Shown here: in pieces, positions 1-64,000 of the stretch | Numbering within the stretch: position 1 is the first letter of the stretch | Layout: every line of letters begins with the position of its first letter | Origin: Onthophagus taurus | Taxonomy: Eukaryota; Arthropoda; Insecta; Coleoptera; Scarabaeidae | Assembly: GCF_036711975.1 (NCBI RefSeq) | Contig: NC_091971.1 | Span: 4,285,501-4,349,500, forward strand | Direction: 5' to 3' | DNA length: 64,000 bases | Program-made: the position numbers and the translations under genes | The notes under the pieces: model-generated | What the model was told of the DNA's origin: nothing | What the model saw: only the letters and a program-made list of their open reading frames with translations | Database searches by the model: none

Positions 1-2714
1 TGTTTTCTCCAAAACGGTTAGGATTTAAATAACGAATTGTTTTGAGGTTATAAAGGAACATTTGAGGTTAGGTTGTACCAAATTTTAAGTTTCCAAGATG
101 AACCATTCATTATATATATTTTTTTTAATCGTCCTTTTTATTGATGTTTGATGAGGCAGCGAGTGAGGTTAAAAAAATGTTTTCTCCAAAACGGTTAGGA
201 TTTAAAAAACGAATCTTTTTGAGGTTATAAATAAATGTTTGAGGTTAAATTATACCAAATTTTAAGTTTCCAAAATGAACCATTCATTTTATATATAAAT
301 TTTTTTAATACATCTATTTTATTGATGTGGTTTAGAGTTTAAAAATTGTTTTCTCCAAAACGGTTAGGATTTAAACAACGAATTGTTTTGAGGTTATAAA
401 GGAACATTTGAGGTTAGGTTGTACCAAATTTTAAGTTTCCAAGATGAACCATTCATTATATATATTTTTTTTAATCGTCCTTTTTATTGATGTTTGATGA
501 GGCAGCGAGTGAGGTTAAAAAAATGTTTTCTCCAAAACGGTTAGGATTTAAAAAACGAATCTTTTTGAGGTTATAAATAAATGTTTGAGGTTAAATTATA
601 CCAAATTTTAAGTTTCCAAAATGAACCATTCGATTTATATATAAATTTTTTTAAAACATCTATTTTATTGATGATGGTTTAGAGTTTAAAAATTGTTTTC
701 TCCAAAACGGTTAGGATTTAAACAACGAATTGTTTTGAGGTTATAAAGGAACATTTGAGGTTAGGTTGTACCAAATTTTAAGTTTCCAAGATGAACCATT
801 CATTTTATATATATTTTTTTTATCGTCGATTTTATTGATGTTTGATGTTGGCGGCGAGTGAGGTAAAAAAAAGTTTTCTCCAAAACGGTGAGGATTTAAA
901 AAACGAATCTTTTTGAGGTTATAAATAAACGTTTGAGGTTAGATTATACCAAATTTTAAGTTTCCAAAATGAACCATTCGATTTATATATAAATTTTTTT
1001 AAAACATCTATTTTATTGATGGTGGTTTAGAGTTTAAAAATTGTTTTCTCCAAAACGGTTAGGATTTAAACAACGAATTGTTTTGAGGTTATAAAGGAAC
1101 ATTTGAGGTTAGGTTGTACCAAATTTTAAGTTTCCAAGATGAACCATTCATTTTATATATATTTTTTTTATCGTCGATTTTATTGATGTTTGATGTTGGC
1201 GGCGAGTGAGGTTAAAAAAACGTTTTCTCCAAAACAGTTAGGATTAAAAAAACGAATCTTTTTGAGGTTATAAATAAACGTTTGAGGTTAGATTATACCA
1301 AATTTTAAGTTTCCAAAATGAACCATTCAATTTATATATAAATTTTTTTAAAACATCTATTTTATTGATGATGGTTTAGAGTTTAAAAATTGTTTTCTCC
1401 AAAACGGTTAGGATTTAAACAACGAATTGTTTTGAGGTTATAAAGCAACATTTGAGGTTAGGTTGTACCAAATTTTAAGTTTCCAAGATGAACCATTCAT
1501 TTTATATATATTTTTTTAATCGTCGATTTTATTGATCTTTGATGAGGCAGCGAGTGAGGTTAAAAAAATGTTTTCTCCAAAACGGTTAGGATTTAAAAAA
1601 CGAATTTTTTTGAGGTTATAAATAAATGTTTGAGGTTAAATTATACCAAATTTTAAGTTACCAAAATGAACCATTCATTTTATATATAAATTTTTTTAAT
1701 ACATCTATTTTATTGATGTGGTTTAGAGTTTAAAAATTGTTTTCTCCAAAACGGTTAGGATTTAAACAACGAATTGTTTTGAGGTTATAAAGCAACATTT
1801 GAGGTTAGGTTGTACCAAATTTTAAGTTTCCAAAATAAACCATTCATTTTATATATATATTTTTTTTTAACATCTATTTTATTGATGATGGCTTAGAGTT
1901 TAAAAATTATTTTCACCAAAACGGTAAGGATTTAAAAAATGAAACTTTTTTAGGTTATAAAGGATCATTTGAGGTTAGGTTGTACCAAATTTTAAGTTTC
2001 CAAGATGAACCATTCATTTTATATTCTTTTAATCGTCGATTTTATTAATGTTAGCGCCGAGTGAGGTTAAAACAATGTTTTCTCCAAAACGGTTAGGATT
2101 TAAACAACGAATCTTTTTGAGGTTATAAAGCAACGTTTGAGGTTAGGTTGTACCAAATTTTAAGTTTCCAAGATGAACCATTCATTTTATATATATTTTT
2201 TTAATCGTCGATTTTATTGATGTTTGATGTTGGCGTCGAGTGAGGTTAAAAAAAACGTTTTCTCCAAAACGGTTAGGATTTAAAAAACGAATCTTTTTGA
2301 GGTTATAAATAAACGTTTGAGGTTAGATTATACCAAATTTTAAGTTCCCAGGGCGAACAATTCATTTTATATATGTTTTTCTTAATCGTTGATTTTATTG
2401 ATGTTGGCTGAAAATGAGGTTAAAAGAAGTATTTTCTCCAAAATGGCTAAGATTTAAGAAATGAAACTTTTTCAGGTTATAAAGGAACGTTTGAGGTTGG
2501 GTTATACCAAATTTTAAGCTTCCATGGTGAACCGTTTATTATATATATATATATACATATATTTTTTTTAAAATGGCCGATTTTATTGATTTTGAAAAAA
2601 TTGTTTTGTTCCAAAACGGTTAGGATTTAAGAAATGAAACTTTATAGGATTGTAAAGAAATATTTAAGGTTAGGTTTTACCAAATTTTAACTTTCTAGGA
2701 CGAACTATTTATTA
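1..2714. repeat. Satellite array with dimeric higher-order repeat of about 347 bp
   Basis: The motif TTCTCCAAAACGGTTAGGAT recurs about every 170-178 bp (near 1, 178, 347, 525, 693, 866, 1042, 1221, 1390, 1570, 1737, 1908, 2076, 2257). Alternate monomers differ: one has GAGGTTATAAAGGAACATTTG, the next has GAGGTTATAAATAAA. The true repeating unit is therefore a dimer of about 346-349 bp. Copies decay to the right from about 2240, and the array ends at the foldback element near 2715. The left edge of the window cuts the array. No coding capacity is visible. Confidence 0.95.
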
Positions 2715-2716
2715 TA

Positions 2717-3376
2717 CAGGGTGAGTTTTTTTCCATGTTTAGTATGGAAATCTCGAAAACTAGCGGAGATAGAGAGAAAATTAAATAGGGAATGAACTGC
2801 AGTTTCATGAACTCAATTTAATGAGCTCTTTGTTTTTTGAACGAAATGCATGGCTAACTAGATATCTCGAAAAAACCGTTTTTTTTTTGTTATATCGTTC
2901 GATACCTATGGCTCCGTTATTATTGATTTTAGAAAAAATGTGTAAAGGAAAAATTTGTTAGGTATTACATGTTTAATAAAACAGTCTAACTGATTTTTTT
3001 ATTTAAGCAATAATTTTTGAGTTATGACACAAACTTGTAATTTTTCTAATAGAAACCATAGTTGGCCATGAGTTTATAAAAAAGGCCTTTTCTCAACGAT
3101 TCTAATGATATACCACTTGACATGGATATTTTTATTAATAAATAATTTATAGTCATTTATTCTTTTAATTTGCAAACTGATCAGGTAGTACGCTATGGAA
3201 ACAATTGATAGATACGTTTGGTTATGTCAGCTTAAGGCAAACGATTGTTTCGTTTAGTTTCTGATTAACATTAAATTGAGTTCATGAAACTGCAATTCTT
3301 TCCCTATTTAATCGTCTCTCTATCTCCGCTGGTTTTCAAGATCTCTATACTAAACATGGAAAAAAACTCACCTCTA
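2717..3376. mobile_element. Foldback/MITE with TIRs of about 105 bp
   Basis: The left arm starts CAGGGTGAGTTTTTTTCCAT at 2717. The right arm ends with the reverse complement, ATGGAAAAAAACTCACC, at about 3356-3372. The arms match imperfectly for roughly 105 bp, including a shared GCGGAGATAGAGAGA block and CAGTTTCATGAACTCAATTT. A TA flanks each end (2715-2716 and about 3376), which suits a Tc1/mariner-type MITE. No transposase is seen between the arms. Confidence 0.85.
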
Positions 3377-3524
3377 TATAAATTTTTTAGAGCTATTGTG
3401 GAGGGTTATGTACTAGAACTTAACGCACTAGAACTAACTGGAAATTTTATATTATGAATTTAATATATCCTATATATAACATAATTCTTTCGAATACTAA
3501 CGATTTGTAGATTACTTCAACAGT

Positions 3525-3597
3525 GCCCGGGTAGCTCAGTCGGTAGAGCATTGGACTTTTAATCCAAGGGTCCAGGGTTCAAGTCCCTGCTCGGGCG
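3525..3597 (+). tRNA. tRNA-Lys (anticodon UUU)
   Basis: The 73-nt gene folds as a standard cloverleaf. The acceptor stem GCCCGGG pairs with CTCGGGC (one G-T pair) and the discriminator base is G3597. The anticodon stem TTGGA/TCCAA encloses a seven-base loop CTTTTAA, giving anticodon TTT at 3558-3560. The T-arm contains GGTTCAAGTCC (B box) and the D-arm contains TAGCTCAGTCGG (A box). A run of seven T starting at 3603 supplies the Pol III terminator. There is no intron, and CCA is not encoded, as expected for a eukaryotic nuclear tRNA. Confidence 0.97.
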
Positions 3598-4465
3598 ATT
3601 TATTTTTTTATTCTTAAACATTTTGTTGATTTTTTTTTTATTTATATAAGAGAAATATCAAATTAAAGTAAATCAGTTTCTCGACAAATTCAATTTTTCT
3701 TAACACAATAAAAGAAATTTATTTCATATTTTTTTAAGAATTAAAATTTTTCATTTTTGAAACCAATTAATACGATTTAAATAAATTAAAAAAAGAAATA
3801 AATAAAAAGTAAATTTGGTTTTTGTGTGAAATTTTACCGGTTCAAGTGGTCGCATCAACGGTTCACGTTCTCCTTTATTTCAACTTTCCCGGTAAGAAAA
3901 GTAGTGAACGTTTGTAACAAGGCGAAACGAAAACGTACGGATATCGGCCTTTCCCCCCTTCCCAACGCTTGCTCGCCAATGACGAGGGGCGAACAACGAG
4001 GTCTCCCCAGAAACTAGAAGTGGGGACCGAAAGGTCCGCTTCGAAAATGATGTAAGAAGAATCGCGGTGTTACGAAAGTATGGCAATGAACTCGATTGGC
4101 CTACCTCTGGCATTCAAGTTCATTGCTAAATACACGACTTTGCAATACTAACTAGGAATATTAAACTATTTAAAGAAATTATTTAGGAAAATTTATCGTT
4201 GTGATTTTCCTTTTTATAAATCATAAAGATTTATGCATAAAGCTGACTATGCTGAAGGCAACAAACTTTCAGTATGGCGTCTTGGCCGTAAAGTGCAATA
4301 TCTTGAGATCCATATTGGAAATTAGATTATAAAAAAACTCAAAAATTCCTCCTAATGCATATTTATTATAAAAACAAAGATGTAAACCACCATTCTGCAA
4401 ATATATCATAACAAAGGTTCTAAAAGAAAAAGTTGGGCAATTATCAAGTAGTTCGTATCGTACAA
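3598..4465. other. Gene-free stretch with a CpG-richer patch at about 3830-4110
   Basis: Most of this is AT-rich sequence with no supported exon. The 3830-4110 segment stands out for its higher GC and CpG content. It is open in short frames on both strands, but neither translation resembles a family I know and no splice-supported extension is visible. It could be a regulatory element or part of a non-coding transcript; nothing in the sequence decides this. Confidence 0.4.
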
Positions 4466-4602
4466 ATAGTATCTAATTTTCTGCTAGCAGTATTTAATCT
4501 TTTGTCAGTAGCATCTAGTTTTATGCCAACAGTAGCTATAGTCTTCTGTCAGCAGTGTACACATTTCTGCCAGCAATAAGTAATGTCCTATGTGCGGATT
4601 TC
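4466..4602. repeat. Degenerate minisatellite (CAGTATCTAGTCTTCTGCCAG family)
   Basis: Repeats of roughly 33 bp read like GCAGTATTTAATCTTTTGTC, then GTAGCATCTAGTTTTATGCC, then CAGTAGCTATAGTCTTCTGT. The same degenerate unit appears on the same strand near 57925-58110 and on the opposite strand at about 51930-52200, so this is a dispersed minisatellite family. Confidence 0.6.
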
Positions 4603-4619
4603 GGAGGAGAGGTGAAGAA

Positions 4620-5350
4620 AAAATGGGTTGCGTTGGGTTGGGTTGGGTTTTTCTTTGCTGCACAGGCCCATCCTCTCTTCCTCTAGGTAATAGGTAACCA
4701 AAACGTAATAGACCAAAAATGTATGTTTTTATTTCTATCCGAGAGTGCTAAGTTAGGCAAAGAAGAAGGTTTTTTTACATCTTCATGACTGAGAAGAAAG
4801 AAGGGATTGATTGGCAGAGAGAGGAGAGGACGGCATGTGGTGGTGGTTTAAGTCCAGAAAACGGTTCTGTGAAATGGAGAAAGGAGCAGAAGAGGGTCTA
4901 GGTAACACGTTATTGGTAAACAGTTAAACCTAAATATAAGAGGAATGTTATTTTGTTGTTGCACCGGCCGAATGATGGGAGGAAGAGGGCTATGAGATGA
5001 TAAAAATAAACAGTCATGGATACAGAAGAGCAACGTATGGTTAATAAGTAACCGAAATGTCATAAAAATTTATATCCTTTTTTATGTCCGAGACGGCTAA
5101 CTAAGTAAGGAAAAGGAAGCTGAAGGAGAAGGATTTTGAACTGGAGGGAGAAAGAAGTGGCAGCTTGGCTCCGAAGAAATACCTGCTGATGGTTCCGGAG
5201 AAGACGAGGAAAGGGGTTTTTAGTGGGTCGGAGATCCAATGATGGGCTCCAACCTCACACTATCTGGTCGCTCAAAAGGTTGGGTTGGGTTGAGTTGAGT
5301 TGGCTTGGGTTGCGTTGGATTAGATTGAGTTAGATTGCCAAAGATTTGGC
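4620..5350. repeat. GGTTG-rich tracts and an imperfect 355-bp tandem duplication
   Basis: Two tracts of GGTTG-type pentamers lie at about 4624-4652 and 5276-5345. Between them, a block beginning near 4687 (AATAGGTAACCAAAACGTAA) is repeated with changes near 5042 (AATAAGTAACCGAAATGTCA), including a shared TCCGAGA segment and the purine-rich AAGGAAG stretch after it. No gene is recognised here. Confidence 0.55.
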
Positions 5351-7476
5351 CCAAATACCTCAATGTGAAGGCGCTAACTGGTCACCCCAACATTTATTCA
5401 CAGATACTATAGGTTTATAGAGCTTGGATAGAGGCTTAAGTGGAATGTTTTAAGAGAGGATTTTTAATTCGAACAATAAGCCCATACAGGACTAGCTCAT
5501 CAAAGATCCTTCAGGTATACATTATGACGAAAAATAAGCAGTGGAGGAGGCACTTACTAAATGGAGAGAGATGGTGTCAGGACAGGAAAAGCCAAATAAA
5601 CGAAAAGATTGATACATGGCCTAAAGATATAGGTGTACAGAAGATAGGGGATGTTGACTACCATATGAGTTAGTTCTTAATGAGTGCTCAAGGCTTATTT
5701 GCGGAAACAGCCTATATAGATACTGACATTATACCAGGAAACATTATAAATCATAAGCTGGAATACGTGGGAAGCAGAAATGATGTGGGAGGAAAAAATG
5801 AGTGGGCTGAAGAGACAGAAATGAGGACAAGAGCAAGAAAAAAATAAGGGATTAAAGATCAAAACGTGCCAAGGTATTCCAGCCTCTAGAGGAATGTATA
5901 TGAGGAAAGGGGTAGGAGACTCATAGATGAGTTTCAATCCGATATTACCTAATCACACTAAATTTTAGGCTTCTGATCAGCAGATTTGCCCCGGCTTCTC
6001 TTTGTCTCCCGAAACTCTCTTCCTTGTCATCTCGGCCAAAAAGTTCCCCTGCTTCATCGAGTTCGACCTGGTCACTATTTGTTTCTTCCAAGTATGAATT
6101 CCCTTCTTTGTTGTCACTTCCTTGATTAACTCTAAAGAAACACTCAATTCCGCCAATCTTATTCTCTTTTTCAAAAATATTAATTAATGAGGTAAAGAAA
6201 TTCAAATACTGAAGAAAGTTCCTGACAAAATCAGAATCAAATTTTCTAGAAAAACTTCGTTGTTGATTTTTTTTGAAAGATGAAGAAATTCTTTTAGAGG
6301 TTCCGTTTAGTAGCAGATTTGATTTTGAAAGAGTGTTTTTTATTTAGGCGGTAAGGAAGAAGTAGAATATGTGAAAACGTTAGGAAAGCGACAAAGAGCG
6401 GCTCCCGCTAACGCGGTGTGAAGTTGCAAAAACTACTTTCTGCTAAACAAGGTTAGACTGAACGAGGAGGCCTAAGCGGCTAAGTTCAACGGCGTACGTT
6501 GTGCCACTTACCTGCACTTGGCAGAGAAAAGAAGAGTAACTTACGTCGTTCGTTCGACGGCGAATAGAATTGAACTCACCGATGCCATTGAACTCAAAAG
6601 TTCGCAACTCACGATCAACTCGATCTACAAAAAAAATGCTAGAAACTATATCTATAGGATTTTTACTATTTTAGTGTTATTTCTTTACTTTTAGTACTAT
6701 TTTGTTTTGTTTAATGGGATACTCTTAATTTTTATGTATATCTCTAAGAATTGAAGATTCTTCTTCAAAAGATATCTGATTATAATTTCAGAAACTAAAT
6801 CTGTTGTTTTAACTCTTCTTATTTAATGTGTTAAATGTCAAATAGTTATAGTTTATAGCAATAAGTTTTAAACAAAAACTGTGAGTGAACGACCCGAAAA
6901 ATATTATCGAACGTTTCGTTCGGTTGTGGTAAGCAACTTGAGAGGGTCGATGTACTCCGGTTAACGGCAAATTCGCGAGTTCACTTTCGAACCACGAAAT
7001 CCGAGGCCATGGCCCACCTGATTGTGACCTCCGTAAACCATTCCCTCTTATTACACGGAAATAATTTTACACATTTCAATCGGTTAGTTTCATATCGATC
7101 AAAAAAATCTACCAATAATTAAGTAATTCATTAAAATAAGAAATTTATCAAAAATTTGCTTCAATCTCGTTAAAATTTTATTTATAAATTCTAATTTTAT
7201 TTATTTCTCTTTAAAATTATTAAAATACATCGTTTTATAAGAATTTATTTTAAACTCAAAAATAAATTTGAAAATTATTAATTTTAAAAATTTTTTGTTG
7301 CCATCTTTAGGAATTTTATAAAAGTAATCAGAACTTTGACTGTTCAGCAATAGATGTCGTTAAAAAATTCATTTAAAAAAAAACAATTTTGATATTATAA
7401 TAAAAAAAATGCATTTTAAAGCAAATTTAATTATTTTTCGTACTAATTTTTGTAAATCAAATTAAATTCGTTGAAT
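5351..7476. other. No recognised gene; possible minus-strand exon end at 6512
   Basis: Several short open frames exist, but none resembles a known family or is extended by convincing splices. On the minus strand the sequence CAG|GTAAGT (donor at 6511-6506) is a perfect 5' splice consensus. It follows a locally GC/CpG-richer block at about 6360-6600, so a 5' exon of a leftward gene could end at 6512. A second CpG-richer block lies at about 6885-7050. From 7080 to 7476 the sequence is plain AT-rich DNA. Confidence 0.25.
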
Positions 7477-7680
7477 TTCAAATTACAAGATTAATATAAC
7501 CATCAAATCAATCATCAACCACAAGATGTCGCTACAATTTCAAGAATTTTCCGTCACTTTTAAACTGATGTTTACCATAACCTCAATCTTTAAATTCATC
7601 ATCACAACATCAAAAAATTCGTTATTTATTTACTTGTTACCATTTAACGGAATTGTTTAATTATAATTATACCAACAACA
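7477..7680 (+). promoter_or_regulatory. ORC3 upstream region, partly duplicated in ORC3 intron 5
   Basis: This is the 200 bp immediately before the ORC3 start codon. It is AT-rich and I see no clear TATA box. Blocks of it (TTCAAATTACAAGATTAAT, CAAGATGTCGCTACAATTT, CACAACATCAAAAAATT) recur in the same order and orientation at 11587-11720 inside ORC3 intron 5. The role as promoter is inferred from position only. Confidence 0.5.
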
Positions 7681-10600
7681 ATGGAATCAACAGTCTCTGT
7701 ATCTAAGGTAAAACTAAATTTTACTTGAAAATTTTTGTTAAAATTTTATGTATTCCAGGGTGTTTTTGTATTTAAAAATAAGTTAAAATCATTTAAAGAT
7801 ACAGGAAAAGTCCCAAAGAGGGGTAGAAAAAAAGGTACAGCCCTGAATTTTAACATTTTCAATAATGAGCCTTGGTATCGATCATATTTAGATCTCTGGC
7901 AAACAATGGAAAAGAAGATACATGTAAGAAAATCATCATTAATGGAATAAATATTAAAATTGATTAATTGTAGAAGTTACAAACTGAGATGTCTTTATCA
8001 ATATTTGATGATTTAACACATTACATAGCAAATAGCTATGATAATAAAAACGTTACTGAAATACCCACCGCAGCTTTACTTACCGGTGTGAATATGCCTG
8101 ATCATGAAGCACAATTTAGTGCTTTAATTAGGAAAATGAAAGAAAATCCACTTTTACATGTCGCTTGTTTACGTTCTGAAGATGGTCAAACTATCAAAAA
8201 TCTTATAGAAAATATGATGCATCAATTTGTTAATGGAACAGGTTATAGTTCAGAAGAGGATGATTTTGAAGATAATGATATTAAAATAAAAAAGATTAAT
8301 TATACATTTGCAGGGTTAAAAGCTTGGTATGATTCAGAAAGAAGAGAAGCACTTTTTGTTGTTATTATTCCAGATTTTGAAAGTTTTAAAAACAAGGTTT
8401 TACATGAATTTATTTTAATAGTTAGGTAGGTATTATTTATTATAATTGGACCGCGTTATGCATCACTTGACTAAGCAACAAATGAATAATTTTGAGAAAA
8501 ACGATTATACAGGGTGTGATTTTGTACTTTTAAACTGGTTTTTATTTTATATAGAATTTAAGTTTAACCAATTTCGGCCCTTGGCCATCTTCAGAAACTC
8601 TACAAATAGATTAAGATCAAGATTATCATTAAAGATTAAAAAGTTGTAATATGTAATTAAGGATGTAGTGTTACAAGTTTACAGGTTAAAATTTAAGAAC
8701 GCTCTTTTTTAATAAAAGAAATATTAAGAAACTTGGGAAAAATTCAAGAATCATCATGTGGCTTAAAAATCGACGATTTTTTTTAATCAATGTGAAATGA
8801 CCCAAAAAACACGTTAAAAAAGTGCGGAAAAGTGACTAACACTAGATTAACTTCAGTTATAAAACGTCTATTATATGATAACTAACTTCAGGTTTAAAAT
8901 GTCAACCTCAATTTTGACATATTTATAATCTTTATTAAAAATGCTTTAAAATGAGTACAAACACGACATATTTATCTTCAATATTAATGAAGTTATGGTC
9001 AACTTCCGGTTAAGAATGTCAACGTCAATTGATACGTTTAATTGAAATATTACTCGAGATATAAGCAACTTCCGGTTTAAAATGTCAATGTCATTTTGAC
9101 ATATTCTTAATTTTTATAAAATGTCTTAATATTTGTCACAAAAACAAAAATATAATTAAAAAAAATAAAAAATTAAGGTTGGTATTACTATTTAAAAATT
9201 AAATTGCTATCTTCCTTGTTGCTAACTTAGGGTTTAATGTTTTTTATTCTAATTTTTCTGTTTTTTGTGATAAGTGCGTCATCTTTGGACTCATTTTAAA
9301 ACTTTTTAATGAAGATGACAAATATGTCAAAATTGACGTTGACGTTACAAACCGGAAGTGATTGTATTTTGTATTTCCATTAATATTAAAGTTAAATATG
9401 TCGAGTTTGGACTCATTTTAAAGGATTTTTTATGAAGTTGACAAATATGTCAAAATTAAATGTTGAAAGTTCGAACTTTTTGGTTTTTTGAGATAAATGC
9501 GTCAAGTTTGGACTCTCTTTAAAGGTTATTTTATGAAGATTACGAATATAATAATAAAATTAAAGTTGACATTGACAAGTGAAAGTGTTTTTGACGACTA
9601 AACCCGAATGTTTCTAGTTCTAGATCTTGTGTCTTGTGTTAGTACTAGTGATAGTGCTGGTGTAAAACTAGAACTAACACTAAACAAATAGTATTTTAGG
9701 TCTTTCGGTATTCTGCATTTTTTCTAAGATAAGTTACACCTTTACATACCAGACAGCATGAAAATCTTTAAAAACGATAAAATGTCGCTTAGTCAAGTGA
9801 CGTATAACGCTGTCCAATTCAATATTGTTATTGTATACAGGGTGTTTCATTTAAAACTCCCAGGCCAAGTATCTCTGGAATGGAGTGAGATGTCTTAGTT
9901 TTGTGACTTCAGCTCTTAACCATTATTATTTATTATACAAAAATAAAACTGTGCAACTTTCCTTATTAACTTTGATTTCAATGCTTAGTAGATTCGAAGA
10001 TATTTAACGTTAAAGAAAAATAGAATTGAAATAAAATTATTCATATAAACCAATAAGGTGGTCTCAACATTATTTTTTAACATAAATAACAAAACTATTT
10101 AACAAAATAAGAAACAGAATCACATTTTAGGTTACCAAATAAATTTTTCACCATAATAGTAATTGGAACAACAAAAAAAACTTATAACAACTGAAAATTA
10201 CTTCTATTTTCATTCGAATCGTCTTACCAATTCAACTTTACATATTTTCACAGCACTATTTGTACCAATCCATCGTTCTGGAAACTTGCAGTTCAAGTAC
10301 TGAGTCACAGGCATTATCTCTGCGTTATGTGGAGGTGCACCATCTTGTTGAAACCACGTCGGTTTTTTTAATGCTTCCAGCAAAAGATTCAACAGTTCAG
10401 GATGGTTGTTCTGTATAAACTCCAGGTGACTTGTTGAATAAAAGGTTGTTTGATTATTTGTTTCCAACTAAGATTGTCTTAAGACCAATATCGATTTAGC
10501 AACAACTTCTTCCAAAACTACAATATCTCAACTCATTCCAGAGATACTTGGCTTGGGAGTTTTAAGTGAAACTGTATACATTATTTATTTATTTTTTAGT

Positions 10601-13600
10601 TCATATTTAAACATATTACCGTTCGCCTTTGTGTTTGGAATTGCAACGTCTTTAACGGTTTTACATAAAACATTACCGTACCACGTCTCATCAAAGATTA
10701 ATATCCAATTTTTTAATTCTCAAACATCCTCTGCTTATTTAAATAGCATTTTGGAAAACGTTTTGTTTTCCGAAGATTGCCCCTTCCAACTCGGAGGCAA
10801 CATATTTAATTTATTTGTTGATATTTTTTTGTTTTACGATTTATCTGTGAGTGGGTTTATTCAAAAATACAAGGTTAATATTTTTATTGATACCATTTTT
10901 GAACTAAAACTAGAACTAACATTATTTATTTATTTATTTTTTAGTATGCAATGTTGGAACATTTTAGTTTTGGAAATGCGATGACTTTGTGTACAAATTA
11001 CAAAAAATTAAAAACCATATTAAAAGATTTTGATCATGAATCGTGTGAAAATGCGAGACGAATCTTATCATTCCGGAAAATGGTCGAAAAAGAATCCCCA
11101 GAGAATCAAATTAAATTATTAACGGACGACGATTATTTTAAGGAGTCCCTTAAAAACGAGATACAAAACGTTATTCGGTATTTACATCTTTATCATTTAC
11201 TTTTAAAGTGTTTGTTTGCGTTAACAAAGAGTTTACCGAAACAACCTTTAGGAAAAGAGATTCGAGAACTTTATTGCATGGCAAGTTCGGTGAATATAAC
11301 AAAAACGGATCAATATAAAGAAGCTTTTCAATTGTTACAATTTCAATCGAAAGTTGAATTAATGGGAAATATAACGAAGATATGTGAAATTATTGAAGTT
11401 GCGACCACAAAATCAACTTTAAATCGTGATTTTTTACGCAAAGTTGTGGATGATCTTTATGATATTTTTGAAAACGATGATGAAACAATGAGTGTTGAGC
11501 ACAACGATAGTTTTGAAACAAAAATGAATAATCTGAAAATAAATAGTTGTACGGATCGGAATAAATTTAAAAATGTAAGTCATAATTCAAATTACAAGAT
11601 TAATAACTGCTATTTGTAGGTATTGTAGCAAATTGATCATCAACCGCAAGATGTCGCTACAATTTCCTTAACCTCAATCTCCTTTAAATTCATCACAACA
11701 TCAAAAAATTGGTTGTTTATTTATAATATATTAGTGTTGGGTGCTGCGTTTGAGTAGAATCGCGTGTTTATGGCACAGAAACGCGTCATCACATCTACTT
11801 ATGAATAAAAATATATTATTATTATAATAAATTAGGGTTTACATCATAAAACAAAAAGTTGAGAATGGTATTAAATTCTAAATCTACATTGTAGGTAAAT
11901 TTGAGGTTGGGTTATTGAGTTCTTAATGTTCCTTGCTGAACATCGGCCTCCCTCAAGGACAGTAGAATCTTAAAGGGACTACTACATCCTTTGTTCTTTT
12001 GTAATCCAGAAAATGACGTCACTTAAACGACACCTTCATTCGCTTAAAGTTATTTACTATAAATCGTTTGTTCAAATTTATAGGGTTTACTTAATCTGAC
12101 AAAGACTGATAAATAAAATACAATTTTTATTTATATAAAGTAACAAAATTTATTACAAAATTGTATACATTTAAATGTCATCTTGTTTCGAAATAATAGT
12201 AATAAGAAATTCTTTTTCTTTCTGTAACTTTTTAATAATCTCTTCTTGAAGATTTTTTTCCGACATCCAAAAATTTAAACCTTCAAATTGTTTTAATTCC
12301 TTATCGTATTGATCGACCAACGCCGCACATTTTTGAGGATAGAGTTTGGTAAATTGTTTGTATAAAGTTGTTAATTTCGAAGCTGTTTCCGCGGCGTCTT
12401 TTCTAATCTGTTTAATCTTCGAATTATTTTCAGCCCGTAAAGCCATCAAATCCTTTTCCATAGCCTCAAAACTTCTCGTTGTTAATTTCACTTTCGTAAC
12501 TGATTTAACTAAATTATTATTTTCAGCCTTCATGGTTGAGAGTTGCGCATCAAAATCAGCTCTCATATCCTTGTAACTAGGTGAATTTATATCACCAAGT
12601 ATATTATTTGAATCTTTTTTTGCAGTAACTAATTTTTGCAAAAATTTAGATGCCTCGGTAGTTCCAAGTTGGGAATTATTTTTCTTATTAGGTGATTTTA
12701 AATCTTTCTCTTGTTTACTTGGTGCCGAACTGTTAAGTGATTCATTTTTTTGCTCCTCAATTTCCAATTGGTGCGCCTCCAAAACGTTTTCTAAGTCATC
12801 AATTTTTTCGTGAGCATCTTTCAACTCTCTTTTAAGTGTTGCCATTTGGGACACATCTTGTTTATGTTGAAGTCTTAACCCATGCAATTCTTTTTTGAGT
12901 AATTCATCCACCACAAAGCTATAAGGACTTGAAGGTTTCTCTTCGTAAGCAGATTGCAAATTTCTTACCGCCTCTAATTGTTTCGTTAAATCTTCGTTTT
13001 TCTCCGTTAATTCTTTGTTGCGTTTTTTAAGCTCCGCTGAAGATTGTTTACGCCTATTTTGTTCTTCTTTTAAAGACTTTCTTGTTGCATTCAACTCGTT
13101 TGTTTTAGCTTTTAACGCTTTAGTTAATATTATAATTTCTTTTTCTAGTTTTGATTCAGACGTTGAGAGCTCCATTTTTATTCTTATCAATTGATGAGTT
13201 TATCTATATTTAGCTGCATCTGACACAAAGTAGGAATTATAAAGGTGGGGGAACTACCAAAAAAATTAATAACAGAATCGAGAATTTAACGCAATTACAT
13301 TTCGATTTTGTACTATTTTTGTTGAGGTTTATAAATTTGTATTTATTGTATAAAATATGATTCAAAAATGTGTTATTTACAAGATTATAACGGTATAAAT
13401 CATCCTCTTGATTTAGTAACATTTCTTATTAATCAGTTTTACAATTGAGTAAAGTAATCAAGGTCAATTTAGGACCTTTTTTTTTGTCTGTGGTAAATAT
13501 ATCAATTTTTGTCCCATCTATTGGTGAGCAGCTGAACTACGCAAAATTATGAACGTTTTAATTTATAAATTAAATTCGTTACTTTATAAACGACACCATA

Positions 13601-16600
13601 ATCGTAATAATAATCGTTTTATTTTAGGAATTAATGGAATTAGCATCAACAAGGCAACCTTTAAATAAATTTGAAGCCCAAAAAACTAAATTATTAACTT
13701 ATCTATCAAGCGTTTTCTCTGAACATCTTTACGAGCCGACTAAAAATTATTTCCATGAAATATTTTTCTTTTATAATTCCTCTATTGAGCAGCAAATAGT
13801 TGGTACTCATCGAACGGCTTTACACACGGCTCTAAATGATCCGTTTCAATATCTGCAGGTAAAAAATTAATTAAAAAAGAATTGAATTAGATGATTAATT
13901 AATAAAAAATTGTAGTGTGATTGTTGTGAATTAAGACATGACTCTTCAATCGAAAAAACGATGCCTGATATTTGTATAGCATATAAATTACATTTGGAAT
14001 ATGGGAAAATGATTAATTTGTACGATTGGTTGCAAGCATTTGTTTCGGTTGTAAATCCAGTTCATTTGGATGACGCTGAAGCTGATCAACAAATCAGTCC
14101 ACAGTTACAGTAAGTAAAATTGAAGAAATTTATTTATTATTTATACAGTGGACGTCAAAAAGTTTGCAACGCCCAGTTTTTTTTTGTTCCATTGTATTAT
14201 TTAAACTGGTTATCATATTGTGGCGCCTCGGCTTTGATTAATGAAACTGAGGTTGCTTCAGGTCGAGGTTCAGTTAAAACATTAAAAAATAGTGACCCCG
14301 ACGTGATTTCTTGACACTACTATTTTCCTTTACTGTTTTATTTGCAAGTTGTTTATGTGGCGCTCTACCTCTTGTAGATTTCAGATATCAAAAAATAATT
14401 TCCACGAAAGAAACTTAACTACAAATATCGTTTCTAAGAAACTTTTGACGGTTATTTAGGTATTTAAACTGAATTGATGATGTCTTTTACATGTTGATAA
14501 AGCCCAAAATCAAAATTTATAGAAACTGGAAGCTAACTTATTCTCTGTAAATAATCTTTATTCATACGGCGCACTTTGTAATTATTGCCTCCATCTACTT
14601 TCATAGTTTCTACAAGTGAATGGATGGTGATTTTGCGAAAAGCCCGATGCCGGTTATCCGGCATATCTATCCGGCCATTATGGTTATAATTTCTGGTACA
14701 TTTCTGAAGTGATACCCTACATTGCCACATTATTGCGATATTTGAATAAAAATGAAATTAATAAGAAAGCTGATAAGATATGTCAACTTATTTGGATCCA
14801 AGATACAAAATGAACTTTTTTGATGCTGATTTAACTAATGAAGCAACTCTAAAAAGAGGATACTTTAATAAATAATTGCGATATTTCCACAAGGATCCTT
14901 CAAGAAATAAATTTTATAGCGAATTTTGAAAGTTATCATTGAAAATTTTATCAAAACTTCAAATATTGTTTTCACAAAAACTAAAAGTTATTTTTCAAAA
15001 CGGGTTGATTCATTGGAAAGAGGACGCTTTCATTAACACTTTGGGAAATTTTCATACTCATATTCCAAGAAATGGATTTTATACGAATTTTTAAAATTTA
15101 ATCGGCGAAAATTGCAAAATTCGAAAAAATTGTCGATCATTTCAAAAATTTATTTCTCAACAAGTGAAAGTGATTTTTCAAAACGGCTTTTTGCATTAAA
15201 AAGAGGATACTTTAATTAATAATTGGTGATATTTCCACAAGGATCCTTCAAGAAATTAATTTTATAGCGAATTTTGAAAATTATCGATGAAATTGCAACA
15301 TTGAAAATTTTATTAAAACTTCAAATATTGTTTTCTCAAAAACTAAAAGTTATTTTTCAAAACGTGTTGGCTCATTGGAAAGAGGACACTTTTATTAACA
15401 CTTTGGGAAATTTTCATACTCATATTCCAAGAAATGGATTTTATACGAATTTTTAAAATTTAATCGGCGAAAATTGCAAAATTCGAAAAAATTTCGATCA
15501 TTTCAAAAATTTATTTCTCAAGAATTGAAAGTGATTTTTCAAAACGGCTTTTTGCATTAAAAAGAGGATACTTTAATTAATAATTGGTGATATTTCCACA
15601 AGGATCCTTAAAGAAATTAATTTTATAGCGAATTTTGAAAATTATCGATGAAAATTGCTACATCGAAAATTTTATCAAAACTTCAAATATTGTTTTCTCA
15701 AAAACTAAAAGTTATTTTTCAAAACGGGTTGATTCATTGGAAAGAGGACGCTTTCATTAACACTTTGGGAGATTTTCATACTCATATTCCAAGAACTGGA
15801 TTTTATACGAATTTTTTAAATTTAATCGGCAAAATTGCAAAATTCGAAAAAATTTCGATCATTTCAAAAATTTTTTTCTCAAGAATTGAAAGTAATTTTT
15901 TAAAACGGCTTTTTGCATTAAAAAGAGGATACTTTAATTAATAATTGGTGATATTTCCTGAAGGATCCTTCAAGAAATTAATTTTATAGCGAATTTTGAA
16001 AATTATCGATGAAAATTGCTACATCGAAAATTTTATCAAAATTTCAAATATTGTTTTCTCAAAAACTAAAAGCTATTTTTCAAAGCGGGTTGGTTCATTG
16101 GAAAGAAGACACTCTTATTAACACTTTGGGAAATTGTCATACTCATATTCCAAGAAATGGATTTTATACGAATTTTTAAAACTTAATCGGCGAAAATAGC
16201 AAAATTCGATTATTTCAAAAATTTATTTCTCAACAACTAAAAGTGATTTTTCAAAACTGCTTTTTGTATTAAAAAGAGGATACTTTAATTAATAATCAAA
16301 AGTGATAATAGCGATAGTTCTGTTAGTAATGAATGTGATGATGAATTACAAGCGAAGAGAAGGAAACTAAACGAAACTGCAACAAGAGATTTTATATATA
16401 GTATTGGGATTGTTACAATGAGGTTGCTAATGATAAATAAAGTTGTATTCAATGAAAAAAGTCCTATTGGGGTTGAACTTGATTATTATCTGCAGTGTTC
16501 AACACCTAAAAGAGATATTAATTCCTGTGATTGGTAGAGTACTAAGTAGAAAATGGCCGAATACCGGATAGTTGCCGGATATCCGTTCCACCACTAGTTT

Positions 16601-18461
16601 CTACCATAAATTGTTGGTGCAAAAGGAAAACCTTATTCAAAGTAACTCAATTCGGAGAAGGCTTTTTCAACAGCAAGAATTAATTCGTCTACAGTGACTG
16701 ACATAACATTTTGATTTTGAACCTAGTTCTATTTGAAGCTTCATTAAACTCATTGTCACCAGGAAAAATGTGTGGTTTAGCGTTGTCTTGCTGGGTCCAA
16801 ATTGTTTGGCGACGACCGGATCTTGGCCATTTTGCTTGAATTTCGGGCAAAAATTTTCCAATAATCATGTTCTTATACTCTAGTGACTCTATTCTCTAAT
16901 GACGTTAGAACCACTTTTGTTTCAATGGTCCCAGCTGTCCGATTTTTACTGCTCCGTTTAGCAGTTTCTAAAAAGACAAAAGACCAAATGCCAAGTTTTC
17001 TATCGAAGTTCTTGTTTTCAGAATGATTCCAACGTGGACGAGCTACAGAACATTATTTTTGTGAGAAAACGCTTACTTTTGCAGGTCCTGTGTGATTCCT
17101 CTGCGCCTTCAACTAGGTAATACGTCTCAGGTGTTTTTGTGAGGTAAAACCATTTTTCGTCTACATATCATACATATCGATGAATTCGGGAGCTTTTGCA
17201 TTTCGGAAACTTAAGCATTGACAGACAACATACCAGTCTATCAATTTTATTGCCGTCTATGAGGAAAGGCTTGACTGCATTTGAGTGCCGTCATAATACT
17301 CCTGATTTCAGTCTATTATGAACCGTAGATTTTGGTACGTTCATATAAGAAGCCTACGAACGAATAGCGACTTTATTAGCGCCGCCTCAATATTTCTCGG
17401 CTTTCGACCAACGTATCCTTTTTTCCGTGATTTACATCCGCAACTTCAGCACCATCGACTAACGATTTTCGGGCTTGATGCCAAATTCGGCTTACAGCTT
17501 TTATGGAAATGTTAAATTTCTTCAGTCATCTTAATTGAGCCTTGTTTCAGTTTGCTATTCTTACTCAGTTCCAGTAACGCATGATAAACGACTTGCCCTC
17601 TCCCATTATTTTCTTAAACCGGATCTTTATGTGAGGTCTTGAAAAGTCACGTTTTTTGGATTAAAAACTTATACTGTAGGAAAAATTACAAAACTTTTTA
17701 ATGGCAGTGAAAAACTTAACCTTTAGTAAGTGTTTTCAAAACGACAACTGACATTTAAAAGCAAGGCCACCTTTTCTTAATTTTTGAAATAAATCTTGGT
17801 TGAAAAAATATATAATGTATAAAAAGTAATACATTTTTTTTAATAATCCAAAGCGCATATAGGCGCTACACCTCTTTTAATCCAGTGGGATTGTGGTTGG
17901 TCTGAGGGAACCTCAATTGCTTCTTCAATCCTAGGTTGTTGATAATGTTCCAGCTTTTATTAGCGTTTTATAAGTAGGACATTCATATCTTCCTTTGGCC
18001 ATTGTGTGGTGTTCTTCTGGTAACAACCAAATATAAGGCATATCTATTAAATAAGTTAATAAAAAAATTGATGTTAAGTAAAAACATTTTTGTACTTGTA
18101 TATAATTTATTGTATAATTTATAGATACTTATTTCTGGACGGAGGCAGTATTATATATGTATAAACCGATCATCATGTTGTAGCGCCTCGGCTTTAGTTA
18201 ACCAGAAACTGTTCATCATTGTAGTATATTAGCGAAAAAAGTAGTGATAATGATCATCTTTTATAACGCCTGATTATAATATCTGAGTCATCAAAGCAAG
18301 AGATATGCTCAGACCTCATAGTCATAATAACAAAATTAATTGATTTTCTTTTTTCCAGGGCAAGATTTACACAAGCAGTTGCGGAATTGGAATTTTTGGG
18401 ATTCGTTAAAAGCTCTAAACGCAAAGCTGACCATGTACAAAGATTAACGTGGGGTGGCTAA
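7681..18461 (+). CDS. Orc3: Origin recognition complex subunit 3 (ORC3 / latheo)
   Basis: Subunit of the ORC complex that loads MCM at replication origins in the nucleus. Exons: 7681-7707, 7759-7923, 7974-8425, 10600-10873, 10945-11574, 13628-13858, 13916-14109, 18359-18461. All splices are GT-AG, the frame stays open, and the product is 691 aa (human ORC3 is about 711). Recognisable ORC3 features in order are SKGVFVFK near the N-terminus, [17 protein letters not shown], the VFGIATS segment, [65 protein letters not shown] and the terminal RLTWGG. The start is the first ATG and gives the expected MxS...SKG N-terminus. Introns 3, 5 and 7 are loaded with transposons, and intron 5 holds an antisense gene. 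An AATAAA lies about 40 bp after the stop. No damage is seen in the coding sequence. Confidence 0.95.
8870..9600. repeat. Degenerate foldback region in ORC3 intron 3
   Basis: Blocks such as TTTAAAATGAGTACAAACAC (about 8945) reappear inverted as GTTTGGACTCATTTTAAAGG (about 9400). Further copies of TGTCAAAATTGACGTTGACG-like sequence occur on both arms. The same TTTAAAATGAGTCCAAACAC terminus bounds a short element at 33643-33826, so these are members of one MITE family. Confidence 0.55.
9838..10574 (-). mobile_element. Deleted mariner-like element with TIRs of about 60 bp
   Basis: The TIRs start CAGGGTGTTTCATTTAAAAC on the left. On the right they end with the complement of CAGTTTCACTTAAAACTCCC, both followed inward by AAGTATCTCTGGAATG. 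TA dinucleotides flank the element (9836-9837, 10575-10576). Minus-strand coding remnants at 10210-10467 include FQQDGAPPH and FPERWIG, the catalytic-region signature of a common insect Tc1/mariner-like transposase group (the one with a DUF4817 N-terminal domain). Only about 85 codons survive, so it is non-autonomous. The right end lies only 25 bp before ORC3 exon 4 (10600). The host polypyrimidine tract and 3' splice site sit immediately next to the transposon end. Confidence 0.85.
11587..11722 (+). repeat. Intronic copy of the ORC3 upstream sequence
   Basis: Starting 12 bp after the exon 5 donor, this segment shares ordered blocks with 7477-7640: AATTACAAGATTAAT, ATCATCAACC, CAAGATGTCGCTACAATTT, ACCTCAATCT and CACAACATCAAAAAATT. 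The intronic copy is missing about 30 bp. It looks like a short segmental duplication of the ORC3 5' flank. Confidence 0.8.
12171..13190 (-). CDS. Nested antisense gene: 339-aa coiled-coil protein, family not recognised
   Basis: A single open frame on the minus strand lies wholly inside ORC3 intron 5. The product is lysine/glutamate-rich with heptad-like spacing over about residues 8-75, 95-150 and 210-340. These are separated by a serine/asparagine-rich linker (about 150-200) containing KSPNKK and [12 protein letters not shown], which could be phosphorylation sites. No transmembrane segment or signal peptide is seen. Two starts are possible; the internal Met at residue 6 (MELSTSES) is equally plausible. 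Downstream on the minus strand a TTTATT on the plus strand (about 12127) supplies an AATAAA poly(A) signal. Codon use is ordinary and there are no stops over 340 codons, which argues for a real gene in this AT-rich context. A centrosomal, kinetochore or cytoskeletal role would be a guess. Confidence 0.75.
   Translation of the reverse strand: MIRIKMELSTSESKLEKEIIILTKALKAKTNELNATRKSLKEEQNRRKQSSAELKKRNKELTEKNEDLTKQLEAVRNLQSAYEEKPSSPYSFVVDELLKKELHGLRLQHKQDVSQMATLKRELKDAHEKIDDLENVLEAHQLEIEEQKNESLNSSAPSKQEKDLKSPNKKNNSQLGTTEASKFLQKLVTAKKDSNNILGDINSPSYKDMRADFDAQLSTMKAENNNLVKSVTKVKLTTRSFEAMEKDLMALRAENNSKIKQIRKDAAETASKLTTLYKQFTKLYPQKCAALVDQYDKELKQFEGLNFWMSEKNLQEEIIKKLQKEKEFLITIISKQDDI
14614..16596 (+). 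mobile_element. hAT-type element inserted in the mariner relic, 8-bp TSD GTTTCTAC
   Basis: GTTTCTAC occurs at 14606-14613 and again at 16597-16604, and joining the flanks restores the mariner reading order. The right end read inward begins TAGTGGTGGAACGGATATCC; the left begins AAGTGAATGGATGG, a diverged hAT-like terminus. Both subterminal regions carry ATCCGG clusters. Near the right end, plus-strand codons ending about 16537 read [13 protein letters not shown]...DINSCDW, which resembles the C-terminal dimerisation region of hAT transposases just before the usual WW. The middle is replaced by a tandem array (14890-16290), so the element is non-autonomous. Confidence 0.8.
14890..16290. repeat. 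Tandem array of about 360 bp units inside the hAT element
   Basis: The landmark AGGATCCTT(C/A)AAGAAAT recurs near 14892, 15240, 15601 and 15962, giving units of about 348-361 bp. Each unit contains two related halves: TTCTCAAAAACTAAAAGTTA...GAAAGAGGAC, and TTCTCAAGAATTGAAAGTGA...AAAAGAGGATAC. This gives a dimeric structure. The second half resembles the B subunit of the array at 59170-63870. Confidence 0.9.
17820..18358. other. End of ORC3 intron 7 with one CCTCGGC palindromic module
   Basis: Near 18174-18210 the sequence CATCATGTTGTAGCGCCTCGGCTTTAGTTAA is a copy, in several short pieces, of the dispersed GCGCCTCGGCTT module also seen at 14216, 24890, 36000-37320, 40730 and 42900. The remainder is AT-rich intron without recognised features up to the TTTTTTCCAG acceptor at 18358. 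Confidence 0.6.
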
Positions 18462-21130
18462 AATATTAAAACAATTACAACTTTTAATATTTCTACAGAA
18501 AACTTAAAAAATAATAAATTTTTTCTTCGCATTTTATTACTTTACGATAGCAATAATTGTATCCCACTTTCATTTTCGTTTATTTGTTCGAAAATATTTT
18601 AAATAAGGTTTTCTCCTTTTCGTACCTACTTTTACGACAACTTAACCTTTTCGATCGCCAAAAAAAATCGACCACACACAAAACTTTGAATATCAAAAAA
18701 ATAAACCAAACCTTTTTGTTGTATTTACAATTTCAACAAAAAAAATAATGATTAAAATTGCGTCTTGGTTTAAAAATGGCCGCCGCATACCTCGAACCGG
18801 TTTGAGTCGCGTTTCATTTTTTTTTTGTTATTTCTTTTTTTTTTTTGTTCGTTTGGCTTCCCGCGCGTCTCTTGTTTTCCCTTAATGTGAAACGCACACA
18901 GAGCAGGCCGAGAATATATCGAACGGCGCGTAGCCAGGCGCTAATTGGTCGAACAAATACCGCCGAACAGAAATCATAGGCGTCCGTGACGACGACGACG
19001 CGGTATTTCTCAATCCGCAGCGCCACGCATCGGCCGCATTTCGAAACCGCGCGTTAATTATTGAACAACGCGCTCGCGCGTGACGTCGACGCGCCTGCGT
19101 TGATTCAAATCACACAGATTTCTTCCTAAATGTCCAACGTCATGAATTTTAGATGATAACGTCATATCATTATTCGTAATATGAAATTTTTTTTTGTTAT
19201 TAACACTTAAATTTAAATGTGTGTGAGTTTTATTTCTTATTTTTTCTTTAACAATGGTGTTCGTTGTTCTAGATATTAGAGTAGCACATATTTGCCTAAG
19301 GCGCGGAGAGAAGTCGTAATGGCAACCGAAGAAGAGACGTTATGCAAACCGAGAAGTCGATGGCCTTCTTCGGTGGGACTGTTATTGCCGATGGAGGAAA
19401 ATCTGAGTGTTTATACATAGAGATTTAAGAGAACGATGTGGGATGGATGAATAGATGGATGGAAGACGCGCGTTGGGTATGTGACGAAACCGAACTATAA
19501 AACACATCTTGCGGGATCAAAGGGGACCGCCTTCACTGTTTTGGTGCAATAAAGACATTAAAAACAAGTGCTTCTGATACCTGGGCACAGAACAACCGCT
19601 TTTACTGCTCGCCGTCCCGTGGGCATCGGCTCATTTTATTATTATTACGATGGGCGTACGTCGACAAAAAATGCCGAACAGTTTTTATTTTTAGGGTATA
19701 CTACATTGATAACCTAGGATTTCCGTGTTTAGTAAATTTAAACTTTTTCACAACCAAAATTATTTCATAAAATTAACTACTTCTAAGTATAGAAGAGATT
19801 TAAATACAAGAACGAAACATATCTTTGTACTTTGTATCCATACGTCACGACCATGTGACACCATTTTTTCATTAAAAAAATACATAGTTGTTGAAACGTC
19901 ACCGATATTTGAGGATTTAATATATTCCAAATTTTTTAAACAAACAGACCTCCAACGAGATTTAATTGAATTGGCGTTTGCACATTTTTTGTGTACAAAC
20001 AGAGCAATGTTACGCTTCTCACTTTGTAAATATAAAAAAAGTTTTTAGTTTAGAGTCGTTCAAAAAAAATTAATACACAATACACAGATTTTATCTCTTT
20101 ATTTGATAGAAAAAAATCAAATTACAAATAATAAAGTAATACAAAAAGTAATAGTTACGTGGAGTTTTTGGTACCAATCTCTGCCAGGAGAAGCGTTCAG
20201 GAGTGAAGCGGGCAAATTCTTGACCAATGGGAGATCGATGGGAGGGACTCTGAACGTCCCCAAGACTGGTTGTACTCCTAAGGATTTAGTCATCCGACGA
20301 TAATATGTTAAGATCCGTGAAAATGGAAGTAGTACTTAACGGTTTAGTGTGAAATAATGACAAATAATATATAATAAACGGTTAATTCACAAAATACTAA
20401 CTAGGAGTGCTTATTGAAAGGACAACATACAACCGTGATTGACAACATCAAATCAATCAGGAGGAGGATTAATTTTTTTTTAATTTTAACTTTTCGGATT
20501 TTAATTTCTACTTATTAAATTAAGGTAAGAATACTACAACTGTAACTTTCAATATATTCACATCATGATTGTAAAAATCAAAAATCTTTTTTCAAAACTT
20601 ATTTTTTAATGTACCATACAACGTAGAAGTCAACGAAAATGTTTACAGAAGGCATTATCCGTTCCGATTACGGATGCATATGGCGTACCAAGACGAAATT
20701 TAACGATATTTGCGCAGACCAACGCAAACAAAACTCGCTCTACTCCTTACTTTAACTAATAAAGGAGTCGATTGGTTGAAACCATTCTCAAGTTCACGTT
20801 TCCTATCTCTTCTTAACGGTATTGGTCATTAGCAGACTTAAAACTATACTCACAAAATGTTTTTGAAAAAAAAAAGTTTTCTCGTCTTACTTTATATTGA
20901 TATCTCCACTTCTGTAATAAGAAAATTTTAATAAATTCGAACGATTTTTTTTTCCATCGGTCAAATAGAAGCAACTTTTAATTTTAATAATTAAATTAAA
21001 TCACTAATTGTAGAAACAACATGAGTCGGCAATATTAAAATTTAGATAATCTATTTTTACCTCACAGAAATGAATATGCAAAATAAAAATTCGATTGGAA
21101 TACTTTATAGTATGCGGTGTGTCTTGCATA
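18462..21130. other. ORC3-byn intergenic region, left part, with CpG-rich block at 18780-19110
   Basis: After the ORC3 poly(A) signal region comes a GC/CpG-dense block (about 18780-19110, with GCGCGC and GACGTCGACGCG runs), then AT-rich DNA. Another moderately GC-rich patch at 19260-19560 contains a TATAAAA at about 19496-19502 and a GGATGGATG microsatellite. These are candidates for a distal promoter or enhancer of the T-box gene, or a CpG-island-like non-coding start. No open frame here resembles a known protein. Confidence 0.35.
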
Positions 21131-21139
21131 GTATTGGAT

Positions 21140-21333
21140 TTGTATGGGAGCAACGTCCAAAAGAACGCAGATTGTTGCAATAATTCAATAACCTGTAATT
21201 ACCCCGGAAAATTTCTAGGACTTAGTACTTGGTCCCTTACTCTATGTATTGGATATTAATGACTTGCTTAATTATAACATTATGGGCCCTTACACGTTCT
21301 TATTTGTAGATGATAATGGTCTGTACTGATTTT
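21140..21333 (+). pseudogene. Reverse-transcriptase fragment (non-LTR retrotransposon)
   Basis: Plus-strand codons at about 21223-21330 read LGPLLYVLDINDL...YTFLFVDDNGLY, then a stop. LGPLLYVxxINDL followed by F-V-D-D is the RT domain block with the catalytic xxDD of jockey/CR1-like non-LTR elements. The spacing between the two motifs is shorter than in intact elements. Upstream sequence is too decayed to follow. Confidence 0.75.
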
Positions 21334-21526
21334 GGATGAGATCCGTACTACTCATAATCAAATGTCCAAAAACATAAGTCATCAATGTTTTTATGATATG
21401 ATAAAAATGCTATTACTACCAAACAACAAATAGGTATTCCGACCAAATTAATAAAACAACAAATCGATGCGCTCGATATTACACTACGTTGTCCATATTT
21501 CCTTCAATATCTGATTTTCTCAACAT

Positions 21527-22228
21527 ATTTATTTATTATTTATTTATCATTTATTGCCACAGACAAAAATACAAAATTACATAAGATACACTTAACTTAA
21601 ACAGTATCAGCAAATGGATCATTTTATCGCACAAGCGATCTCTGCCAAATGACCCAACAGAACAAACAAAATAAAAATAGTATTTGCTGAATATGGCAAG
21701 TAGTGACAATTAGATATTATTAACATCACCAAATAAGATTAAGCAAGAAAAGAAAAACAAAGAGAAAAATAAAGAAAAGACACAAAAAGAGAGATAGAGA
21801 GCGACTAAAAGAAACTAAAAGAATCTGCCGGATATCAGTTGCCAACAAGTGAGAGCAGTTGAAGAGAGGAAAAAAAGAGAAAGACAAAGAACAAAGAATC
21901 AGGAAACAGCCAGTTGAAGGGCAAGCAAGTGGCTCTTTAAAACATGTCTAAAATTAGTAATTCTAGAAATATTACGAATTTCAGAAGGCAGTCCATTCCA
22001 CAGCGCAATCGACTATACTGTAAATGATCTATGATAAATTTCAGTGCTATGAACGGGAAATGTAAGAATAGTATCAGAACGTGAACGAGTAGCGAGCTCA
22101 TGAGTTGATAATTGCTGGATTATCTCATATTCTCCATGATGAATCAACATCTTCCTGTATATCCCTAAACATCGTACTTGATATATCCAAGCATCATCCC
22201 TGATACTTTTTTCGTCTTTCAACATAAA
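21527..22228 (-). mobile_element. 5'-truncated non-LTR retrotransposon, 3' end, minus strand
   Basis: On the minus strand the frame after about 22020 reads SIALWNGLPSEIRNISRITN then FRHVLKSHLLAL. This is the typical C-terminus of ORF2 in jockey-like elements. It is followed by a 3' UTR and a tail made of AATAAATGATAAATAAATAA at 21527-21556. Codons to the right (to 22228) belong to the region between RT and C-terminus, with one frame change near 22020. It abuts a plus-strand RT fragment at about 22250. Confidence 0.8.
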
Positions 22229-22254
22229 GCTACACTTTCACAAAAAGTGTATTT

Positions 22255-23060
22255 CTTTTTAAATTTTGAGTCGTAGATCTAAAAAATTGATAGCTGCTGA
22301 TTACAGAGCTTATCTGAGTTTTATTCAGGCAGATGTGTTGGGGAAACCAAAAAAGATATGATCGTTTGTTAATAGCAAAAAGGGTTATGCTCATCCGGCA
22401 TGCCAACCTCAATGACTTCCTTTGATGGAACCATAGTTGACTCGTGTCCTGCGATTTCTTGTTCTTTCTCGGATTACTTCTCCTCTGTTTTTGTAGGTGG
22501 CACAATCAACAGCTTAGTGGTTGCCTAAGACTCTGGAGTTTTGTCGTGATTTTCCGCTAATGCTCTTCTTAGTCAGGAATATCTTAGTCTTTCTATTTCT
22601 CACTCTACAATCAATGAACAACATCGTTTCCTGTCTGAGCGATCGTTGGAGTCTAATCTGTTGTCCTATGTAAACTTTATTCATTCTGCTTTAAACGAGG
22701 ATACTCAGATTGACGCAATCTACACCGACTTAGGAGTAGCCTTCGACAAAATCGATCATACTATTTTTGTACAGAAACTTTTCTCCTTTGATATTTCAGA
22801 TGGTCTTGTTCATTGGATTATGTATGTCGTATTTATCTAATAGAAGTCAGGCGGTCAGGATTGGTAGCTTTATATCTGGTTACAAACCTATCACATTCGG
22901 TGTGCCTCATGGCAGTCATCTTGGACCCTTATTATTTGTTATGTACATAAACGATATTTCTTGTTGTTTTAAATTTTCTAAGTTTTTACTCTATGCCGAC
23001 GAGAATACCTATAATACCTATCTGGTATTTCACAAGATTATACCTAATATCTTCTAATAT
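22255..23060 (+). pseudogene. Non-LTR retrotransposon ORF2 fragment with RT domain, broken
   Basis: Pieces in order: KLIAADYRAYLSFIQAD and SFVNSKKGY (linker before RT, about 22265-22400); INEQHRFLSERSLESNLLSY (RT block around 22610-22660); AFDKIDHTIF (about 22740); then, after a frame change near 22825, FGVPHGSHLGPLLFVMYIND and LLYADENTY (22890-23010). The catalytic YADD is changed to YADE in this copy. Internal stops and frameshifts confirm it is dead. The 3' part is missing. Confidence 0.85.
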
Positions 23061-23080
23061 CGTTTCTGACCATTCCAACC

Positions 23081-23334
23081 TTAATGAATGTGTAAATGAC
23101 AGTCGTACTTTAACGATAAGATTTTATTTATGTTTTTCATTATTTTACATTTTTAATCACCATTAAAACGGTTAGAATAAAGGTTGGAAGAAAATAATAT
23201 GATAAAGAGAAAACATAAAATCGTATAACGTGGTTTCCTGAGGATGGCATTAACACGCCGAAACCGGTAGAAATTGAAAAACATAAATAAAATCTTTCAT
23301 CGTTAAAGTACGACTGTCATTTATACATTCATTA
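23081..23334. mobile_element. Short foldback element of about 250 bp with a central hairpin
   Basis: The left arm at 23081-23138 (AATGACAGTCGTACTTTAAC and onward) is repeated inverted at 23276-23334 (GTTAAAGTACGACTGTCATT). In the centre, GGTTTC (23232-23237) pairs with GAAACC (23260-23265) around GGC...GCC, giving a compact hairpin. No coding sequence. Confidence 0.75.
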
Positions 23335-23389
23335 ACACACACAATGATAAAAGGGAATCAAAACACAAATATTCTCAACATTATTTATG

Positions 23390-23765
23390 CCATCCTTCAA
23401 CATCGTCACTAACATCTCTCATATATATAGCTTTCCTAATCATCTTTCCAGTCATCCATCAAGATTCCCCTTGATATTTCTTAATATCATACTTGATATA
23501 TCTCATCATCATCTTTGATATCACTTAATGCAGTCCCTGATATTTTAGATGATCACCCCTGGTGTTCTCTAACATATCTCAACAAAATTCGTCTTTTCTC
23601 TTTAATATCTACTAATATCGTCATTGAGATATCTAATTATTGTTCTTGGTGTCTTTCAACGTGCACCATCCAATACATCATTGTCTTCTACAACATCTTC
23701 ATTACTCAACATCATCTTCGATATTTCTTAACATCATTCAGAAAACCACCCAGAAGGCTTCATCT
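23390..23765. repeat. Degenerate ATC-rich repeat
   Basis: Irregular repeats of about 20-25 bp built on GATATTTCTTAATATCAT and CATCATCTTTGATATC. The units are too diverged for a precise period. The downstream stretch to 24060 is AT-rich with no feature recognised. Confidence 0.5.
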
Positions 23766-24059
23766 TAAGTCTGAATTAATATCTACCATTATAACTCTGA
23801 AATTTGACTGAAAATATTTAATTCTGCCATAATTTTTATATGATTATTTGGATACACAAAAACACCAGGAAATATAATCTCCTCCACAAATTTTCATCTC
23901 CAGACTAAATCACGTAACCATTCCAATTAGAATCATTTAACCGTCGCAACCTGTTTATCTTTCTATTTCTAGTAATTTTAATAAAAACCTTTCCAACCAC
24001 AATCAAATCGTCATATCATCAAATCATCACACAAATAAATTTGTAAACAAACTTAGATT

Positions 24060-24463
24060 GGCGACTACCAATTAGCGCATTTCGTAGACTACGTAACGAA
24101 ACCCGAAAAATGATGAAAAGTGTTAACAGTTCAAGTACGCGAAACGTTCCCGCTGTCTGTTAACAGAGTGTTAATTATGAACCGACGGCGAAAACCGTTT
24201 CTAAAATAGTTTTTTTTTTCCTATTCGGTTTATCGAAGAAGGTTGGTCGTGAAAACGTAACGATATCGGTACCGCCTAATACGAAATCATTAAAAAAAAA
24301 CCCTAAAGTAAACACGGAAAGAATAAAGAGAAAGAAATAAACGTGAAACGGTTGTTTTTTGTTGAGTCGCGCGCGTTCGAGATAATATGTGTATTATTGG
24401 TGGTAATAACAAGGAGACGAAGAGACAATTGAGATTATTTTTTTCAGCGATATTTGGCGGATT
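24060..24463 (+). promoter_or_regulatory. Immediate 5' flank of byn, with a possible 5' UTR splice acceptor
   Basis: This 400-bp block is richer in CpG than its surroundings. A polypyrimidine tract ending TTTTTTCAG at 24447 lies 16 bp before the start codon, so the coding exon may be exon 2 of a transcript with a remote 5' UTR exon. Alternatively the block is itself the proximal promoter; no TATA box at a convincing distance is seen. Confidence 0.4.
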
Positions 24464-27400
24464 ATGGCTCAGCATATTTTGTCGGCCGTCGAGTCTGAAA
24501 TTTCTTCGGTTAAATCCAAGGGGGACTCCACCGAACGGGATTTATGCGTTACATTGGATGATCGAGAACTTTGGGTGCGGTTTCAGTGTTTTACCAACGA
24601 GATGATTGTTACAAAAAGTGGAAGGTAAGTTATTATTTAATTCTATATTTATATACTTTTAACAAGATGATGTTAAGTAATTAATTATACCAACAAAAAA
24701 ATTTAACATATAGTGTTCGCCAAAAAGATAGCAACATTCTCTTTTTTTTTTTTTGATTTTATTGCACCTTTGCTTAATCAGATAAAATTGTACACTTCTT
24801 ATTGTAACTTAAATCGATGCCTCTTGATTGAACCTCAGCCGCAAGCGATCTCGGCTTAATTAATCAAAAGATCTACAACTTCAGTTGATACAGCCGAGGC
24901 GCTACAATATGATGATTAGTTTCATGTTAATGAATTTCACTTAAGATGCAACTGTTACTTCTAGTTTTAATTGTTATACAGCACTAGATCAAGAACTAGA
25001 ATTATTTTAGTTCTTCTCAAATGTTTCTAGGTCTAATGTTAGTTCTAGTGACAATGCAAGTGCAAAACTAGAACTAACACTATACCTAGAACTAGAATCA
25101 TTTGGGTTTAGTCGCACGTCTCTAAAGACGGCTAGTTAGTCCTGCATAGTAGCAGTGCTAGTATAAAACTAGAGCTAATACTATACCTAGAACTAGAATC
25201 ATTCGGGTTTAGCCGTCTTTAGAGACGTGCGGCTAAACCCCAATGATTCTAGTTCTAGGTTTAGTGTTAGTTCTAGTGATAGTGCAACACTAGACCGAGA
25301 ACTAGAAACATTCGGATTTGGCCGTACGTCTCTCAAAATGGCTAAACCCAAATGACTCCAGTTCTAGGTCTAATGTTAGTTCTAGTGATAATGCAAGTGC
25401 AAAACTAGAACTGACACTATACCTAGAACTAGAATCATTCGGGTTTAGCCGTCTTTAGAGACGTGCGGCTAAACCCCAATGATTTTAGTTCTAGGTTTAG
25501 TGTTAGTTCTAGTGATAGTGCAACATTAGACCGAGAACTAGAAACATTCGGATCTGGCCGTACGTCTCTCAAAATGGCTAAACCCAAATGACTCCAGTTC
25601 TAGGTCTAATGTTAGTTCTAGTGACAATGCAAGTGCAAAACTAGAACTGACACTATACCTAGAACTAGAATCATTCGGGTTTAGCCGCACGTCTCTAAAG
25701 ACGGCTAAACCCAAATGATTCTAGTTCTAGGTATAATGTTAGTCCTGCATAGTAACAGTGCTAGTATAAAACTAGAACCAACACTATACCTAGAACTAGA
25801 ATCATTCGGGTTTAGCCGTCTTTAGAGACGTGCGGCTAAACCCCAATGATTCTAGTTCTAGGTTTAGTGTTAGTTCTAGTGATAGTGCAACACTAGACCG
25901 AGAACTAGAAACATTCGGATTTGGCCGTACGTCTCTCAAAATGGCTAAACTCAAATGACTCCAGTTCTAGGTCTAATGTTAGTTCTAGTGACAATGCAAG
26001 TGCAAAACTAGAACTGACACTATACCTAGAACTAGAATCATTCGGGTTTAGCCGTCTTTAGAGACGTGCGGCTAAACCCAAATGATTCTAGTTCTAGGTA
26101 TAATGTTAGTCCTGCATAGTAACAGTGCTAGTATAAAACTAGAACCAACACTATACCTAGAACTAGAATCATTCGGGTTTAGCCGTCTTTAGAGACGTGC
26201 GGCTAAACCCAAATGATTCTAGTTTTAGGTCTAGTGTTAGTTCTAGTGATAGTGCAATACTAGAATTAACACTAGACCTAGTTCTAGGTATAGTGTTAGT
26301 TCTAGTTTTGCACTTGCATTGTCACTAGAACTAACACTAAACCTAGAACTAGAATAGTGCAATACTAGAATTAACACTAGACCTAGTTCTAGGTATAGTG
26401 TTAGTTCTAGTTTTGCACTTGCATTGTCACTAGAACTAACACTAAACCTAGAACTAGAATCATTGGGGTTTAGCCGCACGTCTCTAAAGACGGCTAAACC
26501 CGAATGATTCTAGTTCCAGGTCTTGTGTTAGTTCTAGTTTTATTTGTTATTCAGTGCTAAATTGTTGTATATTTTTATTGAACCAAAAGTAGAAGCTGTT
26601 TGAAATTTCGTACATTAAAATTACTCATTTCCTTCCTCGTATTAATCCGACTTTACTTTACTGGGTATAAATAAATTGATTCCGAATTAAATGCGGCAAA
26701 AACCTCCCATTTTAAATGAACCTGTATCTAAAATACTTAAGATGTAACTGTTAGTTCTAGTTTTAATTGTTGTACAGCGCTAGACCAAGAGGTAGAATCA
26801 TTGAGGTTTAGTCGTCTTAAGAGACATACGGCTAAATCCAAATATTTCTAGTTCTAATGTTAGTTCTAGTGACAGTGCAAGTGTAAAACTAGCCATATTT
26901 AGAGACGTGCGAAACCAAAGAAAAGAAGGTGTTGCTATCTTTTTGGCGGACACTGTATAATATTAATAATTTAAAGATTTGTATTCTAAAGATTTTATAT
27001 AAAGCCAATAATTTCTAAATAACGAGAGCTTTTGTAGTAAAAGAATCCACAACAATACTTTTAAAAAGATGAAATTTTAGTAAGAAACGCGGTTAAGGTT
27101 AACTATTTAAAGAAACAGGTAAGTTTTGAAAAGAAACCTTTACCCTATTTTTATGATGGGTTATTGGTACATCCTCAATAAAGTGTTATAAACGTTGACA
27201 ATGTTTTCAAGAATATCCAACAAAAAAATACTGATTGAGGTTCGAACCTTATTATTCCTTTTTATGACACCAACCAAAACAAATTTTCGTTCTTTTAGTG
27301 CTTAAAAATTTTAATTTTCGATTGTAACAACTTAAAAATTATTCTTTTTTCCTTGTCGTTTTACCCACGCGTGAAATAAAGTTTTATTACTTTATTAATT

Positions 27401-28844
27401 TATTCATCACTTTCTAAATTTATTGCATGTTTTTAGCTTGAAATTATTTATAAATTTATTAATTTTTTTTTCAGACGAATGTTTCCAGTTGTAAAAGTGT
27501 CGGTATCCGGTTTAGATCCAAAAGCAATGTACACAGTTCTTTTAGAATTCGTTCAAATAGACCCACATCGATGGAAATACGTGAACGGGGAATGGGTACC
27601 AGGCGGAAAGGCGGAAGTACCACCATCAAACCCTATTTACATCCATCCAGAATCGCCGAATTTCGGAGCGCATTGGATGAAAGAACCTATTTCGTTCGCG
27701 AAAGTTAAACTGACCAATAAGTGTAACGGTAACGGACAGATTATGTTGAATTCATTGCACAAATACGAACCTAGGGTGCATTTGGTGAGGGTTGGTACTG
27801 AACAACGAAGAGTGATGACGTTTCCGTTTCCTGAAACACAATTTATCGCCGTTACAGCTTATCAAAACGAAGAAGTTACTTCGTTAAAAATTAAATATAA
27901 TCCTTTTGCGAAAGCGTTTTTAGATGCTAAAGAAAGACCTGAAGGGATTTATAGCCAGAGGGAGTATAGCCCTCCTTATAGTCAACAACAATCTCAATAT
28001 ACTCAATGTAAGTTATTTAAACATTAATTATTTTAACAAAAATAATTTTTATTATTTTTAGACGGTTCTTGGTTCCTTCCTCACCAACCGATTTATCCAT
28101 CAGCAACAGCCACCGTGCAATTATCAACGGATAGATACTCATCCCCCACAATAAGAAACGGGAGATATCCTACTGTAACAGGAACTGTTCAGTTAACATC
28201 TTGCGAAAGATTTCCGAGTGGATCAAATTTGCGAAATAACAGAGCATCTCCATATCCAACCATCCAACAAAGACCCAAATCTAGTTCTGTATCGCCACCT
28301 AATGGTAATTATTTCAAATTTTAATTACAACCAATCTTATCTTATTTTCTTTTCAGTGTATAACCCCCCAGATCACGTCCAACAATCACCAATTTACAGT
28401 AACACAAACACCACATCTTACACAAGCTGGTCATCATCACTCCAACCTCAATCCTCATCAGCAATGAGTCCCACAATAAACTGTTGGTCTTTAACTTCAA
28501 GTCCACCCCCTCCGCATCAAATTTCCGCGCAAACCACCCCGAATCAATCTCCAACTCACCCAGTTTATCATCAACCGATTACAAACCTTACAAATATATC
28601 TTATACAGGGTATTATAACCAAGATTTAACTTACGCTCATTATCAAGGACCAGAATACGTTCATATAGAAGGGTATTCGGCCCCCGTTGATGCTGAAAGA
28701 CCTACAACGATTGTGTATCAAGAAGATGTGAGCATCGAGAAGGGGACTGAATATCAAGATAGTCAACAATCTCAGCCAGAATCTCCAGCTTCAAACTCAA
28801 GCACACCAAGACACGATACGTGGACGCCGCAAAGTCATATTTAA
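24464..28844 (+). CDS. byn: Brachyury / brachyenteron T-box transcription factor
   Basis: Nuclear DNA-binding protein that in insects specifies hindgut and posterior mesoderm. Exons 24464-24624, 27475-28007, 28062-28304 and 28357-28844 give 474 aa. The T-box spans about residues 27-210, from [20 protein letters not shown] through [61 protein letters not shown] and [17 protein letters not shown] to [13 protein letters not shown]. This diagnostic set fits Brachyury rather than Tbx2/6/20 classes. The intron at SGR|RMFP is a placement I recall as common in T-box genes. The C-terminal half is rich in Ser, Pro, Gln and Tyr (activation-type, disordered). The N-terminus is short. The first intron (2.85 kb) is mostly a transposon. 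An AATAAA at about 29146 follows the stop. Confidence 0.96.
24711..26955. mobile_element. TIR element filled with palindromic repeats, in byn intron 1
   Basis: The left TIR TAGTGTTCGCCAAAAAGATA (24711) matches the inverted right TIR CAGTGTCCGCCAAAAAGATA (ending 26955) over about 27 bp. TA flanks both ends, as in Tc1/mariner. The interior (about 24960-26530) is an array of CTAGAACTAGAATCATTCGG followed by a hairpin GTTTAGCCGTCTTTAGAGAC-GTGCGGCTAAAC, in alternating orientation, with spacers TTAGTTCTAGTGATAGTGC. At 24834-24920 is a copy of the CCTCAGCCGCAAGCGATCTC module. At 26530-26740 is a fragment shared, inverted, with 47440-47640, including a remnant of that family's TIR. No transposase is visible. 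Confidence 0.85.
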
Positions 28845-29246
28845 TTAATTTTGATAAAATTTACATTGATATTAATCCTTTTTTTGTGAATATAGTATTC
28901 CAATAAGATTTATTTTTAATTTAATCCTTTAAATTCAAAAATATTAAAAAACAGGTTAGAATGAGCCATCTATTAAGCAAGTTGATGTATTAGTAAGTCG
29001 GTATAACAGAAATCTATGTGGTTCTTAATACTTTAAGTGTACTTTAAATAATGTTTAAATTTCTTTAAACGATTTAAAATACATAAATAAGATTATTTTG
29101 TAAATATTTTTCAATTAAAACCTATTTCATTTAATATAAAACCTTAATAAATACTTGTGATTATCTTGACGTAGCTAACTTCGCCTTAAATAAGCTGGTA
29201 TCAAAGATGTCAATTTGACAGTTGTTTAGGCGATTGTATCGCGAAA
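28845..29246 (+). other. byn 3' UTR and GOPC 5' flank, 402 bp
   Basis: This short AT-rich interval separates two genes on the same strand. AATAAA at about 29146 is the best poly(A) signal for byn. That leaves under 100 bp for the GOPC promoter and 5' UTR, unless transcripts overlap. No TATA box is evident before the GOPC start. Confidence 0.5.
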
Positions 29247-32200
29247 ATGGCAAGTGTGGGTTTTCGTTGGCTCGATATCCTGGAAAAGGAGTTTGATAAG
29301 GCGTTCGTGGACCTCGATTTGGCCATAGGTAAGTTACCGGGGAAACAAGAAACGTTTTTCTTACATTTTTTTGTCAAAAAACACAATCGGACGTTGCTAC
29401 CGCTACATTATTTTGTAATGCATATTGACACGAAAACCGATTTTCACTCATCGTGTTTTTCATCGTATCACTTAACAACGTGTTTTCATTAGTTTTCTCG
29501 GTTATTTTCCACAGGCGATTTGGATCCGGAAGAGCCGGACATCGTTTATAACGTTCGACAAAAATTATGCACTCTAAGTTCGTGTTTTGCTCAACTTACG
29601 CATAAGGCCCAAACAATTTTCCAGAATAGCGCAAAAATCGAGGTAAGTTTTAACGTTTTATGTGTAGTTTCATTTATAAAGTTGTTTTAATTCGGTGTAT
29701 TTTTAATGTTTTTTGAGGAAGTTGTATAGTTGTTATCTTCGGATTAAAATAGCTTTATTGTGTTATTTAACTAATATCTTATCAATTTTTGTTGTGTTAA
29801 CATTAAAAAAGATTCACAATTAATTTTTTTGGCACATTAAATGAGTTTATTTTTGGTAAAAAAATTAATAGGTGTTTTGTGATGTTATGGAACTATTTGA
29901 ATGTGTGAGATTTATTATTTTATAGCATATATTTTGTGATATTCCCATTGGGGGTAATAAAATTGAATTAGAAACGTCAAAAAGAGATTTATATTTCTTT
30001 ATTGTTTTGATTTAGGCAACCAAACATGCACTGTGTTTTAAAGTATGAAGAAGAAGTGGTGGTCTACAACTCACATATTATGTTTTACCCACTGTGGTTA
30101 TATTAATCTGTTTGTAGCCTACTAAAGTCTTCTACCAGTAATATTTAGTTTTTTGTAGTTTTTGTTATTTGGGACGTCTTTGAAGTCAGTCAAGATTCTT
30201 TCTTCCATCACTTTCAAGTCCCTGTTGCTGTTTTCCCTGGCCTTTTATTTTCTTCTTTCTGCCATAAGCTAGAGAATAGAGCTAAAAGTTACTAAAACTT
30301 AGGTTGATACAAAATCTCTGTTAATACATAATGTATTAACTTCTTGATGGCATCATCAAGAAAAATCTGGGAATTATAATCAATAATGTCCTGGCAGTTT
30401 CAAATTCAACTTACCTCTACTTCATGAAACCACCAATTTAATTAATTGCCAGAAATTGTAATTTAATGGATTGAAATATGTTAAATAAATATATAAAGAT
30501 GGTTGAAAACAATATTTTGCAACACAACATTTAATTACAGAATAAATCACTTTTAATAAACAATATTAGTAAATAAAAATTTTAATTCGTTTTGGTTATA
30601 TTAACATTATTTACATTATCTGTAGAATTATTGATTAATGTTGTAGCTAAATCAGTAATATTTGTGGAAATTGTAAAATTTCTCAAAAAAATATCATTAA
30701 TTAATTGATCAATTCTAGGATTTCGCGTTATGTTTTCTTCAGGAAGATTGTCTTGAATTACATTTCCTTGAGTAACGTTTTCTTCAGATACGTTTCCTTG
30801 ATTAATATTTTCTTGTGTACCATTTAATGGATTAACATCTCCATCATTTCCATTAGTACAATTAATTGATGTTCGTACATCAATCGGTAAATCTAAGCAA
30901 TTAATCGAGGTGTTATTTGAATCATTAGGAAAAACGATCGAATCTATTCCCGTGGTGTTAATACAATTTAAACGATATCGTACATCGATCGGAAGATCAA
31001 GGCAATTAACTGGAACCTTGGTGTCATTAAAAATGATTAAATTTGTGTTATTAAAGATCTGGGGATGTTTCGTTTCCATTTGATTCATAGAAACGATTAT
31101 TTTATATCTGATGTCCTCCAAAATGCGATTTAAACCCTCGAAATTTTCTTTGATCATTTCCTCCTTTGATTGCAATTTTAAATTGTCAATGAGTGATTTT
31201 ATTTCTTGGGCGTTCGGAAAAGTTTCTCGCACGTTCGTTTTAACGTTGGTGTTAATGTCGATGGATAGGCTTTGTAAGTCTTTTAACGACGCTATTATCT
31301 CCTCGAGTTTTTCGTCGAACGAGTCGTCGGTGTTTTGCTCGTTTATCGAGTTTTGTAACGTTTCTAAACTGCTTGTTATTGCGGATAGGGTGTTGTCAAA
31401 CTTTTTCTCGAAGTTGTAGTCTTTCTGAAGTAATGAAGCGACGGTTTTTATTGTATCGACTGTTGATTTTCTCATGTATTGGTCGTGGTTTTTTAAAATT
31501 TGTTCTATTCTTCTTACATCTTTTGGTTCAACAACTGTTCTAAAATTTAAAAAAATATATATATTAAATTCATTTTATTCATGATGAATTTTTTGAATTG
31601 GTGTTTATTTCTTACATGATTCATTTTTTACTTCCAGTTTCATGATTATATTCGGAAAATCGCGGTTTACTTATTTTTTTGTTTATCTTATAAATGCGTA
31701 ATAACTAATATCAATTTATGTATTGATAAAATTGGTTTGCATATTGATATTAATAAAAATATAAATCAACAAAGATTGAAAATTAATATTTGTCATAAAC
31801 CAAAGATCATAAAATGATTATTATATAGAAAAACTTACTTTTCTGAAAAAGTTTCTAACAATTTCTCAAGAACTTCGCCAATTTTCGATTCTAGTTGGGC
31901 TTCATCTTTTTGCACTCTATAACAGCTTTCTAGAAAGGTGTTTTGCGCCGACATTACGCTGTTAAAGTTATTATCCATTTTCTTTTCTAATTCTTCTAAT
32001 TTTTCTCTACCTTTCGAATCTATAAAAAATTAAGTTAAAATAAACATTTAATTAATTTTATCATTCTTTATTTACTATCAACTAAGTGATGATTTCCAGC
32101 CATTCGACCAACTTCTATTGTTAACGCTCTTAAACCACTTTGAACTTCATATCGACTCTGATTTGTTACTAAACCAATGCTTCTTACATAATTTTCTATT

Positions 32201-35200
32201 CGACTGTGCGTGCCCCATGAATATTCATGGAAATTAACCATCTAAAACAAATATTATAAATAATTAATTTAAATTTGTATTGAAAAGAACCTTCTCGGTT
32301 ATTATTTCAAGTTGTTTTTTTATATCTTTTCCAAAATCTTCTGTATTTTCATCAAACGATCTTGCAGAGTTCTTCGAAAAACTTCTTGTTACATTTTCTA
32401 ATTTTTCTAAAACATTATCCGATTGCGTTTTAACTTCCTCAATGGAAGTAAAAACTTCAGATAATTCTTCTTGCATATCTGATTCTCTAACCATTAAATT
32501 ATCCTCTAATTTATCTAATTTACTAAGGATGGTGTTAAGTTTATTCTGCAAGATAACAAATCACATTTTTTAATAACAATACACTCAAGGATATATTATT
32601 AAGTAGTTAGAATTTTTATGCAACACCACGAAAAGCACAAACCGTGAACGGATTCTACTTCTTTGACCAGTTAATTAAACTCTTAAATTGGTTCCTTACC
32701 TCCAGTTTCTTTTCGCTCATATCAATTTTACCTTCGTTGTACACCATTCTATGACTCAAACGTTCGTAGGCGTTGTCTATCTTTCTAATTACGTGGTCGT
32801 TGGCGATATCATCTTTAAAGCGCCTTCCGTTTATCGTTTCGAGGAGCTTTTCCATTTCATTTGACAAGATGGTCTCTAATCTTGTTATTTTCGCTTCTAT
32901 CCCTTCTAATTTTCGACCGAAATGAGCCAATCGACCCTCTACACTTGGCGAATATTGCGTGGAGTATACGCTGTCTAAGTTTCTTAATCTTTCTTCTATT
33001 GATGTTAAAAGTGTTTGTAAATTCTAAAAATTATAAAAAAAATCTTAATAATAATTATTATATAGAAAAGAATTATATAGAAGTAATTGTGAACAAATTT
33101 TAACCGATTAGAACAATTTTGACTCATGCTAACCCCCCTTTTCCTTATTCTGTAGTCTTTAAATTTTCTGGAAAACTTCTCCTTTAATGTTATTGAGTTG
33201 TTTTGTCGTTGTTAAATAAAGTTAAGGTGTTTCCAATCGATTGGTAATATTTTGACACACACCAATAAGCTGTTTTAATTTTCTGGCATCCTTGAAACAC
33301 TTTCAAAGAATGAACAAAATCGATATTCTTCATTCCTTTCCTCTCCTTAAGTATCCTAAGGATGTTTTTAATTGATTAGATCAATTTTGACTCATACCAA
33401 CCAACTGTTTTCTTATTCTCAAGTTTTTTGATTTTCTGGAAAACCTCCGCTTTCATATTATTACTTTGTTTTGCCTTTGTGAAATAAATTCAAAGTGTTT
33501 GCAATCGATTTTTAAATTTTGTGTACAAGGATTTACTATTTCCTGGAATCTTTGAAACTCGTTCATGTATTGTATTTCATAAGTTTTTACTTCTCTCTTT
33601 TATCTTATTTCTTATTATTCTTATTAATACTGGGTTATAGAAGATAAAAAATCCTTTAAAATGAGTCCAAACACGACTACTTTATCTTATAAACTGTCAA
33701 AGTGAAAACAAACGCAATCGAGATTCCGCCATTTTGTTTTAAATATATAATATATAAATATATAGACCTTTTTTTCATTTTTGAATATAAACTAGTCGTG
33801 TTTGGGCTCATTTTAAAGGATTTTTGATCGTGATGAACAATCCGATACGTATTATGTAGATTTCCTTTATTTTTGTATCATAATTAATTCGAAATTTTAA
33901 CAGTATGATCATTTAAAGAGATTTCAAACAAATTTAACCTTTATTGCGGAACCGAGACGTGTATATTAAAGGTTAATATGGAATGTAAATGTTTTTTTTT
34001 GTAAAAAAATTGCTTGGGTATGTTTAACAAGTAAACCCCTTAATATAGATACTGTTTATACACGTACCAAACATGTTTATTATTTCTCCTTTCAAATTTT
34101 CGCATAAATATTTAGGTGAGAATTTACAACAAAAATCAGACGCTTAACTGTCATTAAATAATTGAATTGTAAGATTTAGATTTTTCGCTTGGTTAAGTTA
34201 CTTGGAAAGTACTAAATACTTGTTAAGAATGTTGTTTATAATTAAATCCTGTTATGTAGAATAAGAAAAACTGACTCCCATATAAATGTATTGAACGACT
34301 ATAATTTTTCTGTACGTTGAGTTTCATTTCTAAGAATTTAAACCGTTTATCTCATCGTAGCGCTCAAATACTGATAATAAACTAAGATATCCCCATGTAA
34401 ATACCTGTTGGTTAAGAGAATTTTGGAACTTCTTCGTTTGCCCTCTTGTATCCAAAGAATTTCCGTACGAGCTACCAATAATCATAATGAGAACTAAACT
34501 CACTAAACACACTTCATTCATTTTGAATGTTTATTTTTCCTTCCTTTTTTAATTTCTCTTTCAATACACTTTGATTTCGATCTAAACCGAGAGACGTTCA
34601 ATAAAAGCGAATAGTTGTGTTCACTTTGAGTTCGTCGGCGCAAGATGATGATGATCCACTGCGATGGCTCTCTTATATGAGAACGTCTATAGATAAAGCG
34701 GCGGCCGTCAAGGCGGTTTCTTGAACATTACCAGACAGTAATGACTCAAATCAGTGTGGTTACTACGCCAATATCCTCCTTTTTTTGTTGTTGTTTATTC
34801 ACGTTTTATTTCTGTCGCAAAGTATATTTCTGCTGAGCGTCGAGCCGAACGGAGAAGCTTGGTAGCAATTCGAATCAAACGCGCGGCTTAATCGTAAAAT
34901 CGACTTCTTAGATGGCTTCTTGCCCAGGAATTCCCATCTAACGCGCTTCGCGACGTTCCTTATTACTCCTCCCCCTAATGGTTTATTTGTTTGTATTCAT
35001 TCATTTTCATTCCTTGGGTTTGTTTCGAACGAAATTTCTTAATTCTTTAATTAATTAAGAAAATTAAGTAATAGATTTAATGGCCTTTTATAGTATAGAT
35101 GTTTTATTTTTTTATAGATGCCTCTTTCGTTATTTACAAGGTTTAAAAAGCGGTTACCGTGACGTTAAAACATTTTGGTTTTTATTAATAAAATTTTATT

Positions 35201-38200
35201 ATGAAATTATGTTTCATTCATATTTCTATAGAAATAACGTTTAAGTTATATTTGATTAATTAAAAATATATATTTTACAAATATAGAATATAAAAATTAT
35301 TTCAAAGAATGAATTTTGTTTCCATATTTATCGATTTAGTGGGTTTTTATTCTGTGAATATAATCGTATTATAATATAATCGTTTTAAATTTGCTGCAAA
35401 AAGCAATGCGATTACGTAGTCTTAAACACTTTATAAACAATAATTAACTAACACAAGGGTATTCTAATTAGTTTGAACTTTAAATAACTAACAAGCGTGT
35501 AGAAAAAAGTAAATTATTTCCCTTAGAATATTTAAATTGATTTATTTTTAATTGATTGTAATTTATTTTTAGCCAATTTTTTGGACGATTTAAGTTTTAT
35601 TAAGCGAAATGTATCTCATAGATATCTTCTATTTTGATAACTCATGGTTATTCTTCTATTAGATTTCTTGGAACTCTTCGTTTAAACATATTATGATTCC
35701 TGGTAACCAATTGTTTATACCTGGAAGGAAGTTTTGATTTCGATTTCCTATAAAGTTTTGCAATCATTAAACAAGTTGCTACGATTATGCAATTATCTTA
35801 TTGTATTAAACCCATAACGTATAATATATGTAAATAACAAAGCTTATAAACGTATAATTATTACGAATAAGTAGTGTCTGAGATACATTAATTACAATGG
35901 GTTTCATTTTATGGATTTACCCAAACTTGATAGAATGCGGGCGCAACAATTAAAAACTTTGTCGCACCCGTTACGTTGCTATGTCACACCCGTTACAAAA
36001 TTACACTATCCGTACGTGCTATCCAATGTTTTATCGATATAACAATTGTTATGCCTCTTTCGCAAGAGCACCTCCGCATAAGCAAGCGATATCATATATT
36101 TTTCATAATGATGTAACCCAAAGTTGCTTCTGGTCGAGGTGCAATATTATGTTCTATCAATATAAGAACTCTAATGCCTCGCCCGCAAGCGACCTCGGCT
36201 TAAAAAAGTGATATCATATATTTTTCATAATAATGTAACCCAAAGTTGCTTCTGGCTGAGGTGCAATATTATGTTCTATCGATATAAGAACTCTAATGCC
36301 TCGGCCGCGAGCGACCTCGGCTTAAGAATGCGATATCATATATTTTTCAAAATGAGATAAGCCGAGGTCATTTATGGCCGAGGCGCTACATTACGTGCTA
36401 TCCAATGTTCTATTAATATAACAACTCTAATGCCTCGGCCGCAAGCGACCTCGGCTTAAGAAAGCGATAACATATATTTTTTATGAGGAAAGCCGAGGTT
36501 GCTTATGGCCGAGGCGCTATATTTTGTGCTATCTAATGTTTTATTGATATAACAACTCTAATGCCTCGGCCGCAAGCGACCTCGGCTTAAGAAAGCGATA
36601 ACATATATTTTTTATGAGGAAAGCCGAGGTTGCTTATGGTCGAGGCGCTATATTTTGTGCTATCTAATGTTTTATTGATATAACGACTCTAATGCCTCGG
36701 CCGCAAGCGACCTCGGCTTAAGAAAGCGATATCATATATTTTTTATGAGGTAAGCCGAGGCGCTACATTTTGTGCTATCTAATATTCTATTGATGTAACA
36801 ACTCTAATGCCTCGGCCGCAAGCGACCTCGGCTTAAGAAAGCGATATCATATATTTTTTATGAGGTAAGCCGAGGCGCTACATTTTGTGCTATCTACTAT
36901 TCTATTGATATAACAACTCTAATGCCTCGGCCGCAAGCGACCTCGGCTTAAGAAAGCGATATTATGTATTTTTTATAATGAGGTAAGCCGAGGTTGCTTA
37001 TGGCCGAGGCGCTACATTTTGTGCTATCTAATGTTCTATTGATATAACAACTCTAATGCCTCGGCCGCAAGCGACCTCGGTTTAAGAAAGCGATAACATA
37101 TATTTTTCATAATGAGGTAAGCTGAGGTTGCTTATGGCCGAGGTGCTACATTATGTGCTATCCAATGTTCAATTAATATAACAACTCTAATGCCTCGGCC
37201 GCAACCAACCTCGGTAAGCTGAGGTTGCTCGCGACTGAGGAGCTACAATATGTGCTGTTTAATATTCTATCGATATGATTGCAATTATAATGCCTCGGCC
37301 GCAAGCGACCTCGGCTTGAGCAATCAGACCACAAGCAATTCAAAACAACAGGAAATGCTTGAATTCTAAAGTAACTCCACAACTTTGAAAGATACCAATA
37401 TAAAAAAAATCAACTGATAAGTAATCTAATTTCAAAACAAGGCAACCCAATACCAAAGCAATCCATTTATTGGTTTCCATTACTTTCCAAACGAACTGAA
37501 AGACAAAGACAACCATCTCCAAATCATGCCAACAGTACTCCAAAAGCAACGCAACCTTAAAGCAAGCTAACCTTGTAGCTAACGTTCTTGGTTGAACAAT
37601 CGCAAAGTGGCCCAGTCTAAAGCAATTCAACAACATGGTAACCAATTTCCGCATTTTCATCAAATACAAAGTAACTCTATTCCAAAATATGCCATCTACA
37701 AACTCGAGCATCTCCGAGGCAAACCGATCCAATCTCAAAGCAATTTAATCACCAACTAACCTAACACCTCAAATAACCCAAACCCAAGTACAAGTAACTC
37801 ATCTCCAAAGCAATTCAAGAGAATTTCTTGGTTGGTGGTATTTAACTTCACTTTGTTAATGAGCTTAGGAATTTGTTACATTATAATTTATTATAACAAA
37901 CTTTTTAATAATTAAATTTTATTGTAAAATATTTTTCTTTAAATTTAGGCTGAACTTATCCACATGCGAGCAGAATTAGTAGAATCAAAATCAAAACGTG
38001 AAATATTAGAACAAGAACTGCACAATTTATTGCTACAATTGCACACAGCACAATTAACACAATTGCCAGCACTGAATAATGGACATTACAAACAAGAACC
38101 TGACGTTGATAATATCAAGAAAAAAATTGAAGATGAGTTGAAGAAAAGTCCTAGTCATTCTGTTAAAAGTGAGTTTATCAAAAAATTATTATTATTTTTT

Positions 38201-41200
38201 TTTTGTGATTAATTATAATAAATTTTTTAGAAAGTATTGAAACGGAAGAATTGAAATTTAGTCCTACAACGGTGGAAATAACTCAATTAAAAACGGAAAA
38301 TGCTCAACTACAAAACGAAAACTCCTCTCTAAGGAATTCAATGCTGGCGTTAAATAGCGAAGTTTATGGTGCAAAACTTGCCGCTAAGTACTTAGATAAA
38401 GAGCTGGCGGGACGGATCCAACAGCTACAATTATTAGGTGAAAGAAAGTTACTTTGAGATCATCTCTTCCCAAATAAAAATTATCAGAGAATATCACTTC
38501 TTATAGACCACATAATATTAATATGCATTTGACGTCTGTGATTTGTAGCTTTATCATCTTTTTACGGAAATAAAAGTTTATTTTATTTTAAATAAATATT
38601 TGATTTTTTATTTCTCATTATTTTTTTTTATTCACGTATCACAATTTTTATTAAAAACTTTTTTAAAGTCATGTTTTTTTTTAGGTCGTGAAATGCGCGG
38701 GGATGTTCGAGATAAACTATGGCGACAATTGGAATCCGAAATTTTACTTCAACGACACAAAACCGTGGTTAGAGAATGTAGAAGAAATAGTGTAATGAGT
38801 AACGCTGATAAAATGAGTAAACCCCAAGCACCAATTATAACAGAAAATGGAGAAAATTTTGGCGATATTCGTACCGTTGTCGTCAAAAGAAAACCAGGAC
38901 AAGGATTAGGAATCAGTATTACTGTAATAATTTTATATTACTAAAATATGATTTTTTTAAATTTATTTTGTTGTAATATAATTTTCTTTTTTAGGGTGGT
39001 CGTGAACATGGTGTTCCAATACTTATTTCTGAATTAGAAGAAAATGGCCCAGCTGCAATTTCTGGGCAATTATATATCGGTGATGCAATCCTTTGTGTAA
39101 ACGATCGAGATTTACGTCAAGCGTGTCATAGAGAAGCTGTAGATATTTTAAAACAACCCAGCGAAGAGTGTCGACTTCAAGTACAATATATTGCAGCTGA
39201 TGATAGTGATAATTCACTTGAAGAAGATGGATACAACTTCCAGTAAGTTTGTTTCAGCTATTAACACATTGTTTTCTTTTTATTTGAATGTAGTAACACT
39301 TGAAACACAACCCTATGAGTTTTTTCCTAAAAATTATTAAATTAAATTGCAACAATTTCTTTTTTGAGTTATCCAAATTAAAATTTATGTATGGTTATAA
39401 TTAATTTTAAATTAGTATAAATCATTCAAGAGTTATTTTGGAATCTACAGAAAATGTTTTAAATAAAAGTTTCTTGGTTACTTGTTGTGCATGTTTTGCC
39501 ATTATCTACTTTTGTCCATGACTACCTTATCATATACATATACTTTATGAATGAGTTTTTTAAAAGAAAAGGGTAGTCAACTTGACAGACTAATAATAAT
39601 TATTTGAAACGTCAAAATTTCAAAAAACGTCAATTTAATTCAATTTTTTAGGACTTTTAAAAGGTTTGACATTAAAAAAAACTAAACAAATTCTTTTTTT
39701 CGGATGATTTAAGCATAAATTAATTAATTTTCATAAAGAAAACGACGTTTCATAAAATTGACATTTAATTTTGACAATTTGTTGTGAAGTTGGTTACAGT
39801 CGCTAACATTGAATTTATGCCACATTGACGTTTAAACTTTATTCAAAAATTTATTTAAAGAATGAATTTAGGGAATCATTTTCAATAGTCGTGGATAAAG
39901 TATAGTATTCTACTCACATATAATAATATACTATTTTTCGTATGATTTAAGCATAAATTAATTAATTTTCGTAAAAAAAACATGACGTTTCATAAAATTG
40001 ACGTTTAATTTTGACAAATTGTTGTGAAGTTGGTTACAGTCGGCAACACTGAATTTCTGTGACATTGACGTTTAAACTTTATTTAAAAATTTATTTAAAA
40101 AATGAGTTTTAATGGGTAGTCATTTTTCACAGAGTGATTAATAGCGGTGAATAATCATTATTTATGGCTAATCAACTTGACAGACTAATAATTATTTGAA
40201 ACGTCAAAATTTCAAAAAACGTCAATTTAATTTTTTTAAGACTCTCTAAACGTTTGAGATTAAAAAAACGTAAACAAATTCCTTATTTCGTATGATTTAA
40301 GCATAAATTAATTAATTTTCGTAAAAAACAAACATCACGTTTCATAAAATTGACCTTTAATTTTGACAAATTGGTGTGAAGTTGGTGACATTGCATTTCT
40401 GTCACATTGACGTTTAAACTTTATTCAAAAATTCATTTAATCAATTTCAATAGTAGTCATGGACAAAGTATAGTATTCTACTCACATATAATGAGCTATT
40501 ATTCACTCAGGTTAACTATTAACTAAAGAAATTAACTAAAGAATTTATTATTATTATTAATAGCCTTCATTAACAATCTCTATTGATTGTTTTACATGGG
40601 TTTTGAATTTTTAGGAGCCTGTTTTAAGCACAGATTTTTCAACAAGACAAGGTTTTTTGGCGTCATTATATGATGACCAAGGTTCAGGTTGACATAATGT
40701 TAATCACTGAGTCTCAAGCTCAAACGACCTCAGCTTAATCAGATAAAATCATACATTTCCTACTGTAATTAAAGCCGAGGGGTCATTATATGATGATCAG
40801 TTTGAGGTTGACATAATCAACCATAACATAACCATGACATAATCAAGTTTCAAGTATAATATTAATCAATGAACCTCAGCCTCAAGCGACCTTTTAACCC
40901 CCAACATTTAAAATCTGTTACAGTAGACCCCCCAACTTACGAGCATTTCGACTTACAAGATGTTTAAAATCGAAGGTTATAACTTGACTTACGACAATGC
41001 GTAATATGTACCTTTTTGCGCATCATCCAATTATATTAAGTGAATCTTCGTAGTCAACAGTTGCTTGTTACTGTAATAAAGCTTGTAAGACAGGTTTTAC
41101 CTGAGAGAGAAGACATAACCTCAATTCATTTGACATTTAATTTTTAATTGCTCATAATTCTTTCAAAACTGTTAATATTCTTTCTAAACCATCCAAAACG

Positions 41201-44200
41201 GGAAGATCAGTGTCAGTTACATTTAATTTATCAGATTTTGAACGATTTTGATTTTGGAAATTGGATTTTAAATTTGTAAATTTCAAACTTCTTTTGTGGT
41301 TGGAGAATTCTGAAACCTCCAATGGATGGCTGAAATAGAAGTTACATCCAGAGTAGTGAAGAATTAAAAAAGGTATTAATAAAATAAATTTTGGAATTTT
41401 GACTAGTTCAAAAGAAATTCGCTAATCCAATTCCCTAGGTATTCCCCGATTTTCTTGATATTACAGACATCATAGAGCAATTGTAATTGAACTCTTGAAC
41501 GATAGATGTCTCTTATAGCCGATGTTGAACAATATTTTAATGTATATTTAGAGGGTTACCTTACTGGTAATATTACGGTAACTTAGCAGGTAATATTACT
41601 TAAATTACCTATAATATTACTTTTTGTAATTCCCGACGGTAATGAAAGCTATAACAGTACAAAAACGGGTGCTGTAATGAGACTCCTTACAGCATCCGAT
41701 GCTGTAATGAGATTTTAGTAACATTTTATGGAACCAGTTCAAGTTGGTGACCTTGGATCATTAATTTTTCTAGTTGTCAATGTGACAATTTTTATCTATG
41801 GATGTTTAAACACGTTCTTAGCGTCGAATACAAGGTCCACAATGATGAGGATATTAAACTCTGAGCAATTCCTCTTATTATGGGAGGTGTACATCAAAAA
41901 AAAATTTTAGGTGAATATATTTTGTGTTTTGACAGTTTCTAATTGTCAATTCAAAGTTTCTATTTTGAAGTGTTACGGTGTTACCAACTGCTACATACCT
42001 ATTTCCCTACATTGTCAAAATTTATTTTATTTTTGTTAAAAAAAAAGGATAAAAACGCGAATTACAAAAAATAGTATAAAGAACTTGTTTTTTAATATAC
42101 TATTTTACATCACTAGTATGGGTGATACTTGTTGCGCTTTAATATTCCTAATATGCTGGTCTTCGATATTCCGGCGTCAATTGTAAGTCGTCGGATTTAC
42201 CTCAACGCTAGCTAATACCGCAATTTCTTTTTCTTCCGTAGTTACAGTTGCTCGCCGAGTTCTTTTTCTTGATTCCACATTTCCAGTGTTAGTGAAATGA
42301 TTTACAACTCTGTAAAAGGTACTTCTCGAACGCGTATTTCGATCAGGAAAACGTTCTCGATATAAAGCTATACTATCAGTAACTTTTTTCTGCCACTTTC
42401 TCCATAAATAATTATTATTTCGACATTCCTGCCACACTTAGAGTATCCATGACTTAGTTTAAACATTTTGCCTTAATGTAAAACGATGAAATGAATTCAA
42501 AATTTGTTGGCAAGCAGTTTTTATGCAAATTTAATAATAATAAATTAATAATGCAATTAAGTCTCTGAAAGCGATATTCTGAAAATGCTGACATAAGCAG
42601 TTCCACGAACTCTTGTTTTTTATACGTTATTCTATTATCAAATTGACAAAGGCGGAGAAATGTTGGAACCTTTTAGACCTCTTTCCAAAGGTGTCTCACG
42701 TTAATTGGACCATCCTGTATATTGTCAGAAGTTACAACAGCTTACCACGTAAAATTTTACGCACACAACAATTTAGAAAACACTCAATTTCACCAAAAAA
42801 TGAGTTACTACAAATTTCGTTGCATGAGTCGATGTTAATCACTGAGCCTCAGTCACAAGCAACCTTGGTTTAATTAATCAAAAGATATGCAATCTTTTTC
42901 AATAAAACTGAGGCCGCTTGTGCTTGTGGACCAGGCGCTACAATATGATGACTAGGTTCAGATTGACATAATTAGATATAATCATACATTTTCTACTGTA
43001 ATTAAAGTTGTAGCCGTCGATGCACTACAATATGATAATCATTTTCAGGTTGATATAGTATTAATCACTACGCAATGAACCTCTTTCGATAAAGCTGCGG
43101 CCGAGTCGTCATTATATGATGACCAGCTTCAAGTTGACATAATTAATCGACCCAACTTTATCGTCACTAGGGCTAAAGTGTTATTAGTGAATAAGTACTT
43201 AAAATACGTACAATTTTTTTAAAGTACAAAACGCTAGCCGAACAGCTAAGGTAGCCATGCTGCCAAAGTGAAGTGTGTTAGATTAGAAAAAAGAGGGACC
43301 ACGTTACTGTTAATATTAAAGTCCCTAGATGTACAAAGTGCCAAAATGGCGGTTTGACAGCTTGTCACTCACCACTTATTTACAAAAATATTGCCGTCTT
43401 GTTGCCTTTGGAGTTGCAAAAAGGACTTTCAACTCTTCAGAGTACCACGAGAAAAAAAGAAATGAAATTTGGCGTAATGTTTTGGTTTGTAGTTTTAAAT
43501 TTCCCGCTTGACTTTCGAGCCAAAATGGCGTCAAACCGCGGTACCAGAGACAAGGAAGGATAGAGATGGCCAACTCTACCTTATTAAATTGTACCTTGCG
43601 TACAGCGCCATCCGATGTCACCGCAGAGTACTAATCATAGATTAAAACCAACTTCGACTAGGATAATGGTGTAAAACTGGGCTAACCAACGATATGGCAA
43701 CATTGTTCGCTGCGCATCGAAGCGAAGCGACCGACGTTGCCAGATCGTTGGGGCTAACTTTAACCGCCAAATTTAAAAATAACACAATTAATATTGCTTT
43801 GAAGAAAGGAAATAAATATATTTTAAATGAAAGATCTAATTTCAACATAATAATTTATTATTCTTAAAACTAATAAAATTTGGTTACATAAATAGAATAT
43901 AAGTACGAAGGCTTTCACTGCCGGTGTAATTAAACTAGAACTAATAGTAGCACCATCGAAGACGACTCGAAATCACTTCGAAAGTTTGTAGCTCGTGTTA
44001 GTTCTAATGATAGTGCTATTATTAGTTCTAGTTTTAGTTCAATAAATACAATAATGTTACATTTTGTTTACCCTAACAGTTTTTGTAGCGTCTTCCTGGA
44101 TGGTAATGAAAAGAAATTTGATAAGAACCGGTATCCTTTACCACTTTGTTTGTAAATGGAAATAGCCAGCACTTCTTTTTTCTGATTTCGGGACTGGCTG

Positions 44201-47200
44201 CTAAAGAAATTTCTAGTTTCTTTATTCAAATATTTGAGGTTCACCAATACCTGAGGATTTTTCCTCAATTGTATTAGCTTTTGCCTTATTATTCTGGCAT
44301 TTTTCTCAGCGCGACACAACGTATTTTTTTGCTCCAGTTAGGTTGCAATTGCTGCAGTTCTTTGTAAAAGGTAATTTCCTCCGTTTCTTATCTACAAAAA
44401 TAAAGATAATTTGAAATAAGAATGATTATTCAGTTTTTATGGTATTTACCAATTATTTCTTTTTCATCACTTAGCTGGAACCGTTTCCCATTCATTTCTA
44501 ATGAAATGACAAAATTTTCCTCACAAAATGAGGTTGAAGCAACTTCGCAACCTTGTTGTTTACTACATCCAGGATAGACTTGCATAACAGTTGAACTAGT
44601 TATACCAAGCAGTTTATCGGGGCATACATATTATGTGGGGGTATGAATATATATATATATATATATGGCATGTCGGGGTATAAACATACATAATATGGTA
44701 TATATTGAATTACATAATTATGAAACTAAATAATTCATTTCATACCATGCAGCATACCTGAAGTATCTTCTGTTGGTTGATCTTGTGGAGACAAAAAGCA
44801 ATTATTTATAGTTTCTTCTTACAAATCTAAATGATTTAAAAAACATATATAGATTAAGAAACAAACTTTTTATGCAAAATTTCATTTACCTAGTAAGCAT
44901 AATGTAGGTAGCTTTTTCAATTTCTTATCAACATATTTGCACATTGTTGCAAAATGGTTGGGGCAAACACAGTAGTTACTTAGACGCTTATCATTAATTA
45001 ATTCAAATAATTTTGAATTGTGTTTTCCAGAAAGCCAAGCCATTCGAATAATAGGGTCGGTCGGAAAATAATATCTAGAAAAGCAGAATGAAAGTAATTA
45101 TGCTGTATTAATTAATAATTTTTATAATTTACCTTTTAATGTCTATCATCGCAAGATGGTACACAGCAAGGAATAATAACCGATATTTTTATCATTTAAA
45201 AAATTTTATATGTATTTTACACTTTTTTACACTTAATTACAAAATTACACTCATAAATTACACTTATTAAAAAAATTAACTGATTTATCAATATCATTTA
45301 TATTTGACATCACTCAAAAAAGAAATGAAATATAAGCCGCCTTAAAAGTTGTTTAAATTTGAATTTGTGTAGAATTAGTTATCGACGGTGACATCGGATG
45401 GCGTTGACGATGGTTACAATTTTCGTTCATTTGAGATCCCCCCCCATGCGCGGTACTTTGTAAATCTAGGGACTTTAGTTAATATGGCGGCATTACTTAG
45501 AAGTCGATAAAGTAGCTCCCAAACATTTAAAATCTAATAAAGTTTTCTATATTAATATGTTATTTATAAGCCACGCCAGTAATACTTCAACTGTGAAGTG
45601 CTAAAAATATATCACATAACAGTGACTAAGAAACTTTGTTTGTTAAATACCTACTTTATTTTTATTTATTTATTTTTTTTATTTTTTCCCTGTTTAATTT
45701 CTTTTAGTTACAGATTTTTCGATCGGGAAGTTTGTAGTCCTAACGATTCGATATCTTTACATCCCTTGAGTTCTTCGGGCGTTATTAAAACCCCAACGGC
45801 CCCAAGAACTCCCGATTCCACCTCGCAGAGTGGGTGAGTAATAAAAAAAACCTGCGAGTTTCGTTGTATTGAGCACTGACTTTTATTTTGTACATAAAAT
45901 ATTTAGATTTTAAGTTACCACTGTGTGCTAGAGTAAAAAATACATCATTTTCCAATTTGTGAGTTCCTAAAGAATTTTTTTGGGTGTTTTATTTTATTTT
46001 TTTTTTTTTGTTGAGTGAATGAGTGGAATGAGCACTTAATTATTTTTTTTAATGAAACGAGCGGTATTATTATCTATACTTATTAGTTTGTTTTTCTTTT
46101 CTTTTTTGAATGTAATTTTTATCGTTTGTTCTTTTTTTGTTATAAATAAACGAATTGTTTTATTTAATTCCTTTTTTTTTAGTTGATCCATTTTTTATGA
46201 CCAAGTTGAAAATTAATAAAATCTTTCCAGAATCAGACACGTAATTGGATTTGATACGCCTGATACAACAAAGTTATATAACGAAACTTTCATAATCGAT
46301 CAAGTTATAGATACATTACAAGCGGTCGATATAAAAAATTCAAACGATTTAATAGCTTTAGACACTGAAGTGAGCAATACGAAAGTAACCACGGAAGAAA
46401 ACACAACTCAAAAAGATTTAACCTTTTTGAGCGAAAACTTGGATTTAAAAAAACTTCCTAATTTAAACTGTTCGACGAACTCGTTAAACTCCGAAAATTT
46501 ATCCTCGCCAATGCAAACCAGTACGGATATGTTCGTGGATTCCGAAGTACTCTCAACAGATTCGCAATCGCCGAAAACCGCGGATAAACCCGCAAAAGCG
46601 GAAGTTTCAAAATACGACTATAAAAAAAAAACCGTTTACGATTCGAACGAAACTTTTTCATTAACAAAAAGCGACCAAAGTCTTTTAAATTCCGCGGAAA
46701 GTGACGACAGTTCCCCGGTACATAAAGCTCCAAGGGATTACAAAAAAGTTCAACGCCGATACAAAACGAAAAAATATTTCGGCGTGAAAACGTTGCAGAG
46801 TATTTTTGGAAAACACAACGGTTATTCGGACGTTTCGAGCACCGCATCGGATTTCGGGGACGATTTGAATCAGAATAAACCCGAAAGTTGTTACAAAGAA
46901 ATAGGAACCGATTCGGAAAACGCTAATTTAATCGATATCTCATCGCATGAAAACAATAATTTATCAAACTCCGTTGAGACGACGCCCCAATTCGAAGAAA
47001 ACATTCATAGCATACTATCAGAAATGTTTCGGAGAAATTTCGACTTACAAAAAATTGATGCGACGACAACAACTCAATCAAAAACCACAAAAAAATCTTT
47101 ACGCGTTGGAAAAGCTTTAAGATTATGTCCCAACGATGAATTTTCATACGGAAACGTTTACAACGATCAAAAACGTGAAAAATTACTCGCACGATACGTT

Positions 47201-47263
47201 TACAATGCAAATTGTTTGAACGCCGACGGAGTTGGGGATCCAGATTTTGGAACTCCAGTTTAA
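29247..47263 (+). CDS. GOPC: GOPC/PIST/CAL-like Golgi PDZ and coiled-coil protein with long C-terminal extension
   Basis: Golgi-associated scaffold that controls sorting of membrane cargo through its PDZ domain. Exons 29247-29328, 29515-29642, 37949-38168, 38231-38437, 38685-38923, 38995-39242, 45708-45833 and 46231-47263 keep frame and give 760 aa. Family marks: [19 protein letters not shown] at the N-terminus, [13 protein letters not shown], coiled coil at about 65-215 with [30 protein letters not shown], and a PDZ domain at about 273-357 with binding loop GLGI at 286-289 and [12 protein letters not shown]. Human GOPC is about 462 aa; the conserved part here ends near residue 410. The last exon adds 343 residues that are Ser/Asn/Lys-rich and look disordered, with a basic stretch ([12 protein letters not shown]). 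Intron 2 (8.3 kb) contains an antisense gene; intron 6 contains a P-like transposon. Confidence 0.95.
29643..30581. other. Start of GOPC intron 2, no feature recognised
   Basis: AT-rich intron between the GOPC exon 2 donor and the 3' end of the nested antisense gene. The last part (about 30480-30580) would include the nested gene's 3' UTR on the minus strand. There are TTTATT hexamers on the plus strand (minus AATAAA) near 30541-30575. Confidence 0.5.
30582..34521 (-). CDS. Nested antisense gene: secreted 666-aa coiled-coil glycoprotein, family not recognised
   Basis: Lies wholly within GOPC intron 2 on the opposite strand. Exons in transcript order: 34521-34405, 33023-32700, 32545-32291, 32241-32076, 32019-31839, 31539-30582. 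All introns are GT-AG and the frame is continuous. Residues 1-20 ([20 protein letters not shown]) form a clear signal peptide. Residues about 40-490 are mostly helical with heptad-like Leu/Ile spacing, consistent with an extended coiled coil. The last 150 residues are Asn/Thr-rich with many NxT/NxS sites. They contain the motif [10 protein letters not shown] twice (about 526-535 and 561-570), each followed by a second Cys. There is no transmembrane segment or GPI-like tail. I do not recognise the family. A secreted or extracellular-matrix oligomer is the best inference; a fibrinogen-type C-terminal domain is absent. Confidence 0.8.
33110..33545. repeat. Imperfect tandem duplication of about 245 bp
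   Basis: The block at about 33117-33250 (CAATTTTGACTCATGCTAAC ... TTTTCTGGAAAAC ... AATAAAG) recurs at about 33364-33500 (CAATTTTGACTCATACCAAC ... TTTTCTGGAAAAC ... AATAAA). It lies within intron 1 of the nested minus-strand gene and has no coding capacity. Confidence 0.7.
33643..33826. mobile_element. Short MITE of about 180 bp
   Basis: The inverted ends AAATCCTTTAAAATGAGTCC (about 33648) and GGCTCATTTTAAAGGATTTT (about 33807) enclose AT-rich sequence with a TATATA tract. The same terminus appears, degenerate, in ORC3 intron 3 at about 8945 and 9400. Confidence 0.7.
34522..34700 (-). promoter_or_regulatory. 5' UTR and TATA-type promoter of the nested minus-strand gene
   Basis: Reading leftward on the minus strand, CATATAAGAG (about 34678-34669) is a TATA-like box about 150 bp before the start codon. 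It is followed by a CAGTGG initiator-like sequence, then a purine-rich leader. The flanking 34680-34960 block is GC-richer (GCGGCGGCCGTC), unlike the rest of the intron, which fits a promoter region. Confidence 0.5.
34961..35965. other. AT-rich intron sequence, nothing recognised
   Basis: Plain AT-rich sequence within GOPC intron 2, upstream of the nested gene's promoter. No open frames, repeats or RNA genes stand out. Confidence 0.6.
35970..37330. repeat. Tandem array of CCTCGG palindromic modules (about 115-135 bp units)
   Basis: About ten units carry AATGCCTCGGCCGCAAGCGA-CCTCGGCTTAAGAAAGCGAT. Most are followed by ATATATTTTTTATGAGG and GCCGAGGTTGCTTATGGCCG, then GAGGCGCTACATTTTGTGCT. Units near 36171, 36295, 36430, 36561, 36692, 36806, 36920, 37053, 37187 and 37290 vary in length because the GTTGCTTATGGCC part is missing in some. 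CCTCGGC and GCCGAGG let each unit fold into a hairpin. The module also exists singly elsewhere in the window. Confidence 0.9.
37331..37830. repeat. Degenerate short repeat based on CAAAGCAATTCAA
   Basis: The words AAAGCAA, CAATTCAA, CTCCAAA and CCAA recur every 15-40 bp without a fixed period. This looks like an old minisatellite. It lies just before the acceptor of GOPC exon 3. Confidence 0.45.
39500..40520. repeat. Repeat block in GOPC intron 6 with three copies of a TTGACGTTTAA-rich unit
   Basis: The unit ACGTTTCATAAAATTGAC...TTGTTGTGAAGTTGGTTACA...ACATTGACGTTTAAACTTTA is present at about 39745-39845, 39985-40085 and 40335-40435. The flanking piece TCAACTTGACAGACTAATAA is at about 39577 and 40168. 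Short TTGACGTTTAA words also pervade the element at 47517-50873. Confidence 0.75.
40620..41700. other. GOPC intron 6: palindromic module copies, then unannotated AT-rich DNA
   Basis: At about 40660-40900 are degenerate copies of the CCTCAGC...GACCTCAGCTTAATCAGATA module with GTCATTATATGATGACC. From 40920 to 41700 I see only AT-rich sequence and a GGTAATATTAC-type short repeat at about 41560-41640. Confidence 0.5.
42120..42740 (-). mobile_element. Mariner-like element fragment with DUF4817-type helix-turn-helix
   Basis: The minus-strand frame 42437-42177 contains [30 protein letters not shown] and [17 protein letters not shown]. These are the N-terminal DNA-binding region of the same insect mariner-like group whose catalytic region (FQQDGAPPH) survives at 10210-10467. 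The right terminus near 42700-42722, read inward on the minus strand, is ATACAGGATGGTCCAATTAA, similar to CAGG-type TIRs. The C-terminal part is missing. Confidence 0.7.
42830..43170. repeat. Copies of the CCTCAG/CTACAATATGATGA palindromic module
   Basis: GCCTCAGTCACAAGCAACCT...TTAATTAATCAAAAGATATG is at 42846-42895, followed by CAGGCGCTACAATATGATGA (about 42931). A degenerate copy follows at 43015-43145. Their shape matches the module in byn intron 1 (24834-24920). Confidence 0.7.
43317..45477 (-). mobile_element. P-element/THAP-type transposon, decayed, 8-bp TSD GTTAATAT
   Basis: GTTAATAT at 43309-43316 and 45478-45485 flank a 2161-bp element. Its ends TAAAGTCCCTAGATGTACAA and the inverse TTGTAAATCTAGGGACTTTA match over about 23 bp. 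Subterminal inverted repeats GCGCCATCCGATGTCACC (about 43607) and GGTGACATCGGATGGCG (about 45387) are also present. Minus-strand codons read CCVPSC (about 45150), then after a possible intron [18 protein letters not shown]...CVCPNHFA (about 45080-44950), matching a THAP zinc finger (C-x3-C...C-x2-H-F). Further on, [19 protein letters not shown] (about 44165-44105) resembles the P-transposase helical region. A stop within the THAP start and loss of the catalytic part show it is dead. Confidence 0.8.
44649..44667. repeat. (AT)n microsatellite
   Basis: About nine to ten AT dinucleotides within the P-like transposon. Confidence 0.85.
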
Positions 47264-47516
47264 AATTATAACTTGTAATAACGATAAGGAAGAAAAAAGG
47301 GATTAAGTAATGAAGAAAACACTTGAAACGGTTGTGTTTAGCGTTTACTTAGAATTAAAAAAACAGTTATAGGAAAGCAAAGATATTGTAATACATCAAA
47401 TTGAAAGTGATTTAAAAGTGGGAAAAAAATTTAATTTAATTTTTGATACAGGTTCATTTAAAATGGGAGGTTTTTGTTGCATCTAATTCGGAATCAATCT
47501 TATTATCATTATATTA
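47264..47516 (+). other. GOPC 3' UTR, running into transposon-derived sequence
   Basis: There is no canonical AATAAA close to the stop. From about 47446 the sequence TTTTGATACAGGTTCATTTA...GAATCAATCT is the inverse of a segment at about 26680-26740 in byn intron 1, so the repeat begins before the recognisable TIR at 47517. The poly(A) site may be supplied by repeat sequence, for example TTCAATAAAAATATAC near 47605. Confidence 0.45.
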
Positions 47517-50500
47517 AAGTAAAATCTTGATATAACGGATTAATATGGAGGAGGAAATGAATAATTTTGATGTACGGAATTTCAAACAACTTCTACTTGT
47601 GGTTCAATAAAAATATACAACAATTTAGCACTAAACAAATAACACTAGAACTAGAAATATTCGGGTTTAGCCGTGCGTCTAAAGACGGCTAAACCCGAAT
47701 GATTCTAGTTTTAAGCCTTGGGTTAGTTCTAGTGATAGCTCTAGTGTAAAACTAGAACTAATACTAGAACTAGAAACATTCGGGTTTAGCCGCACGTCTT
47801 TCAAGACGGCTAAACCCGAATGATTCTAATTCTAGCTCTTGTGTTAGTTCTTATGATAGTGTCAAACTAGAACTAACACTAGACCTAGAACTAGAACATT
47901 CGGGTTTAGCCGCACGTCTTTCAAGATGGCTAAACCCAAATGACTCCAGTCTGACGACGCACGGCTAAACTTTCTAGTTCCAGGTCTAGTGTTAGTTCTA
48001 GTTTTATTTGTTATTCAGCGCTAGATTGTATATTTTTATTGAAGTAGTTGAAAGGTTAAATATTAGAAAAATATGTATATTAGATTATATAGTAGAACTA
48101 GAATCATTCGGGTTTACCCGTCTTTAGAGACGTTTGGCTAAACCAGAATGATACTAGTTTTAGGTTCACCAACTGTCAACGTTTGCAAACGGAGACCAAA
48201 CGGTTGGCAACATTTCTCGTGAACGCAATGCTAACTTCAAACGTGTTTGGTAAACGGCCGCCATTTTATCAATCGTATGATTTTTCCGTTAGCAATCGCA
48301 AACTGTGTTTGGTGTTTGTGTCATCTTAAATTTAAAATCAACAAACAAGAATGGCAGAAGCCCGAAATTATTTACATATTTAATGGGTTAGTGTACACTA
48401 TCTTTGAAAATGAAGAAATTCATGGTAAATTGAGCAGTATGTACCTATAAATTAATTAAAATTGTAAATCAATGTCATTAAAGCGCCATCTGTTGTTATC
48501 AAACCATATGTCTATAGAAAAATTGGCCGTTCACCAAATCACCAACGCAATCGTAACCCGTTTGCGTTTCCCAACGTAAACGGAATTCTCTGGTGAACGT
48601 GCCCAGTGCTAGTGTAAAACTAGAACTAACACTAGACCTAGAACTAGAATGTTTCGGCTGAAGACGCATGGCTAAACCTATTAATGTCATCCTAACGTTT
48701 AAACGTCTTTTTGACGTTTAAAAACCACAACACATGTCATATCCCTAAACTGGTACCAACCTAAGTTTATGGAAATCTTTTAATGAATATCGAATATTTC
48801 ATACTAGTTTTTTTATAACTTTTGATTTATAGTAATATATTTCGCTAATTTTAGTATTTCTGTAAGATTTTTTATATTACGTATGATTTTTGAAATCTAG
48901 ATTTTTAACGATATTGACGTTTAATTGCCAAATTGACGTTTAAAAGTTAAATAATTAAATCGTAAAGTTATTAAACTTAAAATTTATTATAAGAACTTAG
49001 ACGCACGGCTAAACCCGAAACTTTCTAGTTCCTCAAAACTAGTATCATTCTGGTTTAGCCACACGTCTCTAAAGACGGCTAAACCGGAATGATTCTAGTT
49101 CTAGATCTTGCGTTAGTTCTTGTACATTGTAAAACTAGAACTAATACTAGACCTAGAACTAGAAAGTTTCGGCCTAAGATGCTTGGCTAAACCTACAAAT
49201 GTCATCTTAACGTTTAAACGTCATTTTGACGTTTAAAAACCACAACATATGTCATATCCCTAAAATGGTACCAACCTAAGTTTATAGAAAATCTTTTGAT
49301 GAATATCGAATATTTCATACCAGTTTTTTTATAACTTTTTTGATTTATAGTAATATATTTCGCTAATTTTAGTATGTCCATAAGATTTTTTATATTAAAT
49401 TAACTGATTTTTGAGTTTTTTAAAATTTAGATTTTTAACGATATTGACGTTTAATTGTCAAATTGACGTTTAAAAGTGAAATAACTAAATCGTAAAGTTA
49501 TTAAACTTAAAATTTATTATAAGAAATTAGACGCACGACCAAACCCGAAACTTTCTAGTTCTAGGTCTAGTGTTAGTTCTAGTTTTACACTGTAACAAGA
49601 ACTAACACAAGATCTAGAACTAGAATCATTCGGGTTTAGCCGTCTTTAGAGACGTGTGGCTAAACCAGAATGATACTAGTTTTGAGGTCTTGTGTTAGTT
49701 CTAGTAACAGTGCTAGTGTAATACTAGACCTAGAACTAGAAAGTTTCGGCCTAAGATGCAAGGCTAAACCTACAAATGTCATCTTAACGTTTAAACGTCA
49801 TTTTGACGTTTAAAAACCACAACATATGTCATATCCCTAAAATGGTACCAACCTAAGTTTATAGAAAATCTTTTGATGAATATCGAATATTTCATACCAG
49901 TTTTTTTTATAACTTTTTTGATTTATAGTAATATATTTCGCTAATTTTAGTATTTCCATAAGATTTTTTATATTAAATTAACTGATTTTTGAGTTTTTTG
50001 AAATTTAGATTTTTAACGATATTGACGTTTAATTGTCAAATTGACGTTTAAAAGTCAAATAACTAAATCGTAAAGTTATTAAACTTAAAATTTATTATAA
50101 GAAATTAGACGCACGGCTAAACTCGAAACTTTCTAGTTCTAGGTGTAGTGTTAGTTCTAGTTTTACAATGTAATAAGAACTAACACAAGACCTAGAACTG
50201 GAATCATTTGGGTTTAGCCGTCTTGAGAGACGTGCGGCTAAACCCGAATGATTCTAGTTCTAGATCTTGTGTTAGTTCTAGTGATAGTGAAATACTAGAA
50301 CTACTAACACAAGACCTAGTACTAGAATCATTCGGGTTCAGCCGTCTTGAAAGACGTGCGGCTAAATCCGAATGTTTCTAGTTCTCGGTCTAGTGTTAGT
50401 TCTAGTATTGCACTATCACTAGAACTAACACAAGACCTAGAACTGGAATCATTTGGGTTTAGCCGTCTTGAGAGACGTGCGGCTAAACCCGAATGATTCT

Positions 50501-50873
50501 AGTTCTAGATCTTGTGTTAGTTCTAGTGATAGTGCTAGTGGAATACTAACATTTCGAGAACTAGAATCATTTGGGTTTAGCCGTCTTGAAAGACGTGTGG
50601 CTAAACCCAAATGTTTCTAGTTCTCGATCTTTTAGTATTCCACTAGAACTCACACATAAGACCTAGACCTGAAATCATTCGGGTTTAGCTGTCTTAAGAG
50701 GTGTGGCTAAACCCTAATATTTCTAGCTCTAGGTCTAACGTTAATTCTAGTTTTACACTAGCACTGTTACTATGTAGAACTAACACTATAACATCCGAAT
50801 GTTTTTAGTTAGTATATAACAAGTAATATCCAAAGTCCATTCTAACAAGATCTGTTGTATCAAAGTTTTACTG
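47517..50873. mobile_element. TIR element (AGTAAAATCTTGATATAAC ends) with palindromic tandem interior
   Basis: The left end AAGTAAAATCTTGATATAAC matches the inverted right end CAGTAAAACTTTGATACAAC, with TA on both sides. Inside are many copies of the CTAGAACTAGAATCATTCGG/TTTAGCCGTC...GACGTGCGGCTAAA palindrome. There are also three long copies of a unit with ATGTCATCTTAACGTTTAAA...TTGACGTTTAAAAACCACAA and ATGGTACCAACCTAAGTTTA (about 48680-49010, 49195-49540, 49770-50120). No transposase is detected. A non-repeat insertion at about 48160-48600 has no recognised content. Confidence 0.8.
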
Positions 50874-50875
50874 TA

Positions 50876-53125
50876 TTGGAACATTGAAAAAAATTCTACC
50901 TCAACTAAAATTATTAACCACAATAAAAAAGTATTAACTACTTTTAAATCACCTCTAATCACTTAAAGCTTTTAAAACAAGAAAAAGTAAATCAAATCTG
51001 ATATATTACAATACTTTTTTCTAGGATAGAGGAATAGAAAGTCTTAAAACGCAGAAGATACATGTGATATTTATTTAGTTTAGAATCTCTCCGGGGAAAT
51101 TTTGACGAGAAATACACACGAGCTTTTTTTGTAGATGAAAATCAAAAAAAGAAAAAGTTTAAAGTAAACAAATTACTAATAGAACGAGGAATAATTAAAA
51201 AAAAAGCTCCATGATATATAAAAAAAGCTCTATTTAATTACAGATTTCGTATTTTTCTTCCATCATTTTAAGTTATTATCACGTTTGTAACGAGACTAAA
51301 AGAGACTCCTTATTTATTATTACGTACAAATTACAATTTACAAAAAAGGAAAACAAATTAAAAGAAAATTCTTAGTCGAAACTAGCAACGTTCACCACAC
51401 ACGAAAAATGCCTTCTTTATACGAAAGATTTAACGTGGAATAAAATCTATATTGTATGCTTTAGCTTTTTTACAGTATTAGTGAGACGTGTTAAATTACT
51501 ATTACGTATATTACGAAAAGTAAATGAAAATTCGATCAGTTTCGTGTCGAACTCTAATCTTTCTCTTAGCATAGCTAAATACTATTTACAAAAAATGAAA
51601 CGGCGCTGCTCAAAATGAAACGCGATTTCTCATAATCAAAATAAAAAAAAAGGGAAACTAACATACGATTATTTCCAGGTTATTTATTATAGTATTACAC
51701 TATTATTCAATCGTCATGTTATCGTTGGAACATATCTGTGACTTAATAAATCTTTGCTGCTCTGATATTTTTTTGTATTTTATTCTAATTTCCTATTCTT
51801 ACAAACATATTTATATCTAACAGAAAATGGACAAGAAGAAAAGGTGAGTTCTATTCTTAGAATAGGACAACGAAACATCAGAAGCGTGAATTTATCAAGT
51901 ATTTCAAAGTCCGCAAGTGAAGGTAGTATTAAAGATGTGGGAAGATTATTTAGTGCTGGCAGAAATCCAAAAACTGTAGACATGAAACTAAATACTATCA
52001 AAGCTCCTTATAAAAGACTTAATATCGATAGCAGAAAACTAGATATTATATATTGCATATTCATACTGAAACATGATACTGTTATTACAAGACTAAATAC
52101 TTCTTGCAGAAACGACTTCTTGTTTGCAGAACTAGATCTTGCTGATACAAGTCTAGATACTGCTAATGGAATACTACATCCTCTTTATAAAAATTTATTC
52201 GATATATATATGATAAGATTAAGGTTGAAAGATAAAGATGGAATGTCGTGTATGGGAGGGGATACACTTCAACATATTTTGCTTGAGAGTAGTGAGCCGA
52301 ATTGAATGAAAGATGAGTTAGTAATGAGTTTGGATGACTGATAGGAATATAGCAAGTTAATGTAATAAAGGTAAATTTCGCTTTTAAATACATTTATTAG
52401 GGCAGGTTAATACAATATCGATACAATGAGTAAATTTTAAATAGCATCTGACGTTTCTTTTTTTAATATCGAATACTGACACGTGCGCACGAAGCGTTTA
52501 ATACAAAAGAGAGGAAATAAAAAAAAATATTACCTAAGACATTGTTTTGCGTTAAAAAAAAAATTACAATAATTATATGAGATTCCATTGATCTGATAAT
52601 TAAAAAAAATACACCAACGAGTGCGCTCTCTAATGGAAATATATCGATTTATCACAATATGCGAGTATCATCATAATAATTAGCGAGATTGAGATTATAG
52701 TTTTTTTTTCTTTAAATATTATAATAATAGTTTTATAGCACCACAACGCTCGTTTATGATTTATTTTAAGTCACACGAATAGTACTTGTTACAAAAACGT
52801 ACCATAAGCGAACTTAAGGCAGTTATTATTTCCTGAATACGTTTACTTATTTGTTTAATAATTCTTTTAAAATATTCTAAGCTACTACTTAAATAGTAAA
52901 TATAATAATAATAAATTATATACAATAAATACGTTTATAATAAATAATATATATACAGTTTCTTTGGTTTTCGGTATAAATTTAATTTTATTCGGATTCT
53001 ATTTATTTCTGGTTATGTTGGTTATCAAATTATAAATTAATATTCATTAATAACATTGACCAAAATAAATATTAAAGATTTTTCCTAGAAAAAAAAATCA
53101 AAAATTACATTATTTATTAAATTAG
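50876..53125. other. Intergenic region with an inverted copy of the CAGTATCTAG minisatellite (about 51930-52200)
   Basis: Most is AT-rich and unannotated. The part at about 51930-52200 repeats units such as AAGACTAAATACTTCTTGCAGAA and AAGTCTAGATACTGCTAATGG, the reverse complement of the minisatellite at 4466 and 57925. The open frame through it is a by-product of the repeat. 52440-53110 holds runs of T/A and ATAATAATA with no gene. It could contain 3' UTR of a leftward transcript, but nothing proves that. Confidence 0.5.
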
Positions 53126-56100
53126 AGTAAAACCTCGATATAACAGATAAAATATTTTTAAGTCATACTATTAATATATATGACATGGAACCGAGGTACT
53201 AGAGTTATGTTATTTGAGTTAATCATGTTATATAATAGAGCTCTGCTGCCGAGGCATTTGCACCAATACTCAAAGAACAGGCAGTAAATGTTATTTTTTA
53301 CAATGATATATCATTTGGAACCGAGGCAACTATGCTGCCGAGGCAGTAGAGTTTGTATACATTTAAAAAGAGTTTAAAACTGTTATTCGAGTTAATCATG
53401 TTATATAATAGCCTCAGCAGCTCTGCTATTGAGGCAGTAGTGCCATCAGTTCAAAAATAAACAATAAACCATAATTTTCAACAAGAACATGTTACATTAG
53501 AAGCCGAGGCATTTGCACCAATACTCAAAGAACAGGCAGTAAATGTTATTTTTTACAATGATATATCATTTGGAACCGAGGCAGTAGAGTTTGTATACAT
53601 TTAAAAAGAGTTTAAAACTGTTATTCGAGTTAATCATGTTATATAATAGCCTCAGCAGCTCTGCTATTGAGGCAGTAGCGCCATCAGTTCAAAAATAAAC
53701 AATAAACTTTAATTTCAAACAAGAACGTGTTATATTAGTAACCGAGGCAGCTCTGCTGCCGAGGCATTTGCACTAATACTCGAAGAACAGGCAGTAAATG
53801 TTATCTTTTACAACAATATATCATTTGGAACCGAGGCAGCAAAGCTGCTGAGGTAGTAGATACATTAAAAAAGATTTTAAAACTGTTATTCGAGTTAATC
53901 ATGTTATACAGTAGCATTAGCAGCTCTGCTATTGAGGCAGTAGCTCCATCAGTTCAAAAATAAACAATTAACCTTAATTTTCAACAAGAACGTGTTATGT
54001 TAGAAACCGAGGCAGCTTTGCTGCCGAGGCATTTGCACCAATACTCGAAGAACAGGCAGTAAATGTTATTTTTTACAACGATATATCATTTGGAACCGAG
54101 GCAGAAAAGCTGCTGAGGTAGTAGATACATTAAAAAAGATTTTAAAACTGTTATTCGAGTTAATCATGTTATACAGTAGTATTAGCAGCTCTGCTATTGA
54201 GGCAGTAGCTCCATCAGTTCAAAAATAAACAATAAACCTTAATTTCAAACAAGAACGTGTTATATTAGAAACCGAGGCAGCTCTGCTGCCGAGGCATTTG
54301 CACTAATACTCGAAGAACAGGCAGTAAATGTTATCTTTTACAACGATATATCATTTGGAACCGAGGCAGCAAAGCTGCTGAGGTAATAGATACATTAAAA
54401 AAGATTTTAAAACTGTTATTCGAGTTAATCATGTTATATAATAGCCTCAGCAACTCTGCTGTTGAGGAACTAGCGCCATCACTACAAAAATAAACAATAA
54501 ACCTTAATTTCAAACAGGAACGTGTTATATTAGAAACCGAGGTAGCTCTGCTGCCGAGGCATTTGCACCAATACTCGAAGAACAGGCAGTAAATGTTATT
54601 TTTTACAACGATATATCATTTAGAACCGAGGCAGAAAAGCTGCCGAGGTAGTAGATACATTAAAAAAGATTTTAAAACTGTTATTCGAGTTAATCATGTT
54701 ATATAATAGCCTCAGCAACTCTGCTGTTGAGGAACTAGCGCCATCACTACAAAAATAAACAATAAACCTTAATTTTCAACAAGAACGTGTTACATTAGAA
54801 GCCGAGGCAGCTCTGCTGCCGAGGCATTTGCACCAATACTCAAAGAACAGGCAGTAAATGTTATTTTTTACAATGATATATCATTTGGAACCGAGGCAGC
54901 TATGCTGCCGAGGCAGTAGAGTTTGTATACATTTAAAAAGAGTTTAAAACTGTTATTCGAGTTAATCATGTTATATAATAGCCTCAGCAGCTCTGCTATT
55001 GAGGCAGTAGCGCCATCAGTTCAAAAATAAACAATAAACCTTAATTTTCAACAAGAACGTGTTATATTAGAAACCGAGGCAGCTCTGCTGCTGAGGCATT
55101 TGCACCAATACTCGAAGAACAGGCAGTAAATGTTATCTTTTACAACGATATATCATTTGGAACCGAGGCAGAAAAGCTGCCGAGGTAGTAGATACATTAA
55201 AAAAGATTTTAAAACTGTTATTCGAGTTAATCATGTTATATAATAGCCTCAGCAACTCTGCTGTTGAGGAACTAGCGCCATCACTACAAAAATAAACAAT
55301 AAACCTTAATTTCAAACAGGAACGTGTTATATTAGAAACCGAGGCAGCTCTGCTGCCGAGGCATTTGCACCAATACTCGAAGAACAGGCAGTAAATGTTA
55401 TGTTTTACAACGATATATCATTTGGAACCGAGGCAGAAAAGCTGCCGAGGTAGTAGATACATTAAAAAAGATTTTAAAACTGTTATTCGAGTTAATCATC
55501 TTATATAATAGCCTCAGCAACTCTGCTGTTGAGGAACTAGCGCCATTATTACAAAAATAAACAATAAACCTTAATTTCAAACAGGAACGTGTTATATTAG
55601 AAACCGAGGCAGCTCTGCTGCCGAGGCATTTGCACCAATACTCGAAGAACAGGCAGTAAATGTTATGTTTTACAACGATATATCATTTGGAACCGAGGCA
55701 GAAAAGCTGCCGAGGTAGTAGATACATTAAAAAAGATTTTAAAACTGTTATTCGAGTTAATCATCTTATATAATAGCCTCAGCAACTCTGCTGTTGAGGA
55801 ACTAGCGCCATCACTACAAAAATAAACAATAAACCTTAATTTCAAACAGGAACGTGTTATATTAGAAACCGAGGCAGCTCTGCTGCCGAGGCATTTGCAC
55901 CAATACTCGAAGAACAGGCAGTAAATGTTATGTTTTACAACGATATATCATTTGGAACCGAGGCAGAAAAGCTGCCGAGGTAGTAGATACATTAAAAAAG
56001 ATTTTAAAACTGTTATTCCAGTTAATCATGTTATATAATAGCCTCAGCAACTCTGCTGTTGAGGAACTAGCGCCATCACTACAAAAATAAACAATAAACC

Positions 56101-56700
56101 TTAATTTCAAACAGGAACGTGTTATATTAGAAACCGAGGCAGCTCTGCTGCCGAGGCATTTGCACCAATACTCGAAGAACAGGCAGTAAATGTTATGTTT
56201 TACAACGATATATCATTTGGAACCGAGGCAGAAAAGCTGCCGAGGTAGTAGATACATTAAAAAAGATTTTAAAACTGTTATTCGAGTTAATCATCTTATA
56301 TAATAGCCTCAGCAACTCTGCTGTTGAGGAACTAGCGCCATCACTACAAAAATAAACAATAAACCTTAATTTCAAACAGGAACGTGTTATATTAGAAACC
56401 GAGGCAGCTCTGCTGCCGAGGCATTTGCACCAATACTCGAAGAACAGGCAGTAAATGTTATTTTTTACACTGATAAATCATTTGGAACCGAGGCAGCTCT
56501 GCTGCCGAGGCATTTGCACCAATACTCGAAGAATAGGCTGTAAATGTTTAAACAACATTTAAATAACATTTAAAAAGGCATTAAAACTGTTTCTCTTCTT
56601 CTTTCTAAGTCTAAGTCGAGTATTAGTTCTTTTTTTAGTTAGTATTCAATGCTAGATTGTTGTATATATTTTTTTAATCAGTTATATCGAGGTTTTACTG
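53126..56700. mobile_element. TIR element (AGTAAAACCTCGATATAAC ends) carrying an array of 265-bp repeats
   Basis: GAGTAAAACCTCGATATAAC at 53126 is inverted as GTTATATCGAGGTTTTACTG ending 56700, with TA flanks. The interior is about 12 tandem units. The last units are exactly 265 bp apart (55133, 55398, 55663, 55928, 56193 for one landmark) and nearly identical, while units toward the left are more diverged and partly deleted. Each unit has the hairpin GGCAGCTCTGCTGCC in GAGGCAGCTCTGCTGCCGAG, a second CAGCAACTCTGCTGTTGAGG, and AT-rich spacers. The subterminal piece near 56640 (TCAATGCTAGATTGTTGTAT) is shared with 48010 and 26545. Confidence 0.9.
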
Positions 56701-56702
56701 TA

Positions 56703-57716
56703 ATTAATCTTTTAATTTACCATTTTGAAGTTGAATCTATCTTTTGGCGTCAGCTTCATCCTCATTCATGAACTCTCCTACTGAAAACATAACCAAAGTA
56801 GTAAATGATTATAAGGGTAAAAAATGATTTAATTAATTTTTATTGGATTTGAGATAATAATTGAAGTTATAAAAAAATAAATTGTGCACTTTGTTAGTTA
56901 AAAATTATTTTCAAATAAATAAGTGGTAGTCCATATAGAAGTACATGCCTTTTACATAAAGCGACAAATGATAACATAAAAAACAACAATTGATTAACAA
57001 GAAGACAATTAAACATGCTATTAGTATACATCTTTAACTCACAACAAATGATTAAGGCTTTTAAACATTAGTACAAAGATTATTACAAATTAATTTTAAT
57101 TAAGAAAGAATATGTTAATTCGAATATTGAGGTTTTGGTGTGTGTATATTTTTTTTAGTCATCGTACATACCTAGTTTTTTTAATCATTTTGATTTCCTA
57201 GGTTGCGAATTCCTCCTCGGATAACTACACTATTTCTTATTGGGGGGGTCAAGAAGAAAAATTGAAACGCGACCAATTCATTTCAGATTTATTTCGATAG
57301 AGTTGTACAGGTTTTTTTTATACATTTTAAATTTGTTGTGAGTAATAGATGCATTAATAAATAAATATAATTACATGACTTTATACAAAAAGTGTACTTA
57401 TATGACTACCAAAATTCTTTTTCGGTCCCTTTCGACAAAATCGTACCGATTTCCGACCATTAATTGCATTAGAGGTTTACCTTGAACGTGAATTAAAATT
57501 AAAATTAAACAGTCTTGTGTACAATATCGTTTCGGCATCATCATCATCATCGTCAATCTTATTGTCGTTTACTTTTCGTATTTTTTTTTTACAAATGTAC
57601 AATAACGTGATTTACTTTTGGGTCAATTTTCTTTCAAGTCCGAGTATATAAGTCTATTTACAAAATTTATTTTAATTTTCGAATGAATCAAAATCGATTT
57701 TTTTTTTTTAGGGTGA
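56703..57716 (-). other. Probable 3' UTR of the Vein-like gene
   Basis: AT-rich sequence downstream (leftward) of the stop codon. A TTTATT at 57666-57671 (minus AATAAA) is only about 45 bp past the stop; another lies near 57288. A (CAT)n/(CATCAT) run at about 57537-57552 and a GGGGGGG run at 57242-57248 are the only distinctive pieces. Confidence 0.4.
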
Positions 57717-59089
57717 TCAATTTTTGCAAAAATGACTTATATTGTATTGAGGTAGATTGCATGAGGTTATATTTTGCTGATACGTACTGGTTTTTTCATT
57801 ACATCTTTGGCCCTGAAAATTATTCTTGCATCTGAAAATTAAAACATACAAAATATTTTTAAGTGTTAAGTTAAAAAAAAAATTGAAAAAATAAATCCTG
57901 AAAGAATTTTATCAATTTTTGGGTTTAGCAGTATTTAGTCTTCTGACAACAATATTTACTCCTCTCCTAGCAGTGTCTAATCTTCTGGAAACAATATTTA
58001 CTCCTCTGCCAGCAGTATCTGGTTTTCCCATGACCATATTTACTCGTCTGCAAACAGTATCTAGTCTTGTATTTGCAGTAAATAGATTTCTGCTACCAGT
58101 ATGTAATCATAGTAATGGTCAAATATTTTAAATTAAAAGCATATAGTTGAATTAACAAGTTATAGAGTTATACTTCTAATAATAAGTATATTATAAATTT
58201 AATTAAATTTTGAATTAAACCAAATTAAGTTAATTTTCAACCAGATTTGTTTATAAGTCTTTTATTTGAAAAAAAAAAGTGATTTAGTTCAGGATTTGTT
58301 TTTTCAATTTTGTCAGTGCACAGCTGTGCGGTCTTTGGCATACTAACACACAAAACGCTCCTAAGATATCCGTCACGAAGCAGTCGCCGTTAATGCACAT
58401 GGCACTCACGGTCTTGTTGCACGGCATAAGACCTGAAACAGGAAAAGCTCCCTTTCAGTGTGTGATTCCTAACCGCACACACCACTCCCATACACGTCGC
58501 CGGTACGACACCCATTGTAAAATTACACCTCTAAGCTCGAGTACTGCCAAACCATTATATGTTTTTGTCAAGTTGCCAACGATTGCGTAAAGGCGCTAGA
58601 CGGGGGCCCCCTGTTTATGTTCGTTAGCGCCTTGTTCCGAACGCGGACGTCGCGCTTTTATGATTCTCCTTTACTTCACTCATGCCGAAATAATTCCTAT
58701 TTATGAGCTCGTTTTACATTACGAGTTTCACATAAAATTATAACTTAACCATCATTCTATGTTCAATTGTTTATTTGAGACGTTAAATTAACGTTTCAGA
58801 TTTATTACATCTAATTTATGAATCTGATTTAAGCTATTTATTATCATTGCTTATTTAACACACATTATCAAATGTGTAAACATACAATGGTTTGGAGAAA
58901 ACTCTAGGTGGCGTACCAAAAAAAAAATAATAATAAAATTTATTTGATTTACCTTTAAAGCTTATATTACCTTCATCCAATACAGTATCTTCACTTATCT
59001 CAATGGTGTTATTAAGGCCTTCGGTCTGGCACCGATACCTTCCATAGTCGTTTTTATTCGTCTCGTTAAAAATGAGAGTCGATGATCGT
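57717..59089 (-). CDS. vn: Vein/neuregulin-like secreted EGFR ligand, last three coding exons (partial)
   Basis: Minus-strand exons 59089-58971, 58432-58348 and 57831-57717 join in frame and encode the final 105 residues. Exon A reads STLIFNETNKNDYGRYRCQT, the end of an Ig C2 domain (D-x-G-x-Y-x-C). Exons B+C form one EGF domain, C-x7-C-x4-C-x9-C-V-C-x8-C, with CINGDC and, after the splice, CVCKNNFQGQRC. The order Ig then EGF, with a short tail and no membrane segment, is that of insect Vein, a secreted activator of EGFR. The donor of exon B is GTTAGT at 58347-58342; it alone restores the C-x-C of the EGF fold. The stop TGA is at 57719-57717. The 5' exons are outside the window. It could be another Ig-EGF protein, so the name is moderate. 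Confidence 0.75.
57925..58112. repeat. Minisatellite of the CAGTATCTAGTCTTCTG family in the last intron of the Vein-like gene
   Basis: Units such as AGCAGTATTTAGTCTTCTGA, AGCAGTGTCTAATCTTCTGG and AACAGTATCTAGTCTTG repeat about every 33-66 bp, alternating with ATATTTACTCCTCTGCC. The same family is at 4466-4602 and, inverted, at 51930-52200. Confidence 0.7.
58433..58970. other. Intron between Ig and EGF exons, with a GC-rich inverted repeat at about 58591-58650
   Basis: GGCGCTAGACGGGGGCCCCC...TTAGCGCC forms an 8-bp inverted repeat (GGCGCTA/TAGCGCC) around GGGGGCCCCC, in otherwise AT-rich DNA. The stretch 58440-58580 is also GC-richer than the surrounding intron. I see no second exon there with convincing splice sites. 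Confidence 0.4.
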
Positions 59090-59099
59090 CTGAAAATAT

Positions 59100-59170
59100 A
59101 TTAATATTACTATACATTTAATGAAAATGTTATTATTAAATTATTAAGTAATTCAGTTCATATTGGACAA
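59100..59170. other. Short intron stretch between the Ig exon and the tandem array
   Basis: AT-rich DNA following the TATTTTCAG acceptor of exon A on the minus strand. Nothing else is seen. Confidence 0.6.
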
Positions 59171-62100
59171 AACAAATACAGGGTTGAGTTCAAAAAGTAT
59201 TATCTCAAAAACGAATTGAGATTTTCAAGTACGGTTTTTTCTATGAAAAAGGGGACACCTTCTTTTATAAATCACCAAAGTTTCATCAAGATATCTTAAG
59301 AATTCGATTTTTCACAATTTTTTGAAAACAATAGTTAAAAGTTATCAACATCATAAAGCGATTAAAATTTTGGTTGCGTTCAAAAAGTATTATCTCAAAA
59401 ACGAATTGAGATTTTCAAGTACGGTTTTTTCTATGAAAAAGGGGACACCTCCCTCTATAAATCACCAACGTTTCATAGAGATATCTTAAGAATTGGATTT
59501 TTCACGATTTTTTAAAAATGATAGTTAAAAGTTCACAACATCATAAAGCGATTAAAATTTGGGTTGGATTCAAACCTTAGTATCTCAAAAACGAATTGAG
59601 ATTTTTAAATACGGGTTTTTCTATGAAAAAGGAGACACCTCCCTCTATAAATCACCAACCTTTCATCAAGATATCTTAAGAATTCGATTTTTTATGATTT
59701 TTTAAAAGTGATTTAAGAGTTGTATATTTCATAAATCGATTTGGATTCAAAAATGATTATCTCAGAAACTAGTATAGATTTTCAAAAACGGCTTTCTTCA
59801 TTAAAAAGCATACACCTCTCTCTATAAATCGATATCATTTCATTAAGATATCTTAAGAATTAGATTTTTTACGATTTTTTAAAATTGATTGCAAAAAGTT
59901 GTCAATTCAAATTTGGGTTGGGTTCAAAACTTATTATCTCAAAAACGAATTGAAATTTTCAAGTACGGTTTTTTCTATGAAAAAGGAGACACCTTCCTCT
60001 ATAAATCACCAATGTTTCATCAAGATATCTTAAGAATTCGATTTTTTATGATTTTTTAAAAGTGATTGTAAAAGTTGTAAATTTCATAAATCGATTAAAA
60101 TTCGGGTTGGATTCAAAAATGATTATCTCAGAAACTAATATAGATTTTCAAAAACGGCCTTCTTCATTAAAAAGTATACACTTCCCTCTATAAATCGATA
60201 TCATTTCATCAAGATATCTTAAGAATTCGATTTTTTACGATTTTTTTTAAATTGATTGCAAAAAGTTATCAAGTCAAATTTGGGTTGGGTTCAAAAATTA
60301 TTATCTCAAAAACGAAATGAAATTTTCAAGCACGGTTTTATCCATGAAAAAGTGCATACCTCCCCTTACAAATCACCAACGTTTCATGACGATATCTTAA
60401 GAATTCGATTTTTTACGATTTTTTAAAAATATTAATTAAACGTTGGCAATATCATAAAGCGATTATAATTTGGGTTGGGTTCAAAACTTATTATCTCAAA
60501 AACGAATTGAGATTTTCAAGTACGGTTTTTTCTATGAAAAAGAAGACACCTTCCTCTATAAATCACCAATGTTTCATCAAGATATCTTAAGAATTCGATT
60601 TTTTACGATTTTTTAAAAGTGATTGTAAAAGTTGTAAATGTCATAAATCGATTAAAATTTGGGTTGGGTTCAAAACTTATTATCTCAAAAACGAATTGAG
60701 ATTTTCAAGTACGGTTTTTTCTATGAAAAAGGAGACACCTTCCTCTATAAATCACCGAAGTTTCATCAAGATATCTTAAGAATTCGATTTTTTATGATTT
60801 TTTAAAAGTGATTGTAAAAGTTGTAAATTTCATAAATCGATTAAAATTCGGGTTGGATTCAAAAATGATTATCTCAGAAACTAAGATAGATTTTCAAAAA
60901 CGGCTTTCTTCATTAAAAAGTATACACCTCCCTTTATAAATTGATATCATTTCATCAAGATATCTTAAGAATTAGATTTGTTACGATTTTTTAAAATTGA
61001 TTGCAAAAAGTTGCCAATTCAAATTTGGGTTGGGTTCAAAAATTATTATCTCAAAAACGAATTGAGATTTTCAAGTACGGTTTTTTCTATGAAAAAGGAG
61101 ACACCTTCCTCTATAAATCACCAATGTTTCATCAAGATATCTTAAGAATTCGATTTGTTATGATTTTTTAAAAGTGATTGTAAAAGTTGTAAATTTCATA
61201 AATCGATTAAAATTCGCGTTGGATTCAAAAATGATTATCTCAGAAACTAATATATATTTTCAAAAACGGCTTTCTTTATTAAAAAGTAGACACCTCGCTC
61301 TATAAATCGATATCGTTTCATCAAGATATTTTAAGAATTCAATTTTTTACGATTTTTTAAAATTGATTGCAAAAAGTTGTCAATTCAAATTTGGGTTGAG
61401 TTCAAAACTTATTATGTCAAAAACGAATTGAGATTTTCAAGTACGGTTTTTTCTATGAAAAAGGAGACACCTTCCTCTATAAATCACTAATGTTTCATCA
61501 ATATATCTTAAGAATACGATTTTTTATGATGTTTTAAAAGTGATTGTAAAAGTTGTAAATTTCATAAATCGATTAAAATTCGAGTTGGATTCAAAAATGA
61601 TTATCTCAGAAATTAATATAGATTTTCAAAAACGGCTTTCTTCATTAAAAAGTATACACCTCCCTCTACAAATCAATATCATTTCATCAAGATATCTTAA
61701 GAATTCGATTTTTTACGATTTTTTAAAAATTGATTGCAAAAAGTTGTCAATTCAAATTTGGGTTGGGTTCAAAAATTATTATCTCAAAAACGAATTGCGA
61801 TTTTCAAGTACGGTTTTTTCTATGAAAAAGGAGACACCTTCCTCTATAAATCACCAATGTTTCATCAAGATATCTTAAGAATTCGATTTTTTATGATTTT
61901 TTAAAAGTGATTGTAAAAGTTGTAAATTTCATAAATCGATTAAAATTCGGGTTGGATTCAAAAATGATTATCTCAGAAACTAATATAGATTTTCAAAAAT
62001 GGCTTTCTTTATTAAAAAGTAGACACCTCCCTCTATAAATCAATATCATTTCATCGAGATATCTTAAGAATTCGATTTTTTACGATTTTTTTAAAAATTG

Positions 62101-63870
62101 ATTGCAAAAAGTTGTCAATTCAAATTTGGGTTGGGTTCAAACCTTATTATCTCAAAAACGAATTGAAATTTTCAAGTACGGTTTTTTCTATGAAAAAGGA
62201 GACACCTTCCTCTATAAATCACCAATGTTTCATCAAGATATCTTAAGAATTCGATTTTTTACGATTTTTAAAATTGATTGCAAAAAGTTGTCAATTCAAA
62301 TTTGGGTTGGGTTCAAAAATTATTATCTCAAAAACGAATTGAGATTTTCAAGTACGGTTTTTTCTATGAAAAAGGAGACACCTTCCTCTATAAATCACCA
62401 ATGTTTCATCAAGATATCTTAAGAATTCGATTTTTTATGATTTTTTAAAAGTGATTGTAAAAGTTGTAAATTTCATAAATCGATTAAAATTTGGGTTGGA
62501 TTCAAAAATGATTATCTCAGAAACTAATATAGATTTTCAAAAACGGCCTTCTTCATTAAAAAGTATACACTTCCCTCTATAAATCGATATCATTTCATCA
62601 AGATATCTTAAGAATTCGATTTTTTAAAATTGATTGCAAAAAGTTGTCAATTCAAATTTGGGTTGGGTTCAAAAATTATTATCTCAAAAACGAATTGATA
62701 TTTTCAAATACGGTTTTTTCTATGAAAAAGGAGACACCTTCCTCTATAAATCACCAATGTTTCATCAAGATATCTTAAGAATTCGATTTTTTACGATTTT
62801 TTAAAAGTGATTGTAAAAGTTGTAAATTTCATAAATCGATTAAAATTTGGGTTGGGTTCAAAAATGATTATCTCAGAAACTAATATAGATTTTCAAAAAC
62901 GGCCTTCTTCATTAAAAAGTATACACTTCCCTCTATAAATCGATATCATTTCATCAAGATATCTTAAGAATTCGATTTTTTAAAATTGATTGCAAAAAGT
63001 TGTCAATTCAAATTTGGGTTGGGTTCAAAAATTATTATCTCAAAAACGAATTGATATTTTCAAATACGGTTTTTTCTATGAAAAAGGAGACACCTTCCTC
63101 TATAAATCACCAATGTTTCATCAAGATATCTTAAGAATTCGATTTTTTATGATTTTTTAAAAGTGATTGTAAAAGTTGTAAATTTCATAAATCGATTAAA
63201 ATTTGGGTTGGATTCAAAAATGATTATCTCAGAAACTAATATAGATTTTCAAAAACGGCCTTCTTCATTAAAAAGTATACACTTCCCTCTATAAATCGAT
63301 ATCATTTCATCAAGATATCTTAAGAATTCGATTTTTTAAAATTGATTGCAAAAAGTTGTCAATTCAAATTTGGGTTGGGTTCAAAAATTATTATCTCAAA
63401 AACGAATTGATATTTTCAAATACGGTTTTTTCTATGAAAAAGGAGACACCTTCCTCTATAAATCACCAATGTTTCATCAAGATATCTTAAGAATTCGATT
63501 TTTTACGATTTTTTAAAAGTGATTGTAAAAGTTGTAAATTTCATAAATCGATTAAAATTTGGGTTGGGTTCAAAACTTATTATCTCAAAAACGAATTGAG
63601 ATTTTCAAGTACGGTTTTTTCTATGAAAAAGGAGACACCTTCCTCTATAAATCACCGAAGTTTCATCAAGATATCTTAAGAATTCGATTTCTTATGATTT
63701 TTTAAAAGTGATTGTAAAATTCATAAATCGATTAAAATTCGGGTTGGATTCAAAAATGATTATCTCAAAAACTAACTAAAATTTTCAAGTACAGTTTTTC
63801 TATGAAAACCCCTCCATCTATATCGTCAACGTTTCATCAAGATATCTTAAGAGTTTGATTTTTTACGATT
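59171..63870. repeat. Two-subunit tandem array of about 180/355 bp in the Vein-like gene intron
   Basis: Subunit A: TATCTCAAAAACGAATTGAG...CTATGAAAAAGGAGACACC...CTTAAGAATTCGA. Subunit B: TATCTCAGAAACTAATATAG...TCATTAAAAAGTATACAC. Both end with ATCAAGATATCTTAAGAATT and a TTTTTTACGATTTTTTAAAA spacer. The array starts A-A-A (about 59199, 59388, 59578), then mostly alternates A-B. From about 62300 to 63550 the A-B dimers are nearly identical, about 355 bp apart (landmarks near 62300, 62655, 63010, 63366). It ends degenerate near 63870; 63871-64000 is AT-rich. Occasional open frames through the array are not genes. Confidence 0.92.
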
Positions 63871-64000
63871 TTTTAATAGTTGCAACAAATTATCATCTTT
63901 CTAAAGTATAAATAATATTATATAAAATATATATTGGACTCTTAGTTTTATAAATTCGAGAGAGGGTTAAATTGGGTTCAAATTGATTTAATAATAAAAA

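Follow-up and report, generated by a model that had tools for sequence, protein, structure and literature searches.

Neighbouring TIR elements in Onthophagus taurus with common ends and unrelated tandem-repeat interiors: probable members of a non-autonomous pogo-type family

Organization of the locus

The window (the whole 64-kb stretch of DNA that was analysed) contains two neighbouring elements bounded by related terminal inverted repeats (TIRs), together with a further copy of one of their ends. Their two termini are referred to as ends A and B, and the features are located as follows.

26547..26734, minus strand: inverted duplicate of the A end of element 1, extended by about 70 bp of sequence flanking the element on the outside, the TIR being internally deleted
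47517..50873, plus strand: element 1, putative non-autonomous pogo-type element of 3357 bp, end A on the left and end B on the right, TA flanking both ends
47517..47536, plus strand: end-A TIR of element 1, 3 mismatches to the consensus
47613..47629, minus strand: subterminal block GCTAAATTGTTGTATAT within end A of element 1
47640..47943, no strand assigned: CTAG hairpin array of element 1, period 121 bp, 2.5 copies, the usual interior of the family
49076..50289, no strand assigned: 578-bp composite repeat of element 1, 2.1 copies, in which a module of about 338 bp alternates with CTAG hairpins
50107..50760, no strand assigned: CTAG hairpin array of element 1, period 121 bp, 5.5 copies
50854..50873, minus strand: end-B TIR of element 1, 3 mismatches
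53125..56700, minus strand: element 2, putatively of the same family as element 1, 3576 bp, end B on the left and end A on the right, TA flanking both ends
53125..53144, plus strand: end-B TIR of element 2, 1 mismatch
53503..56510, plus strand: 265-bp satellite array of element 2, 11.4 copies, instead of the CTAG hairpins usual in the family
56651..56667, plus strand: subterminal block GCTAGATTGTTGTATAT of end A of element 2
56681..56700, minus strand: end-A TIR of element 2, 0 mismatches

When up to 3 mismatches are allowed, the TIR consensus CAGTAAAACCTCGATATAAC matches the window four times, exactly at the four ends that had been claimed (47517-47536 and 53125-53144 on the plus strand, 50854-50873 and 56681-56700 on the minus strand). 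The chance expectation is 0.01, four matches were reached in none of 100 shuffles, and TA stands directly outside all four ends. These data bear out the original prediction of two neighbouring elements with common ends. The right end proposed for element 2 (56700) also stands, whereas its left end lies at 53125 and not at 53126.

An alignment of the four window ends with 30 loci carrying the exact TIR shows on reading that the two termini of an element diverge inside an inverted repeat of about 20-25 bp. End A has the layout TIR-GGATTAATACGGGGAA..., followed by CAATAAAAATATACAACAATCTAGCGCTGAATAAC, and end B has the layout TIR-GGACTTCGGATATAACGGACAAATATTTTT...; read in this way, elements 1 and 2 are oppositely oriented (A to B and B to A, respectively). 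The CTAGATTGTTGTATAT block that had been described as common to both elements is a part of end A. It occurs in the window at 26556 (plus), 47613 (minus) and 56651 (plus) with 1, 1 and 0 mismatches of 17, against a chance mean of 0.30, and no shuffle reached three matches, so that its presence in both elements is upheld.

The copy at 26556 lies in an intron of byn (the gene name follows the original prediction) and is 82% identical to the A end of element 1 over 222 columns, the alignment extending about 70 bp outside the TIR. In a genome search with this outer flank (44 matches, best 40 of 129 candidates), the flank proper was matched only by element 1 and the byn-intron copy. Because the outer flank is common to both, we interpret the copy as a local inverted duplication, and an independent insertion is ruled out. 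The remnant reported from byn intron 1 is thus real, but it duplicates element 1 together with its flank and is not a third independent element. The module of about 338 bp in the composite repeat of element 1 has many further matches on the same contig.

Distribution of the family in the genome

The 22-mer TACAGTAAAACCTCGATATAAC was found at 1815 sites in the 290.8-Mb genome with up to 2 mismatches (902 forward and 913 reverse), while the reversed control gave 0. Likewise, a 34-base A end produced 611 genome matches with up to 3 mismatches (288 and 323 on the two strands), again with 0 for the control. Chance likeness of the TIRs is ruled out by these zero controls and the window shuffles. A 193-base A-end query, which itself contains the TIR and TA, retrieved ten loci, one of which (L072) is the query's own; a TIR (up to 4 mismatches) with TA directly outside is present in nine of the ten. 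Locus L080 has no TIR, and L074 has an additional TIR match that is flanked by TC.

Ten complete shells, ranging from 251 to 4874 bp, were delimited: the two window elements, L013, L014, L017, L026, L035, L037, L073 and C6:19726191-19730280. It should be noted that L013 and the C6 shell were completed for their arrays and L073 from an A-end match, so that no frequency can be derived from this set. TA is found at both ends of seven of the ten, which supports the TA duplications that had been suggested as a check. The right end of L013 is followed by AC and that of L026 by AT. Six shells had been picked up through an exact TACAGT end, and their unselected partner end has TA in four cases. The left TIR of L073 is damaged, and its interior includes 2.4 copies of a short 51-bp repeat. 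When five loci were extended to 6.6-10.9 kb, L013 and L014 proved to have a partner TIR (up to 6 mismatches of 23), and none was seen at this threshold in L011, L016 and L024. Since three of five extended loci gave no partner, many copies may be truncated or may have a decayed second end.

Relationship to pogo/Tigger transposons

Transposons with a DDE_1 domain in the same genome offer a close comparison. A first look gave 1691 DDE_1 candidates, 150 of which were scored, and six loci were scanned for TIRs. L066, L067 and L070 have TIRs of the TACAGTAGAGCCCCGATTATCC type and L071 has one of the TACAGTGGAACCTCGATTATCC type, all with TA; no TIR was seen in L068 and L069 in the same scan. As background, other loci totalling 49,111 bp contained a single TA followed by a TIR match of up to 6 mismatches. 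The family TIR agrees with that of L071 at 14 of 20 positions and with that of L066 at 13; positions 17-19 differ in all three TIRs compared, and position 16 in two. Of the six loci, three (L071, L069 and L066) were scanned for domains and encode DDE_1 with a Tc5 HTH domain, and L069 and L066 also a CENP-B_N HTH domain.

An autonomous copy with exactly the family TIR was not found in the six DDE_1 loci (150 of 1691 candidates scored). In these loci the search for a pogo-like transposase with identical TIRs, which the original prediction had proposed, returned related TIRs only. When positive controls were included, the six pogo transposases matched only their own six source loci among 97 loci and the window. 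The window family thus resembles L066, L067, L070 and L071 in its TA target and related TIR, but differs from them in that they carry a transposase gene and it has none as far as it was read. Because of the TA and the TIR likeness to DDE_1 loci, elements 1 and 2 are probably members of a large pogo/Tigger-type family of the Tc1/mariner superfamily. As far as read, this family appears to be non-autonomous, the coding search being one for pogo transposases.

Among the listed DDE_1 and TIR places, inspection by eye brought up only two loose pairs of neighbours. In one, about 5 kb separate the DDE_1 place C3:11390655 from an A end (C3:11396235); in the other, a TIR (C1:16306906) lies about 6 kb from C1:16300302.

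Interiors of the shells

The usual interior of the family was examined in 30 exact-TIR loci on contig C1, which head the list of matches and were chosen without regard to content, with 1.5 kb read on each side of the TIR; the inner stretches may overrun the far end of short copies. The CTAG repeat is present inside in 26 of 30 loci and outside in none. Arrays with a period of at least 100 bp occur in 12 of the 30 inner stretches (9 of the CTAG type and 3 others) and in none of the 30 outer ones. The CTAG unit forms a near-perfect palindrome, in many copies repeated in tandem at about 121-131 bp, and the folding z values of three CTAG stretches are -7.7, -13.4 and -9.4, against -0.7 for a stretch of the 265-bp satellite. 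Because the repeat lies inside 26 of 30 copies and outside none, the CTAG hairpins are the family's normal interior and not captured cargo, as had been supposed. A CTAG array on C7 near 563 kb has no TIR at up to 5 mismatches in the flanks examined and is ruled out as a family shell.

Three complete shells hold other, mutually unrelated arrays. These are element 2, with the 265-bp satellite; the C6 shell, of 4090 bp, with TA at both ends and a 190-bp array; and L013, of 4874 bp, in which a 370-bp unit is repeated 12.6 times between TIRs with 0 and 3 mismatches, the left one flanked by TA and the right one by AC. The three non-CTAG inner arrays of the C1 sample comprise the 370-bp array of L013, the one proven complete shell among them, and a 363-bp array in L016 and a 143-bp repeat in L019, each of which lies behind a single end. 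The CTAG and 265-bp units have no blastn similarity at E<=1e-3, and at the same threshold the 190-, 370-, 265-, 361-bp and CTAG units are likewise without mutual similarity. Only three pairs of units proved similar: 134 with 265 (39 bp), CTAG with the 578-bp composite (32 bp), and 361 with a 366-bp array in the window. The claim that a single shell holds differing, unrelated tandem interiors is therefore confirmed by the 265-, 190- and 370-bp arrays in complete shells, and the interiors are not always alike.

Comparison with known systems

MITEs are typically short and of homogeneous length. Since the ten shells range in length from 251 to 4874 bp, the copies are better called non-autonomous derivatives than MITEs. 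Helentrons and HINEs are not known to have TIRs with a TA target-site duplication, and the TIRs and TA of the present family rule out membership in that group. Foldback membership is also ruled out by the short inverted repeat and the lack of long, tandem-built TIRs.

Three described systems come close. The non-autonomous Cg_HINE Helentrons of Crassostrea gigas have related flanks around central satellite-like arrays, which are fully unrelated in group 2 (PMC7492417). The likeness to the pogo-type family lies in the related shells with unrelated central arrays; the Cg_HINE elements, however, are Helentrons rather than TIR/TA elements, and each is described as spread through the genome along with its repeats (PMC7492417). 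In the pogo-type family, by contrast, the junctions of non-CTAG arrays that were searched for gave no second copy. In Xenopus tropicalis, the Tc1/mariner MITE miDNA4 (Scalvenzi and Pollet) holds a satellite (PMC12628747, PMC9659126), and its authors reportedly propose the capture of a pre-existing tandem repeat (PMC12628747). It belongs to the same superfamily and has a satellite between its TIRs, as do element 2, the C6 shell and L013, but a single satellite is reported for it, while arrays of several unrelated kinds occur in the pogo-type family, whose usual interior is palindromic. The Tetris foldback of Drosophila virilis, also non-autonomous and bounded by TIRs, contains tandem repeats of about 220 bp that are related to satellite arrays (PMC4079207). 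Its similarity is that of a non-autonomous TIR element with tandem repeats inside; its repeats, however, lie within long TIRs and are reportedly TIR-derived (PMC4079207), whereas the TIRs of the pogo-type family are short and its arrays unrelated to them.

Unrelated arrays in related shells are thus already known from Cg_HINE (PMC7492417), as is tandem-repeat capture by a Tc1/mariner MITE reportedly from miDNA4 (PMC12628747). Among the open-licence papers covered, by title and opening of the abstract, no description of a pogo-TIR shell with several satellites was found. Beside these precedents, the present family stands out by its pogo-type shell, its palindromic usual interior and satellite arrays that appear single so far.

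Origin of the foreign arrays

The entry of satellites into gene-rich DNA is still debated. With hundreds of copies, a fixed shell and varied arrays, the family allows a test, copy by copy, of whether an array was captured, inserted or carried, and the first counts lean towards one-off acquisition rather than carriage.

The explanation that we favour, and judge likely on the whole, is that of a pogo-type family, non-autonomous and built around a palindromic core, in which resident satellite DNA occasionally takes the place of the interior. The family would depend on movement in trans, with one of the genome's DDE_1 transposases as the presumed source. The palindromic core may break, or the gap left after excision may be repaired incompletely, with both ends surviving the loss of the core; repair would then copy or join resident satellite DNA into the gap, the direction being from satellite to shell, and the acquired satellite could subsequently grow through unequal exchange. 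The usual interior is almost wholly gone in the three complete shells with foreign arrays. Bearing on break and repair, CTAG-region remnants (identified by eye) adjoin the array on both sides in the 190-bp shell only; in element 2 they occur on the A side only, and there are none at the left end of L013.

The satellites concerned are also found apart from the family shell: the 265-type at eight places (12 pieces), the 190-bp satellite on C7 (19191629-19195731) and on C10 (6351197-6353503), and the 370-bp satellite on C1 (2024902-2030502). Further 370-bp arrays lie on C10, C15 and C3. Eighteen border pieces of free arrays (265-type, 190-bp on C7 and C10, 370-bp on C1) have no TIR at up to 5 mismatches; neither end A nor end B matches any of them at E<=1e-3, in contrast to the four positive controls, all of which match. 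Weaker TIR hits, with 6-8 mismatches, in L052 (a single one, flanked by TA), L053, L057 and L059 were regarded as background. The eight other 265-type places are ruled out as family shells (no TIR at up to 5 mismatches of 23, no A or B match). Compared with the shell copy, free relatives of the 265-type are mostly 65-77% identical, and higher in a few short stretches; the 190-bp arrays on C7 and C10 reach 85-87% (one edge piece 81%), and 190-type relatives occur on many contigs at about 70%.

These free arrays raise the alternative that mobile short arrays, for example as circular DNA, insert anywhere and that some fall into abundant and passive shells. We regard this as possible but rather unlikely. 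It would account for the same satellites at shell-free places, some insertions into shells would be expected from the abundance of the family, and an insertion accompanied by loss would agree with the CTAG-region remnants that flank the 190-bp array on either side. However, arrays with periods of at least 100 bp are concentrated inside the TIRs (12 of 30 inner stretches against none of 30 outer), a contrast that for non-CTAG arrays falls to 3 against 0, too few to decide, and the near-total loss of the usual interior in three complete shells also speaks against it.

An unlikely scenario is that of a pool of tandem-repeat modules swapped among several unrelated transposon shells, with palindromic cores as the sites of exchange. 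In addition to element 2, a 265-type unit lies within a second kind of TIR shell (TACAGTGTTCGC.AAAAAG; L060:776-1277), and CTAG hairpins also occur between TIRs of this second type at 24709-26957 of the window, where a nested A-end remnant of the pogo-type family may have brought them. A 361/363-bp satellite is present both in a segment of hAT-like appearance (window 14650-16590) and behind the pogo-type end of L016.

The original prediction had proposed a vehicle, in which a satellite-bearing shell transposes with its array and seeds arrays at new places. Whole arrays do occur in complete, TA-flanked shells (element 2 and the C6 shell), the CTAG repeat is carried by 26 of 30 copies and, by extrapolation, by hundreds, and the boundary between CTAG and the 338-bp module inside the composite is found again at several further places. 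For the foreign arrays, however, no second copy of a junction was found on either side of the 265-bp array (75 matches on the left, 92 on the right), on the A side of the 190-bp array (at least 217 matches listed, with a query that begins inside the shell past the TIR) or on the left, which is the A side, of the 370-bp array (130 matches); the best 39-40 of 268-759 candidates were scored in these queries, so that the negative is incomplete. Other places match either the shell end or the satellite. As the satellites also occur without the shell, and without end A or B at the 18 border pieces, the vehicle is improbable. First counts favour foreign arrays that look like one-off acquisitions and not like cargo spread by the transposon.

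It is equally improbable that, as in the miDNA4 model, the satellites were born and expanded in shells of which the free arrays are old copies with decayed ends, for although the divergence of the free relatives would have left time for the loss of ends, none of the 18 border pieces matches A or B where all controls do, and the 190-type is spread over more contigs than a single shell family easily explains.

Two matches to the 370-bp junction query overrun the start of the array, by about 25 bases at C1:4941405 (L019, query 9-77) and by about 5 bases at C7:11144606 (query 5-57); L019 contains CTAG and the 143-bp repeat, not the 370-bp satellite. The free 190-bp array on C10 adjoins a gene that, by eye, has the look of an alpha-amylase.

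Second TIR shell type and the 265-type unit

The CTAG hairpin array of the byn intron is flanked by an inverted repeat, TATAGTGTTCGCCAAAAAGATAGCAACA / TACAGTGTCCGCCAAAAAGATAGCAACA, that differs from the TIR of the pogo-type family represented by elements 1 and 2. This interval (window 24709-26957) is a second TIR shell around a remnant of the first, pogo-type shell. Related ends, with 1 and 3 mismatches of 19, bound a short element at another genomic locus:

L060:776-1277 (contig C5), element of ~500 bp with TACAGTGTTCGCTAAAAAGT-type ends and TA outside

Approximately one 265-type unit lies inside it, and the satellite unit that is arrayed in element 2 is also present in the second shell type. 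Over a short stretch of 39 bp (82%, E 7.6e-5), the 265-bp unit matches part of another array:

Window 36271-37214, 134-bp array

Segments within element 1

One part of element 1, the pogo-type shell with a CTAG interior, has numerous matches:

Window 49160-49530, ~338-bp module, with further matches in contigs C6, C3 and C11

Many of these matches fall in the window's own contig (C6:1.2-4.3 Mb) and in C3:23-28 Mb; CTAG units accompany the module at some of them, and at C6:1250-1255.5 kb it recurs with a spacing of ~970 bp. Segment 48160-48605, which starts ...TTCACCA... and ends ...TGGTGAA..., looks by eye like a small nested transposon.

Other arrays

A further array is associated with a single pogo-type end elsewhere in the genome:

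Window 14650-16590, 361-bp array between inverted CCGG.TATCCGG motifs

The look of these motifs suggests that the segment may be hAT-like. Behind the pogo-type end at locus L016, this array is found including its left edge (89% match). Two more large satellite arrays, with periods of 348 and 356-366 bp, bound the window (1-2713 and 59181-63880).
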